A model generated the notes under the pieces. That model was not told the DNA's origin and did not search any database. It was given only the letters and a program-made list of their open reading frames with translations. 64,000 bases of DNA from Bradyrhizobium sp. BTAi1. Its GTDB lineage: Bacteria > Pseudomonadota > Alphaproteobacteria > Rhizobiales > Xanthobacteraceae. Positions 1-64,000 of this stretch are shown in pieces. The DNA is taken from assembly GCF_000015165.1 (NCBI RefSeq), contig NC_009485.1, positions 6,343,501 through 6,407,500 of the forward strand, in the 5' to 3' direction. Position numbers and translations under genes: made by a program. Numbering within the stretch: position 1 is the stretch's first letter; each line of letters begins with the position of its first letter.

Positions 1-401
1 AGCCAGCTCTCGTTGCGGAACACCAGGAACATCAGGGTCGAGAAGGCGAGCGTGACGAAAGCGAGATAATGATGCTGCACGCGCAGCGCCGGATAGCCGA
101 GCAGCCAGCCGACGATGAAGCAGATCACGATGACGAGCCCGAGCGCGGATATCAGCGGCCAGCCATGCGTGGTCAGGATCGCCGCGCCATAGGCGCCGAT
201 GCCGACGAAGGCGCCCTGCGCCAGCGACACCTGCCCGGCATAGCCGAGCGTGAGGTTGAGGCCCATCGCCGCGATCGTCATGACCGCCCACTGGCTCAGG
301 ATGTACAGGCCATAGCGGTTGAAGTTCATCGGGATGATGATCAGGCCGGCAATGACGATAATCGCCAGCGCGACGAGGAGCAGTCTGCTGTGCTTGCTCA
401 T
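1..401 (-). CDS. livM: Branched-chain amino acid-type ABC transporter permease LivM, partial
   Basis: N-terminal part of an inner-membrane permease; the rest lies beyond the left edge of the window. The start ATG (399-401) overlaps the stop of the preceding permease gene as ATGA, the usual sign of translational coupling within a liv operon. The visible protein opens with a short basic segment (MSKHSR) and then hydrophobic membrane segments, with the NFNRYGLY and GYAGQVSLAQGAFVGIGAY-like stretches typical of LivM. It should pair with the LivH-like permease next to it and use the periplasmic binding protein encoded at 1349-2488. The true substrate cannot be told from sequence. ATPase genes (livG/livF) are not in the window and probably follow to the left. 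Confidence 0.85.
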   Translation of the reverse strand, partial: MSKHSRLLLVALAIIVIAGLIIIPMNFNRYGLYILSQWAVMTIAAMGLNLTLGYAGQVSLAQGAFVGIGAYGAAILTTHGWPLISALGLVIVICFIVGWLLGYPALRVQHHYLAFVTLAFSTLMFLVFRNESW

Positions 402-1273
402 ACCGTGCGCTCCTCGGCTCGTCCGAGCAGGCCCTGCGGCCGGAACAGGATCATCAGGATCAGCAGCAGCATCGGCACGGCGGCGCGATACTGGGTGGAG
501 ACATAGGCGGCGGCCAGATTGTCGACGACGCCGATCAGCAAACCGCCGGCGATGGCGCCACGCACCTGGTTGAAGCCGCCGACGATCGCGGCGATGAAGG
601 CCGCCTGCCCCAACACCTCGCCGCTGGAGAATTTCGCCAGATAGATCGGCGTGATCAGCACCGAGGCCAGCGCCACCAGCACGGCGTTGATCAGGAAGGT
701 CAACAGGATCATGCGCTCGACGGGCACGCCGATGATCCGCGCCACCGTCGGGTTCTGCGCCGCCGCCTGCATCTGGTGACCCAGCGAGGTACGATTCAGC
801 AACGTGGTCAGGCCGACGACGGCCAGGATCGCAACAGCGAGCACGCCGAGGCTCTGCAGCGAGATCGCGCGGCCGAGGATGGACACATCGCCAACCGGCA
901 CGATCGAGGGGAATGGTGAGGCCTCGGCGCTGAAGAACTGCTTCACCACCTCCTTGATCCCGATCGCGAGCGCCATGGTGGCGATCGCCAGCGGCAGCAC
1001 GCCATGCCGCAGCATCGGATCGACCAGCAGCATCTTGAAGGCGAGACCGAGCAGCAGCGCCGACAGGGCGATGCCGACGAGCACCGCGAGCCAGAACGGC
1101 GCGCCGAGATGCATCACCGCGAGCATCAGGAAGGCCGGCAGCATCACGAACTCGCCCTGGGCGAAGTTGATGGTCTGGGAGGTCTGCCACAGCAAGGTGA
1201 AGCCGACGGCGACGAGCGCGTAGATGGCGCCGGTGGCGAGCCCCGCCACGATCAGGTCGAGCAGATTGGACAT
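398..1273 (-). CDS. livH: Branched-chain amino acid-type ABC transporter permease LivH
   Basis: 291 residues, the normal LivH length, almost wholly hydrophobic with about eight membrane segments. The N-terminal LIVAGLATGAIYALVAVG stretch and the INFAQGEF motif (about residues 36-43) are hallmarks of HAAT-family permeases. It forms the membrane channel with LivM, and the stop overlaps the livM start by four bases (ATGA). The gene lies 75 bp downstream of the binding-protein gene in the same orientation, so the set is probably one operon. The neighbouring shikimate dehydrogenase-like gene and LysR regulator make an aromatic or alicyclic acid a possible substrate instead of an amino acid. That is inference from context. 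Confidence 0.9.
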   Translation of the reverse strand: MSNLLDLIVAGLATGAIYALVAVGFTLLWQTSQTINFAQGEFVMLPAFLMLAVMHLGAPFWLAVLVGIALSALLLGLAFKMLLVDPMLRHGVLPLAIATMALAIGIKEVVKQFFSAEASPFPSIVPVGDVSILGRAISLQSLGVLAVAILAVVGLTTLLNRTSLGHQMQAAAQNPTVARIIGVPVERMILLTFLINAVLVALASVLITPIYLAKFSSGEVLGQAAFIAAIVGGFNQVRGAIAGGLLIGVVDNLAAAYVSTQYRAAVPMLLLILMILFRPQGLLGRAEERTV

Positions 1274-1348
1274 GGTTTCCCCGTGAGCCCTTGGGTGACG
1301 GCGGCGCCGGACATCACCCCTCCAAGCGCCGCCGATCCACCGGTGTCC

Positions 1349-2488
1349 TCAGTTGAGTTTCGGCAGCACCTGCTTCACCACCTGCTTGCCCTCGACCACC
1401 TCGACCAGGAAGCCCTGGCGATCGATGTCGCCGTTCTGGTCGAAGGTGACATCCATCAGGATGTTCGGCTCGGCCGACGTCTTGATGGTCAGGCCGTGCA
1501 GGGTATCGGCGAACGCCTTGGAGTCGACCTTGCCCATCTTCTCGGTCGTCGCCTTGACCATGTAGATCGCAAGGTAGCCCTTGAGACCATTATGGTCGGG
1601 CACGTAGTTGTACTTCTTCACGAAGCGGTCGCGGAACGCCTTGACGGCCTCGACCGGCGCATCGGTGGTGAGGCCGACATGGCCGCGCGCGCCGTTGGCG
1701 GCGTCGCCGGCGAGCTCGATCACCTTCTGGCCGACCAGCGTGGTCTCGCCGATCAGCGGCGCCGTCACGCCCTGGCGCTTGATCTCCTTCAGGATGCGCG
1801 CGCTCTCTTCCTCATTGACGTAGATGAAGACGGCGTCGGGCGCCGCGGCCTTGATCTTGCTGACGTCGGCCGCAAAGTCGGCCTGGCCGGCTTCGGTCGA
1901 CAGATCGGCCGCGACCTTGATGCCGAGGCGGTTGAACTCCTTGGTGATGACGTCGCGTCCACCGCGGCCGAAATCGTTGTTGACCCAGACCACCGCGACC
2001 GACTTCGCCTTCAGCTCGTCGTTGATGTATTTCGCGACCTTCGGCATCGACGATTGCTGGCCGAATGAAGTGCGGAACAGGAACTTGTTACCGGCCTGCG
2101 TGAGCTCCGCTGCCTCGCCGCCCATGATCTGGGTGATGCCGGCTTCAGCGGCCAAAGGTGCCGTGACCTTCACCGAGCCCGAATAGCCGGGCCCGAGCAG
2201 CACATAGGGCTCGCCGTCGAGCGCCTTCTGCACCTGGGCCCGCGCGACGCCGGGGTTGGATTGCGAGTCAGCGTGGCTGACCTCGATCTTGCGGCCGAGG
2301 ATACCGCCTTTGGCGTTGATCTCCTCGACGGCGAGGTCGATGCCGTTTTTCCAATTGTTGCCGACGGTGGCGCCGCCGCCCGAGAGCTCGGCGACATCAG
2401 CGATCTTGATGGGCGCGCCGGATTGCGCGTAGGCAGCTCCGGTGAGCAGCGCGGCCGAGCACAGGCCAGCCAGGATGATCGATCTCAC
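1349..2488 (-). CDS. Periplasmic substrate-binding protein of a HAAT-type ABC importer
   Basis: 379 residues with a clear Sec signal peptide (about residues 1-21, cleavage after AYA). The mature part opens with PIKIADVAELSGGGATVGNNW and continues with EINAKGGILGRKIEV, the standard start of type I periplasmic binding proteins of the Leu/Ile/Val class (Peripla_BP_6). It should deliver its ligand to the LivH/LivM permeases encoded just downstream. Members of this family bind amino acids, amides, urea and many aromatic acids, so the ligand is open. The shikimate dehydrogenase-like gene 78 bp upstream in the same orientation hints at quinate, shikimate or a related compound. Confidence 0.88.
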   Translation of the reverse strand: MRSIILAGLCSAALLTGAAYAQSGAPIKIADVAELSGGGATVGNNWKNGIDLAVEEINAKGGILGRKIEVSHADSQSNPGVARAQVQKALDGEPYVLLGPGYSGSVKVTAPLAAEAGITQIMGGEAAELTQAGNKFLFRTSFGQQSSMPKVAKYINDELKAKSVAVVWVNNDFGRGGRDVITKEFNRLGIKVAADLSTEAGQADFAADVSKIKAAAPDAVFIYVNEEESARILKEIKRQGVTAPLIGETTLVGQKVIELAGDAANGARGHVGLTTDAPVEAVKAFRDRFVKKYNYVPDHNGLKGYLAIYMVKATTEKMGKVDSKAFADTLHGLTIKTSAEPNILMDVTFDQNGDIDRQGFLVEVVEGKQVVKQVLPKLN

Positions 2489-2566
2489 GTTGTTTCCTCC
2501 TCTGCTTTAAACGCTTGTTTGCGTTTCTTGCTTGAACGAATGGTCCGGCGCGTATTGACCGCCGGC

Positions 2567-3448
2567 TCAGGCGGCGTCAACCGCCGGATATCTCTCTGCC
2601 ATGTGGTTGTCGAACGCCGCCCCCATTGCCTCGGTCGAGGGGGCGAGCCCGGTGAACAGCTCGAAGGCGTCGGCGGCCTGGTAGATGGCGAGTTCGCGGC
2701 CGAGCAGGACCTGCGCTCCCCTCGCCTTGGCGGCCTTCAGCAGCGGCGTCCACAGCGGTGAGTAGACGGCGTCGGCCACCCAGAGATCGGTGCGCAACAG
2801 ATGATCGGGGACTGGCGTGCCGCGGTTTGGCAGCATTCCGATCGGCGTCCCATTGACGACACCGGCCGCGCCCTGCAGCGCCCGCTCGACGCTATCGACA
2901 ACCACGGCTCCGGTGCTCGCAGGAAGCAGACGCGCAAGCCGCTCGGCTCGGGCGCGTTCGGTGTCATAGATGCGCAGCCCGGCGACGTTGAGGTTCGCAA
3001 GTGCGAAAGCGATCGCCTTGCCGACGCCACCAGCGCCGATGAGCGCCACGGCACCGCGACCGGTCTGGCTCAACAACGGCGCGACCGCGCGCTCAAAGCC
3101 CGTGGTGTCCGTATTGTGCCCGATCAGCCGGCCGTCGCGCACAACGACGGTATTGACGGCGCCCATCGCCGCCGCCTTCGGTGCGAGTTCGTCGAGCAGT
3201 TCGACCACGGCTTCCTTGTAGGGGTAGGTCACATTGACACCGGCGAAGCCCAGCCGGCGCACGCCTTCGAGCAGCGTCGCAAGGCCCGCCCGGTCGGCAC
3301 CGGCGACCTCGATCAGCTGATAGTGGCAGCGGACGCCGAGCGCCGCCGCAGCGTGTTCGTGCATCGCGGGAGACGCCGAATGCGCGATCGGTGCACCGAT
3401 CAAGCCGGTCAGGAATTTGCGGGCTTTGAGCGCGGTAAAATCAGGCAC
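2567..3448 (-). CDS. Shikimate/quinate dehydrogenase-like protein (AroE family)
   Basis: Predicted NADP(H)- or NAD(H)-dependent dehydrogenase interconverting 3-dehydroshikimate and shikimate (or dehydroquinate and quinate). With a GTG start at 3448 it has 293 residues, typical of the family; the open frame extends upstream to 3547, but that stretch (rich in R and H) does not look like AroE. Visible motifs are SASPAMHEHA in the substrate pocket, NVTYPYKE with the catalytic lysine, HNTDTTGF with the catalytic aspartate, and a GAGGVGKA dinucleotide-binding loop. It sits between a LysR gene and an ABC importer, away from other aro genes. A catabolic (quinate/shikimate use) role is therefore more likely than the housekeeping aroE role. 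The cofactor and direction are not determined. Confidence 0.85.
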   Translation of the reverse strand: MPDFTALKARKFLTGLIGAPIAHSASPAMHEHAAAALGVRCHYQLIEVAGADRAGLATLLEGVRRLGFAGVNVTYPYKEAVVELLDELAPKAAAMGAVNTVVVRDGRLIGHNTDTTGFERAVAPLLSQTGRGAVALIGAGGVGKAIAFALANLNVAGLRIYDTERARAERLARLLPASTGAVVVDSVERALQGAAGVVNGTPIGMLPNRGTPVPDHLLRTDLWVADAVYSPLWTPLLKAAKARGAQVLLGRELAIYQAADAFELFTGLAPSTEAMGAAFDNHMAERYPAVDAA

Positions 3449-3571
3449 GTTCGCTTCAGTCTCTGCTGCCGCCTCGCGCGATCGCCGCACGAGCGATGAA
3501 TGATGCGGCGGACGATAGCGCGTCCATCCGCTAACACAATTACCCAATTATCCGCCGAACCTAACATCATG

Positions 3572-4513
3572 TTATCTTTTGCCGGCAGGCGCCTTGGCGG
3601 GCTTCGCCGCCGCGCGCCGGCCCGGCTCCACCGCGCGCATCTCGGCGCGCAGGCAATCGATGAAGTGCTCGGCATAGAGCGACAATGGCGTTCCACGCTT
3701 GACGGCGATGTAGGTGTCGAAACGGGTCGGCTCGGCGATCTTGATGAGCTCGATGCCAGGATAGCCGCCATGCGCCACCGTGAACTGGTCGATGACCGCG
3801 ATGCCGAGCCCGGCCTTCACGAGCGCACAGACCGTGGTGCCGAAGCGCGCCTTGATCGAGATGTTGTAGCTCAGCCTGTTGCGCGCGAAGATCTCCGCCA
3901 TGATCCGGCCGTAGGGATCGTTGGGATCGATGCCGATCAGCGGATAGCGCGTCATCTCGGCGGCGGAGACCTGCTTGCGGCCGGCGAGCTCATGGCCGGG
4001 CGGGACGATGCAGAACAATTCACCCGACGCCAACGGCAGGAATTCAAGCGCGGAATGGTCGAGGCGGTAGCTCATCGCCACGCACTCGCCTTTGCCCAGC
4101 ATCAGATAGTCGATCGCCTCCTCGATCTTGAGGATGTTGATGTCGATGCCGAGGTCGGGATAGCGGCGGCGGACGCGCTCGATCGCGCGCGGCACCATGA
4201 CCTGGGAAATGCTGGGGACCGAGCCGATGCGCAGCTCAGACAGCGCGCCGCGACCGATATTGGAGATGATGTAGCTGAGATCGTCGACCTTCTCGTAGAC
4301 GCTGTTGATCTGCGCGAAGATGTTCTGCGCCTCGGGGGTCGGGAAGTAGCGACCGTTCTGGCGCTGGAAAAAGCGGATGCCGAGCGAGCGCTCGGTGTAT
4401 TTCACCAACCGGCTGACGCCCGGCGCCGACACCTTCAACAGCCGCGCCGCGCCATTGATGGTGCCCGTCACCATGACCGCGCGGATGACCTCGACCTGGC
4501 GCAACGTCATCAT
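3572..4513 (-). CDS. LysR-family transcriptional regulator
   Basis: 313 residues with an N-terminal winged helix-turn-helix (about residues 2-60; MMTLRQVEVIRAVMVTGTIN, then AARLLKVSAPGVSRLVKYTE) and a periplasmic-binding-like effector domain (about 90-295). The basic Ala/Lys/Pro-rich tail (KPAKAPAGKR) is dispensable-looking. It lies directly upstream, in the same orientation, of the shikimate dehydrogenase-like gene and the ABC importer, and so may control that block. LysR genes are more often divergent from their targets, so this is only a probable assignment. The effector is unknown. Confidence 0.88.
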   Translation of the reverse strand: MMTLRQVEVIRAVMVTGTINGAARLLKVSAPGVSRLVKYTERSLGIRFFQRQNGRYFPTPEAQNIFAQINSVYEKVDDLSYIISNIGRGALSELRIGSVPSISQVMVPRAIERVRRRYPDLGIDINILKIEEAIDYLMLGKGECVAMSYRLDHSALEFLPLASGELFCIVPPGHELAGRKQVSAAEMTRYPLIGIDPNDPYGRIMAEIFARNRLSYNISIKARFGTTVCALVKAGLGIAVIDQFTVAHGGYPGIELIKIAEPTRFDTYIAVKRGTPLSLYAEHFIDCLRAEMRAVEPGRRAAAKPAKAPAGKR

Positions 4514-4544
4514 CGGCGCTGCCCCTCCCCGACGCGCGTGGTCG

Positions 4545-7500
4545 TCACGGGCTGCCCGGCGGCGTCAACACGACCGGCGGACGCGGCAAGGGCCGGGGCC
4601 GCGGCGGCAGCGCGCCGGGCGCAGGCTTGATCTCGACCGGCGGCGGCAGCGGAGCAACCTGCGGCTGGCTCGATGCCACAGGGGCGGCCGGCGCAGGGGC
4701 CGTTGCGGGAGCCGAGAGCGGCGCGGTCAGCGGCGGCACCGCCGCGCGCGGACCGCCCAGCCTGGCGCGCGGATCGCGCCGCGGATCACGTCCGGGCACC
4801 GGCACGTCGGCGGCATTGGGCGGGACCGGCGCGACATCCGGACCACCCGGCAGCGACGCCGTCGACGACGAATAGGCCGGCGGCGCCTCGCCGCGCGCGA
4901 TCGCGTCCAGACGGCGCGTCTCGCGGTCGATCGCACGCACGGCAAGCCAGGAGGACAGCGAGGTGACGTCGACCGCGCGCGTCAGCGTATCGGGCGTGCC
5001 GACCGCAAACAGCTGAACCTCCGGCCGGCTGTTGGAGCTGCCGACCGTGTTAGAGCTGAGGCTGGCGCGAATGTCGGCCTGATCGGCCGGGATATCGAAG
5101 CCGCCGGAGACGATCGCGCGCGCCCCCTGGGCTTCCAGCGGGGTGGCGCCGACGCGCAGCCGGCCGTCGCGGATGATGAACGGGATCTGAGCCGAAGCAA
5201 TGGACAACGTGCCCGAGCTCAGCGCCGGCTCGACGATCTGCCGGAGCTTGCCGTCATCGCCGAGCTGTCCCGCATCGGCGGCGCGCAAGGCCGCATCGAA
5301 CGCCCGCGGATCGAGATTTGGAATCGCCGCATTGTCGAGTGTGACAGTGCCATTGCCCGACAGCGCGCTCACGAGTCCCTGCACGCTGCGCCCCTCGGCG
5401 GCGAGCGCCATCTGGGCCGACACCTTGCCGGCCGGCATCTTCAGACTGCGATAGCGCAGTGCGTTGCCGTCGATGCCCGCGAGCTCGACGCGCCCGTTCA
5501 GAACCAGCCCATTGGCGTTGGAACGCGCCTCGACGGTCGCGGTCACATCGCCGCCGCCGAGCTTGCCCTTGAGATTTTCGATCGTCAGCGACTGCCCGTC
5601 GCTCGCGACGGCGCCACCGAGGGGCCGCAGCTCGGTGCCGTTCAAGACAGCGCCGCTCAGAGCCTGGAACGACACCCGCCCGCGCCAGCCTTTCAAGAGG
5701 CCCGGGCCAAGCGGCGCGGCCGCGTCTTGGCCGGCCGCGCCGACCAGCACCGAAAACAGCTGCGGGACATCGAGCGCATCGAGGCCGAGTTCGCCGTCGA
5801 TCTGCTTTTCATCGTCCAGGTTCATCGCGAGACGACCGCGGAGCCGCGAGCCGCCGACCGTGCTGTCGATATCGTCGAGGGTCACGCGGGTGCCGGAGAG
5901 ACCGAGCCGGCCGAACAGCCGGACGTTCTGGGCTGCGCTTTCCTGGGGCTTCAGCCCAACCAGCGGCGCCAGGTTGGCGCTGCGCAGGCGCAGATTCGCC
6001 GTCGCCTTGGTGAACTCTCCCCATGGCTCGATCGTCCCCTGTGCGTCGCCGTCGAGACCCGCGCCGGACAGCTTGGCATTGACGCGCAACGGCGCGCGCC
6101 AGCTGCCGCTCACGCTCGCTTCGAACTGCGCCGGGCCGTTGCCCACCGCTGCAAAGCGGTCGAGGCCGAGCAGCGCGAGCACCAGATGGCCCTGCTCAGA
6201 TGACAGCCGGCTCTCGATGCCGAGCTCGGTACGGTCGATCGCATCGACTTCGAAGCTGCGGAGTGCTGCCGCCGACGGCTTTGCCGTCAGGGTCGCCGAG
6301 CCCTTCAACTGCGGCGCATCCAGATCGAGCACGGCTTTCGCCTGGCTGCGCTCGAGGTTCGTCGGATCCTTGGCGAGATCGAGCGTGAGCTTCAGCCGCG
6401 CCGCGCCCGAGGGGATGCTCAAGGCATCGAAACGAGCGGCGATCCTCGGCGCGATCGGCTGCACCAGCGACGTGATCTCCTTCAACGAGCCGGCCATCGA
6501 GGTCAGGACCAGCCGTCCGGTCGCGTCGGCGCGATCGAACCGGCCGGAGCCCTCGCTGCTGACGCCGCCGCTTTGGCCGAATTTGAGCTGATCGAGAGCG
6601 ATCGTCTTGGGATCGTAGGAAAAGCGCGTCGCGAGCGGACTGAGCTCCTGGCCGCTGATCTTGGCGCGGCCGATGTCGAGCGCCACGCTGGCCTCGGTTG
6701 GCCACTCGCCCGAGGCTCCTGCGAGCGAACGCGCCACCGCCAGCGCAGCATCGAGGTCGAGCCTGTCACCCTTGAGCGCCGTTTCCAGCCGGGAGCCCGC
6801 TCCGGCAGCCTTGGTGATCAGCGCGATGCGTCCATCGACGGACCCGCCGTCAATGTCCGCCTTCAGACTATCGATGGCCACCCGATCCGGCGCCACGCTG
6901 ATATCGCCGCGCAGCCGCAGCGGACGCTGGGTGCGGTAGGTGGTATCGCTGCGGCCCTGCATCCAGGCCACCAGGGCGTCAGGCTCCGATGATGAAAGGT
7001 CGAGCGCGCCGGAGAAGCCGGACGTGACCGCGGTCGAGATGCCGATCGTGCGGAACGTCAGATGCGTCGCGCCGGGCGCGCGCAGATCGACCTTTTCCAG
7101 GCTCCATGCCGTCGTCTCGTTGTGCAGGTCGGCGGTGAAGTTCTGCACCGGGCGGCCCGACAGCATGATCTGCTCGGTGGAGAATTGCACATTGGCGGGG
7201 AGCGGCAGGGTCGGCAGCTGCGCAATCCAGTTGCGCAAAGCCGGCAAGACGCGGGCCGGCGCCATCGCGCGCCTGTCCCTCACATCGCCGCCACCGGAGA
7301 GCAGCTTGTCGGCATCGAGCTGGCGCGCAGACAGCGTCGCGCGCAGCATCGGTGCGGCGCCAAACCGCACGTCGCCGCTGCCGGTGAACTTGAGTGAGCG
7401 ATCCTCCTCGCCGAAGGTCACCTCGATCTGGTCGAGCTTGGCCGCGGCCTGGTCGCCTCCGACCTTGGCGGCGATCCGCCACGGCGTCGCGCCCGCTGCC

Positions 7501-8321
7501 ACGGCCGGGCTGCTCTTGGCGGACGGCGGATTGGCCGATTGCGGCTTGGCCGGGTCGCCCGCGGCGAGCTTGTCCTTGCCGTCGCCCTGCTCCTTGGGCG
7601 GCGAAGACAGCGTGAGCGCGCCCTCGAACCGCGGCGAGCGGTTGGGAAAGCTGATCAGACCTTCGACATCGGCGATGACGGCACGCTCGCCCGGGTCGAT
7701 ATTGAGGTGGACGCGCAGGCCGCCGGACTCCTTGTCCTGGCTCGACGACACCCGGAACGGGAAACGGGCGCCGCGGATCGAGACCGCACCGTCGCCGCGC
7801 AGCGAACCAGCCAGCGAACGCACGTCGCCGGAGAAGACGATATCGGTCAGCTCGAGGGTCGAGCGGCTGGCGGCGTCGTGCAGAGCGACCCGACCGGTGA
7901 GATTGAAGCGATCGATCGCCAGCGCGGCCAGGTTGAACCGGCCCGAGGCGGCCGGCAGGTCGACCTGGCCCTTGGCGTCGAGCCCGAGATCGGCGGCCAT
8001 TCCGCCGATGGTGAGTTCATTCGCCTTCCACTCCCCGCGCATCAGATCGCCGAGGCTGAACTCGACGTCCAGCTTGTCGGCGCGCAGCTTGCCCAGATGA
8101 TTGGCGCCGCCGAACGTGACCTGTCGGAGCCGCAACGTGGGAGTTGGCAGCAGCCGTGCGTCCAGCGCACCGGCGACCCGCACGGGCACACCAATGATCT
8201 TGCTCGCCTCGGCCTCGAACTGCGGCCGGAACTGGTTCCAGTCGACGAAGAACGGGCCGATCAGCGCAGCAAGGAGCGCAAGGATGAAGGCAATCGCCAA
8301 GCCGAGCAGGGTCGTCTGCAC
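4545..8321 (-). CDS. AsmA family protein, large envelope protein
   Basis: 1258 residues from a GTG at 8321, chosen because GAGGGAGA lies a few bases upstream; a longer frame to 8387 lacks this support. One N-terminal membrane segment (about residues 3-27) is followed by GPFFVDWNQFRPQFEAEASK, the signature opening of AsmA proteins. The large periplasmic body has repeated beta-rich AsmA-type segments and an AsmA C-terminal domain (about 850-1110). The last 115 residues are Pro/Ala-rich and look disordered. AsmA-like proteins are bridge-like proteins implicated in phospholipid movement to the outer membrane and in envelope homeostasis. The gene is monocistronic in appearance. Confidence 0.9.
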   Translation of the reverse strand: MQTTLLGLAIAFILALLAALIGPFFVDWNQFRPQFEAEASKIIGVPVRVAGALDARLLPTPTLRLRQVTFGGANHLGKLRADKLDVEFSLGDLMRGEWKANELTIGGMAADLGLDAKGQVDLPAASGRFNLAALAIDRFNLTGRVALHDAASRSTLELTDIVFSGDVRSLAGSLRGDGAVSIRGARFPFRVSSSQDKESGGLRVHLNIDPGERAVIADVEGLISFPNRSPRFEGALTLSSPPKEQGDGKDKLAAGDPAKPQSANPPSAKSSPAVAAGATPWRIAAKVGGDQAAAKLDQIEVTFGEEDRSLKFTGSGDVRFGAAPMLRATLSARQLDADKLLSGGGDVRDRRAMAPARVLPALRNWIAQLPTLPLPANVQFSTEQIMLSGRPVQNFTADLHNETTAWSLEKVDLRAPGATHLTFRTIGISTAVTSGFSGALDLSSSEPDALVAWMQGRSDTTYRTQRPLRLRGDISVAPDRVAIDSLKADIDGGSVDGRIALITKAAGAGSRLETALKGDRLDLDAALAVARSLAGASGEWPTEASVALDIGRAKISGQELSPLATRFSYDPKTIALDQLKFGQSGGVSSEGSGRFDRADATGRLVLTSMAGSLKEITSLVQPIAPRIAARFDALSIPSGAARLKLTLDLAKDPTNLERSQAKAVLDLDAPQLKGSATLTAKPSAAALRSFEVDAIDRTELGIESRLSSEQGHLVLALLGLDRFAAVGNGPAQFEASVSGSWRAPLRVNAKLSGAGLDGDAQGTIEPWGEFTKATANLRLRSANLAPLVGLKPQESAAQNVRLFGRLGLSGTRVTLDDIDSTVGGSRLRGRLAMNLDDEKQIDGELGLDALDVPQLFSVLVGAAGQDAAAPLGPGLLKGWRGRVSFQALSGAVLNGTELRPLGGAVASDGQSLTIENLKGKLGGGDVTATVEARSNANGLVLNGRVELAGIDGNALRYRSLKMPAGKVSAQMALAAEGRSVQGLVSALSGNGTVTLDNAAIPNLDPRAFDAALRAADAGQLGDDGKLRQIVEPALSSGTLSIASAQIPFIIRDGRLRVGATPLEAQGARAIVSGGFDIPADQADIRASLSSNTVGSSNSRPEVQLFAVGTPDTLTRAVDVTSLSSWLAVRAIDRETRRLDAIARGEAPPAYSSSTASLPGGPDVAPVPPNAADVPVPGRDPRRDPRARLGGPRAAVPPLTAPLSAPATAPAPAAPVASSQPQVAPLPPPVEIKPAPGALPPRPRPLPRPPVVLTPPGSP

Positions 8322-8491
8322 GGGGTCTCCCTCAAAGGACAACGCTCCGGCGTCCCAACCTTCAAACCAATGCGGCAGCGGGCCCACTGGCTTCGATACC
8401 GGAGCGCTGCATCATATAGGATTAAGTATGGCGAAGTCACAGCGCTGTCGGTATTTCCGGGGGCGTTGCACAAGTCCGTTCACGAAGATGG

Positions 8492-9724
8492 TTACCAGTG
8501 CGCCGGCAGCCGCTTGAGACCGCGCAGCACGAAGGTCGGCCGCCATTCCGGGTTGTCCGGATCGTCCAGCTTCAGCTCCGGCAGACGCCGCAGCAGGGTT
8601 CCGATCGCGACCTCGGCCTCGATGCGGGCGAGCTGCGCCCCCAGGCAATGGTGGATGCCGCCGCCGAACGAGAGCGGCTTGACATTCGCCCGGGTGATAT
8701 CGAGCTGCTCCGGAGCGTCCGGATAAACAGCCGGATCGCGGTTGGCCGAGCCGAGCAGGCACAGCACGGCCTCCCCCTTCGGGATTCGCCGGCCGCCGAG
8801 ATCCTCGATATCCTCGAGCGCCACCCGCCCGGTCAGTTGCACCGAGGAATCATAACGCAGGAACTCCTCGATGGCGTTGGTGATCAGCTCCGGCCGCGCC
8901 TTCAAGAGCGCCAGCTGGTCGGGATTGCGATGCAGTGCCAGAAGGCCGTTGCCGATCAGATTGACCGTGGTCTCGTGGCCCGCCCCGAACAGCAGGATGA
9001 TGTTGGCGGTGAGCTCCTCATGGCTGAGCTTGGCGCCGTCCTCCTCCGCCTGCAGCAGCTGCGTCGTGAGGTCGTCGCCGGGATGTTTCCGGCGCAGCTC
9101 GAACAGATGCTGGAAATAGGCGGTTGACACAGCATTGCCGGCATTGCCCTCGGCGATTTCGGCTTTCGACAGCGGCACCGGATCGAGCAGGCGGCCGCCT
9201 TCGCGCGAGCTTCTGTAGAAGGCCTCGCGATGCTCCTCGGGGATTCCCAGCATGTCGCAGATCACCGTGACCGGCAGCTTGAAGGCGAAGTCCTCGATCA
9301 GGTCCATGCGGCCGTGCGGGATCACCTCGTCCAGCGTGCGATCGACGATCTGCTGGATCCGCGGCCGCATGTCCTCGACCCGCCGCGCCGTGAACGCCTT
9401 CACCACAAGGCCGCGCAGCCGGGTATGATCCGGCGGATCCTGCTGCAGCATCCAATGGCTCATGCTGCGGAAGACCGGCTCCTGCATGATCTCAGGACCA
9501 TAGCGCCGGATCGAGCGATCGACGAAGTCCTTGCCGAAGCGCTTGTCGCGCAGCACGAGGCTCGCTTCCGCATGGCGGCTGGCGAGAACCGAGCCGAACG
9601 GCGTCACATGCATCGGGTCGTTGTCGCGCAGCTGCTGATAGAAGGGATAGGGATCGCGGATGAATTCCGGCGACAGCGGGTTGAACAGCGGTGCGGCCTT
9701 CGCGGCCTGAACGAGCTCGTTCAT
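8492..9724 (-). CDS. Cytochrome P450
   Basis: 410 residues, soluble bacterial class P450. All core motifs are present: the I-helix oxygen-activation motif GAGHETT (247-253), the K-helix ExxR (E287-R290), and the heme-binding loop FGGGIHHCLG with the axial thiolate cysteine at residue 360. The sequence resembles the CYP family that includes actinobacterial and rhizobial hydroxylases. No ferredoxin or ferredoxin reductase gene lies next to it, so its electron donor is encoded elsewhere. An MFS carrier gene lies 71 bp upstream in the same orientation, and the two may be co-transcribed for uptake and oxidation of one compound. The substrate is unknown. Confidence 0.93.
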   Translation of the reverse strand: MNELVQAAKAAPLFNPLSPEFIRDPYPFYQQLRDNDPMHVTPFGSVLASRHAEASLVLRDKRFGKDFVDRSIRRYGPEIMQEPVFRSMSHWMLQQDPPDHTRLRGLVVKAFTARRVEDMRPRIQQIVDRTLDEVIPHGRMDLIEDFAFKLPVTVICDMLGIPEEHREAFYRSSREGGRLLDPVPLSKAEIAEGNAGNAVSTAYFQHLFELRRKHPGDDLTTQLLQAEEDGAKLSHEELTANIILLFGAGHETTVNLIGNGLLALHRNPDQLALLKARPELITNAIEEFLRYDSSVQLTGRVALEDIEDLGGRRIPKGEAVLCLLGSANRDPAVYPDAPEQLDITRANVKPLSFGGGIHHCLGAQLARIEAEVAIGTLLRRLPELKLDDPDNPEWRPTFVLRGLKRLPAHW

Positions 9725-9795
9725 GTGGTCCCTCTCCCAGATTAGACCGATTAGTTCACGGCCGCGCCGTTATGACAAGTCGACCAGATCACACA

Positions 9796-11145
9796 TCATG
9801 CGGCAGTCCCGGCCACCGTCTTTAACCTGTGCAATTGGCCCGCGACGAGGCGGACCCGGCGCGGCGCGGCGATCCAGACCGCAGCCGCAGAGACGAAGGC
9901 GCCGACGAAAGCGATCACAAAGCCAGGCGTGTAGCTCAGGGTGTGATCATACAGCACCCCGGTCACCCAGGGACCTGCGGCACCGCCGCACAGGCCGATC
10001 AGCATCAGGGTTCCGAAGATGCTGCCGAAATGCGCGCCCTGAAAGATTTCGAGCGCGACCGCGCCCATCACCGAGGTGAGGCCATAGCCAAGTGCGCCCT
10101 GCGTCGCCACCATCACATAGATGAGCAGCAGCGACGGCGCGGCCTTGAGCGCGATCAGCGCGGCGAAGCAGATCGCGAAACCGAGACAGCCGAGCCCCCA
10201 CACCGCCTCGCGGCCGAGCCGGTCCGACAGATGACCGAGCGCGATCTGGCCGGGAATCCCGAGCAGGCTGACGGCGCCGAGCGCCCACACAGCAACGCTC
10301 GAGCTGAAGCCGATCTCGAGCAGATATTTGGTCTGATGCACCTGCACCGCGTACCAGACGTAGAGCCCGAAGAAATAGCCGAGCGCGAGCCACCAGAACC
10401 GCGTCGTGCGCAGCGCACGCGCCAAGGTCCAATCGACGCCGGCCCAGGCGGCGTCGACGACGTTGGAGACAGGCTTGGCTGCGTTGGCGAGCGGCGCCGC
10501 ATCGCCGTCCGGACGCAGGCCGATTTCCTCCGGCTTCTTGCGCAGCAGCAGATTGATCGGCGCGAGCACGACCAGCACGACGAGGCCCATCGCCGTGCAG
10601 GCGGCGCGCCAATCGGTCTGGGCGATCATGTGCTGCACCCAGGGCAGCAAGGTCATCGAGCCGATGCCGACGCCGGCGAATGCGACGCCGATCGCGAGCC
10701 CGCGGCGGCGGATGAACCAATTGGGCAGGAACAGCGATTGGCCGGAATAGCCGAGACACACGCTGCCGGCGCCGACCATCACGCCGATCGTGACGTAGAG
10801 GTGCCAGGGCTGCGAGGTCAGTGGCGCCAGCAACAGGCCGCCGGCCATCAGCGCGACGCCGAGTTCCATCACCGCCCGCGGGCCGGTGCGATCCATCAGC
10901 CGTCCGATCAGCGGACTGACGATGCCGGAGACGACGAAGCCGAACGAGAACGCGCCCGCCGTGACGCCCCGCTCCCAGCCGAACTCGGCGATGATCGGCG
11001 GATAGAACAGCGAGAAGGCGGTGCGCGCATTGACGCCGATCGCCATGGTCACGAAGGTCACGGCCACGATGACCCAGCCATAATAAAACGGCAGGCGCAT
11101 TGTTGTTGTTTTCACTCCCTGGTGGATCCTTCGCAACATTTGCAT
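9796..11145 (-). CDS. MFS transporter, monocarboxylate/oxalate-antiporter-like
   Basis: 449 residues from the upstream ATG, with about 12 membrane segments and a central cytoplasmic loop near residues 205-245. The conserved N-terminal stretch LPFYYGWVIVAVTF and the GRLMDRTGPR motif after TM2 fit the OxlT/monocarboxylate branch of the major facilitator superfamily. The start is uncertain: ATG at 11100 begins right at the conserved sequence, a GTG at 11115 is also possible, and no candidate has an ideal ribosome site (GGGAG lies about 13 bases before 11100). It lies 71 bp upstream of the P450 gene in the same direction. The substrate is probably an organic acid, by family. Confidence 0.85.
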   Translation of the reverse strand: MQMLRRIHQGVKTTTMRLPFYYGWVIVAVTFVTMAIGVNARTAFSLFYPPIIAEFGWERGVTAGAFSFGFVVSGIVSPLIGRLMDRTGPRAVMELGVALMAGGLLLAPLTSQPWHLYVTIGVMVGAGSVCLGYSGQSLFLPNWFIRRRGLAIGVAFAGVGIGSMTLLPWVQHMIAQTDWRAACTAMGLVVLVVLAPINLLLRKKPEEIGLRPDGDAAPLANAAKPVSNVVDAAWAGVDWTLARALRTTRFWWLALGYFFGLYVWYAVQVHQTKYLLEIGFSSSVAVWALGAVSLLGIPGQIALGHLSDRLGREAVWGLGCLGFAICFAALIALKAAPSLLLIYVMVATQGALGYGLTSVMGAVALEIFQGAHFGSIFGTLMLIGLCGGAAGPWVTGVLYDHTLSYTPGFVIAFVGAFVSAAAVWIAAPRRVRLVAGQLHRLKTVAGTAA

Positions 11146-11339
11146 GCGAATGGGTCAAGGACTTTCTGCGCAACGGCCGTCCCGGTCATTTACCTGCGAG
11201 GTCATGTGTGCGGTGCACTGCACCCGGACGTTCCGTTCTGAGGCCAATGGCATTGTCCCGTCGCTCCTTCGCGCGTGACATGGCGCGCTGGCGTCTTCGT
11301 CCTCATCAATAATCGCAAACAGCACGATGAGCGTCGTCG

Positions 11340-11930
11340 CTCCCGCGGCGCCAACAGCGTCCGAGTTTTTCTGAAACGTCACCCTCATCGAGAAAGAGGG
11401 TGCAGGGAAGGCCAGGCCTCGGCTGAGGCCTGCGGCCCGCCTGCGGAAAAAAATGCAGGCGGCAGGTACCACAGGTTCAGCCGAGATCGCCCGGCCCTCC
11501 CTGCGCGATGGTCTTCACGATTATACGCAGTCGCCCTGGTGCGCCGGGCTTGTTGGCCACCATATCGCGACAATGCGCTTCTCGCGCATTGCGCTGGACA
11601 CCAGCATCGGGGTGTCAGGCCGCTGCGATTTCACGTCCGCAAGACATTCGTTCGTCGGCATGCTCTTCGAGCCTGCTGCAAACACCTCACGGCCACCGCT
11701 CCCCGCCTCGCGTGTCGTGACGATCGCGCGCAACGCCCTCCAAAGTGAGGCGGGATGCGCGAAAAGATCGCGGTGATTTGCTCGACGACACAAGCGAAAT
11801 CGCCTGCGACATAATAACCCGACGGGCAGACGGCACTCTGCCGTCATGGTCTGGCGTCCTTCCACTTCGCGTGCCGCGAAGCGATTTCGACGAAGATGAC
11901 GTGCTGGAGGATCAAATCGCCTTGACGCTT
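11340..11930 (-). repeat. Decayed composite dispersed repeat of Bradyrhizobium type
   Basis: No convincing gene lies between 11146 and 11993. Read on the minus strand, the block 11340-11930 has the order of short motifs I recall from a dispersed non-coding family in Bradyrhizobium and Rhodopseudomonas genomes. These are GTCATCTTCGTCGAAATCGC, ATGACGGCAGA, a CCCGTCGGGTTATTATGTC segment, CGCGATCGTCACGACACGCG, CCCCGATGCTGGTGTC, CTGCGTATAATCG, and then a GCAGGGAGGGCCGGG / GGCCTTCCCTGCACCCTC pair enclosing a GC-rich palindrome, ending in TTTCAGAAAAACTCGGAC. The identification is from memory, not from a search. Short frames inside it (for example 11745-11948) look accidental. Confidence 0.55.
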
Positions 11931-11993
11931 TACACAGTTGCCGAATAGGCTGGCGCGGCTTTGGCCGGCAACAGATACTGAACAGCAGTCACG

Positions 11994-12611
11994 ATGCATG
12001 AGCGGCACGCCCTTGGTAAGTTGCCCCGTAACTTGCGGCAACTGATTGCAACCTTGAGTTTCATCTTGATCTCCAGCGCGGTCGTTGCTCGCGCCGAGCA
12101 GCCTTTCATGACGGTCGAAGGAGATACAAGCAGCACTGCCTGGTGGGTGCTCGCCGAGTTTCATCCCTTCACAACCGAGGTCCGCGGGATTCCCGTCGGA
12201 CAGATCCGGAAGGGCTGGTGCAAGGCAACTGAGTTTCGAAAGGAGCTTATCCCACGAGAGTTTCTGTTCGCAGGCGGCGAAGACGCAATGGAAGCAAGCC
12301 AACGGTCATTCGCGATCGAGGGCCAGTTCGACGGATCCAAGACCCGGCAAGTCGCGCTTGTCGGCGTCTACGAGGAATGCAAGGGACCGCGGGGACGCTT
12401 CGTCATGATCCTCGACCTGCCCACCGTCGGCAAACCGAGAATCCGTCTGCTCGGTGCGTTCAAGACGCCGCACCAATATAGCGCGCTTTCGCTCGACGAC
12501 GACCAGACGATCACCGTATGGTCGTGCATGGACTGCGACGATTTCACAATGCTGAAATGGGATCGCAAGCGACAAAAATTCGTGTGGCGGCCCCCACCCA
12601 CTTACGATTAG
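11994..12611 (+). CDS. Hypothetical exported protein
   Basis: 205 residues with a basic start followed by a hydrophobic stretch (LIATLSFILISSAVVARA, about residues 17-34), consistent with a Sec signal peptide cleaved after ARA. The mature part has regular beta-like alternation with conserved-looking W, C and G positions, including a C-x2-C pair (SCMDCDD, about residues 180-186) that could bind metal or form a disulfide. I do not recognise the family. The composition is less GC-extreme than neighbouring genes, and it stands alone between a repeat block and a convergent dioxygenase gene. A position in an accessory segment is possible. Confidence 0.7.
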   Translation: MHERHALGKLPRNLRQLIATLSFILISSAVVARAEQPFMTVEGDTSSTAWWVLAEFHPFTTEVRGIPVGQIRKGWCKATEFRKELIPREFLFAGGEDAMEASQRSFAIEGQFDGSKTRQVALVGVYEECKGPRGRFVMILDLPTVGKPRIRLLGAFKTPHQYSALSLDDDQTITVWSCMDCDDFTMLKWDRKRQKFVWRPPPTYD

Positions 12612-12661
12612 CCGGCACGCGGAGCTAGCGCTACAACCGCCCTATTTGCAGCGCTTCCAAA

Positions 12662-13474
12662 TTATGCAGCGACATCAGCGCGCCGCTCCGCATGAAAGGC
12701 GTAGACGTCCATGCGCAGCACGCCGTAGTTCGCGCTGTTGTGCAGCCGCTCGACGCGGGCATTCTCGCCGGCGGCACCGAGCGCGGCGAACAGCGGCAGG
12801 AAGTGCTCGTCGGTCGGGTGATTGTCGCGAGCATGCGGCGCCAGACGGCGATAGTTGACCAGGTCGTCGATACGGCCTTCGATCGCGGCGCTGTGCACCC
12901 AGTCGGCGAAGTCGACCACCCAGGACGGCGCGGGATCGTCGATCTCGGGCCGGCGCTTGCGGAACTCGCCGAGATTATGGGTGAAGCTGCCGCTGCCGAT
13001 GATCAGCACGCCTTCATCGCGCAAGGGCGCCAGCGCGCGGCCGAGCGCGAGATGATGCGCAGGCCCCTGCTCCGTCTGGATCGACAGCTGCATCACGGGA
13101 ATGTCGGCTTGCGGGTACATCAGGAGCAGCGGCACCCAGGCGCCGTGGTCGAGCCCGCGGGCGCGGTCGACGCCGACGGGAAGGCCGGCGGCCTGGAGGC
13201 GCGCGGCCACGGCCAGCGCAAGATCGGGCGCACCCGGCGCGGGATAGCGCAACTCGTAGAGCTCACGCGGAAAGCCGTAGAAATCGTAGATCGTCTCATT
13301 GGCGGCAACGGCATTGACGGCCGGGATGTCGGTCTCCCAATGCGCCGAGATCACGAGGATGGCCTTCGGCCGCGGCAGGCTGTTGCCGAGGCCGGCGAGA
13401 AAGTCCCGCGCCGCCGATGCCGTCAGCGGCAGCATCGGCGAGCCGTGCGACAGGAAGATGCTGGGCAGGGTCAT
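12662..13474 (-). CDS. LigB/DODA-type extradiol dioxygenase
   Basis: 270 residues, the normal length for the class III extradiol ring-cleaving dioxygenase family that includes plant DOPA 4,5-dioxygenase and E. coli YgiD. Putative Fe(II)/Zn ligand histidines are seen in FLSHGSP (about residue 10), ISAHWET (about 46) and FTHNLGEF (about 165), with a later NHPTDEH motif (about 218) near the active site. It should be a cytoplasmic monomer acting on a catechol-type ring. The true substrate is unknown. A DoxX-family gene follows on the same strand side after a palindromic repeat, and the pair is often found near LysR regulators of redox genes. Confidence 0.88.
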   Translation of the reverse strand: MTLPSIFLSHGSPMLPLTASAARDFLAGLGNSLPRPKAILVISAHWETDIPAVNAVAANETIYDFYGFPRELYELRYPAPGAPDLALAVAARLQAAGLPVGVDRARGLDHGAWVPLLLMYPQADIPVMQLSIQTEQGPAHHLALGRALAPLRDEGVLIIGSGSFTHNLGEFRKRRPEIDDPAPSWVVDFADWVHSAAIEGRIDDLVNYRRLAPHARDNHPTDEHFLPLFAALGAAGENARVERLHNSANYGVLRMDVYAFHAERRADVAA

Positions 13475-13529
13475 GTCATCGCTCCTCGTTCGATTGGTAT
13501 CTTTGGTATCTTAGGTCGCGCGCCAACCA

Positions 13530-13690
13530 CAATTGTTGTCCCAGGCAAGCCTGAGCGTCGCACCGCGATGGTCGGGCGCCGCCCCGGGACCCATACCGCG
13601 TGATGTCGCGGTTGGAACAGACGGGCCGTCTCGCCTGCCCCAAATGGGGCCCTGTGGTTATGGATCCCCGCTTTCGCGGGGATGACAGTG
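13530..13690. repeat. Palindromic intergenic repeat
   Basis: Intergenic stretch between the dioxygenase and DoxX genes. It contains a compact hairpin arm ATCCCCGCTTTCGCGGGGAT at 13664-13683, preceded by a run beginning ATTGTTGTCCCAGG (near 13531) that forms the opposite end. Translated, the arm reads VIPAKAGI, a tell-tale peptide of a widespread bacterial palindromic repeat. A related copy lies at 50621-50721. Boundaries are approximate. Confidence 0.6.
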
Positions 13691-13726
13691 GGGATGTGGT
13701 GACGGCCAGCGGGCTTCACGTCAGCG

Positions 13727-14164
13727 TCAATGCGCGCTGCGCAGCTGGCCACCGGCGAGGCTGGTGCGCAGGCCGCCGAGGGCGAAGGCGCCGTCGCCGA
13801 GCAGGGCCTGGATCACGAGCGTGACGGCCCAGAATGCCGGGTACTCCCAGCCGCCCTTCGGATTGTTGAAGAAGAACCCGGCGGAGCCATGCACAGTGAA
13901 AATGGCGCCGAGCAGGATCGGCACGGCAGCAAGCGCGACCCAGCGGGTATAGACGCCGAGGATCAGGGCAATGCCCGCCAGGATCTCGGCCGTGATCACG
14001 GCATAGGCGAGTTCTGGCGGCAGACCGATGCTGCCGAAGAACTTGGCGGTGCCGGCCGGGCTGAACACGAACAGTTTGAGGCTGGCATGGGCCAGAAACA
14101 GGCCGCCGAGCGTAAGGCGGAGCAGGAGCGCAGCATAAGGCGCAGTACGGGAATCGATCATCAA
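13727..14164 (-). CDS. DoxX family membrane protein
   Basis: 145 residues from ATG 14164, chosen because GGAGG lies about six bases upstream; the frame could extend to 14182 without such a site. Four membrane segments are visible, with the conserved RLTLGGLFLAHASLKLF segment of the first helix, and ILAGIALILGVYTRW in the middle. DoxX-type proteins (also SURF4/YphA-like) are small inner-membrane proteins linked to redox or thiol stress and to quinone or sulfur metabolism; their biochemistry is poorly settled. A LysR regulator is divergent across a 100-bp gap and is the likely controller. Confidence 0.88.
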   Translation of the reverse strand: MMIDSRTAPYAALLLRLTLGGLFLAHASLKLFVFSPAGTAKFFGSIGLPPELAYAVITAEILAGIALILGVYTRWVALAAVPILLGAIFTVHGSAGFFFNNPKGGWEYPAFWAVTLVIQALLGDGAFALGGLRTSLAGGQLRSAH

Positions 14165-14264
14165 AACCTCCGGTGGGAACATCCGGGGATATGGATCATT
14201 TCCCGTTAGGAGATAATCCGGTACGATGGAAATTCAGTTCACACCACCAGAGTGAGATGGCGGA

Positions 14265-15182
14265 TTGCTTGACCGGCTGACAGGGCTGGAAGTCCTCTCG
14301 AAGGTGGCCGGATCCGGCAGCCTGTCCGGAGCGGCACGGCTGCTCGGCATGTCTCCGACCATGGTCACCAAGCACCTCGCAGCGCTCGAAGCGCGGCTCG
14401 GCGCCAAGCTGTTTCACCGCACCACGCGGCGGCTGACCATCACCGAGGCGGGGCGGCGCTATCTCGACCTCGCCGAACGCGTGCTCGGCGATTTCGAGGC
14501 GGCCGAGAGCGCGATCGCGGCCGACCGCGTCGAGCCGCGCGGACTGTTGCGGCTGAACGTCCCGCTGGCGTTCGGCACGCGTCAAATCGCGCCGCTGCTC
14601 GCCCGCTTTGCCGCGCTGTATCCCGGTGTCAGCGTCGAGCTCGGGCTGAACGACCGGCTGGTTGACCTGATCGAGGAAGGCTGGGACCTCGCGATCCGGA
14701 TCGGCACGCTGAAGGACTCCAGCCTGGTGGCGCGGCGGCTCGCGCCGTGCCGGATGATGATCTGCGCCGCGCCGTCCTATCTCGAGGCGCATGGCACGCC
14801 GCGCCGGACGGCCGATCTCGCCGACCATAATTGTCTCGGTTACACCCTGGCAGCGGCGGGCCCTTCGCGCTGGCGCATGGGCGGCAAGACGGCGATCGAT
14901 GTGACCGTGAGCGGCAATCTGCGCGCCAACAATGGCGATGCGCTGCTCGCCGCCGCGCTGGCTGGCCAAGGCCTGATCTACCAGCCGACCTTCATCGTCG
15001 GCGACGAGGTGCGCGCCGGACGATTGGTGCCGTTGAGGCTGGATGTTCCGCCGTCGGAGCTTTTGGCGGTTCACGCCGTCTACCTGCCGGACCGCACGCC
15101 GTCGGCCAAGGTGCGCGCCTTCATCGATTACCTCGCGGCGGCCTTCGCTCCGGAGCCACCATGGGATCGCGACCTTGCGTGA
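14265..15182 (+). CDS. LysR-family transcriptional regulator
   Basis: 305 residues from a TTG start at 14265; the only in-frame ATGs lie well inside the DNA-binding domain, so TTG is the best choice. The N-terminal winged helix (LTGLEVLSKVAGSGSLSGAA, then LGMSPTMVTKHLAALEARLG) is followed by the effector domain, with FHRTTRRLTITEAG as the linker helix. This is the CrgA/DsdC-like branch whose members usually act on a divergent neighbour; here that is the DoxX gene. The SulP transporter follows 42 bp downstream and may be read through. Confidence 0.9.
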   Translation: MLDRLTGLEVLSKVAGSGSLSGAARLLGMSPTMVTKHLAALEARLGAKLFHRTTRRLTITEAGRRYLDLAERVLGDFEAAESAIAADRVEPRGLLRLNVPLAFGTRQIAPLLARFAALYPGVSVELGLNDRLVDLIEEGWDLAIRIGTLKDSSLVARRLAPCRMMICAAPSYLEAHGTPRRTADLADHNCLGYTLAAAGPSRWRMGGKTAIDVTVSGNLRANNGDALLAAALAGQGLIYQPTFIVGDEVRAGRLVPLRLDVPPSELLAVHAVYLPDRTPSAKVRAFIDYLAAAFAPEPPWDRDLA

Positions 15183-15224
15183 ACCAACCAGCGGCTCTTG
15201 GATCGTGCTTTGGGAGATATCGAT

Positions 15225-16916
15225 ATGACCCTGTCAACGCGCAACGAAGATGGCCAGCACTGGCCCTTGCTGCGCTCGCTCGCGGGATGGCGGATCAGCT
15301 CCCTTCCCGCCGACCTCGCTGCCGGGCTGACGCTCGCCGCGATCGCGATCCCCGAGCAGATGGCGACCGCCAAACTCGGCGGCTTCACACCGGAAACCGG
15401 CTTTTTCGCTTTCATGGCCGGCTCGCTGGGTTTCGCCCTGTTCGGCGCCAACCGCTTCCTGTCCTGCGGCGCCGATTCCACGATCACCCCGATCTTCGCC
15501 GCCGGCTTGGCTTTGCTCGCCGCCACCGGCACGCCGGAGTATGGCAGCCTGGCCGCGGCGCTGGCCCTGCTGGTCGGGGTTCTGCTGGTGCTCGCCGGAG
15601 GCTTCCGGCTCGGCGGCATCGCGAATCTGTTGTCGGTGCCGGTGACGGTCGGCTTTCTGGCCGGCATCGCCGTGCACATCATCGTCTCGCAATTGCCGAG
15701 CGTGCTGGGACTGCCGTCGCCGGGCGGACCGACATTGGCGCGGATCGCCGGCCTCGCGGGCGAGCTCGGCAAAACCAACATCCACACGCTCATCATCGGC
15801 TTCGGCGTGCTGGCGACGGTGATGGTGTGCGAGCGGATCAGCGCGCGCATTCCCGGCGCGCTCATCGCGCTCGTCGCCTCGACGCTGTACGTGGCCTCGG
15901 CGGGGCTCGAGGCGAAGGGCGTGCATGTGATCGGCGAGATTTCCGGGACGATTCCGATGCCCTCGATGCCGCTGATCGGGGCCGAGCAATGGGCCAAGCT
16001 GGTGCCGCTCGCCTTCCTGATCGCCGTGGTCGTCATGGTGCAGACATCGGCAACGACCCGGTCGTTCCCTTCCGCTCCCGACCATCCGGCCGATGTCGAC
16101 CGCGACTTCCTCGGCGCGGGCGCCGGCAGCCTGCTCGCCGGCTTGTTCGGGGCGTTTCCGGTCAATGCGAGCCCGCCGCGCACCGGCATCGTGGTCGAGA
16201 CCGGCGGACGCTCCCAGGTCGCCGGACTGCTGGCCGCCATCATCGTGCTGCTGCTCGTGCTGTTCGGGGCGCGGCTGCTGGCGCATGTGCCGGAAGCGGC
16301 CCTGGGCGGCGTGCTGCTGTTCGTCGCGCAGCGCATCATTCGCGTGGCGCAGATTGCCAGGGTGTATCGCGCGTCGAAGGGCGAGTTCCTGCTGATCATG
16401 GCGACCGCGGCCGCGATCGTGGTGCTGCCGATCGAGCAGGGTGTCGCGCTCGGCATCACGCTATCGCTGCTGCACGGCATCTGGAGCACGACCCGCGCGC
16501 ATCTCATCACCTTCGAGCGCGTGCCCGATACGACGATCTGGTGGCCGGCGCATCCACACATCAGGGGCGAACAGCTGTCCGACATCGCCGTGATCGGCTT
16601 CCAGGCGCCGCTCAGCTTCCTGAACGCCGCGACATTTCGCGCCGACCTGCAGCATCTGCTGCAGCGCCGCAGTCCGCGCCTTCTCGTGCTGGAAGCGAGC
16701 GCGATGGTCGAGATCGACTACACCGCTGCCCAAGCGCTGCACGAGGTGATCGAGCAGTGCAACAAGGACGGCATCGTCTTTGCGGTGGCCCGGCTGGAAT
16801 CGCTGCGCGCCCAGGAGGCGTTCGAGCGCTTCGGCCTGTACGACGTGCTGCCGCGCGACCGCGTGTTCCGCAGCGTCGACCTCGCGCTGCGAAAGCTGCG
16901 GGGGACGACCGGCTGA
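15225..16916 (+). CDS. SulP-family anion transporter with C-terminal STAS domain
   Basis: 563 residues from ATG 15225, which has GGGAG eight bases upstream; a TTG at 15198 would add nine residues without a ribosome site. The N-terminal two thirds carry 10-14 membrane segments including the SulP signature region (SLPADLAAGLTLAAIAIPEQ). The cytoplasmic C-terminus (about 440-560) is a STAS domain, with LVLEASAMVEIDYTAAQAL as its conserved core. SulP proteins move sulfate, bicarbonate, nitrate or other anions; the ion cannot be told here. No carbonic anhydrase or cys gene is adjacent. Confidence 0.9.
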   Translation: MTLSTRNEDGQHWPLLRSLAGWRISSLPADLAAGLTLAAIAIPEQMATAKLGGFTPETGFFAFMAGSLGFALFGANRFLSCGADSTITPIFAAGLALLAATGTPEYGSLAAALALLVGVLLVLAGGFRLGGIANLLSVPVTVGFLAGIAVHIIVSQLPSVLGLPSPGGPTLARIAGLAGELGKTNIHTLIIGFGVLATVMVCERISARIPGALIALVASTLYVASAGLEAKGVHVIGEISGTIPMPSMPLIGAEQWAKLVPLAFLIAVVVMVQTSATTRSFPSAPDHPADVDRDFLGAGAGSLLAGLFGAFPVNASPPRTGIVVETGGRSQVAGLLAAIIVLLLVLFGARLLAHVPEAALGGVLLFVAQRIIRVAQIARVYRASKGEFLLIMATAAAIVVLPIEQGVALGITLSLLHGIWSTTRAHLITFERVPDTTIWWPAHPHIRGEQLSDIAVIGFQAPLSFLNAATFRADLQHLLQRRSPRLLVLEASAMVEIDYTAAQALHEVIEQCNKDGIVFAVARLESLRAQEAFERFGLYDVLPRDRVFRSVDLALRKLRGTTG

Positions 16917-17033
16917 CACCGCGTGAGGCGGGCGATACAAATCGTTACAAACGCAGCAACGAACGACATATCCGAGAAAACATCTTCGGCGAGACATCCG
17001 GCTTCATGACGCCATGAGGAAGGATCATCGTTC

Positions 17034-17264
17034 ATGCGCAAACTGGTTCCGCTGCTATTGATAGCCGTTTCCATCACGAACGCACGGGCGCAGGACAGGG
17101 GCGCGCTGCGCCATGCCTGCGCTGACGATCTGCGCACGCTCTGCTCCGGAGTCACGCCGGGAGGCGGCCGCATCAAGCACTGCATGATCGAGACGTTCGA
17201 CAGACTGTCCGATGGCTGCAGGACGGCGCTGAAGGATGCCAAGGCGCGCCAAGCCGGCAATTGA
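17034..17264 (+). CDS. Small secreted cysteine-rich repeat protein
   Basis: 76 residues, with AGGAAGGA about ten bases before the ATG. A signal peptide (about residues 1-19, ending NARAQ) precedes one cysteine-rich unit: HACADDLRTLCSGVTPGGGRIKHC, then a fourth Cys near residue 62. The spacing C-x7-C-x12-C-x12-C is that of the Golgi-apparatus/GLG1-like cysteine-rich repeat found in small periplasmic proteins of alphaproteobacteria. The function is unknown. A two-unit relative lies at 28061-28477. Confidence 0.8.
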   Translation: MRKLVPLLLIAVSITNARAQDRGALRHACADDLRTLCSGVTPGGGRIKHCMIETFDRLSDGCRTALKDAKARQAGN

Positions 17265-17535
17265 TGCCGGCAATTGAGGACGCTGCGCCGATCGCCGTGC
17301 ATGGACGCAAGCCGCGTTCATGTTCCCTGCAGCAAACATATTGTAGACTCACTGATAGAACGACAGCGATGCGGCAGATGATCAGCAGAGCTGCGCGGCA
17401 TGATCACCATGTCGCTCATGTGCTGTGGTAATCGGACGAGGTTTCGCGACGTCGAAAGAATTGCGAAACCAAATTGCGTCCCGCAACGTCTAAGGACTGC
17501 AAGCAAGTCGAAACCAACGAGAGGACCGCACTGCA

Positions 17536-17799
17536 ATGCGCAATCTGTTCACCTCCGCCCTGTTCGCCGCGACCGTGATGCTCGGCGCATCGGCCGCGCA
17601 CGCCTTCACGCTGCCGGCTCAGCCGGCCGCGCCGGACAGCAATGTCGAGCGCGTCGCCGGCGGCTGCGGTCCGGGTTGGTTCCCCGATCGCTGGGGCCGC
17701 TGCCGTCCCGCGCCGCGCGCCTACTACGGCTATGGCTACGGCCCGCGCACCTGCTGGGTGCGTCCGACACCGTGGGGACCGCGCCGCGTCTGCCGTTGA
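17536..17799 (+). CDS. Small secreted protein of the GCG-CRPN type
   Basis: 87 residues: Sec signal peptide (cleavage after AHA, about residue 23), a short spacer, then the motif GCGPGWFPDRWGRCRP, which matches the GCGxGxxxxxxGxCRPN-like pattern of a family common in Rhizobiales and Methylobacteria. The rest is rich in Tyr, Gly, Arg and Pro (YYGYGYGPR), with two further cysteines. The role is unknown; a cell-surface or periplasmic location is expected. A strong hairpin terminator follows 13 bp after the stop. Confidence 0.8.
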   Translation: MRNLFTSALFAATVMLGASAAHAFTLPAQPAAPDSNVERVAGGCGPGWFPDRWGRCRPAPRAYYGYGYGPRTCWVRPTPWGPRRVCR

Positions 17800-17811
17800 T
17801 CCCGTCATGAC

Positions 17812-17848
17812 AACAGCGCCGCCGCGTGTCGAACGCGGCGGCGCTGTT
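17812..17848 (+). terminator. Rho-independent terminator after the GCG-CRPN gene
   Basis: A perfect 16-bp stem (17812-17827 with 17833-17848) around a 5-base loop, followed by GTTTGG. It sits just after the stop at 17799. On the other strand it also lies beyond the end of the dehydrogenase gene at 17975, so it may serve both. Confidence 0.85.
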
Positions 17849-17974
17849 GTTTGGCAATCTTACTTCGTTTGGTGGTCCCCCCACGAAGCGGCTGGCTCAG
17901 AGCTGTCGCCGCATCGGCGATGCGCTCCCTCTCCCCGTCGTTCAACGGGAAGAGGTCCAGAACCGCCAACGAGG

Positions 17975-19396
17975 TCAGTTCGCCGGAATGATCTTGCCGG
18001 GATTGAAGATGTTCTGCGGATCGAGCGCCTTCTTCACCGCCCGCATCGCATCGAGGGCTTCCTCGCCGAGTTCGGATTTGAGGTATTTCTGCTTGCCCTG
18101 GCCGATGCCATGCTCGCCGGTGCAGGTGCCGCCCATCGCCTGGGCGCGCTCGACCAGCCGATGCATGAACTCCTCGCCACGCGCCATCTCGCCGGCGTCG
18201 TCGACATCGCACATCAGCGAGCAGTGGAAATTGCCATCGCCGACATGGCCGACGATCGGCGAGGTCAGATTGAGACGCGCGAGATCCTCCTCGGTCTCGC
18301 CGACACAATCGGCCAGCCGCGAGATCGGCACGCAGACATCGGTCGCAACCACGCCGGCGCCCGGCCGGATGGCCTTCACGGACCAATAGGCGTCGTGGCG
18401 CGCCTGCCACAGCTTGGTGCGATCCTCGGGCTTCGTGGTCCAGCTGAACTCACCGCCACCGCATTCGGCGGCGATCTCCGCAAAATTCTTCGACTGTTCG
18501 GCGACCTCGGCCTCGCTGCCATGGAACTCCAAGAGCAGCAGCGGCGTCTCCGGCAGGGTCAGCTTCGAATAGGCGTTGCAGGCCTTGACCTGCGCGGCAT
18601 TGAGCAGTTCGATGCGCGCCACCGGGATGCCGGTCTGGATCGCCAGGATGGTCGCCTGACAAGCCCCGCGCACCGTTTCAAACGAGCATGCGGCCGCAGC
18701 GATGGTCTCGGGAATGCCGCGCAGCCGGATCGTCATCTCGCAGATGATGCCGAGCGTGCCCTCGGCGCCGATGAACAGATGCGTCAGATCGTAGCCGGCC
18801 GCCGATTTCTTGGCGCGGGTGCCGGTCTTGATGATTTCGCCGTCAGCCCGCACGACCTTCAGCGCCAGCACGTTCTCGCGGATGGTGCCGTAGCGCACGG
18901 CGTTGGTGCCGGAGGCCCGGGTCGAGGCCATGCCGCCGAGCGAAGCGTCGGCGCCGGGATCGATCGGAAAGAACAGGCCCTGGTCGCGGAGATATTCGTT
19001 GAGCGTCTTGCGGGTGATGCCGGGCTGGATCACGCAGTCGAGATCCTCGGCATGCACCTCGAGCACCTTGTTCACGTCGCGCAGGTCGATGCAGATGCCG
19101 CCGGCCGGCGCGTTGACCTGGCCCTCGAGCGAGGTGCCGGTGCCGAACGGAATGATCGGCACGCCACGGGCAGCGCAGATGCGGACGACGTCCTGGATGT
19201 CGGCGGTCTCCTGCGCCAGCACCACGCCATCCGGCGGCTGCGTCGGCAGCCAGGTCGTGGTATGGCCATGCTGCTCGCGCACGGCCTGCGAGGTGATCAG
19301 CCTGTTGCCGAAGCGCGCCGCGAGCGCGTCGAGCGCGCTTTTCAGCGCCTCCGGCGCCGGCCGCTTCAGGTCGTGATGGGGAAGAGTCGTCGCCAC
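17975..19396 (-). CDS. FAD-linked D-lactate/glycolate-type dehydrogenase
   Basis: 473 residues from a GTG at 19396, chosen for the GGAGG five bases upstream. The N-terminal FAD-binding (PCMH) domain carries PIIPFGTGTSLEGQ and GGMASTRASGTNAVRYG. The C-terminal FAD-oxidase domain has GHVGDGNFHCSL and TGEHGIGQGK, the ligand motifs of the GlcD / D-lactate dehydrogenase (cytochrome) group. It should oxidise D-lactate or a similar 2-hydroxyacid to a 2-oxoacid and pass electrons to a carrier. No glcE or glcF gene is adjacent, which favours the stand-alone D-lactate dehydrogenase (Dld) type. A thioesterase gene is divergent across 72 bp. Confidence 0.9.
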   Translation of the reverse strand: MATTLPHHDLKRPAPEALKSALDALAARFGNRLITSQAVREQHGHTTTWLPTQPPDGVVLAQETADIQDVVRICAARGVPIIPFGTGTSLEGQVNAPAGGICIDLRDVNKVLEVHAEDLDCVIQPGITRKTLNEYLRDQGLFFPIDPGADASLGGMASTRASGTNAVRYGTIRENVLALKVVRADGEIIKTGTRAKKSAAGYDLTHLFIGAEGTLGIICEMTIRLRGIPETIAAAACSFETVRGACQATILAIQTGIPVARIELLNAAQVKACNAYSKLTLPETPLLLLEFHGSEAEVAEQSKNFAEIAAECGGGEFSWTTKPEDRTKLWQARHDAYWSVKAIRPGAGVVATDVCVPISRLADCVGETEEDLARLNLTSPIVGHVGDGNFHCSLMCDVDDAGEMARGEEFMHRLVERAQAMGGTCTGEHGIGQGKQKYLKSELGEEALDAMRAVKKALDPQNIFNPGKIIPAN

Positions 19397-19468
19397 AATG
19401 TCCTCCGCGAGTTGGGCGGACCGTGGCAAAGGACGCAACAGGGGTCAAGGGAGCAAACGGAAGAGCCG

Positions 19469-19975
19469 ATGAGCGATAATGCAATGCCCACACCGGCCGG
19501 CGGCGGCCCGTTCCTGTCGCAGATCATGCAGATCGAGCCGCAATGGATCGACTACAACGGCCACCTCAACATGGCCTATTACAACGTGATGTTCGACCGC
19601 GCGATCGATCAGATGTGGGCCGAGCTCGGCATCGGGCCGGCCTACATGAAGGACCGCCAAGGCTCGACCTTCACCGCCGAATGCCATGTGCGGTATCTGC
19701 GCGAGATCCATCTCGGCGATCCCGTCCGGATCGCCGTCTGGCTGATCGCCGCCGACGAAAAGCGGCTGCACACGTTCGAAGAGCTGCGCCACGCCGACGA
19801 AGGCTGGATCTCCGCGACCTCCGAGAACATGTCGGTGCATATCGACATGACCAGGCGCAAGGTCGCGCCCTTCCCGGCCGATATCCAGGACAATATCGAA
19901 CGCGTGCTGCAGGCGCATGCTGCGCTGCCGCGGCCCGAGGGCCTTGGCCGCGCCATCGGCATGCCGAAGAAATAA
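19469..19975 (+). CDS. Hot-dog fold acyl-CoA thioesterase (4HBT family)
   Basis: 168 residues from ATG 19469, preceded by GGAAGAG. The motif WIDYNGHLNMAYYNVMFDRA holds the catalytic aspartate loop of 4-hydroxybenzoyl-CoA thioesterase-like enzymes, and VRYLREIHLGDPVRI forms the central strand pair. The DYNGHLN variant is typical of thioesterases from carnitine/betaine and aromatic-CoA contexts. It presumably hydrolyses a small acyl-CoA in the cytosol. The open frame runs upstream to 17642, but that part is antisense to the dehydrogenase and not coding. Confidence 0.87.
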   Translation: MSDNAMPTPAGGGPFLSQIMQIEPQWIDYNGHLNMAYYNVMFDRAIDQMWAELGIGPAYMKDRQGSTFTAECHVRYLREIHLGDPVRIAVWLIAADEKRLHTFEELRHADEGWISATSENMSVHIDMTRRKVAPFPADIQDNIERVLQAHAALPRPEGLGRAIGMPKK

Positions 19976-19977
19976 GC

Positions 19978-21477
19978 TCAGCCCGAACGCACCCAGTCCG
20001 GCAGGCGGTCGAACCAAGGCTGCGCCTGCTCGAGCTGACGAGCGAGCTGCAGCAGCCGGACTTCATCGCCCAGCCGACCCGTGAACTGGACGCCGAGCGG
20101 CAGGCCCTCGGCGGTCCAATGCAGCGGCACGCTCATCGCCGGCGTGCCGGTCAGATTAGCGAGCTGGGTGAACGGCACATATTGCAGGCTGTCGCGGGCG
20201 ATCTTGTCGATCATGCCGTCGAGCCAGCCTAAGCGCGTCAGCAATCCGAGCAGGCCGACGCGATCGAGCATGTCGAGCAATATCTGCTCGGCCGCCGTCG
20301 GATCGCCCTGGCCGTGGCGCACCGGCGGATGCGCCAAAGTCGGCGTCAGCAGCATGTCGTAGCGCGCATGGAAACGCGCCAGCGCGCGGGCGAAGCCGTT
20401 CCATTTCAATAGCTGCGTCGTCAACGCGCCGGCGGAGACCGCCCCGCCGAGCGTCGCCAGCACCCGTGTCAGCAGCTCGAACTCCGCGCGCCCGGCGCCT
20501 TTGGCGCGCGCCTCCGCCACCAGCGCCGCCACCTGGCCGAAATAGATGTGCAGGAACGAGGTCGCGAGCGCGCCGCCATCGATGGCGGGCGTCGCCTCCT
20601 CGACCTCATGGCCGAGGCCCTGCAGCAGTTTGACGGCATTCTCGGTCGCAAGCTTCGCCTCGGCATGAACTGCCATGCCGATCGGTGAGGCCGTCGTGAC
20701 ACCGATGCGCAGGCGCGGCGGATCACGCGTCACGGCGTTCGCGAACACCACGCCAGGCTCGGCCACGAGAAACGGATCGCCAGGCTCGGGCCCGGTGATG
20801 ACGTCGAGCGCCAGCGCCGTGTCGCGCACACTGCGCGAGATCACGCCTTCGCTGGAGGCGCCGTACCAATATTCGCCGAAGCCCGGCCCGGAGGACACCC
20901 GGCCGCGCGACGGCTTCAGTCCAAACAGGCCACAGCAGGCGGCGGGAATGCGAATGGAGCCGCCGCCGTCATTGCCGGCGGCCATCGGCACCACGCCGGA
21001 GGCGACGGCCGCTGCCGCGCCGCCGCTCGAACCGCCGGACACATGCGCCGCATTCCAGGGATTGTTGACGCGGCCGAAGGCGCGCGAGTCGGACACGCCC
21101 TTCAGCGCCAGCTCCGGAAGATTGGTCTTGCCGAAGATCACAAGGCCGGCCTCGATATAGCGCCGCACGACATGCGCATGCTCAGCGGCGACGACACCGG
21201 ACAGCGCCTTGCTGCCACAGGCCGTCGGCAGGCCGGCATAGTCCTGCGCGCAGTCCTTGATCAGAAACGGCACGCCGGCAAAGGGGCCGGCTGCGAGCCT
21301 GGTCAGCTGCGTGCGCGCCTCGCGCTCCATCAGCTTGCAGATCGCGTTGGTCTTCGGCTGCGCCCGCTCGCTCTGCTGCAGGGCGAGCTGCAGCAGCTCG
21401 GCCGCCGTGGTCTCACCTGTCCTGACCGCGTCAGCCAGCGCCGTTGCGTCGCGCTGCACATAATCATGGACGCTCAC
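19978..21477 (-). CDS. Amidase signature family hydrolase
   Basis: 499 residues from a GTG at 21477 with GGGGAGGG just upstream. The Ser-cisSer-Lys triad is complete: K74 in FLIKDCAQ, S150 in the GGSSGG signature and S174 in GGGSIRIP, with the usual 24-residue spacing between the two serines. The family cleaves carbon-nitrogen amide bonds of small amides, including nylon-oligomer and indoleacetamide-type substrates; the substrate here is unknown. It ends 2 bp from the convergent thioesterase stop and diverges from the Roadblock gene across 263 bp. Confidence 0.92.
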   Translation of the reverse strand: MSVHDYVQRDATALADAVRTGETTAAELLQLALQQSERAQPKTNAICKLMEREARTQLTRLAAGPFAGVPFLIKDCAQDYAGLPTACGSKALSGVVAAEHAHVVRRYIEAGLVIFGKTNLPELALKGVSDSRAFGRVNNPWNAAHVSGGSSGGAAAAVASGVVPMAAGNDGGGSIRIPAACCGLFGLKPSRGRVSSGPGFGEYWYGASSEGVISRSVRDTALALDVITGPEPGDPFLVAEPGVVFANAVTRDPPRLRIGVTTASPIGMAVHAEAKLATENAVKLLQGLGHEVEEATPAIDGGALATSFLHIYFGQVAALVAEARAKGAGRAEFELLTRVLATLGGAVSAGALTTQLLKWNGFARALARFHARYDMLLTPTLAHPPVRHGQGDPTAAEQILLDMLDRVGLLGLLTRLGWLDGMIDKIARDSLQYVPFTQLANLTGTPAMSVPLHWTAEGLPLGVQFTGRLGDEVRLLQLARQLEQAQPWFDRLPDWVRSG

Positions 21478-21659
21478 ATTGCCCTCCCCGCATGGCAATC
21501 AGCCGACCGTCATCGTAGCAGATTCCGGCCGGAATGGCGGCGCAGCGGCGAGAAAAAACGGCGACAATACGGCCGAACGACGACCATTGCGGCAGAGTCG
21601 CGCCCGCAATCAGCCTGCGCGACGGCGATATTAAGTAATAGCATCACACGTTAGTTAAT

Positions 21660-21673
21660 TTGATTCAGATCAT
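21660..21673 (+). promoter_or_regulatory. FNR/FixK-type box upstream of the Roadblock-ODP cluster
   Basis: The sequence TTGATTCAGATCAT matches the FNR/FixK consensus TTGAT-N4-ATCAA at nine of ten defined bases. It is 67 bp before the ATG at 21741, so a class II promoter with the box centred near -41.5 would start transcription about 30-35 bases before the gene. The only alternative target is the amidase, 183 bp away in the other direction. FixK2 drives low-oxygen genes in Bradyrhizobium, which fits an oxygen-binding protein in the cluster. Confidence 0.5.
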
Positions 21674-21740
21674 TCGTGGCGCTCCCGATGACGACTTACG
21701 CTGACGCATCGTTGTGTGGCGTTGAGTTGACGAGACTGCA

Positions 21741-22574
21741 ATGGGACGCTTGGCAAGCCTGCTGAAGACATCACAAGCCTCGGACGCGACCTCGCCGATT
21801 GGCCGCGTCACCACAGCCGACTACTTCATCCTGCTGTCGCGCGCGATGGAGAACCTTCCCGATTCAAATGCCGAGCGCCGCGCCGAAGTCTATCAGTCGG
21901 CCCGCCACGCTTTGCTCACTCAGCTCGAGGCGATGAATCCGCCCGTTTCGCGATCACGCATCAAGGCCGAGCAGCGCGCGCTCGACGACGCGGTCGAGAC
22001 GATTGAGACGCGCGCGCTGAGCGCTCCGCTCGACGATCCGGAGCCGCCGGTGACGCTGGCTCCCGGCCACTTCCCTCGTTTCTTTGCCGCAAATTCCGAC
22101 GTTCCCACCGTTTCCGCTTCAACAACTCACGATGACGACCAGGACCCCGCCATGGCTCAGAGTCAATTTCATTCCAAGTTTTCGGCACGCGCCGTCGAGG
22201 AGAAGCCGATGTCACGTCTCGATGAAATCAACCGGGTGCTGCGCAAGCTGCAGAGCGACTCCTTCGGGGTCGAGGCCTGCGCTCTGATCTCGGAGGACGG
22301 GCTGATGATCGCAAGCGTGCTCGCCGCCGACATGGAGGAGACGCGGGTCGCCGGCATGACCGCGACGCTGCTGTCGCTCGGTGGCCGCGCGGCGATGGAG
22401 CTCGGCCGCAGCCATCTGCAGGAGGTCATCATCCGCGGCGAGTCCGGCTACGCGGTGCTGGTCAGCGCCGGCCGCGGCGCGCTGCTGCTCGCGCTGACCA
22501 ACGAGAACAGCAAGCTCGGGCTGACCTTCTTCGACATGCGCGAGGCGGTCCGCTCGCTGCAGAAAGTCCTTTAG
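21741..22574 (+). CDS. Roadblock/LC7 domain protein with helical N-terminal extension
   Basis: 277 residues. Residues 24-95 form a helical domain (DYFILLSRAM, then AEVYQSARHALLTQLEAMNPP) resembling one I recall in many rhizobial membrane proteins. A disordered linker rich in Asp, Thr and Ser follows, and residues 157-277 are a complete Roadblock/LC7 domain (ACALISEDGLMIASVL, TATLLSLGGRAAMELG, VLVSAGRGALLLAL). Roadblock domains dimerise and regulate GTPases or act as scaffold modules in bacterial sensing. An internal ATG at 22209 with GAGGAGAAG upstream could yield the 121-residue Roadblock domain alone. It is the first gene of a four-gene cluster, 60 bp before the ODP gene, and a FixK-like box lies upstream. 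Confidence 0.85.
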   Translation: MGRLASLLKTSQASDATSPIGRVTTADYFILLSRAMENLPDSNAERRAEVYQSARHALLTQLEAMNPPVSRSRIKAEQRALDDAVETIETRALSAPLDDPEPPVTLAPGHFPRFFAANSDVPTVSASTTHDDDQDPAMAQSQFHSKFSARAVEEKPMSRLDEINRVLRKLQSDSFGVEACALISEDGLMIASVLAADMEETRVAGMTATLLSLGGRAAMELGRSHLQEVIIRGESGYAVLVSAGRGALLLALTNENSKLGLTFFDMREAVRSLQKVL

Positions 22575-22634
22575 CGCAATCGTCGTCAAAACAGCCGGCG
22601 CGGGCAATGGCGCGGCGCCGGAGGGAGTAGTTTC

Positions 22635-23396
22635 ATGGCCAATACCGTCCTCTATGATGACGGCGTTCACAAGAACATCCTGCTGGAGGATTTCAACGCC
22701 GGCGACCTCGCCGTGCAGGCGAACCAGCATCTGATCATCCATGACCGCGTCGGCATGCTGCTCGACCCCGGCGGGCACAAGGTCTATTCCAAGGTGCTGG
22801 GCGAGACCTTCAGCGAGCTCTCGGGCGGGCGGCTGAAATATCTGTTCCTGTCGCATCAGGACCCCGACATCGTGGCGGCGATCAATGGCTGGCTGATGAC
22901 CACCGATGCCGATGCCTACATCTCCGAGCTGTGGACCCGCTTCGTGCCGCATTTCGGCTTCGATCACATCGTCGCCCACCGGCTGAAGCCGATCCCCGAC
23001 GAGGGCATGGTGTTCGATCTCGCCGGCAGCAAGCTCTACGCCCTGCCCGCGCATTTCCTGCACAGCGAAGGCAATTTCCAGCTCTACGATCCGATTTCGA
23101 AGATCCTCTACAGCGGCGATCTCGGCGCCTCGATCGGCGTCGACTATACGGTCACCCGCGACTTCAAGGCGCATATCCGCTTCATGGAGGGTTTTCACCG
23201 CCGCTACATGGTGTCGAACCGGGTGATGAAGGCGTGGGCGCAGATGGTGCGGCCGCTCGACATCGAGATCATCGCCCCGCAGCACGGCGCGCTGTTTCCG
23301 GATGCGGGGATGTCGCGCCAGTTCATCGAGTGGTGCGCCGGGCTCGAATGCGGCATCGACCTGATCACGCCGAAGTTCAAGGTGCCCGCGGCCTGA
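22635..23396 (+). CDS. ODP-type diiron metallo-beta-lactamase protein (oxygen-binding)
   Basis: 253 residues, a stand-alone metallo-beta-lactamase domain with a strong GGAGGGAG ribosome site. Aligned by eye to flavodiiron proteins, the ligand set is H74-x-D76-x-D78 (SHQDPD), H143 (LHSEGN), D162 (SGD) and H217 (APQHGAL), so both iron sites look complete. The flavodoxin domain of true flavodiiron enzymes is absent. This matches the ODP group (Thermotoga TM0755, Treponema ODP), which binds oxygen at a diiron site and is linked to chemotaxis in spirochaetes. Here it is probably a cytoplasmic oxygen or nitric-oxide sensor, since its neighbours carry Roadblock domains and no reductase is present. 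Confidence 0.88.
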   Translation: MANTVLYDDGVHKNILLEDFNAGDLAVQANQHLIIHDRVGMLLDPGGHKVYSKVLGETFSELSGGRLKYLFLSHQDPDIVAAINGWLMTTDADAYISELWTRFVPHFGFDHIVAHRLKPIPDEGMVFDLAGSKLYALPAHFLHSEGNFQLYDPISKILYSGDLGASIGVDYTVTRDFKAHIRFMEGFHRRYMVSNRVMKAWAQMVRPLDIEIIAPQHGALFPDAGMSRQFIEWCAGLECGIDLITPKFKVPAA

Positions 23397-23397
23397 C

Positions 23398-24204
23398 ATG
23401 CTGGCTCCGTCTCCCAATTTCGGTTCGTCACCGCTGCCGCACGGCATGCCATCGTCCTCGGCTGCAGCGCGTTTCGAGCCCTGTACCGTCGCCGGCGAGG
23501 AGGCTCCGGTCTGGCTCGCAGCCGCGTTTGCCGTCGCCGGCGTGCTCATCGCCATCATGTCGGCCGCGCTGTGGCAGCAGAGCCTGGCACGCACGCCCGA
23601 GGTCGCCGCCTCAGCCCCGCCGGCGGTGACGCAGGCGCCAATGCCAGCGCCGGCGGAGCGGACGCCCGAGCCGATGCTGAAGCCGCCGGAGACGCCGTCG
23701 CCGGAGCCGTTGCAGACCCCTGTGACGATCGCAGCCCCAGCCGCGGCGCCGGAGCCTGTCATCAGCGTGCCCAGTCCGACACCCGTCGCCGCCCTGCCCG
23801 AACCGGCGACCGCCGCCCGCAAGGCCGCCACCGAATGTTTCGCGCCGCTGTCGATCGCCTTCGAGCGCGGCAGCACGCGGCCCAATCCGGCCGACGTGAA
23901 ACGGTCGCTGCCGATCCTGCAAAGCGCGTTGGCGCGCCATGGCGACGCGGCGGTCCTGGTCGAGGGGCATACCGACGCCAGCGGCAGCGAGGATCTCAAC
24001 GTGCTCCTGAGCTATTCGCGCGCCAAGGCCGTCGCGGAGCTATTGAAGCGCGATGGCATCGCGGCGCATCGCATCACGGTGCGCGCCGCGGGGGCCGGCG
24101 AGGCGCGCGGCACGGCCGAGGCGGTGGCCGGCGACCGCAAGGCGGTCCTGCGGCTCGCCGGCGTCGACGATTGCGATCAACTCACGGCAGCGAAGCGACC
24201 ATGA
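23398..24204 (+). CDS. Membrane-anchored OmpA-family (peptidoglycan-binding) protein
   Basis: 268 residues starting one base after the ODP stop. A single membrane segment (about residues 40-60, WLAAAFAVAGVLIAIMSAAL) has no cleavage site and should anchor the protein in the inner membrane. A Pro/Ala/Glu-rich linker (about 65-135) spans the periplasm, and residues 140-260 are an OmpA C-terminal-like domain: IAFERGST, VEGHTDASGSEDLN, LSYSRAKAVAELL. OmpA domains of this kind bind peptidoglycan, as in MotB and Pal. The stop overlaps the next gene by ATGA. It would link the sensor cluster to the cell wall. Confidence 0.87.
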   Translation: MLAPSPNFGSSPLPHGMPSSSAAARFEPCTVAGEEAPVWLAAAFAVAGVLIAIMSAALWQQSLARTPEVAASAPPAVTQAPMPAPAERTPEPMLKPPETPSPEPLQTPVTIAAPAAAPEPVISVPSPTPVAALPEPATAARKAATECFAPLSIAFERGSTRPNPADVKRSLPILQSALARHGDAAVLVEGHTDASGSEDLNVLLSYSRAKAVAELLKRDGIAAHRITVRAAGAGEARGTAEAVAGDRKAVLRLAGVDDCDQLTAAKRP

Positions 24205-24845
24205 CGATCTATGCCATTCTCAGCGGCCTCGGCGCCGCCATTCTTCTGCTCACCGGCGGTTATCTGTTCGGCGCGCGCCAGGGCGCGCAGGCGCGCGATC
24301 TGCTGCGCCGGCAGGTGCAATTGCAGGCGGCCAGTCTCGACCAGCTGCAGGAGCGGAGCAATCAGGAGGCGGCCGAGCGGGAGACCAGCCTGCGCAGCGC
24401 CATCCAGGACGTGCTGGCGCCGCTGGTCGAGCGCGAGCGCATCTCGCTGGATCTGGCGCAGCTCGCAACCCGCCCCGGCCGCCGTCGCGAGCTGGTGCCG
24501 CTGCTCGACCGGATCGCCGAGGTCGGCCGTTTCCAGACCGTGCTGCTGACCAATGAAGAAGGCCTGCCGCTCGCGGCCAACACCACCGCCCGTCATACCG
24601 AGCGGCTGGCCGCGGCCGCAACACGGCTCTCGCTGGTCGCCGAGAAGGTCAGCGGTGAGCACGCCGTCGCGCCGCTCTCGGTGATGCTGCGCGATGCAAC
24701 GGAGGCCACGACGCTGTGCCGGATCTTCCGCGTCCAGGACCAGACGCTGACCCTGACCGCGCTGTCCAACGATCCGAGGCTCGCCTCCGTGGCGCTCGAT
24801 CCGGCTCTCGCCAAGGTCCAGGTCGCGCTCACTGCGCCGGCGTGA
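24201..24845 (+). CDS. Membrane-anchored coiled-coil protein with Roadblock-like C-terminus
   Basis: 214 residues. An N-terminal membrane segment (about 3-25, IYAILSGLGAAILLLTGGYL) is followed by a Gln/Glu-rich coiled coil (about 35-80) and a globular C-terminus (about 100-212). In that C-terminal part, FQTVLLTNEEGLPLAANT, TERLAAAATRLSLVAEKV and QTLTLTALSNDPRLA follow the beta-alpha-beta order of a Roadblock/LC7 domain. The family call is by eye and tentative. The ATG overlaps the OmpA-like stop (ATGA), so it is translationally coupled. It could dimerise with the Roadblock protein encoded at 21741. Confidence 0.75.
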   Translation: MTIYAILSGLGAAILLLTGGYLFGARQGAQARDLLRRQVQLQAASLDQLQERSNQEAAERETSLRSAIQDVLAPLVERERISLDLAQLATRPGRRRELVPLLDRIAEVGRFQTVLLTNEEGLPLAANTTARHTERLAAAATRLSLVAEKVSGEHAVAPLSVMLRDATEATTLCRIFRVQDQTLTLTALSNDPRLASVALDPALAKVQVALTAPA

Positions 24846-24862
24846 CGGAGCAGCAAAGCGCA

Positions 24863-24898
24863 AAGGGCGCAGCACCTCTTGCGAGGCGCTACGCCCTT
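24863..24898. terminator. Bidirectional hairpin between convergent genes
   Basis: Left arm 24863-24878 and right arm 24883-24898 pair over 16 bases with a few mismatches around a TTGC loop. It lies between the end of the four-gene cluster and the end of the convergent DUF1328 gene. There is no long T-run on either side, so it is a probable but imperfect terminator. Confidence 0.5.
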
Positions 24899-24928
24899 CG
24901 CCGACCTCATTGTCAGGGATGAGGCCGA

Positions 24929-25102
24929 CTACACGCGGGTGCGGCCGCGGGCGAGGCCCACGACGGCCGACACCAGAAACAGCACGATAGCGATGAAGAA
25001 GATGATCTTGGCGATCTCGATGGAGGCACCGGCGACGCCGCCGAAGCCGAGGATGCCGGCGATCAATGCGATAACCAGGAAGGTAACGACCCAGCCTAAC
25101 AT
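24929..25102 (-). CDS. DUF1328 small membrane protein
   Basis: 57 residues from ATG 25102, with AGAGG upstream. It is almost entirely hydrophobic, with two membrane segments: MLGWVVTFLVIALIAGILGF and IIFFIAIVLFLVSAVVGL. A short basic tail (ARGRTRV) follows. This is the full normal length of DUF1328 (YtjA-like) proteins, which in rhizobia are often general-stress genes. A TGGAAC element near 25190-25185 on the minus strand resembles the -35 of EcfG promoters, but the matching -10 is poor (GATT instead of CGTT), so that regulation is only a guess. The frame upstream to 25201 is not coding. Confidence 0.85.
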   Translation of the reverse strand: MLGWVVTFLVIALIAGILGFGGVAGASIEIAKIIFFIAIVLFLVSAVVGLARGRTRV

Positions 25103-25374
25103 GACACGACCTCTGTCTCTCGATTGCGGTTCAAAGCGACGCGAGCCTGCGCCGTTGCCGGGACAATCGAGACCGGGAACATTGGTTCCAGGGCGCTGCA
25201 CGGCTAAAAATTCGCGAATCGGCGGAACAATCGGCCCTCCCGCTGCCCCGAATTAGGGCTGTAAAACGCGGCGATCGGCCCCATATAGCCGTCAATCCCT
25301 GCTATGAGGGCTCCTCCTGCAGACCCGTTGATGCCGTCGTATGATGCCGGCAACGGGATGAGACTGATTCGCCG

Positions 25375-27942
25375 ATGACCGAGCCCAACCGCGTGAGCCC
25401 CTTTCCTGCGCCTGACCACCAGCCCGTCGCCGGCGGTATCGCCGCGCGTGCGCGTGCCGCCGCGTCGGTGGGCGCACGCTATCTCGCGGGCCTCAATCCG
25501 GAGCAGCGCGACGCGGTCGAGACGCTGGATGGCCCTGTCCTGGTGCTGGCCGGGGCAGGCACCGGCAAGACCCGCGTGCTCACCACCCGCATCGCGCATA
25601 TTCTGAGCCAGGGCCGGGCGCGCCCCGGCGAGATCCTGTCGGTGACCTTCACCAACAAGGCGGCGCGTGAGATGAAGACACGTCTCGCCGAGATGCTCGG
25701 ACAGGCGGTCGAAGGCATGCCTTGGCTCGGCACCTTCCACTCGATCGCCGGGCGCATCCTGCGCAGCCATGCCGAGCTGGTGCAGCTGAAATCCAACTTC
25801 ACCGTGCTCGACGTCGATGACCAGATCCGCCTCCTCAAGCAGCTGCTGCAGGCCGAAAACATCGACGACAAAAGGTGGCCGGCGCGCATGCTGGCCGGCC
25901 TGATCGATGGCTGGAAAAACCGCGGCCTGATGCCGTCGCAGGTGCCGCCCGGCGAAGCCGCCGTGTTCGGCAACGGCAAAGGCGGCAAGCTCTATGCGAG
26001 CTATCAGGAGCGGCTGAAGATCCTCAACGCCGCCGATTTCGGCGACCTGCTGCTCGAAAACATCCGGCTGTTCCGCGAGCACCCCGATGTGCTCAGGCAG
26101 TATCAGAGCCGCTTCAAGTTCATCCTGGTCGATGAGTATCAGGACACCAATGTTGCGCAGTACCTCTGGCTGCGGCTCCTGTCGCAGGCGCCGTCCTCCG
26201 GTTCGTCATTGCCGGGCTCGCCCCGACCATCCATTGCTTCTTCAGAGGATGGATCACCGGCTCTCGACGCTGCGCGTCGGCCCGGCGATGACGACAAGAG
26301 CGTTGCGGTCGCTGGCCCCGCCCCCAAGAACATCTGCTGCGTCGGCGACGACGACCAGTCGATCTATGGCTGGCGCGGCGCCGAGGTCGACAACATCCTG
26401 CGCTTCGAGCACGACTTTCCCGGCGCCAAGGTGATCCGGCTGGAGCGCAATTATCGCTCGACGGCGCATATTCTCGCCGCGGCCTCGCATCTGATCACGC
26501 ACAATGAAGGACGCCTCGGCAAGACCCTGCGCACCGAGGATGTCGAGGGCGAGAAGGTCACGGTCACCGGCGCCTGGGATTCGGAGGAAGAAGCGCGCGG
26601 CATCGGCGAGGAGATCGAGGAGCTGCAGCGCAAGGGCGAACCGCTCAACGACATCGCGATCCTGGTGCGCGCCTCGTATCAGATGCGCGAGTTCGAGGAC
26701 CGCTTCGTCACGCTCGGCCTGCCCTATCGCGTCATCGGCGGCCCGCGCTTCTATGAGCGCGCCGAGATCCGCGACGCGTTGGCCTATCTGCGCGTCATCA
26801 ATTCGCCGGCCGACGATCTCGCCTTCGAGCGCATCATCAACGTGCCGAAGCGCGGGCTCGGCGATGCCACCGTGCAGATGCTGCACGACCACGCCCGCAA
26901 GCGCCGCATCCCGCTGTTCGAAGCGGCGCGCGCGGTGGTCGAGACCGACGAGCTGAAGCCGAAGGCGCGCGGGTCGCTGCGCGGGCTGATCCTGCAGTTC
27001 GAGCGCTGGCGCACCCAGCGCGAGGTGACACCGCACACCGAGCTCGCAGAGATCGTGCTCGACGAGAGCGGCTATACCGAGATGTGGCAGAAGGACCGCT
27101 CGGCCGACGCCGCTGGGCGGCTCGACAATTTGAAAGAGCTCATCCGTTCGATGGAGGAGTTCGAGAACCTGCATGGCTTCCTCGAGCACATCTCGCTGGT
27201 GATGGACCGCGAGGGCGCGGCCGACGAGGACGCGGTCTCGTTGATGACCTTGCACTCGGCCAAGGGATTGGAGTTCGACAACGTGTTCCTGCCGGGCTGG
27301 GAGGAAGGCCTGTTCCCGAGCCAACGCACGCTCGACGAACAGGGCCGCGCCGGGCTCGAAGAGGAGCGTCGCCTCGCCCATGTCGGCCTGACGCGCGCGC
27401 GGCGACGCGCCAAGATCTATTTTGCCACCAACCGCCGCATTCACGGCACCTGGACCACGACCATCCCGTCGCGCTTCCTGGATGAACTGCCGGCCGACAG
27501 CGTCGAGATCACGGAATCCAAGGGCGGTTCCGGCTGGGGCGGCGCCGGCGGCTACGGTCCGTCGCGGTTCGACAATGTCGAATCGTTCGGGTCGAGCTAT
27601 TCCACGCCGGGCTGGCAGCGCGCGCAGGCGCGGCGCCCTGCGTCACGAGGCGCTTCGGAGGGCGGCTTCCAGGAGGAGCCATCGCCGTTCGCGGGGCGCG
27701 ATCCGTTCGGCGGCAGCTTCGGCGGTCCATTCGGCCGCAACAAACGCGGGCCGCTGACGATCGAGGGCGAGCTGGTCGCGAAGTCCACCGGAACAACCTC
27801 CGAATTCGCGCTCGGCGACCGCGTGTTTCACCAGAAGTTCGGCTATGGCAAAGTGGTCAGGGTCGATGGCAACAAGCTGACCATCGCCTTCGACAAGGCC
27901 GGCGAGAAGAAGGTCGTCGACAGCTTCGTCGAGCGGGCGTGA
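25375..27942 (+). CDS. uvrD: UvrD/PcrA-family superfamily 1 DNA helicase
   Basis: 855 residues. ATP-dependent 3'-5' DNA unwinding enzyme for nucleotide excision and mismatch repair and for fork rescue. Visible motifs are Walker A GAGTGKT (60-66), motif II DEYQDT (253-258), motif III VGDDDQSIYGWRGA (from 323), LERNYRS, and the later VGLTRARRRAKIYF. After about residue 700 a Gly-rich linker leads to a Tudor-like C-terminal domain (LGDRVFHQKFGYGKVVRV) that binds RNA polymerase in PcrA. Odd point: residues about 273-316 (SGSSLPGSPRPSIASSEDGS and on) are an insertion between motifs II and III, coded by a palindromic repeat. The reading frame is intact through it. Confidence 0.95.
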   Translation: MTEPNRVSPFPAPDHQPVAGGIAARARAAASVGARYLAGLNPEQRDAVETLDGPVLVLAGAGTGKTRVLTTRIAHILSQGRARPGEILSVTFTNKAAREMKTRLAEMLGQAVEGMPWLGTFHSIAGRILRSHAELVQLKSNFTVLDVDDQIRLLKQLLQAENIDDKRWPARMLAGLIDGWKNRGLMPSQVPPGEAAVFGNGKGGKLYASYQERLKILNAADFGDLLLENIRLFREHPDVLRQYQSRFKFILVDEYQDTNVAQYLWLRLLSQAPSSGSSLPGSPRPSIASSEDGSPALDAARRPGDDDKSVAVAGPAPKNICCVGDDDQSIYGWRGAEVDNILRFEHDFPGAKVIRLERNYRSTAHILAAASHLITHNEGRLGKTLRTEDVEGEKVTVTGAWDSEEEARGIGEEIEELQRKGEPLNDIAILVRASYQMREFEDRFVTLGLPYRVIGGPRFYERAEIRDALAYLRVINSPADDLAFERIINVPKRGLGDATVQMLHDHARKRRIPLFEAARAVVETDELKPKARGSLRGLILQFERWRTQREVTPHTELAEIVLDESGYTEMWQKDRSADAAGRLDNLKELIRSMEEFENLHGFLEHISLVMDREGAADEDAVSLMTLHSAKGLEFDNVFLPGWEEGLFPSQRTLDEQGRAGLEEERRLAHVGLTRARRRAKIYFATNRRIHGTWTTTIPSRFLDELPADSVEITESKGGSGWGGAGGYGPSRFDNVESFGSSYSTPGWQRAQARRPASRGASEGGFQEEPSPFAGRDPFGGSFGGPFGRNKRGPLTIEGELVAKSTGTTSEFALGDRVFHQKFGYGKVVRVDGNKLTIAFDKAGEKKVVDSFVERA
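26205..26292. repeat. Palindromic element inserted in frame in uvrD
   Basis: The ends GTCATTGCCGGGC (26205-26217) and GCCCGGCGATGAC (26280-26292) are inverted repeats with one mismatch, and inside them CCATCCAT pairs with ATGGAT around 26228-26252. This is the layout of the intergenic palindromic repeats of Bradyrhizobium. It falls where other UvrD proteins have only a few residues between LL and the VGDDDQ motif, adding about 40 residues. Confidence 0.75.
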
Positions 27943-28060
27943 CCCGATCGCCACGGTCGACCGGGCATCGGTCCGCAGCATCGGACAACAGCAACCGAAC
28001 CTCACACTTCGCCTTGGTTAGGCCTTGACCATGGCAGCGCGCGTCGTATGAGATGCAGCC

Positions 28061-28477
28061 ATGGTCCGGGGATACGTCCTGTTCATCATTGCGGTTGCGT
28101 TGGGCTCGCCGTCATTTGCGACGGCGCAGACGGTCAGCTTTGGCGAGTCGGCCGGCCTGATCGCATCGAGCTGCGGCGCCGACATCACCGCGAATTGCCG
28201 CGGCGTCAATCTCGATTCAAACCGGCTCAAGGAGTGCCTGTCGCGCAACCAGGACGTGGTGTCAGCGCAATGCAAGGCCACCTATTTCAAGGCATTCGAG
28301 GCGATCCAGAAGCGCATTGCCGCGCGGGTCACCGTGGCCAATGCTTGTCAGCGCGAGATCGTCAAGCTGTGCAGCGGCTCCACCAAGGAGACCAGCAAGT
28401 CGATCCCCTGCCTGATCACCGCCAGCGGCGTCAGTACGCGCTGTCAGCAGGCGATCAGCGACGCGGGGTATCGCTGA
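28061..28477 (+). CDS. Secreted cysteine-rich repeat protein (two units)
   Basis: 138 residues: signal peptide (about 1-23, cleavage after ATA), then two cysteine-rich units. The first is SCGADITANCRGVNLDSNRL with two further Cys in KECLSRNQDVVSAQCKA; the second is ACQREIVKLCSGSTKETS with C in IPCLITASGVSTRC. Each has the four-cysteine GLG1-like pattern seen in the single-unit protein at 17034-17264. The protein is periplasmic and probably disulfide-bonded; its function is unknown. Its stop shares bases with the next gene's start (TGATG), so the two are co-translated. Confidence 0.82.
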   Translation: MVRGYVLFIIAVALGSPSFATAQTVSFGESAGLIASSCGADITANCRGVNLDSNRLKECLSRNQDVVSAQCKATYFKAFEAIQKRIAARVTVANACQREIVKLCSGSTKETSKSIPCLITASGVSTRCQQAISDAGYR

Positions 28478-29145
28478 TGCGCGGAGCGAGATCGTTGATC
28501 GGCGGGTTGCTGGCCGCCGTCGTGATCACGGCGATCGCACCGGCGCGGTCGCAGGAGGTGACGCGCGACGACATCGTGCGCCAGCTCGCCCGCTTCGAGG
28601 CGGCGCCCACGCTCGATCTGCCCGCGCTCAAGCAGCAGACCCAGGAACGATCCAAGCTGCGCGGCCGCAACGAGCCGCCGCCGCAGAAGCGCCCGCCGAT
28701 CGCGCCCGAGCTGATGAACCTGCCGGCCCTCAATGTCGACATCCAGTTCGACCAGGACACGCCGATCGTGCGCCCGGACTCCTATCAGACCGTCGGACGA
28801 ATCGCCGACGCGATGGTGCATTCCGAGCTGCTGCCCTACACTTTCCTGATCGTCGGGCATGTCGAGGCCAATGGCAGGCGTGAGCCCAATGTCATCCTGA
28901 GCCAGCGCCGCGCCGATGCGATCCGCGACATCCTGGCGAATACGTTCAAGATCTCCGTCAAGCGGCTGCAATCGATCGGGCTCGGCGAGGAGCAACTGCT
29001 CGATCCGTCCAAGCCAACGGCCTCGGTCAACCAGCAGATCCAGATCATCACGGTGGCCAAGGTCGCCGAAGAGGCGGCCGCTCCGTCTCCAGCCGCGGCC
29101 CCGGCCGCATCCAGCAAGCAGGCGCCGCGCAAGCATCGCAATTGA
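28477..29145 (+). CDS. OmpA-family periplasmic protein
   Basis: 222 residues from ATG 28477, which overlaps the previous stop. A signal peptide (about 1-25, cleavage after ARS) leads to an Arg/Pro/Gln-rich region and then an OmpA C-terminal-like domain (about 85-195). Recognisable parts are VDIQFDQDTPIVRPDSYQTV, IVGHVEANGRREPNVILSQR and RADAIRDILANTFKI. The usual GHTD motif is changed to GHVE, which may weaken diaminopimelate binding. The Ala/Pro tail ends in a basic patch. Coupling to the cysteine-rich gene suggests a joint envelope role. Confidence 0.83.
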   Translation: MRGARSLIGGLLAAVVITAIAPARSQEVTRDDIVRQLARFEAAPTLDLPALKQQTQERSKLRGRNEPPPQKRPPIAPELMNLPALNVDIQFDQDTPIVRPDSYQTVGRIADAMVHSELLPYTFLIVGHVEANGRREPNVILSQRRADAIRDILANTFKISVKRLQSIGLGEEQLLDPSKPTASVNQQIQIITVAKVAEEAAAPSPAAAPAASSKQAPRKHRN

Positions 29146-29397
29146 TGCAGCCGAGACCTGCGCGGCGACGATGAACCCCGCGCGCTCCTGCCACGACTTC
29201 CTCTCAGGGTACCGCGTCAAATCATCCGCGTCCCGGGCGCGAATGGAACCCGTTCTCAGATGCCTGCGTTCGAGCCGCGGCGCGGGTGCGCCAGGATGTT
29301 GATTGCCGGTTTGTCGATGGTGCCGCTTGATGGTATAGCCCGGTCTTTGCGGCCGTCGATTGAGCGGTGGTCGGTCTCATTGACGAGCGAGTGAGCC

Positions 29398-29949
29398 ATG
29401 AACGCCATGTTCCGACGTCAGATGGTCGACTATGTCGAATACCATCGCGATCCGCGTAACGGGTTGATGCATGTCTTGGGGATTGTCCTGCTGTTCCTGG
29501 GCGCGGTGCTGCCCCTGAGCTTGTGGCATTTCGACGCGTTCGGAATCCGCATCAGCCTGGGAGCGGTGCTGGCCCTGCCCGTTCTGCTGTATTGGCTGCT
29601 TCTCGATGCCGCACTCGGCGCCGGCATTCTCGCTTTTGCCGTCTTGTTCCTTTCTGTGGCCATGATGATTGCCGATCACGTCCATGGACCGGCCCTGTGG
29701 GCCCTGTTTGCCGCGCTGGTGATCCTTGGCCTCGTGTCGCAAGCCGTGGGCCACCGGCTGTTCGAGCGCAACAATCCATCGTTGCTGGATCACCCGGCGC
29801 ATCTCTTTCTCGGACCGATGTTCGTGATGGCGAAACTGTACATGGCGCTGGGATTCCGGCCTTCGGTGGCCGACCTCGTCGCGCCCAGCTGGTCGTCGGA
29901 TCGGCTCGGCTCGGACCCTCTTCAAGGCGATCAGCACTCGCGTCCGTAA
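29398..29949 (+). CDS. Mpo1-like (DUF962) membrane protein
   Basis: 183 residues with four to five membrane segments. Family landmarks are the N-terminal VEYHRDPRNGLMHVLG and the later QAVGHRLFERNNPSLLDHP, both carrying the conserved histidines of the Mpo1/YGL010w group. Yeast Mpo1 is an Fe(II)-dependent dioxygenase that shortens 2-hydroxy fatty acids by one carbon, a step of alpha-oxidation. Bacterial members probably act on 2-hydroxy fatty acids too, which rhizobia carry in lipid A and ornithine lipids. The stop overlaps the start of the next gene (TAATG), so the two are coupled. Confidence 0.82.
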   Translation: MNAMFRRQMVDYVEYHRDPRNGLMHVLGIVLLFLGAVLPLSLWHFDAFGIRISLGAVLALPVLLYWLLLDAALGAGILAFAVLFLSVAMMIADHVHGPALWALFAALVILGLVSQAVGHRLFERNNPSLLDHPAHLFLGPMFVMAKLYMALGFRPSVADLVAPSWSSDRLGSDPLQGDQHSRP

Positions 29950-30974
29950 TGAAAGTCCTCGTCACCGGCGGCAGCGGTTTTATCGGACACCACCTTGTCT
30001 CTGCGCTGGCAGCGCGGGGCACCGAGGTCCGCGTGCTCGACATCCGTTGCCCGACCCACATGATCGACGAGGTGGAGTATATTGAGGGCTCGGTGCTCGA
30101 TGCCGGCCTGGTGCGCAACGCCGTCGCGGGCGTCGACCAAGTCTACCATCTGGCCGGGCTGCCGGGCATGTGGATGCCGGACCGCGAGGATTTCTACCGC
30201 GTCAACTGCGTCGGCACAGAAAACGTTCTGGCAGCAGCGCGCGCCAGCCGTATCCGCCGGTTCCTGCACTGCTCGACCGAATCGATTCTTTTCGACTATC
30301 CGGGTTCGATGGGGGCTGCGGCGGCTGAGACGGCACCGCCGGCCGAGGCCATGCCAGGGGCCTATACCCGCTCCAAGGCGCTTGCCGAGGCGCGGGCCAT
30401 GGCCGCCGCCGCCGAGGGCTTCCCGGTGGTGGTGGGCACGCCGACGATGCCGATCGGACCGCACGACAGCAACCTGACGCCCCCCTCGGCGATGCTGCGC
30501 CATTTCCTGGACAGCCGGGTTCAGCTCTACCTCGATTTCATCGTCAACCTGGTCGATGTGCGGGACGTTGCCGCTGGCCTGATCCTCGCCATGGAGCGCG
30601 GCAAGGTTGGCGGCCGCTATGTGTTCGGTGGCGAGAGCCTGCGGCTCAGCCGGATTCTCGAACTGATGGCTGCGATCAGCGGCCGCAAGCACGTCGCCAT
30701 CTCGGTCCCGGGCCGGCTGGCCGAGCTGTCCGCCGGCCTGCTCGAATTCGTCTCCGATCACCTCACCAAGCAGACTCCCTCCGGCACCGCCGAAGGCGTG
30801 CGGATCGCGCGGTCGGCCTCCGACCTGTCGATCGACCGGGCCAAGCGCGAGCTCGGCTACGCGCCCCGCCCGATCGAGCCCACTTTGCGCGAGACGATCG
30901 CCTTTTTGCTCGATTCCGAGCCGGGCAAGCGGCTCGACGAGAAACAACACCCTTTTCGCACGGCGGCCGAATAG
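29949..30974 (+). CDS. NAD-dependent epimerase/dehydratase (3-beta-HSD-like)
   Basis: 341 residues of the extended short-chain dehydrogenase family. The N-terminal VLVTGGSGFIGHHLV is the GxxGxxG NAD-binding loop. The catalytic YxxxK appears as YTRSK (about 138-142), with STES supplying the serine. The central VVGTPTMPIGPHD segment resembles hopanoid-associated and 3-beta-hydroxysteroid-type members. It probably oxidises or epimerises a lipid-linked alcohol or sugar. It overlaps the Mpo1-like gene and is 41 bp before an isoprenylcysteine methyltransferase-like gene, so all three are likely to form one transcript. Confidence 0.85.
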   Translation: MKVLVTGGSGFIGHHLVSALAARGTEVRVLDIRCPTHMIDEVEYIEGSVLDAGLVRNAVAGVDQVYHLAGLPGMWMPDREDFYRVNCVGTENVLAAARASRIRRFLHCSTESILFDYPGSMGAAAAETAPPAEAMPGAYTRSKALAEARAMAAAAEGFPVVVGTPTMPIGPHDSNLTPPSAMLRHFLDSRVQLYLDFIVNLVDVRDVAAGLILAMERGKVGGRYVFGGESLRLSRILELMAAISGRKHVAISVPGRLAELSAGLLEFVSDHLTKQTPSGTAEGVRIARSASDLSIDRAKRELGYAPRPIEPTLRETIAFLLDSEPGKRLDEKQHPFRTAAE

Positions 30975-31015
30975 CTAAGAGCGGCCGGTCCCACGTCACA
31001 TAGCGGTTTCCAAAC

Positions 31016-31639
31016 ATGCCCGGCGATGCCAGCCCCATTTCGTCGTTTGCCTTCAGCGGCTGGACCACCACCTGGCCCACCTCGCTTCTGGCCATCATCT
31101 GGCTGATCTGGCTCGCCAGCTGGGTCGGCGCCTCGTTCTGGTCCGGGCAGACCCGCAAACATGTCACGGTGATCAAGACCAGCCGCTATCATGCGCTGAT
31201 CGTGCTCGGCGGCATCCTGTTCACGCCCTGGACGTCACGGATCCTCGGCGAGACGCCGTTCTGGAACCCTGGCGAGACCGGGGTCTATGTGCTGACCGTG
31301 GTGACGCTCGCCGGCATCGCCTTCACCTGGTGGGCCCGCATCCATCTCGGCCGGTTCTGGTCGAACGCGATCACCCACAAGGAAGGTCACAAGGTGATCG
31401 ACACCGGCCCCTATGGCCTGGTCCGCCACCCGATCTATACGGGCCTGATCCTCGGGATGATCGCGACCGGCATCGCCGTGGGCACTGTCAGCGCCGTGCT
31501 CGGCGCCATCCTGATCTCGCTCGGCATGGCCTGGAAGGCCAAGATGGAAGAGGTCTTCCTCGCCCAGGAGCTCGGACCGGATTACGTCGCCTACCGCCAG
31601 CGCGTGCCGATGATCATCCCCTTCTTGCCGCCGGGTTGA
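31016..31639 (+). CDS. Isoprenylcysteine carboxyl methyltransferase-like membrane protein
   Basis: 207 residues with about five membrane segments and the ICMT/phospholipid-methyltransferase signature near the C-terminus: TGPYGLVRHPIYTGLILG, then AKMEEVFLAQELGPDYVAY. These bind S-adenosylmethionine at the membrane face. Bacterial members methylate small isoprenoid or lipid acceptors, since prenylated CaaX proteins are absent from bacteria. The Mpo1-like and epimerase genes upstream point to a lipid substrate. Confidence 0.85.
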   Translation: MPGDASPISSFAFSGWTTTWPTSLLAIIWLIWLASWVGASFWSGQTRKHVTVIKTSRYHALIVLGGILFTPWTSRILGETPFWNPGETGVYVLTVVTLAGIAFTWWARIHLGRFWSNAITHKEGHKVIDTGPYGLVRHPIYTGLILGMIATGIAVGTVSAVLGAILISLGMAWKAKMEEVFLAQELGPDYVAYRQRVPMIIPFLPPG

Positions 31640-31670
31640 TCTGGCGGCCCAACGCCGGACTTCTCGCGGC

Positions 31671-32705
31671 TCAGCGCCGGACTGGCGCTTCCGGGGATAC
31701 TGCCGCCGCCGGCTGGTTCGCCGCTTGCGGGAGCAGGTGCCTTGGCAGGATGATGCGCTGGCCGGGGATCAGAGGCGTGGTGGCGATCCCGCGATTAGAC
31801 TGCTGCAGCGCCCATAACGGAACCCGGTAATTGGCGGCGATCTGATCGACGGTCTCGCCCGGACGGATCGGCAGCGCGACGCCACTGTCCCACAATTCCA
31901 CCGATGTCTTCGGCGGCACCAAATAGCGCAGCGGCACCGGATCGGAGTCGGCGGTCGCCGAGGTCTGCGACAGCTGGCTGATCATCGTGACCAGTTGGGC
32001 ATGCACATCCTCCATCTTGTCGATGTTGATATGCGTGACCTCGTCATGGTCCTTCATGTCGAAGCTGGCGTAATGGCCGCGGAAGCCGGGCTCCGGCTTG
32101 ACGTCGCCGCCGCCCAGGATGTTGTCCGACAGGAACAGGTTGATGAAGCGCTGCACGTTGAGCGGCACGCTCTTGGTGGCATGCGCCGGATCGACGGTGA
32201 CGACCAGGCTGACCGGGATGTTCTGCTCCTGCAGCGTGATCGCGATGCGGACGCTGCACAGCCCGCCCATCGAATGGCCGATCAGGACGATCGGCGCCTG
32301 ATCCTCACGGTAATTCTTCGCCACCTGCAGCGCGATCAGGTCGCACAAGGTGAACTCGTAGACGCTGGCCCAGAATCCGGCCTTCTCGATCTTTTCGGCG
32401 AGGCGGTCCATGCCGGTCGAGAACAGCGGGCCGAGCGCGCCGCGGAACAGGTAGACCCGCGGCGGCGGCAGCTGCTGGACCGGCTGGGGCGGCAGCTCAG
32501 CCCCGGGGCGGATGGCGGCTTGGGTCGGCGACGTCGTCGCCTTGGCGGTCTTGCTGGGCGCGGTGGCCGAAGCGGCACCGGCGATCGCGGCCTGCGGCAG
32601 CGCGGCAACCGCGAAAAACAAAACCAGCAGCGCGGGCCAACATCGCCCGGCTGCAGTTTCGGCGGCGTCGAGCCAGCCCCTCGTGATTCGCGCCACGCCG
32701 GTCAT
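31671..32705 (-). CDS. Exported alpha/beta hydrolase with C-terminal LysM-like domain
   Basis: 344 residues. A long signal peptide (hydrophobic core about 25-42) and an Ala/Thr/Pro-rich spacer precede an alpha/beta hydrolase domain (about 80-250) with the nucleophile elbow GHSMGG. The C-terminal part (about 275-330, PIRPGETVDQIAANYRVPLW then LIPGQRIILP) is LysM-like and should hold the enzyme on peptidoglycan. A paralogue without LysM lies 117 bp upstream at 32822-33568. The substrate (lipid ester or cell-wall ester) is unknown. Confidence 0.83.
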   Translation of the reverse strand: MTGVARITRGWLDAAETAAGRCWPALLVLFFAVAALPQAAIAGAASATAPSKTAKATTSPTQAAIRPGAELPPQPVQQLPPPRVYLFRGALGPLFSTGMDRLAEKIEKAGFWASVYEFTLCDLIALQVAKNYREDQAPIVLIGHSMGGLCSVRIAITLQEQNIPVSLVVTVDPAHATKSVPLNVQRFINLFLSDNILGGGDVKPEPGFRGHYASFDMKDHDEVTHINIDKMEDVHAQLVTMISQLSQTSATADSDPVPLRYLVPPKTSVELWDSGVALPIRPGETVDQIAANYRVPLWALQQSNRGIATTPLIPGQRIILPRHLLPQAANQPAAAVSPEAPVRR

Positions 32706-32821
32706 TCGCGCTCCCGGGAAAGCTCAAAGCTGAGATCAAGCAGGGTCATGCCCCCCTGCCATACCGCTTGTCGTCGCCGAATGGGAGCATTTTGGGGCGC
32801 ATGACGGCGCCCCGCCGAGGA

Positions 32822-33568
32822 TCAACGGTAGCCGTTGGCGCTGGCGGCGCGCTGCGGGCCAGCCATCCGATTCGGCGGCGGGGCCGGACGGCCCTTGCCG
32901 CCGAACACCACGGAATCGATCGCGCCCAGCACCTTCTGCTGCATGATCCGGTTCTTCTCGATCGTGATGTGACCGACGCCGGGAACCGACTGCACGTCCA
33001 CATTCTCGAGCTTGCCGTGGAAACCGTCGTCGCGGCGGACCGGCTCGCCGGCACCGCTCGCAATGTAGAAATTGATGTAGCGCTCGGCATTGCCGCCAAC
33101 GAGCTTGGTCTTGAACACCGAGTCCAGGCCGATCGCGAGCTTCACAGGCACGCCGAGCTGGCCGAGCTTGTTGATCATGTCCGGCAGCGCCGTCGCGCCG
33201 GAGGAATGGCCGACCAGGATGATGGTCTTGATGCGGCCGGCCCGATAGGCCGCCGCCGCCTCATCGGCCAGCGAGGACCACGACACGAAATTGGCGACCG
33301 TGTTCGGAATGCCCTGCGCGTCAAGCTTGGCTGCGATATCGTCGAGACCGAGCGAGAAGATGTTCAGCACGCCGCGCAGCAGATAGACATGCGTCGTGCT
33401 CGCGGCCGGCGCGGCGACCGGGCTCGGGGCCGCATGCACGGAACCGGCGCCGAGCGGCAGCGCCAACGCGACCGCCAATGCGACCATGCCGAACCAGCGC
33501 CCTGGGAGGCTGCGCGACGGGATGCTGCGCGGCGAGGTCGATCGAATGGTGCTGGAACGTGGCGTCAT
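32822..33568 (-). CDS. Exported alpha/beta hydrolase-like protein, paralogue of the neighbour
   Basis: 248 residues from ATG 33568, chosen for AGAAGGA just upstream; the frame runs to 33760 but that part is not coding-like. A signal peptide (hydrophobic core about 28-45, ending VHA) precedes the hydrolase domain. [20 protein letters not shown] and [13 protein letters not shown] match, position for position, VYLFRGALGPLFSTGMDRL and GHSMGGLCSVRI of the neighbour at 31671. The nucleophile serine is kept. There is no LysM domain; the tail is Pro/Gly/Arg-rich. A tandem duplication with domain gain or loss is likely. Confidence 0.82.
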
Positions 33569-33842
33569 CGGTCCTTCTCCAAGGCGGAAACATCGAGACG
33601 GCGCGACCGTACCCGACACGCTCGCAGACGCAACATCGTCCCACATCGCCGCCGGCGTTCGTCGCCCCGACGTGGCCGCACGGCAACACTTGCCTTTCAC
33701 GGTCACAGAAAAGCCCCGCAAGCGACACGATCGCGACGACGGCCGCGATTGCGCGACCACGTCGCCGTTCCTATCTGAACGCTTCGCCCGCCGTCGCGGA
33801 TACCCGACCGCGCAATTTCCGAATCACATCGAAATCCGTCGA

Positions 33843-34763
33843 ATGGCTCCCGTCATATCCGTTTCCGGCCTGTCGAAGACCTATGCGTCGGGCTTCACCT
33901 CGCTGAACAATATCCATCTTGAGATCGCGCGCGGCGAGATCTTCGCGCTGCTCGGCCCGAATGGCGCCGGCAAGACCACCCTGATCAGCATCATCTGCGG
34001 CATCGTCAATGCGTCGTCCGGCCAGGTCGCCGTCGGCGGTCACGACATCAACGCCGACTATCGCGCCGCGCGGGCCTTGATCGGGCTGGTGCCGCAGGAG
34101 CTGCACACCGATTCGTTCGAAAGCGTCTGGGCGACGGTGAGCTTCAGCCGCGGCCTGTTCGGCAAGCCGAAGAACCCGGCCTTGATCGAGAAGATTCTCA
34201 AGGATCTTTCGCTGTGGGACAAGAAGGATGCCAAGATCATCACGCTGTCCGGCGGGATGAAGCGGCGCGTGATGATCGCGAAGGCGCTGTCGCACGAGCC
34301 GCAGGTGCTGTTCCTGGACGAGCCGACCGCAGGCGTCGACGTCGAGCTGCGCAAAGGCATGTGGGACGTCGTGCGTGAGCTGAAGGCCGCCGGCGTCACG
34401 ATCATCCTGACCACGCATTACATCGAGGAAGCCGAGGAGATGGCCGACCGGGTCGGCGTCATCAACAAGGGCGAGATCGTGCTGGTCGAGGACAAGGCCA
34501 AGCTGATGCAGAAGCTCGGCCGCAAGCGGCTGAGCCTGCATCTGCAGCAGCGCATCGATGCCATTCCGGAGGCGCTCGCACCCTATCATCTGACCCTGTC
34601 GGAGGACGGCTGGCGGCTCGCTTATGACTACGACACCAAGGGCGACCGCACCGGCATCACCAGCCTGCTCGGCGATCTCAGGGCCGCCGGCATCCGCTTC
34701 GTCGACCTCGAAACCAAGCAATCGTCCCTGGAGGACATCTTCGTGAGCCTGGTGCGGCAATGA
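33843..34763 (+). CDS. ABC-2 type exporter, ATP-binding subunit
   Basis: 306 residues. The ABC domain has Walker [10 protein letters not shown], the signature [15 protein letters not shown], Walker [13 protein letters not shown] and the H-loop TTHYIEE. The C-terminal extension (about 225-306) is typical of the DrrA/NodI-like drug and polysaccharide exporters. The stop overlaps the permease gene start (ATGA), so the two make one unit. The cargo is unknown; NodI/J-like lipo-oligosaccharide export is possible by family, but no nod genes are near. Confidence 0.93.
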
Positions 34764-35521
34764 ACCTGCGGGCAGTCGGCGCAATCTACAAATTCGAGAT
34801 GGCGCGCACCTGGCGCACGATCCTGCAGAGCATCGTGTCGCCGGTCGTATCCACCTCGCTGTATTTCGTGGTGTTCGGCGCCGCGATCGGCTCGCGGATC
34901 AGCGAGGTCCAAGGCGTCAGCTATGGCACCTTCATCGTTCCGGGCCTGGTGATGCTGTCGGTGCTGACCCAGAGCATCGCAAACGCCTCGTTCGGGATCT
35001 ACTTCCCGAAATTCATCGGCACGATCTACGAGATCCTGTCGGCGCCGATCTCGCATTTCGAGATCGTGCTCGGCTATGTCGGCGCAGCCGCCACCAAATC
35101 GATCGTTCTCGGGCTGATCATCCTGGCCACGGCCGGGTTGTTCGTGCCGCTGCACATCCAGCATCCGGTCTGGATGCTGACCTTCCTGGTGCTGACCGCC
35201 ATCACCTTCAGCCTGTTCGGCTTCATCATCGGCATCTGGGCCGATGGTTTCGAGAAGCTGCAGATGATCCCGATGCTGGTGGTGACGCCGCTAACCTTCC
35301 TGGGCGGCAGCTTCTATTCGGTCAACATGCTGCCGCCGACCTGGCACACGATCGCGCTGCTCAATCCGGTGGTCTACCTGATCTCCGGTTTTCGCTGGAG
35401 CTTCTACGAGATCGCCGACGTCAGGGTGGAGATCAGCGTCGCCATGACGCTGGGCTTCCTCGTGATCTGCATGTCGATCATCTGGTGGATCTTCAAGACC
35501 GGTTACCGGCTCAAGCATTGA
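34760..35521 (+). CDS. ABC-2 type exporter, membrane subunit
   Basis: 253 residues with six membrane segments, typical of ABC-2 permeases (NodJ/YadH-like). The N-terminal amphipathic stretch ([20 protein letters not shown]) and the conserved late segment [19 protein letters not shown], then [13 protein letters not shown], are family landmarks. It overlaps the ATPase gene by four bases and should form a heterotetramer with it in the inner membrane. Confidence 0.93.
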
Positions 35522-35563
35522 GCCGGAGCCGCTCTCGGCAGATCAGCTCAGCGGCAGATCAGG

Positions 35564-35914
35564 TCAGCGATAGCAGTGGAAGCGGCCGTAGCCGTCGCGA
35601 TAGCCGCGGCAATGGTAATGCCGGTGGTAATAGGAGCGATGCGGGATGCCCAGCGCGCCCTCGACCGCGCCGACCGCCCCGCCGACACCGGCGCCGACTG
35701 CGCCGCCCACGACCCCGCCAACCGGGCCGCCGATCCGATTGCCCTCATGGGCGCCCTCCCGGGCGCCGCGGACGATGCCCTGAGCATGGGCAGATTGCGG
35801 CAGCGCGAACCAGGCCAGCGCCAGCACGATCAAGGCGAGCGCGGCCAGCAGATAAGTCAGCCGCTGCGGCGCGCGGTCGTCGAGGACCGCGGTCCTGGCC
35901 TTCATCGTGAGCAT
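35564..35914 (-). CDS. Small exported glycine-zipper protein
   Basis: 116 residues from ATG 35914 (a second ATG at 35905 is equally possible). A hydrophobic signal or anchor (about 20-43, ending SAHAQG) precedes a glycine-zipper stretch (GGPVGGVVGGAVGAGVGGAVG), which commonly forms membrane-inserting helices. The His/Tyr/Arg-rich tail (HRSYYHRHYHCRGYRDGYGR) is usual in small rhizobial envelope proteins. The function is unknown. It is convergent with the ABC-2 permease gene. Confidence 0.7.
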   Translation of the reverse strand: MLTMKARTAVLDDRAPQRLTYLLAALALIVLALAWFALPQSAHAQGIVRGAREGAHEGNRIGGPVGGVVGGAVGAGVGGAVGAVEGALGIPHRSYYHRHYHCRGYRDGYGRFHCYR

Positions 35915-36223
35915 TTTCAGTCCCGGTATCTGCATCAGGGATATCTGGAACGCAGATGCGGCCAAAAGGTTGCGGCGCCCGCACGAATTCGGCCGATTTA
36001 GAGCTTTCCTAAACAACGACGTGCCGTCAGGCTAAAAGGCCCTCGGACAATCGCGCAATTGTCACCATCGCGCCCGGCCGATCGACTTGCCTGCGCGGCC
36101 TCCGCAATTAAGGTTGAACCGGGCACCGGCTGGAACAAATGCGTGTCTTGCGACATAGTGCAGGCTGCCGGCTGGGGAGCTGCGGCGCGAATGACAGTCT
36201 ACGGCCTGGAGGCCAGAGGTTCG

Positions 36224-37018
36224 ATGCGTACCACTCTTTTTGCGATTGCCGGCTTCGCTTTTCTGTCGGCCACGCCGGCACTGGCCAAGATCGATATTAC
36301 CGTCGACAAGAACAACCAGATCATGACGGTCGCGGTTGACGGCGTGGAGCGCTATCGCTGGCCGGTCTCGACCGGCATTCCCTCGCGTGAGACGCCGAAC
36401 GGCACATTCCGGGCCTTCCGCATGGAAGCGGACCATTTTTCCAAGGAGTTCGACGACGCGCCGATGCCGCATTCGATCTTCTTCACGAAGGTCGGTCATG
36501 CCATTCACGGCACCGATTCCGAAGGCCGGCTCGGCACGCCCGCGTCCCATGGTTGTGTGCGCCTGTCCAAGGCGAACGCCACCACGCTGTATGATCTCGT
36601 GCAGAAGGACGGCGTGCTCAACACCACGGTGACACTGACCGGATCGGCCGAGGTGGCGCTGGCGCGCAATCCGCGTCGCGGCACCGCCGTGGCCCGCCGC
36701 GAGGCGCCGCAGCAATATGACGACAATGGCGAGCCCGTGGTGCTGACGCCGCAGCCGCAACTGCTGCCGGGACGGCCGATCGCTCCACAGCAGCGCCCGG
36801 ACGACGGCTACATCTATCCGGCCGACGGCAGCGACAATGGCGTTCGCTATCCGGCCCCGCGCGGCACCAGCCGTCGCGTCTACGACGCGCAGGCCTATCC
36901 GTCGCAGCAGGACCCGTCGTATTATTACGACAACAGCAATCCGAGCTACGCGCAGCCGCGCTATTACCAGCCGCGATCCTATTATCAGCCGCGCAGCTAC
37001 TACACCTATCAGGACTGA
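36224..37018 (+). CDS. L,D-transpeptidase (YkuD domain) with Tyr-rich tail
   Basis: 264 residues from ATG 36224, preceded by AGAGG. The signal peptide (about 1-21, ending ALA) is followed by a YkuD domain (about 23-145) with the catalytic motif HGTDSEGRLGTPASHGCVRLS, in which the Cys is the nucleophile. It should form 3-3 cross-links in peptidoglycan or attach proteins to it. The last 110 residues are Pro/Gln/Tyr-rich and end in repeated QPRSYY units, unlike the core family. A start at 36191 is possible but weaker. Confidence 0.88.
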   Translation: MRTTLFAIAGFAFLSATPALAKIDITVDKNNQIMTVAVDGVERYRWPVSTGIPSRETPNGTFRAFRMEADHFSKEFDDAPMPHSIFFTKVGHAIHGTDSEGRLGTPASHGCVRLSKANATTLYDLVQKDGVLNTTVTLTGSAEVALARNPRRGTAVARREAPQQYDDNGEPVVLTPQPQLLPGRPIAPQQRPDDGYIYPADGSDNGVRYPAPRGTSRRVYDAQAYPSQQDPSYYYDNSNPSYAQPRYYQPRSYYQPRSYYTYQD

Positions 37019-37080
37019 CGCCTGATGATCCGCGTTGTCCGGCGCAGCTGAGCTCGCCGGAACATGCGATTGACCGTCCT

Positions 37081-38106
37081 TCATTCCGCGCCAACGCGCT
37101 CCAGCGGCGCCGGGCTCCGCTTGGCGCCGACCTGCCCCCGGGCCGTCGCGCTGCGTTGCCGGCGCTGAACGAAATACTGGTCGGCCAGCACGCCGATCAG
37201 GATCACCGTCCCCATCACGGCGAAGTTCAGCGAGCTCGGAATCCCCAGAAGGTTGACCAGGTTCTGCAGCACCTGCAGCAGGATCGTCCCGAGCACCACG
37301 CCGATGATCGAGCCCTCGCCGCCGCGCAGCGAGCAGCCGCCGAGCACGGCGGCCGCGATGGCGTAGAGCTCGTAGAACGAGCCGTGCACGGCCGGCGAGA
37401 TCGAGCGGGTGTACATTGCGATCAGGACGGCGGCCAGCGCGGTCAGACCGCCGCAGATCACATAGGCCGAGATCACGACCCGGTCGGACCGGATGCCGGA
37501 ATAGCGCGCGGCCTCCTCGTTCTTGCCGACCGCGTAGAAATAGCGGCCATAGACCGAGCGGTGCAGCACCAGCCAGGCGATGCCGGCCACGATCGCCAGC
37601 GCGACGACGCTGTGCGGCAACGGAAAGCCGAGCACATTGGTCCGTCCGGCGGTGAGCCATTCCAATGTCGGGAAGCTTGCACCATAGCCGAAGCCGGCGG
37701 TCGAATCCTCGGTGTAATAGCGCGCGGCGCCGCGATAGATCAGCAGCCCGCACAGCGTCACCACGAAGGGCTGAATGCGCATCTTGGTGGTGAGGGTGCC
37801 GTGCATGATCCCGATCGCGATGCCGCCCGCGATGATCAGGGCGAAGGCCACCATCCAGTTCACATCGCGGTTCACGATCAGGTCGATGAACAGCACGCCG
37901 AGCAGCGCGATCACCGACCCCACGGCCAGCTCGATGCCGCCGACGATGATCACGAAAGCCTCCGCGATCGAGAAGATGCCGAACATCCCGACCTGGTTGG
38001 CGGTGTTGGAAAGGTTGCCGACCAGGAGAAAGCGCGGATTGATGACCGCCACGACCGTGCCGACCACCAGGATCAGGATGAGCAGGCTGAGATCTTTCTT
38101 GTGCAC
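37081..38106 (-). CDS. Sugar ABC transporter permease (RbsC-like)
   Basis: 341 residues with about ten membrane segments, of the BPD_transp_2 family. The N-terminal VVGTVVAVINPRFL and the central GGIELAVGSVIALLGV segment match ribose/xylose-type permeases. Third gene of a minus-strand operon: binding protein (39634-40587), ATPase (38118-39620), permease. It lies 11 bp after the ATPase stop. Confidence 0.92.
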   Translation of the reverse strand: MHKKDLSLLILILVVGTVVAVINPRFLLVGNLSNTANQVGMFGIFSIAEAFVIIVGGIELAVGSVIALLGVLFIDLIVNRDVNWMVAFALIIAGGIAIGIMHGTLTTKMRIQPFVVTLCGLLIYRGAARYYTEDSTAGFGYGASFPTLEWLTAGRTNVLGFPLPHSVVALAIVAGIAWLVLHRSVYGRYFYAVGKNEEAARYSGIRSDRVVISAYVICGGLTALAAVLIAMYTRSISPAVHGSFYELYAIAAAVLGGCSLRGGEGSIIGVVLGTILLQVLQNLVNLLGIPSSLNFAVMGTVILIGVLADQYFVQRRQRSATARGQVGAKRSPAPLERVGAE

Positions 38107-38117
38107 GGGCGCCTCGT

Positions 38118-39620
38118 TCAGACGGTATGGCCGACGGCGAGCTGCAGCACATTGTGCTCGCTGAACTCGCTGCGCGCCAGGAAGCCGGAGATGCGGCCTT
38201 CATGCATCACGGCGATCCGGTCGCTGACCCCGATCACCTCTTCCATGTCGCTGGAAATCATCAGGATCGCCACTCCCGCATCGGAGAGCCGCCGCAGCAT
38301 GTCGTAGATCTCCTGCTTGGCGCCGACGTCGATGCCGCGCGTCGGCTCGTCGAAGATCAGGACCTTCGGCCGCATCGACAGCCATTTGGCGAGCACGACC
38401 TTCTGCTGGTTGCCGCCGGACAATGTGCCAACCGGCGCTTTGACATCGGCCGCGCGGATCTTGAGGCGCTCGCGCTGATGGTCGGCATTGGCGGTCTCGC
38501 GAACCGTGTCGACCAGACCGAAGCTCGAATAGGATGCGAGATCCGGCAGCGAGACGTTCTGCGCCATCGACAATTCGAGCAGCAGGCCGCAAGCCTTGCG
38601 GTCTTCTGGAATGAGGTAGATACCGCGATCGATCGCCTCGCGCGGCGACGCGATGCGGATCGGCTCGCCGTCGACGCTGATACCACCCGCCAGCAAGGGA
38701 TCGACGCCGAAAATGGCGCGCGCAAGCTCGGTGCGTCCCGCGCCGACGAGCCCGGCGAGCCCCAATATCTCGCCGCGGCGGAGTTGCAGGCTGACGGCCT
38801 GGTGGGGATAGGTCGAGGTGACGGCATCGGCAACGTCGAGGATGGTCTCACCCGGCGGCGCCGCCGGCGGCACGTAGAGAGATCTCAGGTCCCGGCCGAT
38901 CATCAACCGGATCATGGCCGCTGGATTGAGCTCCTCACGCGTGAGCGCGCCGACCATGCGGCCATCCCGCAGCACGATCGCATGGTCAGCACATTGCATC
39001 ACCTCGTTCAAACGATGGGTGATGAAGATGACGCTGACGCCGTCGGCCTTCAGGCCGGCGATGACCTGCATCAGCCGCTCCGTCTCCGACAGAGTGAGGC
39101 TCGAGGTCGGCTCGTCCATGATGACGCAGCGCGCGTCGAGCGACAGCGCCTTGATGATCTCCACCAGTTGGCGCTGCGCCAGAGACAATTCGGCGAGCGG
39201 CGTGTCAGGCGCGAAATCCGCACCGAGGCGATCGATCAGCGGACGCACTTTGGCAAGCAGGGTCTTGCGATCGATCAGCTTCAGCAATCCGCCATGGACC
39301 GGTTCGCGACCGATGAAGACGTTGCCGGCGACGTCGAGATTGTCGAACAGGTTCAGCTCCTGATGAACGAACGCGATGCCGGCCGCGATCGCATCCGCCA
39401 CGCTGTAGCTCGTACGTGCGACGCCATCGATCCGGATCGTCCCACTGCTCGGCGCGACAACACCGCCGAGCACACGCATCAGCGTCGACTTGCCGGCGCC
39501 GTTCTCGCCGAGCAGCGCGACCACCTCGCCGGGCGCGACCGACAGGCTGACGTGGTCGAGCGCGACCACGCCAGGATAGGTCTTGCCGATGTCGATCAGC
39601 TCGAGGAAGGGCTCGCCCAC
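38118..39620 (-). CDS. Sugar ABC transporter ATP-binding protein (RbsA-like)
   Basis: 500 residues with two ABC domains in tandem, as in all ribose/monosaccharide-type ATPases. The first has Walker A GENGAGKSTLM, LSLAQRQLVEIIKAL and VIMDEPTSSL. The second has the degenerate Walker A GLVGAGRTE, then LSGGNQQKVVLAKWL and LIFDEPTRGID. It powers import with the RbsC-like permease next to it. The gap to the binding-protein stop is 13 bp. Confidence 0.94.
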   Translation of the reverse strand: MGEPFLELIDIGKTYPGVVALDHVSLSVAPGEVVALLGENGAGKSTLMRVLGGVVAPSSGTIRIDGVARTSYSVADAIAAGIAFVHQELNLFDNLDVAGNVFIGREPVHGGLLKLIDRKTLLAKVRPLIDRLGADFAPDTPLAELSLAQRQLVEIIKALSLDARCVIMDEPTSSLTLSETERLMQVIAGLKADGVSVIFITHRLNEVMQCADHAIVLRDGRMVGALTREELNPAAMIRLMIGRDLRSLYVPPAAPPGETILDVADAVTSTYPHQAVSLQLRRGEILGLAGLVGAGRTELARAIFGVDPLLAGGISVDGEPIRIASPREAIDRGIYLIPEDRKACGLLLELSMAQNVSLPDLASYSSFGLVDTVRETANADHQRERLKIRAADVKAPVGTLSGGNQQKVVLAKWLSMRPKVLIFDEPTRGIDVGAKQEIYDMLRRLSDAGVAILMISSDMEEVIGVSDRIAVMHEGRISGFLARSEFSEHNVLQLAVGHTV

Positions 39621-39633
39621 GCCGGCCGTCGCA

Positions 39634-40587
39634 CTACTTTTTCAACATCTGCTTCATCTGCGCCATGAAGTCGTCGACGTTGGACTTCTCGATGACCTTG
39701 CCGGGAACGATGATGATGCCGTTGGCGGGAACGCCTGATTTGTCCCCTTGAACGACCTTCGCCATTAGCTTCATGCCCTGATAGCCCCACTCGAACGGCT
39801 GCTGCACGACCGTGCCCTCGATCGCGCCGTCCTTCACGCCGCCGAGCGTGATCGGATCCTCGTCGAAGCCAATGATCTTGATCTTGCCGAGCTTGCCCGC
39901 CTCCTTCAGCACCTCATAGATGCGCGGCGTGTTGTAGGAATAGAAGCCGACCAGGCAGCTGACGTCGGGCATGGCTGCGAGAATGTCCTCGACGTTACGC
40001 TTGGCGCGGGTCTGATCGATCTCGTCGCCACGCACGTCGACCAGCTCCACCTTCGAGCCCTTGATGGTCTCCTTGACGCCCTCGATGCGCTCGCGGGCGT
40101 TGTCGGCGCCGAGCAGGCCGACGAAGCCGACGCATTTGCCGCCGTTCGGCAGCGCCTTGAGCATCAGCTTGCCGGCATCCTTGCCGAGCTCGGTGTTGGA
40201 GGAGCCGATATAGGCGATGCGCTTCGATTGCGGAGCATCACTGTCGGTGGTGAACAGCACCGTCTGTGCGGCAACCTTGTTGAGATGCTCGGTCTGGTTC
40301 TTCGGATCGACGGCGCTCACCATGATGCCGGCCGCGCCGGCCGCGACGAGGTCATCCAGCATCCGCTGTTGCACGGCGGCGGCCGCCTGCTCCGGATATT
40401 TGAGCTGCAAGCTGTAATCGGGCAGCTCGCCTTGCGCCTTCTTCACGCCGGCCTCGGCAATCTTCCAGAAATCGGACGCGCCGTTGACGACGAAGGCCAG
40501 CACCTTCTTGTCGGCGGCTCCTGCCGAGCCCACGCCGAGCACCATCGCCAACACCGCAGACGCGCCGGCCATCCAAAGACGCTTCAT
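39634..40587 (-). CDS. Sugar ABC transporter substrate-binding protein
   Basis: 317 residues from ATG 40587, with GGGAGGGG four bases upstream. The signal peptide (about 1-25, ending AGAAD) precedes a type I periplasmic-binding fold of the ribose-binding class (Peripla_BP_4), seen in FVVNGASDFWKIAEAGVKKA and the GIMVSAVDP loop. The ligand is a monosaccharide or polyol by family; it cannot be narrowed. It is the first gene of the operon and so probably the most expressed. Confidence 0.91.
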   Translation of the reverse strand: MKRLWMAGASAVLAMVLGVGSAGAADKKVLAFVVNGASDFWKIAEAGVKKAQGELPDYSLQLKYPEQAAAAVQQRMLDDLVAAGAAGIMVSAVDPKNQTEHLNKVAAQTVLFTTDSDAPQSKRIAYIGSSNTELGKDAGKLMLKALPNGGKCVGFVGLLGADNARERIEGVKETIKGSKVELVDVRGDEIDQTRAKRNVEDILAAMPDVSCLVGFYSYNTPRIYEVLKEAGKLGKIKIIGFDEDPITLGGVKDGAIEGTVVQQPFEWGYQGMKLMAKVVQGDKSGVPANGIIIVPGKVIEKSNVDDFMAQMKQMLKK

Positions 40588-41087
40588 CGAACCCCTCCCA
40601 TGTGAAGCCGGCCTGCTTGATGCGGCCGGCATTTTTGCACTCACGACGTCCTCCGTCCGGGCGGAGGCTCCGCCTGGACTCACGGCACGTCCCGGTCGAT
40701 CCGATCTGAACAAGGGGCGTCATCGGTCCGCTCTGCAAAGCGTCGTCAGGCCGGCCGTCGTCATGGAGATATCAACCGAGCTTCAATGCCCGCGTGCCGC
40801 GCTGGCGCCCGACAGAAGACCTCAAACACGGGATCCGATTGAGGCACGCACCTCAAGGTAGCATGGTCTTCGCGGGCTCGCAACTAATCGCCGTGACGAA
40901 ACATCTAACCTGCATTTTGCGGTGCGGCACGCCTCAGCCGGCGCAGCCATGCACCCGCCGCTCACGGCGCTGAGACCGAGCAGGCGGTCACGGCGAGGCA
41001 CGCACCTCTGATTTTACGGCAAGGCCGGACTCAGGCGCATGCGCCGCGGCGCCGGCCCATGCGAAGCGACCGGGATTCCTCGCGCCG
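40588..41087. other. 500-bp intergenic region upstream of the sugar ABC operon
   Basis: No gene is supported. It holds a GC-rich hairpin (GCCGGCC / GGCCGGC with ATTTTT after it, about 40609-40636) and a second one around 40668-40677. Two exact copies of GAGGCACGCACCTC, at 40841-40854 and 40995-41008, have complementary ends (GAGG / CCTC). The operon promoter and operator are expected here, but no clear -35/-10 pair is visible. Confidence 0.5.
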
Positions 41088-43367
41088 CTATTCGCCGTCG
41101 CGCAATCGTCGATACACCGCGCCGAGAATGTTCGAATAGTCGTCGGTCCAGACGCGCTCACCATCGGTCGGCTCGGTTTCGGTCCATTTGTCAGATGAGG
41201 CGAGCTTGCCGACATCGGCCTCCTCGCGCGCGCTGACCACGACGTCCGTCGAGAAGATGTACTCGTCGTCGCGGCCGGAGTCCTCGTTGTAGACCCAGCT
41301 TTTCATGTCGTTGGCGTCGGCGATGCCGACCACGACACTCTCGAGCTCCAGATGGCGGTTGGAGACGTGCATCACCACGGCCCCCTGCGGCGCCAGCTTG
41401 GCCTTGTAGATGGCCATCGCCTCTTCTGTGGCAAGGTGGATCGGGATCGCGTCCGACGAATAGGCATCGACGATGATGAGGTCGTAGACGCCATCCGGCT
41501 CCTTGGCGAAGGTGAGCCTCGCATCGCCGATAACGGGCTTGAAGTCGGGCGCGCAGCTCTTGATGTAGCTGAAATATTTCGGATCGCTGGCGGTATCGAC
41601 CATGGTCTGGTCGATCTCGAAGTACTTCCAGTTCTCGCCGGGCTCGGCGGCGCAGGTCAGCGTGCCGCTGCCGACGCCGATCACGGCCACCTTGAGCGGC
41701 GCGCCCTTGCGCTCGCGGATCGCGGTGATGGCGCGGCCGATGCCGCCATCCTTGTGATAATAGGTGATCGGCTCGGGGCGACCGGTCACCTTGGAGCCGT
41801 CGGCGTTGAGATATTTCTGCGCGCCGTGGATGGTCGTGCCGTGCATCAGCACGTGATAATGCCCGTCCGAGGTCACCACGATCTTGTGCACGCCGAAGAA
41901 GCTGCGCACGGTTTCGACGCGGCCGTCATCGGCCGGATAGGCGCGGATCAGGACCAGCGCGAGCGCAGCCGTCGCGAACACCTTCCAGCGGCCGGCATCG
42001 AGCAGCAGCGCGATCAGCGCTGCGAGCGCCCCCACCGCACCCGCGACATAGACGCGGTGATCTGCGAGATAGGTCGTGACCTTGCCGGTCAGCCCCGCCG
42101 GCATCAGCAGCGCGACGGCGATGATCGCCAGCGCGATCCAGTACCAGCGCGTGATCCGCGGCAGCCGTTCGGCTTTCTCACCGGGCCGGCACAGCGCGGC
42201 GAGCGCCAACAGGATCGGATATTCGGCGACCCAGGAGAAACTGTAGGGCGCGATCAATCCGGCGAAAAGGCCGCCGACCATGCCGCCGAACGACAGCGCG
42301 ACATAGAAGCCGGTGAGGTATTTCGCGGCCGGACGCGTGCGGGCCAGTTCGCCATGGCAGGCCATCGCGATCACGAAGAAGCACAGCTGATGCCCACCGA
42401 GCGTGAGCGCCAGGTTCTGCTCGCCGCCGAAGGCAAGCAGCATGACGACGCCGGCGATCGCGAGCGGCTGCAGCGCCAGCATCCATTTGTGCGGCAACAG
42501 CGGCCGCGATTGGAACACCAGCACCCAGGTGAGCAGATAGAGCGAGAGCGGCAGCACCCAGAGCAATGGCGCGGCGGCCACATCCGTCGAGATATGCGCG
42601 GTGACCGCGATCAGCAGGCCCGAGGGCACCGCGGCCAGGAAGATCCAGCGCGCGCGCAACAGCCAGCTCGGCGCGGGCGCGTCGCCGTCCACACGTGGCA
42701 GCAGGGCCATCACCGCGACCGGCGCGCGCAGCAGCAACACGCCGCAGCCGGCGATCAGCGCGATCAGCACGGCATAGCCGCCGGTCCAGATCATGTTCTG
42801 CATGCGCAGGCTGAAGATCGGCTCGATCAGCAACGGATAGGACAATAACGCCAGGAAGCTGCCGATATTCGACGACGCATAGAGAAAATAGGGATCGGGA
42901 CCCGCGGGGTGTCCGGTCCGCACGAACCAGGCCTGCAGCAGGGGATTGTTGGCGGCGAGCGCGAAGAACGGCAGGCCGATCGACACCGTGAACAATCCGA
43001 GCAGCCAGAGCGCATAGCCGGAGGTTGGCGGATCGCCCCAATGGCTGGAGATCGACAGCGGCAGGGTCAGCAGCGCAAAGCCGAGCAGCAGCAGATGAAG
43101 GGCGATCGGCAGCACCCGGCTGCGCAGCTGCGTGAGAAAATGCGCGTAGGCGTAGCCGGCCAACAGCAGGGCCTGGAAGAACACCATCGCCACCGACCAC
43201 ACCGCCGGCGAGCCACCGAGCCGCGGCAGCACCATCTTGGTGAACAACGGCTGCACCGAGAACAACAGCAGCGCGCTGACGAAGATCGCGGCGGTATAGA
43301 TGACGAGAACCAGCCGGTTGCGCGCAGCAGACGGTTCGGCGACGGCGGGCGAAGCGATTGAGGTCAT
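41088..43367 (-). CDS. Fused MFS-like/spermidine synthase-like membrane protein
   Basis: 759 residues from ATG 43367, with GGAG before it; the frame extends upstream to 43505 without coding character. The N-terminal 550 residues hold about 14 membrane segments, beginning FVSALLLFSVQPLFTKMVLP, the signature of this family. The C-terminus (about 555-745) is a soluble spermidine synthase-like fold with VAVIGVGSGTLTCAA as the cofactor loop and IIVDAYSSDAIP after it. True aminopropyltransferase activity is doubtful for the fused form, whose role is unknown. It is monocistronic and divergent from the FAD oxidoreductase gene. Confidence 0.86.
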   Translation of the reverse strand: MTSIASPAVAEPSAARNRLVLVIYTAAIFVSALLLFSVQPLFTKMVLPRLGGSPAVWSVAMVFFQALLLAGYAYAHFLTQLRSRVLPIALHLLLLGFALLTLPLSISSHWGDPPTSGYALWLLGLFTVSIGLPFFALAANNPLLQAWFVRTGHPAGPDPYFLYASSNIGSFLALLSYPLLIEPIFSLRMQNMIWTGGYAVLIALIAGCGVLLLRAPVAVMALLPRVDGDAPAPSWLLRARWIFLAAVPSGLLIAVTAHISTDVAAAPLLWVLPLSLYLLTWVLVFQSRPLLPHKWMLALQPLAIAGVVMLLAFGGEQNLALTLGGHQLCFFVIAMACHGELARTRPAAKYLTGFYVALSFGGMVGGLFAGLIAPYSFSWVAEYPILLALAALCRPGEKAERLPRITRWYWIALAIIAVALLMPAGLTGKVTTYLADHRVYVAGAVGALAALIALLLDAGRWKVFATAALALVLIRAYPADDGRVETVRSFFGVHKIVVTSDGHYHVLMHGTTIHGAQKYLNADGSKVTGRPEPITYYHKDGGIGRAITAIRERKGAPLKVAVIGVGSGTLTCAAEPGENWKYFEIDQTMVDTASDPKYFSYIKSCAPDFKPVIGDARLTFAKEPDGVYDLIIVDAYSSDAIPIHLATEEAMAIYKAKLAPQGAVVMHVSNRHLELESVVVGIADANDMKSWVYNEDSGRDDEYIFSTDVVVSAREEADVGKLASSDKWTETEPTDGERVWTDDYSNILGAVYRRLRDGE

Positions 43368-43572
43368 GGCAACTCCAGCAGCGGCTCGGCCGGCCTTGGA
43401 TGGGGGATGCACCGCCACGTGCAGACGACACATAGCGGATCGCAGGGCGGTATGGCGAGGAGCGGCACTTTCCCTTGACGGCGCGCCGATCCGGGGCGAC
43501 AGCACGATCCGGAGGAAGAGTTCCCCGCAGCCGATCCGTGTTGGTCATTAATCAGGGCTTTTTGAAGCGAAC

Positions 43573-45174
43573 ATGAACGAAACCGACGTGATCATCATCG
43601 GCGCCGGCCATAATGGCCTGACCTGTGCCGCCTATCTCGCAATGGCGGGCTTGCGCGTGCATGTGGTCGAACGCCGCAAGGTGGTCGGCGGCGCGGCGGT
43701 GACGGAGGAGTTTCATCCCGGCTTCCGCAACTCCGTCGCCTCCTACACCGTGAGCCTGCTCAATCCGCGCGTGATCTCCGAACTCAGACTGCACGAGCAC
43801 GGGTTGCAGATCGTCGAGCGTCGCGCGCAGAACTTCCTGCCTGCGCCCGATGGACGCTTCCTGCTGACCGGAGAAGGCCGCACCCAGGCGTCCGTCGCGC
43901 GGCTCAGCCGGCGCGACGCCGACGCGATCGGTCCATTCTCGGCGCGGCTGGAAGCGATCGCCGACGTCCTGCGCAGCCTGGTGCTGCGGGCGCCGCCGAA
44001 TCTCGTGCCGCAGTTCGGGCTCGCCGCCATCCGCGAGGCCGTCAACGCCCTCGGCACGGCCAACACGTTGCGCGCGCTGTCGCTCGAGCAGCAGCGCGAC
44101 CTGCTCGATCTGTTCACGCGCTCCGCCGGCGAGATGCTCGACGACATTTTCGAGACAGATCTCGTGAAGGCCTTGTTCGGCTTCGACGCCATCGTTGGCA
44201 ATTATGCCAGCCCCTACGCGGCCGGTTCAGCCTATGTGATGCTGCATCACGCGTTCGGCGAGGTGAACGGCAAGAAGGGCGTGTGGGGTCACGCCATCGG
44301 CGGCATGGGCGCGATCACGCAGGCCATGTCCCGTGCCCTGAAGGAGCTGGGTACGCTGATCGAGGTCAACGCGCCCGTGCGCGAGGTGATCGTCGAGCGG
44401 GGCCGGGCCAGCGGCGTCACGCTGGAGGATGGCCGCACGATCCGCGCCCGCTATGTCGCCGCCAACGTCAATCCGAAGCTGCTCTACACCCGGCTGGTCC
44501 CGGCGGACGCCCTGCCTGAGCCGTTCCTGGGCCGGATCCGGAACTGGCGCAACGGCTCCGGGACGTTCCGCATGAATGTGGCGCTCAGCCGCCTGCCCTC
44601 TTTCAGCGCGCTGCCTGGCGAAGGTGACCATCTGTCGGCCGGCATCATCCTGGCGCCGAGCCTGGGCTATATGGAGCAGGCCTATCTCGATGCGAAAATG
44701 GCCGGCTGGAGCCGCGATCCGGTCGTCGAGTTGCTGATCCCGTCGACGCTCGATGCGACGCTTGCCCCGCCCGGTCAGCACGTCGCCAGCCTGTTCTGCC
44801 AGCATGTCGCGCCGGAACTGCCGGATGGCCGCTCCTGGGACGACCACCGCGACGAGGTGGCCGATCTCATGATCGCGACCGTCGACCGCTACGCCCCCGG
44901 TTTCGCCGCCAGTGTGATCGGACGCCAGGTGCTGTCCCCGCTCGACCTCGAACGACAGTTCGGGCTGCTGGGCGGCGACATCTTCCATGGCGCGCTGACC
45001 CTCAACCAGTTGTTCTCGGCCCGGCCGATGCTGGGTCACGCCGACTACCGCTCACCGCTCAAGGGTCTCTATCATTGCGGGGCCGGCAGCCATCCTGGCG
45101 GCGGCGTCACCGGCGCCCCTGGCCGCAATGCGGCGCAGGCCATTCTGGCCGACCATCGAGCGCTGTTCGGCTGA
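43573..45174 (+). CDS. FAD-dependent oxidoreductase, phytoene desaturase/PYROXD2-like
   Basis: 533 residues. The N-terminal DVIIIGAGHNGLTCAAYLA is the Rossmann GxGxxG motif for FAD, followed by VVGGAAVTEEFHPGF. The C-terminal CGAGSHPGGGVTGAPGRNAA closes the FAD site as in carotenoid desaturases and PYROXD2. No crt genes adjoin, so a carotenoid role is not indicated. The substrate is unknown. Confidence 0.88.
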   Translation: MNETDVIIIGAGHNGLTCAAYLAMAGLRVHVVERRKVVGGAAVTEEFHPGFRNSVASYTVSLLNPRVISELRLHEHGLQIVERRAQNFLPAPDGRFLLTGEGRTQASVARLSRRDADAIGPFSARLEAIADVLRSLVLRAPPNLVPQFGLAAIREAVNALGTANTLRALSLEQQRDLLDLFTRSAGEMLDDIFETDLVKALFGFDAIVGNYASPYAAGSAYVMLHHAFGEVNGKKGVWGHAIGGMGAITQAMSRALKELGTLIEVNAPVREVIVERGRASGVTLEDGRTIRARYVAANVNPKLLYTRLVPADALPEPFLGRIRNWRNGSGTFRMNVALSRLPSFSALPGEGDHLSAGIILAPSLGYMEQAYLDAKMAGWSRDPVVELLIPSTLDATLAPPGQHVASLFCQHVAPELPDGRSWDDHRDEVADLMIATVDRYAPGFAASVIGRQVLSPLDLERQFGLLGGDIFHGALTLNQLFSARPMLGHADYRSPLKGLYHCGAGSHPGGGVTGAPGRNAAQAILADHRALFG

Positions 45175-45323
45175 GGACAAGTCGTGGAACAGGAGTGGAA
45201 AGGTCTGTGGGTCAACGGTGGACCGAGCTGTTGACGGTGCCGGCACAAGCGCTGGGCAAGCCGGTGAACAACCCGGTCCACACCCCGTGGATCAATGGTG
45301 GAAATCGCTCCCACCAAATGAAA

Positions 45324-45344
45324 AACCGGGCCCAGGGCCCGGTT
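45324..45344 (-). terminator. Rho-independent terminator of the Flp pilin gene
   Basis: AACCGGGCCC and GGGCCCGGTT form a 10-bp inverted repeat at 45324-45344, and on the minus strand it is followed by GTTTTTCATTT. It lies 40 bp after the pilin stop. Confidence 0.8.
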
Positions 45345-45384
45345 CTCGAGAACGCCGTCAAGGAGCAGATCACCGCAGAGCAGA

Positions 45385-45549
45385 TCACTTCAGAGAGCTG
45401 TTGATCGACTCGAACTTGCTGCTCAGCGACGTGCCCAGGCCGTTCACGGCCGCAATGATCGCCAGGGAAATGCCGGCTGCAATCAAGCCATACTCGATGG
45501 CCGTGGCACCGGATTCGTCGCGCAGGAACTTCAAAAGGAAATTTGTCAT
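45385..45549 (-). CDS. Flp/Fap-type pilin
   Basis: 54 residues from ATG 45549, with GAGG five bases upstream. The sequence has a short leader (MTNFLLKFLRDESG) and then the Flp pilin core ATAIEYGLIAAGISLAIIAA, a single hydrophobic helix with the Glu/Tyr pair at mature positions 5-6. The prepilin peptidase (CpaA/TadV) would cleave after the Gly. Flp pilins build tight-adherence pili. No cpa/tad genes lie in the window, so this is an orphan pilin gene served by loci elsewhere. Confidence 0.92.
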   Translation of the reverse strand: MTNFLLKFLRDESGATAIEYGLIAAGISLAIIAAVNGLGTSLSSKFESINSSLK

Positions 45550-45813
45550 CTGTACCTCGTTTCCAGCCCGGGAACCGAGGATCGCGTGGTTCCCATGACG
45601 GGAACATTACGGTGCAGAAGCTAAGGCTGGTCTAACACGCCTGGTTCAAGTTCCGGGCGGTTTTGAAGCAATTGCTGCGAGACTTTTATGGGAAGCGCTT
45701 CAGCACCCGCGCGCAATCGACAGTTGCAGGATTTTTGGCCTCCGTTGGATCGTCTCGCTTGCGTTGACAGGGAAATCGCTTAACCACGCCGTCGAATGTT
45801 CCCAGGATCCGTG

Positions 45814-46710
45814 ATGACCTCGACAGCCACGCCGGCAACCCATAAGGCCAGTTTCACCGTTGCAGACGAAGCCACCGCCCGCCAGGCTGTGGATGTCCTG
45901 ACGGAAGTGTTCTTCGAGGGCGATGCGGCGGTTGCTGCTTTCGAGCGGCCCGACCTGCTGTGGGATGTGACCGTTCATTTTGCCGATCCGCCTGATCAGG
46001 ATCTGATCCGTGAGCTGATCGGCGGGGCCGCCGGTCCCCAGGTGGTCCAGACCCTCAATTTCGCTGTCGTCGAGGCCAAGGACTGGGTCAAAGCGAGCCT
46101 GGACGACCTCGTGCCCGTGCCCGCTGGACGCTTCGTGGTCCACGGCAGCCACGACCGGAGCCGCGTCCCGGCCAACAAATTGGGGATCGAGATCGAGGCG
46201 GCGCTCGCGTTCGGCACCGGTCATCACGGCACCACGCGTGGCTGCCTGCTGCTGCTGGACCATATCTTGAAATCCCGCGTGCCGCGGCGGGTGCTCGATC
46301 TGGGCACGGGAACCGGCGTGCTGGCGATTGCCGCCGCCAAGGCGCAACATCGCTCCGTTCTCGCCAGCGACATCGATCCGCCTTCGGTGGCGGTGGCGCG
46401 GGAGAATGCCTGGCTCAACGGCGTCGGGCCGCTGGTTCGCGTGATCAGGGCGACCGGCTTTGCCGCGGAAGACTTCGCCAAGGCCGGCCCCTTCGACCTC
46501 GTGCTGGCCAATATCCTGGCCAATCCGCTGCGGCAGCTGGCAAGTCCGATGCAACGCCATTTGGCGCGTTCGGCCGATGTGATTCTGTCTGGATTGCTGA
46601 CCACCCAGGCCCGCAGCGTCATCGCAGCCTATCGCGCCCGCGGCTTGGTTCCGGTCCGGCATCTGCGCATCGAGGGCTGGAGCAGCCTGCTGTTGCGCAA
46701 GTCGGACTGA
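45814..46710 (+). CDS. prmA: Ribosomal protein L11 methyltransferase PrmA
   Basis: 298 residues from ATG 45814 (AGGA eight bases upstream; a start at 45796 would add six residues). It trimethylates ribosomal protein L11 with S-adenosylmethionine. The methyltransferase domain (about 120-290) has FGTGHHGTTRGCL, VLDLGTGTGVLAIAAAK and the NILANPL motif that takes the place of the NPPY signature in PrmA. Its stop codon is the first of seven in-frame TGAs in a 15-bp tandem array. Confidence 0.93.
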   Translation: MTSTATPATHKASFTVADEATARQAVDVLTEVFFEGDAAVAAFERPDLLWDVTVHFADPPDQDLIRELIGGAAGPQVVQTLNFAVVEAKDWVKASLDDLVPVPAGRFVVHGSHDRSRVPANKLGIEIEAALAFGTGHHGTTRGCLLLLDHILKSRVPRRVLDLGTGTGVLAIAAAKAQHRSVLASDIDPPSVAVARENAWLNGVGPLVRVIRATGFAAEDFAKAGPFDLVLANILANPLRQLASPMQRHLARSADVILSGLLTTQARSVIAAYRARGLVPVRHLRIEGWSSLLLRKSD

Positions 46711-46805
46711 TCTAGGTCGGACTGATCTAGGTCAGACTGAGCGAAGTCCGACTGAACGAACTCAGATTGAACGGAGTCAGACTGAACCGGGCCAGACTGA
46801 CCGAT
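46701..46805 (+). repeat. 15-bp tandem repeat, seven units, starting at the prmA stop
   Basis: Seven consecutive 15-bp units, the first two identical (GTCGGACTGATCTAG), the others diverged (for example GTCAGACTGAGCGAA and GTCAGACTGAACCGG). The first unit contains the last two codons of prmA and its TGA. Since 15 is a multiple of three, each unit repeats the TGA in the prmA frame. Confidence 0.92.
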
Positions 46806-46849
46806 GCCTAGAGGGATCGGTGAGGTCCATCAACGGATCAGCCCCGGCG

Positions 46850-47032
46850 TCATTTCTGCGGCTTCGCGCGTGAATCGCCGGCTTCGGGCTGGCCGCCCGA
46901 TGGACGGCGGATACGGGGTTCGACAAGACGATTGACCAAGCCAGCAAGTCTGCTGCGCGGTTTCTCGGCGACCGCAGGCGCCGGACCATGCGAGGCCGGA
47001 GCTGACAGTTTTTCGAAGGTAAATGCAGGCAT
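46850..47032 (-). CDS. Small basic hypothetical protein
   Basis: 60 residues from ATG 47032, with GAGGGG seven bases upstream. It opens MPAFTFEKLSAPA, as I recall from small conserved Bradyrhizobium proteins, and is rich in Arg, Pro and Ala (KPRSRLAGLVNRLVEPRIRR). It has no signal peptide or membrane segment. The function is unknown. The frame extends upstream to 47239 without a ribosome site. It is divergent from the aminopeptidase gene. Confidence 0.65.
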   Translation of the reverse strand: MPAFTFEKLSAPASHGPAPAVAEKPRSRLAGLVNRLVEPRIRRPSGGQPEAGDSRAKPQK

Positions 47033-47255
47033 TGTGCGTCCCCTCGTCGTTGAGTTGAGGCACTCCCCGGATTGTGCGACCGTGGGTGATCTTGACGATC
47101 GTGGCCGCCATCCAAACGTTTCCTCGTCGCATCTCTTTCGGATGACCGACATGCGACAGCAAATCTTTTTGCACAGGCGAATGCAAGGAGATTCTTCGTG
47201 CACTGCACTGTTGCGCGGAGGATAGTCTGCGGCTGACAAGACCCTCTCCTAAAGT

Positions 47256-49088
47256 ATGAGAACGATGTTCGAAGCTCACTTCCAGACATTCGAAGATCCC
47301 GAAGCCGGCGTCGCCTTGACGGCCCGCCTCGCGGCGCTGCGCGAGGAACTTGCCCGGCGCAAGCTCACCGGCTTCATCGTGCCGCGCGCCGACCAGCAGC
47401 AGAACGAATATGTGCCGCCCTCCGAGGAGCGGCTGGCTTGGCTCACCGGCTTCACCGGCTCGGCGGGCCTCGCAATCGTGCTGCCGCAGGCGGCCGGCTT
47501 GTTCGTCGATGGCCGCTACACGCTGCAGGCCGGCAAGCAGGTCGACGGCAAGGCCTGGACGGTGGAATCACTCATCGAGCCGCCGCCGGAGAGCTGGCTG
47601 ACCCGTCATCTGCAGAGCGGTGACCGCGTGGGCTTCGATCCCTGGCTGCATACGACCGCGGCGGCCGAGCGCTTCGCCGCGGCCTGCGCCAAGGTCGGGG
47701 CCGAGCTGGTCGCCGTCGAAGGCAATCCGATCGACAGCGTCTGGACCGAGCGCCCGCTGCCGCCGCTCGGTCCCGTGTCCATCCACGTCACGGAATTAGC
47801 GGGCGAAAGCGAGGCGGACAAGCTTGGTCGGATCCGCGAGGAGATCGGCCGTCTCGGCGTCGAGGCGCTGGTGCTGTCCGACTCCCACAACGTCGCCTGG
47901 ACCTTCAACATTCGCGGCAGCGACGTCTCGCACACGCCATTGCCGCTGTCCTATGCGGTGGTGCCGAAGAGCGGGCGGCCGACCATCTTCATCGATCACC
48001 GCAAGCTCTCGAATGTCACGCGCGATCACCTCGAGCGGAACGCCGACGTGGCCGAGCCGGATGCGCTGACGGCCAGCCTGGGCCGCTTGGCCCAGTCGGG
48101 CGCGGCCATCGCGCTCGATAGCGCCACCGCGGCCGACGCCCTGACACGCTTGATCCTGGACGCCGGCGGCAAGCCGGTGCGCGGCGCCGATCCCGTCAGC
48201 CTGCTCAAGGCGGCCAAGAACCAGGTCGAGATCGAAGGCACACGCCGCGCCCATCGACGCGACGCGGTCGCCCTGGCGCGCTTCCTCGCCTTCATCGACC
48301 GCGAAGCCCCGAAGGGCACGCTGACCGAGATCGATGCGGTGGAGGCCCTGGAGAGCTTCCGCCGCGACACCGCTGCGCTCAAGGACGTGTCGTTCCCGAC
48401 CATTTCGGGCACCGGCCCCAATGGTGCGATCGTCCATTACCGTGTGACCCGGAAGAGCAACCGGCGCATTGTGCCGGGCGATCTGCTGCTGATCGATTCC
48501 GGCGCGCAATATCAAGACGGCACCACCGATGTCACGCGGACGATCGCCGTGGGCACGCCGACCGGGGAGATGCGCGACCGCTTCACCCGCGTGCTGCGCG
48601 GGCATCTCGCCATCGCGCGCGCGATCTTTCCCGACGGCACCACAGGCGCCCAGCTCGACACGCTGGCGCGGCAGTTCCTGTGGCAGGCCGGCATCGATTT
48701 CGAGCACGGCACCGGCCACGGCGTCGGCAGCTATCTCTCGGTGCATGAGGGGCCGGCGCGGATCTCCAAGCTCGGCACCACGCCGCTGAAGCGTGGCATG
48801 ATCCTGTCGAACGAACCCGGCTACTACAAGACCGACGCGTTCGGCATCCGCATCGAGAATCTCGAGCTCGTGGTGGAAAAGGAGATCGCAGGCGCCGAGA
48901 AGACGATGAACGGCTTCGAGGCGCTCACGCTGGCGCCGATCGACCGCCGCCTGATCGACGTGGCCATGCTGAGCGCCGAGGAGCGCGCATGGCTCGATGC
49001 CTATCATGCAAGGGTCAGGGAGACCGTCCGTCCGGCGCTCGACGAAGCCGACCAGCACTGGCTCGATCAAGCGACCGCCCCACTCTAA
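47256..49088 (+). CDS. Xaa-Pro aminopeptidase (M24B family)
   Basis: 610 residues, the long eukaryote-like form of aminopeptidase P. Two creatinase-like N-terminal domains (about 20-310) precede the pita-bread catalytic domain (about 325-540). The five metal ligands are visible: D in LLIDSGAQYQDGT, D in TTDVTRT, H in GTGHGVG, E in LSNEPGYY and E in RIENLELV. It removes N-terminal residues before proline. The C-terminal part is the extra domain of this long group. It is monocistronic. Confidence 0.93.
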   Translation: MRTMFEAHFQTFEDPEAGVALTARLAALREELARRKLTGFIVPRADQQQNEYVPPSEERLAWLTGFTGSAGLAIVLPQAAGLFVDGRYTLQAGKQVDGKAWTVESLIEPPPESWLTRHLQSGDRVGFDPWLHTTAAAERFAAACAKVGAELVAVEGNPIDSVWTERPLPPLGPVSIHVTELAGESEADKLGRIREEIGRLGVEALVLSDSHNVAWTFNIRGSDVSHTPLPLSYAVVPKSGRPTIFIDHRKLSNVTRDHLERNADVAEPDALTASLGRLAQSGAAIALDSATAADALTRLILDAGGKPVRGADPVSLLKAAKNQVEIEGTRRAHRRDAVALARFLAFIDREAPKGTLTEIDAVEALESFRRDTAALKDVSFPTISGTGPNGAIVHYRVTRKSNRRIVPGDLLLIDSGAQYQDGTTDVTRTIAVGTPTGEMRDRFTRVLRGHLAIARAIFPDGTTGAQLDTLARQFLWQAGIDFEHGTGHGVGSYLSVHEGPARISKLGTTPLKRGMILSNEPGYYKTDAFGIRIENLELVVEKEIAGAEKTMNGFEALTLAPIDRRLIDVAMLSAEERAWLDAYHARVRETVRPALDEADQHWLDQATAPL

Positions 49089-49302
49089 GAGGCGTTTACG
49101 GATCATGCCAGGACGGCGCAGCAGGACGCTGCACATCCGGCAGACGGCGTGCCGTCGCCCGGGGCAGCGCCTGCCCCATCGGGCGGCGGCGCTGCGGAAC
49201 GGCCGCCGCTGCGGACATGGCCGCATGCGGAAACAGGCATTTCCGCGGCACGGAAGCTCGCTACATTCGGACGCGTTCGACATGACCTGAGCGACGCGTT
49301 CG

Positions 49303-50580
49303 ATGCATGGAATGATCAGCAGACCGCCCCGGACCGCGACCATCCAGGCGGCTCCCTCGCGCACGGTGCTGATCCTGCTGGTCGTGATGACTGGGCTGGC
49401 GCCGATCTCGCTTTATCTGCTGGTCCCGGCACTGCCGCTGCTGGCCACCACGTTCGGGCGCGATGCCTCCGTGGTCCAGATGACGGTGTCGTTCTACATG
49501 ATCGGCATCGCGATCTCGCAATTGCTGCTCGGTCCGCTGTCGGACCGGTTCGGCCGGCGGCCGGTGATGCTGGCGGGGCTGGCATTGTCGATCGTTGCGA
49601 GCTTCGGCTGCATCTTCGCTGCCACCCTGCCCCAACTGATCGCGGCCCGCTTTTTCCAGGCGCTCGGCGGCGCCAGCGGCATGGTGATCAGCCGCGCCAT
49701 CATCCGCGATCTCTATCCGCGTGAGCGGATCGGGGCGATGATCAGCCTCGTCGTTGCGGTCATGATGATCGCGCAGATGCTATCGCCGCTCACCGGCGGC
49801 CTGATCGAGATCGCGTTCGGCTGGCATGCGATCTTCTACGTCGTCGCCGCCGTCTCGGTTGCCGTCGCCATCGCCGTGACGATGGCACTGCCGGAAACAC
49901 GTCCGACCCGCGTCGAAGGGGCGAGCTTCCGGCGCGATGTCACGGCCCTCGTCAAGAGCCGCGCCTTCCTCGGCTACATGCTGTGCCAGGTGCTGGCGTC
50001 GCAGATCATCTTCGCCTTCGCCGGCGGCGGTCCCTATATCGTCGAGGTGCAGATGGGCCGCTCCTCGGCGGAATATGGCGCGTGGTTTGCGACCACGGGC
50101 TTTGCGTATTTCGTCGGCAACCTGTTCTGCGTGCGCTACGCGCCGCGCCATTCGCTCGACCGGCTGATCTGGTTCGGACTGGGGCTGCAGCTCACCGGCG
50201 CCGCGCTGAACTTCACGTGGAGCCTGTTCGGATTCAATCAGGTGCCGTCGGTGCTGTTCGGGACGCAGATGCTGCTGATGTTCGCCAATGCCGCGGTCAT
50301 GGCGAACTCGGCCGCCGGCGCCATCAGCGTGCGCCCTGGCGCCGCCGGCACCGCCTCGGGCGCGATGGGCTTCCTGCAGATGGGCGTGGGCGCGCTGACG
50401 TCGCAGCTCGGCGCCTATCTCGGCGGTCATTACGCCACCACGCTGCCGCTGACATCGGCGATCCTGGCGCTCTCCCTGGCCTGCGCCTGCAGCATGATCT
50501 TCCTGGTGCCGCGCACGGCGGTCACGGTGACGAAGGAGCTGATCGAACGAGCCGAGGAGGATGAAGCCGGGGTGATGTGA
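49303..50580 (+). CDS. MFS drug-efflux transporter, Bcr/CflA type
   Basis: 425 residues with 12 membrane segments. After TM2 comes LLGPLSDRFGRRPVMLAGLA, the MFS motif A, and the RFFQALGGASGMVISRAIIRD stretch is typical of the Bcr/CflA drug-resistance group. It probably exports a toxic compound by proton antiport; the substrate is unknown. It stands alone, 214 bp after the aminopeptidase gene. Confidence 0.9.
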   Translation: MHGMISRPPRTATIQAAPSRTVLILLVVMTGLAPISLYLLVPALPLLATTFGRDASVVQMTVSFYMIGIAISQLLLGPLSDRFGRRPVMLAGLALSIVASFGCIFAATLPQLIAARFFQALGGASGMVISRAIIRDLYPRERIGAMISLVVAVMMIAQMLSPLTGGLIEIAFGWHAIFYVVAAVSVAVAIAVTMALPETRPTRVEGASFRRDVTALVKSRAFLGYMLCQVLASQIIFAFAGGGPYIVEVQMGRSSAEYGAWFATTGFAYFVGNLFCVRYAPRHSLDRLIWFGLGLQLTGAALNFTWSLFGFNQVPSVLFGTQMLLMFANAAVMANSAAGAISVRPGAAGTASGAMGFLQMGVGALTSQLGAYLGGHYATTLPLTSAILALSLACACSMIFLVPRTAVTVTKELIERAEEDEAGVM

Positions 50581-50620
50581 CCCCGATGTGCGGGACTGCA
50601 CAACCGGGCGTCACGCTCGG

Positions 50621-50721
50621 TGTCATACCCGCGAAGGCGGGTATCCAGGACGCCGAGGCGTGTCGTCTCGATGAGGACTGCCTCTGGAATACTGGATCAT
50701 CCGCTGTCGCCGATGATGACA
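50621..50721. repeat. Palindromic intergenic repeat
   Basis: Lies between the convergent MFS and ligA genes. The ends TGTCATACCCGCG and CGATGATGACA are related inverted arms, with an inner hairpin ACCCGCGAAGGCGGGT (50627-50642). Translated it gives VIPAKAGIQ, like the copy at 13530-13690. Confidence 0.7.
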
Positions 50722-50768
50722 ATGGCGGGTGTGGCAACCGGTGTCTGCAGCACCGCATCGCGGCGTTG

Positions 50769-52937
<2,169 letters not shown>

Positions 52938-53029
52938 TCATTGCGGGCGGGGCCAAGCCTGGCCGTGAGGCGCGCCCGGGCATGACGGTGTACACAATGC
53001 GCGCTGTGGTGCCAAAGCCGTTCGGCCCG

Positions 53030-53121
53030 GCTGCTCCAGCCCAGGACGCTCCAGCCCAGGACGCTCCAGTCTCAGGACGCCCCAATCAAAGGACGCCCCG
53101 TCTCGGGACGTTCCAACCTAG
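53030..53121 (-). repeat. 15-16-bp tandem repeat, six units, starting at the recN stop
   Basis: Six units of 15-16 bp: on the plus strand GACGCTCCAGCCCAG, GACGCTCCAGTCTCAG, GACGCCCCAATCAAAG, GACGCCCCGTCTCGG, GACGTTCCAACCTAG, preceded by GCTGCTCCAGCCCAG. The last unit (on the minus strand the first) contains the recN stop codon TAG at 53118-53120. Confidence 0.85.
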
Positions 53122-54791
53122 GCCGCCGCCGCCTCCAGCAGCCGGTCCGCGGCGGCGCGGGCCTCCGCGGTGACCTCAGCGCCCGCCAGCATGCGGGCGA
53201 TCTCCTCGCGGCGGTGCAGGGTGGCGAGCGTGTTGACGCGGGTGACGACGCGCTTGCCGCGATCCAGCGCATCCTTGGAGATCAGGAGATGCTGATCGGC
53301 CCGCGCGGCCACCTGCGGGGCATGGGTGACGGCCATGACCTGGACCCCATGGGCAAGCCGCGCCAGCCGGGCGCCGATGGCATCCGCCACCGCGCCGCCC
53401 ACGCCGGTATCGATCTCGTCGAACACCAGCGTCGGGGCCGAGCCGCGGTCCGACAGCACCACCTTGAGCGCCAGCAGGAACCGCGACAACTCACCACCGG
53501 AGGCGACCTTCATCATCGGGCCCGGCCGCGTGCCGGGGTTGGTCTGCACCCAGAACTCGACCCGGTCGATGCCCTCCGGCCCCGGCGCGTCGGCGTCGCT
53601 GTCGACCTGAGTCATGAACTTGGCCCGCTCCAGCTTGAGCGGCGCGAGCTCGGCATGGACGGCGCGGTTCAGCTTCTCCGCCGCCTTGCTGCGGGCCGCC
53701 GACAGCTTGGCTGCCGCCGCAGCATAACGCCCATCCGCCGCGGCGGCCGCGGCTTCCAGCTTCTTCAGCTGCTCGGCGCCGGCATCGATCAGGACGACAT
53801 CGGCGGCATATTTGGCCGCCAGCGCCGCCAGCCCGTCGACCGGCGTCGAATATTTGCGCGCGGCCGCCCGCAGCGCAAACAGCCGCTCCTCGATGCGCTC
53901 GAGCTCCAGCGGATCGAAATCGGTCGCCGCGAGCGCGGCGGTCAGATGCTGGTCGGCTTCCTCCAGCGCGTTGATCGCGGCATCCATCGCCTTCACCGCC
54001 GGGTCGACCAGCGCGGGCGAACTGACCGCGCGCCGTTCCAGCCGCCGCACGGCGGCGGCGAGCGCTGCAATCGGCGACTGGTTGCCGCTCACGGCATCCT
54101 GCGCATCACGCAGATCGCCCGCGATCTTTTCGCCCTGCATCATCGCGGTGCGGCGGGCGGCGAGCTGCGTCTCCTCCCCCTCCTTCGGCGCCAGCTTCTT
54201 CAGCTCGTCGGCGGCATGCCGCAGATAGTCGGCCTCACGGGCCGCCCGTTCCATGCCCGCGCGATGCTGGTCCAGTGCCGTGACGGCGGTCCGGCGCGCG
54301 ACCCACAGCGCCTCGACCGCGGCGACGTCCTTCTCCAGGCCCGCAAAGGCATCCAAGAGCCGGCGGTGGGTGGCGGCATCGACCAGCGCACGCTCATCAT
54401 GCTGGCCGTGGATCTCGACCAGCGTGGCGCCGATCGCCTTGAGCGTCTGCACGCTCACCGACTGATCGTTGATGAAGGCACGGGTGCGGCCGTCGCCATA
54501 TTGGACGCGGCGCAGGATCATCTCACCATTGGCATCCAGGCCGTTGGCGGCGAGGATCCTTGCGGCCGGATGCTCCTTGCCGATCTCGAACACGGCCGTC
54601 ACCTGGCCCTGCTCGGCGCCGTGGCGAACCAGACTGGCATCGCCGCGACCGCCAAGGGCCAACGCAAAAGCATCAAGCAGGATCGACTTGCCGGCGCCGG
54701 TCTCGCCGGTCAGCACCGCAAGCCCATTGGAAAACTCGAGATCGAGTCGTTCGATCAGGACGATGTCACGGATCGACAGTCGCGCCAGCAT
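53118..54791 (-). CDS. recN: DNA repair protein RecN
   Basis: 557 residues, a cohesin-like SMC-family ATPase for double-strand break repair. Walker A GETGAGKS (29-36) is near the N-terminus; two coiled-coil arms (about 160-350) flank the middle; the C-terminal part carries the signature ASGGELSRFLLAL and Walker B LVFDEIDTGVGG. The end AAAA is followed at once by the tandem array. It is 125 bp from the bamD stop in the same orientation. Confidence 0.95.
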   Translation of the reverse strand: MLARLSIRDIVLIERLDLEFSNGLAVLTGETGAGKSILLDAFALALGGRGDASLVRHGAEQGQVTAVFEIGKEHPAARILAANGLDANGEMILRRVQYGDGRTRAFINDQSVSVQTLKAIGATLVEIHGQHDERALVDAATHRRLLDAFAGLEKDVAAVEALWVARRTAVTALDQHRAGMERAAREADYLRHAADELKKLAPKEGEETQLAARRTAMMQGEKIAGDLRDAQDAVSGNQSPIAALAAAVRRLERRAVSSPALVDPAVKAMDAAINALEEADQHLTAALAATDFDPLELERIEERLFALRAAARKYSTPVDGLAALAAKYAADVVLIDAGAEQLKKLEAAAAAADGRYAAAAAKLSAARSKAAEKLNRAVHAELAPLKLERAKFMTQVDSDADAPGPEGIDRVEFWVQTNPGTRPGPMMKVASGGELSRFLLALKVVLSDRGSAPTLVFDEIDTGVGGAVADAIGARLARLAHGVQVMAVTHAPQVAARADQHLLISKDALDRGKRVVTRVNTLATLHRREEIARMLAGAEVTAEARAAADRLLEAAAA

Positions 54792-54916
54792 GGAGGCTCA
54801 AGTCCTTCGTAACGGGGCGGGAAGCCCCTGAGCGAACGACTCGACGCTAGCAGTAAAACGAGAACAAAACAAGAAAATAGAACAAACCAGGACCGCGACG
54901 CGCGGTCCGGGCCGTC

Positions 54917-55810
54917 TCAGCCGAGACCCAGTTTCTTGAAGGCCCGGGAGATGTAGGAGCCCTTGTTCTCCTCGGGTTCCACGCCGCCGGACTTCACGAG
55001 GTTATAGGCGTCCTTGTACCACTTACTGTCAGGGAAGTTGTGGCCAAGCACGGCTGCGGCGGTCTGGGCCTCGCCGACGATCCCGATGGTCATGTAGGCC
55101 TCGGTCAGCCGGTACAGCGCCTCTTCGACGTGGCGGGTCGTCTGATACTGCGTCACGACGGCCTTGAAGCGGTTGATGGCCGCCGTGTAGTCGCGCTTCT
55201 GCATGTAGTAGCGGCCGACGTCCATCTCCTTGCCGGCGAGCTGGTCGCGGGCGCCCTCCATCTTCGCCTTGGCGTTGGTGGCGTATTCGGAGTTCGGATA
55301 TTTGCGCACCACCTCTTCGAGTGCGGCGATCGCCTTCTCGGTCCGGCCCTGGTCGCGGCTGATATCCGGGATCTGGTCGTAATGCGACGCGGCGATCAGG
55401 TATTGCGCATAGGCGGCGTCCGGGCTGCCCGGATGCAGCGTGACATAACGGGTGGCCGCGCCGATACAGCCGTCATAGTCGCCTGCCTGATAGGACGCGT
55501 AGGCGGACATCAGCAGCGATTTACGCGCCCAGTCGGAATAAGGATGTTGCCGGTCGACCTCTTCGAACTTCTTGGTCGCGCCTTTGACATCCTTCTTCTC
55601 GTTCATGAGGTACAAGCCCTCATTGTAGAGCTTGTCCGCGGGCTCATCGACGAACGTATCGTCCTTGGCCAGGAACTTGTCCCACAGCCCGCCGGTGCCG
55701 CACCCGGCCAGCGGCAGCGCGAGCAGGACCAGCGAGGCCGCCAGACGCAGGCTGTGGCCGGCGGACATTGCGGGATGACGGACTTCGCGCGTGAGACGCT
55801 GTATCGACAT
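54917..55810 (-). CDS. bamD: Outer-membrane assembly lipoprotein BamD (ComL)
   Basis: 297 residues from ATG 55810; a later ATG at 55768 is possible but has no ribosome site. The lipobox LAGC follows a hydrophobic core (LAASLVLLALPLAGC), so the cysteine is lipidated and sorted to the outer membrane. About five TPR-like repeats follow (YNEGLYLMNEKKDVKGATKK, then YPNSEYATNAKAKM). It inserts outer-membrane beta-barrel proteins with BamA. It is next to lpxC, as in other Rhizobiales. Confidence 0.94.
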   Translation of the reverse strand: MSIQRLTREVRHPAMSAGHSLRLAASLVLLALPLAGCGTGGLWDKFLAKDDTFVDEPADKLYNEGLYLMNEKKDVKGATKKFEEVDRQHPYSDWARKSLLMSAYASYQAGDYDGCIGAATRYVTLHPGSPDAAYAQYLIAASHYDQIPDISRDQGRTEKAIAALEEVVRKYPNSEYATNAKAKMEGARDQLAGKEMDVGRYYMQKRDYTAAINRFKAVVTQYQTTRHVEEALYRLTEAYMTIGIVGEAQTAAAVLGHNFPDSKWYKDAYNLVKSGGVEPEENKGSYISRAFKKLGLG

Positions 55811-56183
55811 GCTTCTTTGGAACCTGATGCCTGTGATCTGATCTACGCCGCGTACCATGAACACCGTCTCATGACCGCGAAGGAAGGATGATCCCTGCCT
55901 GGGGCGCATCACGCCGCCCCGGCCTCTCTAATCGAAAAACCTTCGTCAACCAACCGCATAGGCAGGCAATTCGCCCGGATTAAGGCGACACCTGGACGGC
56001 GGCATTCGAACATGGTTAGCGCGGAAAAAGCCTTTGGAAAACAGTTGGATGACGAACCGAATGCGACGAGCCGACGCATCCCGGACACAGCCGGTCACAA
56101 AATAGTTGGAGTGACGCGATCTGCGGGTGGGCGCAGCAGCTTCGCTGCACCGAATCCCGTCGTCGAGAACGTGCGGTCAGACC
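55811..56183. other. Intergenic region between lpxC and bamD
   Basis: 373 bp downstream of the lpxC stop and upstream of bamD. I see no gene, terminator hairpin with a T-run, or repeat in it. The bamD promoter is expected here. Confidence 0.6.
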
Positions 56184-57143
56184 TCAGGACACATCCGGAC
56201 CGAAGGCGGGGGCGATCATGCCGCCAACCATGCCGCCGACCGCTTCTGCGGCAACGCGCGGACGACGCACCGTCTCGCCTTCGACCACCCGCCACGCGGT
56301 GCGATCGGCCATCAGCGCGGTCAGAACCGCGTGGTTAAGCTTATGCCCGCCGCGAACCGAGCGATAGGTTCCGAGCATCGGCAGACCGGCCAGCGCCAGA
56401 TCACCGATCGCGTCGAGCACCTTGTGACGGACGCATTCGTCGGCGTAGCGGAGGCCTTCCGGATTGAGCAGGCGCTCTTCGTCGAACACCAGCGAATTCT
56501 CGAACGAGGAACCGAGGGCGTAACCAGCGCTCCAGAGCCGGGCAACGTCGCTCATGAAGCCGAACGTCCGGGCCCGCGCGATCTCGCGACGGAAGCGCTC
56601 CGGGCTGAGCTCGAAATGATAGGCTTGCCGGCCGATCACGGCGTTGGCGAAGTCGACCTCGACCTCGACCTGGAAACCGCTGCTGTTCGGACGCAACTCG
56701 CCGACCGAGCGGCCGATTGCGACCTGAACCGGCTTGAGCACCTGGATGTAGCGGCGCGCAGCCGATTGGGTGAGGATGCCGGCCTGGTCGATCGCCGCCA
56801 CGAACGGCGCTGCGCTGCCGTCCATGATCGGAACTTCGGGGCCGTCGATCTCGATCAAGGCGTTGTCGATGCCCATGCCGCACAGTGCGGCCAGAACATG
56901 CTCGGCGGTCGAGACGAGCGGACCGTTGCGGTCACCGAGAACGGTGGCAAGCTCGGTGGCGGTGACGGAATTGAAGGCGGCCTTGACCTCGCGGTCGCAT
57001 CCGTCGAGGCCGGTACGGACGAACACGATCCCGGTGTCGATCGGCGCGGGGCCAAGGGTCAGGCTGACGGGAGTGCCGGAATGTACGCCGATACCAGTGA
57101 CGGTGGCTTGCGAACGAAGCGTGGTTTGCCGGCTGAATTTCAT
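56184..57143 (-). CDS. lpxC: UDP-3-O-acyl-N-acetylglucosamine deacetylase LpxC
   Basis: 319 residues. It catalyses the committed step of lipid A synthesis, removing the acetyl group. The zinc ligands are H82 (STAEHVLAAL), H240 and D244 (HKVLDAIGD), with the general base E81 and H267 in RGGHKLNH. The C-terminal tail is Gly/Ala-rich. It is on the same strand as ftsZ and separated from it by a terminator, so it has its own promoter. Confidence 0.96.
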   Translation of the reverse strand: MKFSRQTTLRSQATVTGIGVHSGTPVSLTLGPAPIDTGIVFVRTGLDGCDREVKAAFNSVTATELATVLGDRNGPLVSTAEHVLAALCGMGIDNALIEIDGPEVPIMDGSAAPFVAAIDQAGILTQSAARRYIQVLKPVQVAIGRSVGELRPNSSGFQVEVEVDFANAVIGRQAYHFELSPERFRREIARARTFGFMSDVARLWSAGYALGSSFENSLVFDEERLLNPEGLRYADECVRHKVLDAIGDLALAGLPMLGTYRSVRGGHKLNHAVLTALMADRTAWRVVEGETVRRPRVAAEAVGGMVGGMIAPAFGPDVS

Positions 57144-57488
57144 CGACTATCGCCCAAGACCCCACCTGAATGTCCCGCCGGCCGCCCCTCGCGAAACCGA
57201 CTCACTTTCAGGTATCCCCAAGTCACGGCAGACCTTATCGAGGGCCCCAAAGAGCGCCAACTCACGCTTCTTTACGGATTGTTACCCCATCTCTGCCGTA
57301 TTCGCGCCAAGCCTTAACCAAACTGGAACGCCGCCTTAACCCTCCGTTCCCCCATCCAAACACCCAAAAGATAATTAATCATTTAAAATCAGTTAGTTGA
57401 ACAGCTGCAAATGGCATCCGAGAGCGCAGCAAAAAGCCCGGCTCTCACGAGCCGGGCCTGTTTGGCACCGTCGGCGCTGTAACAATTC
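57144..57488. other. Intergenic region between ftsZ and lpxC
   Basis: 345 bp holding the ftsZ terminator (57435-57456), an AT-rich patch (57370-57395, with AATTAATCATTTAAAATC) and two TTAACC motifs at 57314-57319 and 57336-57341, 22 bp apart. TTAA half-sites are part of CtrA boxes in alphaproteobacteria, but the TTAA-N7-TTAA spacing is not met. The lpxC promoter is expected here. Confidence 0.5.
57435..57456 (-). terminator. Rho-independent terminator of ftsZ
   Basis: A perfect 9-bp stem (57435-57443 with 57448-57456) around TCAC, and on the minus strand a run of five T directly after it. It lies 33 bp after the ftsZ stop. Confidence 0.9.
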
Positions 57489-59321
57489 TCACGTCGCCTG
57501 CCGGCGCAGGAAGGCCGGGATGTCCAAATGATCGTCGCCCTGTGGCGCCGGCGCCACAGGCGCAGGACGGCCATGGGGGTCCAATCCCTGCGGAGCGGGA
57601 CGGCGCGCATATTCCGAGACCGGCGATTCGTGACTCGCGATCTGTTGGGCAACGTTCCGCTGCGGCTTTCGTTCCGGCAGCGGTGGCATCTGCGGCATCG
57701 CCGGACCTGCGGTGCGGGACGCGATCGGCGGCTCGTTCTCCTCGTCACGACGACCGAGGCCGACATTGGCGAGACGCTGCAGCAGCGACATCCGGGTCTT
57801 CTGCGGATGCTCCTCACCCTCGTCGCCCCTGGCCTGCCGGATCTCGGCCTGGGCCGGCATCGGCAGATCCTCGAACTTCGGCATCCGGGGCGCGCGGGTC
57901 GGGACGCGCTCGGCAGCCTGCGGGATGAAGGTCTCCGGCGGGGCAGCCGGTTCGACCGGAGCGGCACGCTGCGTCTCCGGTTCCGGGAACAAGGACGGCT
58001 TCTGGGCGATCGGCCGCACCGTCACGTCGCCATAGGACGCCGGCTGCACCGGAGCAGCAGCGGGCGCAGGCTCGCTGGCCATGGCAGCGGCAACCGCCGC
58101 CAGCGTATCGCGTTCGACATTCGGCACCGGACGCGGCGCCGGAGCGACCGGCGCGGGCCCGGCGACGGCCGGGGTCTGCGAGGCCTGCTGTTCCAGCTTG
58201 GCGGCGCGCTCGGCGAGACGCTGATTGTCGGCACGCAGGCGCGCGGTCAGGTCGGCAAGACGGCTTTCCGGAAGACCCGCATGAGCGGTCGGGGCGGCGG
58301 CAATCGGAGCGACAGCCGCCGCCGGCTGTGCAGTCGTGACGTTCCGGTTGAACTGCGCCTGCTCGATGCCGGTGGCAACCACGGAGACGCGGATCAGGCC
58401 GTCGAGCGATTCGTCGAAAGTGGCGCCGACGATGATGTTGGCGTCCTGGTCGACCTCCTCGCGGATGCGGGTTGCGGCTTCGTCGACCTCGAACAGCGTC
58501 AGGTCCTTGCCGCCGGTGATCGAGATCAGCAGGCCACGAGCGCCCTTCATCGAGGAATCGTCGATCAGCGGGTTGGCGATCGCGGCTTCCGCGGCGGTCA
58601 GCGCGCGCTTCTCGCCCGACGCCTCGCCGGTGCCCATCATGGCCTTGCCCATCTCGCGCATGACGGCGCGGACGTCGGCGAAGTCCAGGTTGATCAGGCC
58701 TTCCTTGACCATCAGGTCGGTGATGCAGGCCACGCCCGAATAGAGCACCTGGTCGGCCATCGCAAAGGCGTCGGCGAAGGTGGTCTTCTCGTTGGCCACC
58801 CGGAACAGGTTCTGGTTCGGAATGATCAGCAGCGTGTCGACGACCTTGTGCAGCTCGGCGATGCCGGACTCGGCCGTGCGCATACGGCGCTGGCCCTCGA
58901 AATGGAACGGCTTGGTGACGACGCCCACCGTGAGGATATTCATCTCGCGCGCGGTCTTGGCGATGACGGGGGCCGCACCCGTGCCGGTGCCGCCGCCCAT
59001 GCCGGCGGTGACGAACACCATGTTCGCCCCCGAAAGATGATCGCGGATCTCGTCGATCACCTCCTGCGCGGCGGCGGCGCCGACATCCGGCTGCGAACCG
59101 GCACCGAGCCCCTGAGTCACCTGCGTGCCCATCTGGATGATGCGTTGCGCCTTCGACATCGTCAGCGCCTGCGCGTCGGTATTGGCGACGACGAAGTCCA
59201 CGCCCTGCAACCCGGCCGTGATCATGTTGTTCACGGCATTGCCGCCCGCGCCACCAACGCCGAACACGGTGATCCGGGGCTTCAGCTCGTGGATATCAGG
59301 AGGGGTAATAGTGAGTGCCAT
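57489..59321 (-). CDS. ftsZ: Cell division GTPase FtsZ
   Basis: 610 residues. The tubulin-like core (about 15-320) has [13 protein letters not shown] and the tubulin signature GGGTGTG (109-115), with [11 protein letters not shown] for the T7 region. A long Pro/Ala/Gln-rich linker (about 330-590) is typical of alphaproteobacteria, and the last residues [10 protein letters not shown] form the conserved C-terminal peptide that binds FtsA and other partners. It assembles the division ring. It is the last gene of the minus-strand ddl-ftsQ-ftsA-ftsZ set, 90 bp after ftsA. Confidence 0.97.
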
Positions 59322-59411
59322 GGTTGCCTCTCGATCACGCGCGCGTGGGTTCGCCCCGGCCGCCGGCCGCGGGTGGTGTTGGTGAAAATCGCATGGAGCT
59401 GAAAATGGTCA

Positions 59412-60731
59412 TCAGAAGCCCTCGCGTAGCCATCGTCCGACCTTTCCGAAGTAGCCGTCGGTTCCTGTCCCGACCTGCCGCGTATGCCGCGGTTCGACAT
59501 GTTCGAGATGCGCGTATTGCGGATAGACGAGCAGCCCGGTGGGCACCGCGAAGGCGGCGTTCTTGGCTTCGTTGGGAAGGCGGCCGAAGCCGAGCGGACG
59601 GCCGACCCGCACCGGGCGGTCGAGAATCCGGGTCGCAAGCTCGACCAGACCCGTCAGCTGGGAGGCGCCTCCGCTGAGGACGACGCGCGCTTTGGGTTCT
59701 GCCGCAAAGGGCGAATCCTTCAGCCGGTCGCGGACCATTTCAAAAATCTCCTCGGCGCGGTGCCTGACAATGTTCGCGATGGTGGCGCGGGACACGATTT
59801 GCGGAACATCCCGCTCATTGTCCCCGGCCGTCGGAACAGACATCAACTCACGCGCGTCGGACCCGCCGGTCAGCACCGTGCCATATAACGTCTTGATTCG
59901 CTCGGCATCTGCAATGCACGCTGACAGGCCTCGCGCAAGATCCATGGTCACGTGATGCCCGCCGAGCGCAAATCCGGACGCATGCACGAACCGCCCGCCC
60001 GAATAGGTCGCGATCGTCGTGGTGCCCGCCCCCATCTCCACCACCGCCGCGCCGAGATCGGCTTCGTCGTCGGTGAGGACCGAGAGCCCGGCAACATACG
60101 GGCTCGCCGCCATGGCCTCGACATTGAGATGGCAGCGCTCGACCACGAGCATCAGATTCTTGGCCACGGTCGCATCGGCGGTGACGACGTTCATGTCGAC
60201 GCCGAACTGCCGCGCCAGCATGCCGCGGGGATCGCGAATGCCTTTCACTCCGTCGAGCGTGTAGCCGACGGGAAGCGCATGCAGCACCGCCCGTCCCTCG
60301 CCGGTGGCGTGGTGCATGCCGGTGGAGGTCACCCGGCTGACATCGGCCTGGGTGACAGCGCCGCCGCGAATGTCCGACGTCGCCTCGATCAGATGCCCCA
60401 TGACGCGTCCGCCGGCGACCGGCAGCAGCACGGACTCGACCCGCACCTTGGCCATCCGCTCGGCCAGCGCGACGGCCTGTCGCACCGCCTGCTCGCAGGC
60501 GACCGGATCGACCACGGCCCCGGCCTTGACGCCGCGTGACTGGATCTGGCTGTAGCCGATCAGCTCGACCGCATGGGTGCGGCCGCGCAACGCGTCGCTC
60601 GGCGGCGCCGGCCTGAGCCGCGCGATCATGCATGCGATCTTGCTGGTGCCGACGTCGAGCGAGGCGACCAGCGCGGTGCGCTTCTGCGCCATGGGGCGCG
60701 TTTTCGGCGTCTGGCGATCAAAGCCGGTCAT
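59412..60731 (-). CDS. ftsA: Cell division protein FtsA
   Basis: 439 residues from ATG 60731, which overlaps the ftsQ stop as ATGA; an internal ATG (MAQKRTALVASLDVGTSK) is a weaker option. Actin-like ATPase that anchors FtsZ to the membrane. SLDVGTSKIACMIA is the phosphate-1 loop and VVEMGAGTTTIA the phosphate-2 loop; VVLSGGASQLTGLVE is the adenosine motif. The C-terminal amphipathic helix (VGRWLREGF) is the membrane anchor. Confidence 0.96.
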   Translation of the reverse strand: MTGFDRQTPKTRPMAQKRTALVASLDVGTSKIACMIARLRPAPPSDALRGRTHAVELIGYSQIQSRGVKAGAVVDPVACEQAVRQAVALAERMAKVRVESVLLPVAGGRVMGHLIEATSDIRGGAVTQADVSRVTSTGMHHATGEGRAVLHALPVGYTLDGVKGIRDPRGMLARQFGVDMNVVTADATVAKNLMLVVERCHLNVEAMAASPYVAGLSVLTDDEADLGAAVVEMGAGTTTIATYSGGRFVHASGFALGGHHVTMDLARGLSACIADAERIKTLYGTVLTGGSDARELMSVPTAGDNERDVPQIVSRATIANIVRHRAEEIFEMVRDRLKDSPFAAEPKARVVLSGGASQLTGLVELATRILDRPVRVGRPLGFGRLPNEAKNAAFAVPTGLLVYPQYAHLEHVEPRHTRQVGTGTDGYFGKVGRWLREGF

Positions 60732-61777
60732 GCGTCACCGGCTTTCTTCTTGGACTTGGCTTTGTCCTTGAACAGATCCTCGCGCGCTTTGGCGGCGTCG
60801 TCGGACAATTGCACAGTCAGACGATCCGGCAGGCGCATGTCGATCGCGACGATGTCGCGCGAGAACAGCTTGTCCTCCTGATCGAGCCGGCTCAGTGACG
60901 CCAGCGCGTTGCCCACGTCGTTCTCGGGCAGGCGGATGTCGAGCCCGTCCTTCGTGCGCAGGTTCCAGCGCCGCTCGCCGACGAAAATCGCCGCCTTGGT
61001 GACGGCGCGCACCTGCGGGTAGCGGGCGAGCAGCGCCAGGAAATCGCGCGCGCGGCTTTCGGCGCCCTTGCCGACGACGAGCGGGAGGGTCAGGAAACGG
61101 CGCGACACATAGGGTTCGAGCACGGCGCCGTCATCGGCGATCACCGAGAGCCGACCGTCCTGCTGCCACAGCGCGAACGCCTTGCGCTCGACGATGTCGA
61201 TCTGCAGCTGGTTGGGGAAGAACTTCTGCACCGTCGCGTCGGCGATCCACGGATTGGCCTTGAGCTTGTCGCGAACTGCGGCGGCGTCGAGGAACAGCAG
61301 CGAGGAGCGGCCGGTGACCCCGCCGATGGCGAGCACCTCGTCCTGCGTCAGCTGCTTGCGCCCATTGATCGCGACCGCGGTGATGCGGAAGCCCGCGGCG
61401 TTGGCCAGCGCATTGCGGGTATCGGACAGGGCCGCGCTGACGTCCTGGGCGTGGCCGCCCTTGACGATGCCGAGCCAGACGCTGCCGAACAACAGCCCGA
61501 CCGTCGCCACGGTGCCGAGACGATGCGGCAGATAACGTTCGACCAGTTCGACGATGCGCGGCGGCGCCTCGCGATCAATCACCGGCACGAGCGCGGCCGG
61601 CGCCGTCTTGGCGCCGCCCTCCCCAGATGCCCGGCCATGTTTGCCGACTCCGGGGAAGCGGAAGCGCGGAAGGCGGGCAGAAATATACTCGCGCAGCAGG
61701 ATCGCCGCGCCAAGGGCAGCGGCTTTCAGGTTCGCTTGAGGCCTCTGCGATCGAGCGAGGCGTCCTGCACCATCCAT
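60728..61777 (-). CDS. ftsQ: Cell division protein FtsQ
   Basis: 349 residues. A long cytoplasmic N-terminus (about 1-90, basic and Ala-rich) leads to one membrane segment (about 92-110, LGTVATVGLLFGSVWLGIV). A POTRA domain (about 130-195, FRITAVAINGRKQLTQDEVL) and the FtsQ beta domain follow. It is a periplasmic scaffold for the divisome with FtsB and FtsL. The Lys-rich tail (KDKAKSKKKAGDA) is unusual but harmless. It overlaps ftsA by four bases. Confidence 0.94.
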   Translation of the reverse strand: MDGAGRLARSQRPQANLKAAALGAAILLREYISARLPRFRFPGVGKHGRASGEGGAKTAPAALVPVIDREAPPRIVELVERYLPHRLGTVATVGLLFGSVWLGIVKGGHAQDVSAALSDTRNALANAAGFRITAVAINGRKQLTQDEVLAIGGVTGRSSLLFLDAAAVRDKLKANPWIADATVQKFFPNQLQIDIVERKAFALWQQDGRLSVIADDGAVLEPYVSRRFLTLPLVVGKGAESRARDFLALLARYPQVRAVTKAAIFVGERRWNLRTKDGLDIRLPENDVGNALASLSRLDQEDKLFSRDIVAIDMRLPDRLTVQLSDDAAKAREDLFKDKAKSKKKAGDA

Positions 61778-62089
61778 TGCACGAGCTCATCAAACTGTTG
61801 CGTCCGCAAATACGTCGCGGACCCGCGCCGCTCGACCTCGACCCGCCCGGACGCTGGTGACCACGGCGATGCGTTTCGTCACGACAGCTCAAGGCAGCCG
61901 AGCACCACTGAGGCGCCAGCGTTAACCATCGGACGTCCTGGTAAACAAAAAGTAAAATCGGTCCGGTCAGGCGATTTTTTTCTTCGATCTTTGAGGACCT
62001 TGTCTCGAATTCTTAAGCATTTTACCGGCTACAGGAACCGCTGCAGGGCGGCCAAGCCGGGTTCCTTCGGGGGTCCTGCCGGGGACGCG
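61778..62089. other. Intergenic region between ddl and ftsQ
   Basis: 312 bp, unusually wide for this cluster, where ddl and ftsQ are commonly close together. It is partly AT-rich (about 61920-62030, with GTAAACAAAAAGTAAAATC and GATTTTTTTCTTCGATC), so a promoter for ftsQ-ftsA-ftsZ is likely here. No gene is seen. Confidence 0.6.
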
Positions 62090-63079
62090 CTACCGGGCCG
62101 CACGGCGCTTCGCCAGGTCGATCTGCTGCTGCAGGAAGTCGCGGAACGAGATGTTCTGCGCGGCCAGCGCCTTCGGGTACAGCGAGGCCGCGGTCAGCCC
62201 CGGCAGCGTATTGGTCTCCAGATAGACCGGGCCATTGGCCGAGACGATGAAATCGCTGCGCGAATAGCCGCCGCATGACAGCGCGCGATGTGCCTTGATG
62301 GCTTCGGTCTGCAGCGCGGCCGTGATCTCCGGCGTGAAGCGGCCGGGGCAGATTTCCTTGGTGGCGGTCGCGAGATATTTGGCGAAATAGTTGAAGGCGC
62401 CATCGGCCGGCAGGATCTCGATCGGCGGCAATGCGATCAACGATCCATCCGGCTGCTCGAGCACGCCGCAGGTCGCCTCCGTGCCGGTGACGAAAGGCTC
62501 GATCAGATACTCCTCCGTCGCTGCGGCAGCCCGGACCGCGACGAGATCCTGCTTCGCGTTGACAAAGATCAGGCCGAAGCTGGAGCCGTCCTTGACGGGT
62601 TTGGCGATCAACCGGCCATGCTGCGCCAGTGCGGCCTCGGCATCGGCGAGCGAGACGCCTTCTGCCACCGTGACGCCGCCGAGCACGGCAAAGCGCTTGG
62701 CGGCGACCTTGTCGAAGGCGAGATGCGAGGCAGCCGAGCTCGAGCCCGTAAACGGCACGCCGCGCATCTCACACATCACTTGAAGCTCGCCATTCTCCGC
62801 CCGGCCGCCATGCAAAGCGAGCACAAGCACGCGATCCTCCGCCTTGGCACGGTCGAGCGCATCAGCGAGAGTCCCGATCCGCGGGCCGTCGGCCGTGAAC
62901 GGCTCCTCGAACGGCCTGGCATGCGCGACCAGCGCCTTGCCGCTCACCCGATGCACCGCGTCGTCGGCCTCCCAGAACCAGAGGTCGGAATCGGGCAGCG
63001 TCGCATGCAAAGCCTGCGCACTGGCGACCGAGACAAGCCGTTCCTTGTTGGAGCCGCCGAACAAAATCGTAGTGCGCAT
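62090..63079 (-). CDS. ddl: D-alanine-D-alanine ligase-like ATP-grasp protein
   Basis: 329 residues from ATG 63079, with GAGAAGA upstream; the frame to 63187 overlaps murB and is not coding. Joins two D-alanines for peptidoglycan by family and position (between murB and ftsQ). LALHGGRAENGELQVMCEMR and FTGSSSAASHLAFDKVAAKR match Ddl. GGYSRSDFIVSANGPVYLET and NTLPGLTAASLYPKA hold the metal-binding E and N. It is more diverged than usual Ddl: the N-terminus reads ILFGGSNKERLVSVAS instead of the GGxSxEREVSLxSG pattern. Confidence 0.8.
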   Translation of the reverse strand: MRTTILFGGSNKERLVSVASAQALHATLPDSDLWFWEADDAVHRVSGKALVAHARPFEEPFTADGPRIGTLADALDRAKAEDRVLVLALHGGRAENGELQVMCEMRGVPFTGSSSAASHLAFDKVAAKRFAVLGGVTVAEGVSLADAEAALAQHGRLIAKPVKDGSSFGLIFVNAKQDLVAVRAAAATEEYLIEPFVTGTEATCGVLEQPDGSLIALPPIEILPADGAFNYFAKYLATATKEICPGRFTPEITAALQTEAIKAHRALSCGGYSRSDFIVSANGPVYLETNTLPGLTAASLYPKALAAQNISFRDFLQQQIDLAKRRAAR

Positions 63080-63150
63080 CAATGTCTTCTCGGGCTGGTC
63101 TGCAACTGCGCCGGCAGTTGCGCTGGAAGGGTTTGAGGAGGCGGGCGAAC

Positions 63151-64000
63151 CTACCTCGCCTTGAGTCCGATCCGCTTGATCTCCCACTGCAGCGCGATGC
63201 CCGATGTCGCTTCGACCCGTTCACGCACGGTCTCGCCGAGCGTCTCGATGTCATCGGCGGTGGCGTTGCCGGTGTTGATCAGGAAGTTGCAATGCATCTC
63301 GGAAACCTGCGCGCCGCCGACCTTGAGCCCGCGGCAGCCCGCGGCATCGACGAGCCTCCAGGCGGAATGTCCCGGCGGGTTCTTGAAGGTGGAGCCACCG
63401 GTCTTCTCGCGGATCGGCTGCGCCGTCTCGCGATGCGCCTGCACCTCGGCCATGCGCCCCCGGATCGCTTCGGCATCCGAAGGCTTGCCGCGGAAGCGCG
63501 CCGCCGTGAAGATCAGCGACGGATCGGCGCCGCTCGCGCGATAGGTGAAGTTCATGTCGGCATTGGTGAAGTGGTGCGTCACGCCCTGGCGGTCGATCGC
63601 GGTCGCCTCCACCAGGATGTCCTTGGTCTCGCCGCCATTGGCGCCCGCATTCATGCGCAGCGCGCCGCCGATGGTGCCGGGAATGCCGAACAGGAATTCG
63701 AGACCGGTGAGATTGGCTGATGCCGCGACCTCGGCCACCCGCTTGTCCAGCGCCGCGGTGCCGGCCGCCACGATGTCGCCGTCGACCTTGACCTCGCCGA
63801 ACGCCCGCGGCGCCAGCCGGATTACGACGCCCGGCACCCCGCCGTCGCGCACGATCAAATTGGAGCCGACCCCGATCACATAGACCGGCAGCTCGGCCGG
63901 AAGATGCTTCAGAAAGTAAGCGAGGTCGTCAGCATCCGCCGGCGTGAACAGCACCTGCGCCGGTCCGCCGACGCGAAACCAGGTGAGCGGCGCCAGACCT
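63151..64000 (-). CDS. murB: UDP-N-acetylenolpyruvoylglucosamine reductase MurB, partial
   Basis: Continues past the right edge: codons upstream of 63954 read [14 protein letters not shown] in frame, the normal MurB N-terminal region, so the real start is outside the window. It reduces UDP-GlcNAc-enolpyruvate with NADPH and FAD. Visible motifs are [12 protein letters not shown] (FAD), [20 protein letters not shown], and [20 protein letters not shown] with the catalytic serine region. It is 71 bp upstream of the Ddl gene. Confidence 0.95.

Follow-up and report, generated by a model that had tools for sequence, protein, structure and literature searches.

The four genes of the cluster

In Bradyrhizobium sp. 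BTAi1, positions 21741-24845 of the window (the whole stretch of DNA that was analysed, 64 kb in length) hold genes for a Roadblock protein, a flavodoxin-less diiron protein of the ODP family, a membrane protein with an OmpA domain and a coiled-coil protein of the membrane, here called tmR. The original prediction had described a four-gene Roadblock-ODP-OmpA-Roadblock cluster, and all four genes were found where it had placed them, with their domains identified by Pfam, AlphaFold2 and Foldseek. The last three genes are as tightly packed as had been claimed, with 1 bp between the ODP stop and the OmpA start and an ATGA overlap between the OmpA gene and gene 4. Comparison of the cluster frames with genome G065 gave a dN lower than dS in all four (dN/dS pairs of 0.018/0.34 for ODP and 0.049/0.55 for gene 4; in gene 3, 0.14/0.42 for the OmpA domain and 0.57/1.20 for the Pro-rich linker).

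The first gene (21741..22574, + strand) encodes, in its long form, a 277-aa protein that matches Robl_LC7 at E 7.7e-14 with 51.6 bits, above the Pfam cut-off of 23, in agreement with its earlier assignment to the Roadblock/LC7 family. This cluster's match is the sole Roadblock match at E 0.001 or better in the host genome. The AlphaFold2 model (mean pLDDT 74.5) consists of a helical N-terminal domain at about residues 25-94, a linker at 100-151 where pLDDT falls below 50, and the Roadblock core at 157-277. The N-terminal domain matches two Methylocystis loci, L023 (E 1e-10) and L024 (E 5e-10). Across loci this part of the soluble Roadblock protein varies, being helical in BTAi1 and AAA_22 or DUF4388 elsewhere, with one weak receiver match; several of the N-terminal extensions seen on Roadblock frames of the comparison are probably chance open frames. 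The gene had been read as encoding a Roadblock/LC7 protein. The 277-codon frame stands, and the reading is corrected in that the Roadblock core has an ATG of its own at 22209, preceded at 6-nt spacing by AGGAG in both BTAi1 and G065; a Shine-Dalgarno match of at least 5 bases was present before 35 of 1019 internal ATGs of control frames. The core (22209..22574, + strand) is 100% identical between the two genomes despite a dS of 0.29 (dN 0), and the N-terminal part has a dN/dS pair of 0.19/0.61. Gene 1 may possibly, therefore, yield both the long product and a separate 121-aa Roadblock core by way of the internal Shine-Dalgarno sequence.

Gene 2 (22635..23396, + strand; 253 aa) encodes an ODP-family diiron metallo-beta-lactamase, with a PF19583 match of E 2.7e-69 that spans the whole domain (positions 1-194 of 194). 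Its PDB matches 6qrq (E 2.7e-65) and 6qnm (E 1.6e-62), both titled oxygen-binding diiron protein, align over nearly its full length, and the six ligands all coincide. H74, D76, D78, H143 and D162 were present in 94 of 94 aligned ODP rows and H217 in 93, the one remaining row (L016_b) ending before that position, so that both the family and the complete ligand set are as originally proposed. Iron and oxygen binding by this protein are predicted from family membership. The next PDB matches include flavodiiron reductases, which have the diiron metallo-beta-lactamase domain in common with ODP, and the protein might on this footing be an enzyme (an oxygen, peroxide or NO reductase) that the Roadblock and OmpA proteins merely localise at the envelope. 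We consider this unlikely, because Pfam found no flavodoxin domain, as a flavodiiron reductase would carry at its C-terminus, in the 253 residues, and because the Pfam-checked neighbours in relatives (kinase, response regulator, protoglobin, GTPase and MCP-like proteins) are all signalling proteins, with no partner for electron transfer among these checked genes.

The envelope half of the cluster begins with gene 3 (23398..24204, + strand), which encodes a 268-aa protein with a Pro-rich linker, one membrane span at about residues 38-60 as judged by eye, and a PF00691 match (E 2.6e-10) at 168-235. The motif GHTDASGSEDLNVLLSYSRA retains an Asp, with an Arg 15 residues on, which we take to be the wall-binding residues of the OmpA domain. 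Domain, residue pair and span are all those expected of the membrane-anchored OmpA protein that had been proposed, and peptidoglycan binding is predicted for it.

Gene 4 (tmR; 24201..24845, + strand; 214 aa) matched Robl_LC7 at E 5.1e-4 and 20.2 bits, under the Pfam cut-off of 23. Its AlphaFold2 model (mean pLDDT 88.1, pTM 0.65) shows a long helix at residues 2-86, followed by a helix, two strands, a helix, three strands and a helix. The N-terminal helix includes a membrane span (hydropathy peak 1.96 over 19 residues) and then a coiled coil. The top Foldseek matches of the model were Myxococcus MglB, MP1/p14 and archaeal Roadblock3 (E 5e-5 to 1.3e-4; TM-scores 0.51-0.69 by target length). A Roadblock fold is thus predicted for the C-terminal domain, and the description of gene 4 as a membrane coiled coil with a Roadblock-like end is borne out by the model and its structural matches, with the Pfam score below cut-off.

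Distribution and co-variation of the gene set

Beyond BTAi1, the same four genes occur in the same order in 12 further loci of alpha-, beta- and gammaproteobacteria (13 in all). A version with a regulator in between or with a permuted order is found in Myxococcota, accompanied by a response regulator in 8/8 and a histidine kinase in 7/8 loci. These counts come from domain searches on all ORFs, with single-seed profiles drawn in part from the loci being counted; a simple gene caller gave no ODP for L028, L029, L040 and L076. Conservation in relatives, on which the original prediction depended, therefore holds among these distant groups but not within the host genus, where the order was found in 1 of 97 other genomes. 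The OmpA frame of L019 is split in two and the Roadblock frame of L036 holds stops, and both loci are from MAGs; L020 and L021 are near-copies of each other.

The ODPs of the 13 four-gene loci form one clade with 94% SH-aLRT support. In the ODP tree the group with OmpA has 21 rows, L043 among them stopping short of tmR, and the MCP-neighboured ODPs form a separate branch of 8 rows with 100% SH-aLRT; genome G847 has the four-gene cluster plus a separate MCP-ODP pair. With the best seven candidates scored per genome, ODP was detected in 49 of 383 phylum genomes and 9 of 385 class genomes, and tmR in two of the former (BTAi1 and G847) and one of the latter (BTAi1), always beside ODP, which adds only one independent genome since BTAi1 itself accounts for the rest. 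Because the set recurs in distant bacteria, it points to a real signalling module, and the Roadblock-ODP-OmpA-tmR set is well supported as a module at the level of gene sequence and order.

The OmpA and tmR genes lie at most 4 nt apart in 14 of 16 loci read, a count that includes three junctions judged by eye and presupposes a GTG start in L019. The tmR profile matched 28 frames, soluble Roadblock-like proteins among them. A hydropathy peak of at least 1.6 before the last 110 residues, measured on stop-to-stop frames that include some upstream sequence, was present in 18 of these 28 frames; eight were clearly lower, and L031 (1.32) and L047 (1.50) were borderline. All 18 clear-peak frames come from loci that also carry OmpA.

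For the wider association we used 79 named ODP loci, which are the best matches to the BTAi1 ODP among at least 575 confirmed relatives and for that reason a biased sample of the family. In 41 of these best 79 loci, from six labelled phyla, a Roadblock-fold domain is encoded on the same strand as ODP and no more than 300 nt from it, and in the other 38 no Roadblock domain was found within that distance. Roadblock, OmpA and MCP gave no match within 4.5 kb in 34 of 96 ODP tree rows, among which seven loci had one flank shorter than 1.2 kb. Neighbours that recur among the best 79 are a histidine kinase, a response regulator with DUF4388 (which we take to be PATAN), ParA, a small GTPase and protoglobin.

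Mean pairwise identity over 20 loci was 0.69 for both the Roadblock protein and ODP, and 0.33 for OmpA and 0.39 for tmR over 19 loci. ODP distances correlated with those of its partners (Mantel r 0.51-0.89, with 0 of 2000 permutations as high), although the highest value, 0.89 for ODP-tmR, may be inflated because the tmR profile catches proteins of two kinds. Such co-inheritance and correlated distances fall short of proving contact.

Of the best 79 loci, 7 have a small GTPase and 9 have ParA. The four genes might accordingly belong to a polarity or positioning module of the MglA/MglB type, in which the Roadblocks control the small GTPase or ParA by which envelope machinery is placed and ODP is an accessory; MglB is the closest fold to gene 4, and PATAN genes have been described close to MglA (PMC4316618). 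However, neither GTPase nor ParA was matched in the 13 compact four-gene loci, ODP is conserved as much as the Roadblock protein, and no MglA-type GTPase was seen in the host, so that we find this reading improbable. The idea of an MglA-type GTPase hidden in the host genome was followed and set aside, as the two PF00025 matches there fall only in frames of 538 and 921 residues and a Mariprofundus GTPase query had no match in three genomes, a search that had no positive control and is not a strong negative.

Two kinds of neighbourhood bear on the nature of the signal. Several Roadblock genes surround ODP in Mariprofundus and other Zetaproteobacteria, which are iron oxidisers, and a protoglobin, a haem gas-binding globin, stands on the same strand beside ODP/Roadblock in four loci (L032, L050, L055 and L068). 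The module could sense Fe(II) status instead of oxygen, with oxygen acting only via oxidation of the site. The conservation of all six metal ligands and the several Roadblock genes of the iron oxidisers would suit such a sensor, and Treponema ODP is reportedly one, yet the recurrence of protoglobin beside the Roadblock-ODP pair counts against it, and we give sensing of Fe(II) in place of oxygen little credence.

Genomic setting and the upstream box

The thioesterase and DUF1328 genes that flank the block adjoin each other in 10 of 11 relatives without the cluster, whereas in the host the cluster and an amidase gene lie between them, and the block therefore looks inserted. The amidase gene (19978..21498, - strand; PF01425 E 3.7e-96) is a divergent flank outside the proposed system; it stands beside the cluster also in G065 and was without a match in the 11 cluster-less regions (about 11 kb each). 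The cluster was probably moved horizontally. ODP relatives were found in 9 plasmid records, all below 60% identity, and carriage on plasmids as the transfer route was dropped as no near copy was among them. Rarity in the genus and the touching flanks would also suit passenger genes, that is, an inserted block without coordinated function, but the recurrence of the set in alpha-, beta- and gammaproteobacteria and in Myxococcota, a dN well below dS and the tight packing make this very improbable.

A palindrome, TTGATTCAGATCAT (21660..21673, + strand), starts 81 nt upstream of the first ATG. It differs by one mismatch from TTGATNNNNATCAA, is identical at the same -81 position in G065, and resembles the box of what we presume to be the FNR/FixK class of regulators. 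Across the window there were 2 matches to the box against 0.83 expected, and since 18 of 100 shuffles also reach 2, the box rests on its position and conservation. Upstream of Roadblock-family genes in other loci it was not enriched (1/48 against 15/529 control genes), and we therefore keep it as a local observation, shared by the two Bradyrhizobium-type copies alone, and discard FNR/FixK control as a general trait. Oxygen as the signal, as originally proposed, is thus supported only indirectly, by two solved relatives titled as oxygen-binding, a few protoglobin neighbours and an FNR/FixK-like box in those two copies.

A candidate signalling module and its relation to known systems

We propose, with a probability of roughly 0.48, that the cluster, which has probably moved horizontally, is a signalling module that responds to oxygen or possibly to Fe(II) or NO. 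How its products touch, which ligand (oxygen, Fe(II) or NO) they respond to and what output they drive are given here as we infer them. The diiron site of ODP would take its ligand in the cytosol, with ODP seated on the soluble Roadblock protein, which in turn would form a pair at the inner membrane with the gene 4 Roadblock domain, by analogy with the pairing of MP1 with p14. Gene 4 and the OmpA protein would cross the membrane side by side and tie the complex to the cell wall, and ligand-bound ODP would alter the Roadblock pair and so switch the output. Relatives probably have as output the adjacent histidine kinase with its DUF4388 response regulator, or the small GTPase. No profile match to output genes or to MCP was obtained in 18 kb around the BTAi1 cluster; in the compact four-gene form the output may have been shed or may lie elsewhere, and the likeliest adaptor would be the N-terminal domain that varies among the soluble Roadblock proteins.

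In bacteria, Roadblock proteins are known mainly for partnering MglA-type GTPases, and ODP for sensing oxygen in spirochaete chemotaxis. More tentatively, Roadblock-ODP may be an undescribed, widespread bacterial gas or redox signalling core in which the constant Roadblock partner is a diiron oxygen sensor, not a GTPase, and the outputs are exchangeable (kinase with DUF4388 regulator, GTPase, ParA, AAA+ or a wall-anchored membrane Roadblock complex), BTAi1 having the most compact, envelope-tethered form with a soluble/membrane Roadblock heterodimer. If true, such a core would bring the two together and give Roadblock scaffolds a concrete oxygen or redox input, and the cluster would offer a small four-protein system in which to ask how a signal could pass from a gas-binding cytosolic protein to the cell wall by way of a Roadblock pair in the membrane. 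No description of a Roadblock-ODP-OmpA combination was found in a library of open-access papers, where the two on oxygen-binding diiron proteins make no mention of Roadblock; this is a weak negative given that subscription papers were mostly outside its scope, and one that agrees with the earlier remark that no described system with this set was known.

Each of the nearest known systems shares a part of this architecture. Flavodiiron proteins have the diiron metallo-beta-lactamase domain in common with the BTAi1 ODP, which at 253 aa differs in lacking their flavodoxin domain. The Roadblock domains of Ragulator MP1/p14 act at a membrane, and MP1/p14 entries are among the Foldseek matches of the gene 4 model, with E values from 8.5e-5 upwards; unlike the putative BTAi1 heterodimer, however, MP1/p14 is eukaryotic and has no diiron protein. 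MglA/MglB and the actinobacterial conservons, described in PMC4316618 as combining Roadblock, small GTPase and histidine kinase, likewise use Roadblock as a signalling partner, and some relatives of the module carry a histidine kinase and a small GTPase; the BTAi1 cluster differs in its ODP partner, its two Roadblocks, one of them membrane-tethered, and its OmpA protein, with no GTPase match in the four-gene loci. In Treponema denticola, according to PMC7666581, ODP works with the MCP homologue TDE2496 in oxygen chemotaxis. There, as in BTAi1, an ODP-family diiron protein is genetically coupled to a signalling partner, but that partner is of the MCP type, whereas in BTAi1 the partners are a Roadblock protein, an OmpA protein and a membrane Roadblock.

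The four genes and their products

Four genes at 21741-24845 on the + strand of this 8.49 Mb genome encode a Roadblock protein, an ODP-family diiron protein, an OmpA-domain membrane protein and a membrane coiled-coil protein with a Roadblock end. We found all four members of the cluster named in the original prediction, the Roadblock end of gene 4 by its predicted fold. The Roadblock score of gene 4 was 20.2 bits against a Pfam cut-off of 23, and the top PDB matches of its AlphaFold2 model (mean pLDDT 88.1) were Myxococcus MglB, MP1/p14 and archaeal Roadblock3; its C-terminal end is thus predicted from modelled structure to be a Roadblock domain. The ODP aligned almost end to end with the solved oxygen-binding diiron proteins 6qrq (E 2.7e-65) and 6qnm (E 1.6e-62). 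Its description as a flavodoxin-less protein with a full ligand set was borne out, as no flavodoxin domain was matched by Pfam and the six metal ligands (H74, D76, D78, H143, D162 and H217) were kept across 94 aligned rows, the sole exception being a row that ends before the last ligand. The OmpA domain of gene 3 carries the Asp/Arg motif.

Gene 1 (277 residues) is modelled as a helical domain (about residues 25-94), a low-confidence linker and a Roadblock core (residues 157-277; 22209-22574). An internal ATG at 22209 opens this core with AGGAG 6 nt ahead, an arrangement kept in the congener G065. Two Methylocystis loci carry the N-terminal domain on a separate, additional Roadblock gene immediately upstream. 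Other N-terminal domains on the ODP-adjoining Roadblock gene are AAA_22 in L022 and L155 and DUF4388 in L081, while a receiver match in L025 was weak (E 0.0012, under the cut-off). AAA_22 ATPase-Roadblock fusions, the ATPase being ExeA-like, lie directly upstream of ODP at L022:4214-5500, L155:4468-6066 and L036:3111-4346; in the last, from a MAG, the upstream frame matches AAA_22 and the Roadblock part contains stops.

Distribution of the gene set and neighbours of ODP

Domain searches were run on all ORFs of 79 loci from named records, the best 79 of 575 relatives, to which G065 (L109), G306 (L121), G847 (L155) and the window were added. In this set, Roadblock, ODP, OmpA and tmR (the gene 4 profile, which catches membrane and soluble Roadblock-like proteins) were consecutive, with no other matched domain between them, in 13 loci: the window, L109, L121, L155, L018 (Competibacteraceae), L019 (Dechloromonas), L020 (Defluviicoccus) and its near-copy L021, L022 (Methylococcaceae), L023 and L024 (Methylocystis), L025 (a betaproteobacterium) and L036 (a gammaproteobacterium). 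Their ODPs form a single clade in a quick tree (SH-aLRT 94%). Among eight Myxococcota loci, the four genes are consecutive with regulators after them in L038, a receiver-DUF4388 regulator separates ODP from OmpA in L030, L032, L040, L042, L044 and L043 (the last ending before tmR), and the order is permuted in L031; a receiver was matched in 8/8 and a histidine kinase in 7/8. Given that the compact loci sit among kinase- and regulator-bearing relatives, the compact form may have lost both, a direction that we only infer because the ODP tree was rooted by an MCP-type outgroup.

Within the best 79 of 575 relatives, a Roadblock-fold domain lay at most 300 nt from ODP in 41/79 loci, labelled Pseudomonadota (18), Myxococcota (10), Thermodesulfobacteriota (5), Acidobacteriota (2), Bacillota (1, a MAG), Chloroflexota (1) or unlabelled (4). 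On the same strand within 5 kb of ODP, these 79 loci carried Roadblock (46), receiver (27), kinase (23), DUF4388 (18), OmpA (17), ParA (9), small GTPase (7) and protoglobin (4). Profile searches of all their ORFs gave no Roadblock match in any of the 12 Aquificota ODP loci, and none was obtained in the Pseudomonas-type loci L083, L089, L090, L092, L093 and L095. In the most complete relatives, L055 and L081 (Chloroflexota), a single run of genes comprises a receiver, histidine kinase, small GTPase, DUF4388-Roadblock fusion, ODP and a second receiver; L081 has an extra small Roadblock gene ahead of the fusion, and L055 a protoglobin. Protoglobin also adjoins Roadblock and ODP in L032 (1195-1755), L050 and L068, and on the opposite strand in L052, pairing a haem with a diiron gas sensor. 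In Mariprofundus erugo (L050:8766-11484), three near-identical Roadblock and two protoglobin genes alternate after ODP, representing either local amplification or an assembly artefact.

ODP was matched in nine genomes of the class, seven of them at 37-43% identity, and our own profile placed an MCP-like gene upstream of ODP in all seven; Pfam MCPsignal exceeded its cut-off in L011 and was weak in L010 and L014. These short proteins (L010-L016) lack an obvious sensor domain and call to mind Treponema TDE2496. Of the two ODPs in G847, the L155 copy belongs to the four-gene cluster and the L156 copy adjoins an MCP-like gene.

Conservation, apparent insertion and co-occurrence

The gene-order conservation that the original prediction proposed to count held in part: the cluster is scarce in the genus, where only G065 carries it besides the host among 98 genomes, and it recurs in distant loci. 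The genus survey gave three matches, namely the host, G065 at 96% and a weak one at 25% that was not counted; the order survey (297 genomes) gave seven, comprising the host, G306 at 66%, with identical content and order of the four genes, and five at 22-25%. Compared with G065, the Roadblock core showed no amino-acid change over 121 residues at a dS of 0.29, and dN/dS came to about 0.05 (ODP), 0.09 (gene 4) and 0.34 (OmpA domain).

The UvrD-like helicase found matches in 38 other genomes, from which 11 genus members lacking the cluster were taken for comparison. The flanking thioesterase and DUF1328 genes abut in 10 of the 11, with about 5 kb between them in L116, and therefore the amidase and the cluster look inserted, judging by gene order; loss from almost all relatives would be a less simple alternative. 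The amidase (19978-21498), divergent from the cluster in the same putatively inserted block, is found in G065 too. Downstream of the helicase lies a second OmpA-domain protein (27943-29142; PF00691, E 1.1e-15), also near the helicase in G065, with Asp replaced by Glu in its wall-binding motif.

We found tmR in one of 385 class genomes (the host itself) and in two of 383 phylum genomes (the host and G847), and ODP in 9 and 49, respectively, so that ODP without tmR is common. Every tmR in these samples adjoins an ODP, and tmR without ODP was seen in none of these genomes, a result resting on one independent genome. Among ODP loci, 18 tmR frames showed a clear membrane peak, and every one of them comes from a locus that also bears OmpA. 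Mean identity was 0.69 over 20 loci for both Roadblock and ODP, and far lower for OmpA (0.33) and tmR (0.39). Distances of ODP correlated with those of Roadblock (r 0.64, 44 loci), tmR (r 0.89, 24 loci, both tmR kinds pooled) and OmpA (r 0.51, 18 loci), as expected if the genes travel together, which is no demonstration of contact.

Proposed mechanism and comparison with known systems

OmpA domains bind peptidoglycan, and the OmpA protein would anchor the complex to the wall. ODP would sit on the soluble Roadblock protein, whose partner at the inner membrane would be gene 4; ligand bound by ODP would alter the complex. Roadblock proteins homo- and heterodimerise (PDB entry titles: MglB homodimer, Roadblock3 homodimer, MP1-p14 scaffolding complex), and PMC7666581 describes ODP as an oxygen sensor in Treponema. 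The ODP family, the protoglobins of a few relatives and, weakly, an FNR/FixK-like box upstream of gene 1 (21660-21673) point to oxygen as the signal; Fe(II) or NO may act instead. This box is identical in G065, shows no trend at other loci, and alone is not beyond chance for a window of 64,000 nt.

No publication joining these parts was found in searches of an open-access library, subscription papers being mostly outside reach. In the 18 kb around the cluster, our own profiles gave no match to a kinase, a receiver, a GTPase, ParA or an MCP. The Treponema oxygen sensor has an MCP partner and the Roadblock-kinase-GTPase conservons (PMC4316618) have a GTPase, whereas neither was matched by these profiles beside the host cluster. 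By analogy, its closest working counterpart would be a cross between the ODP-MCP oxygen sensor and these conservons.
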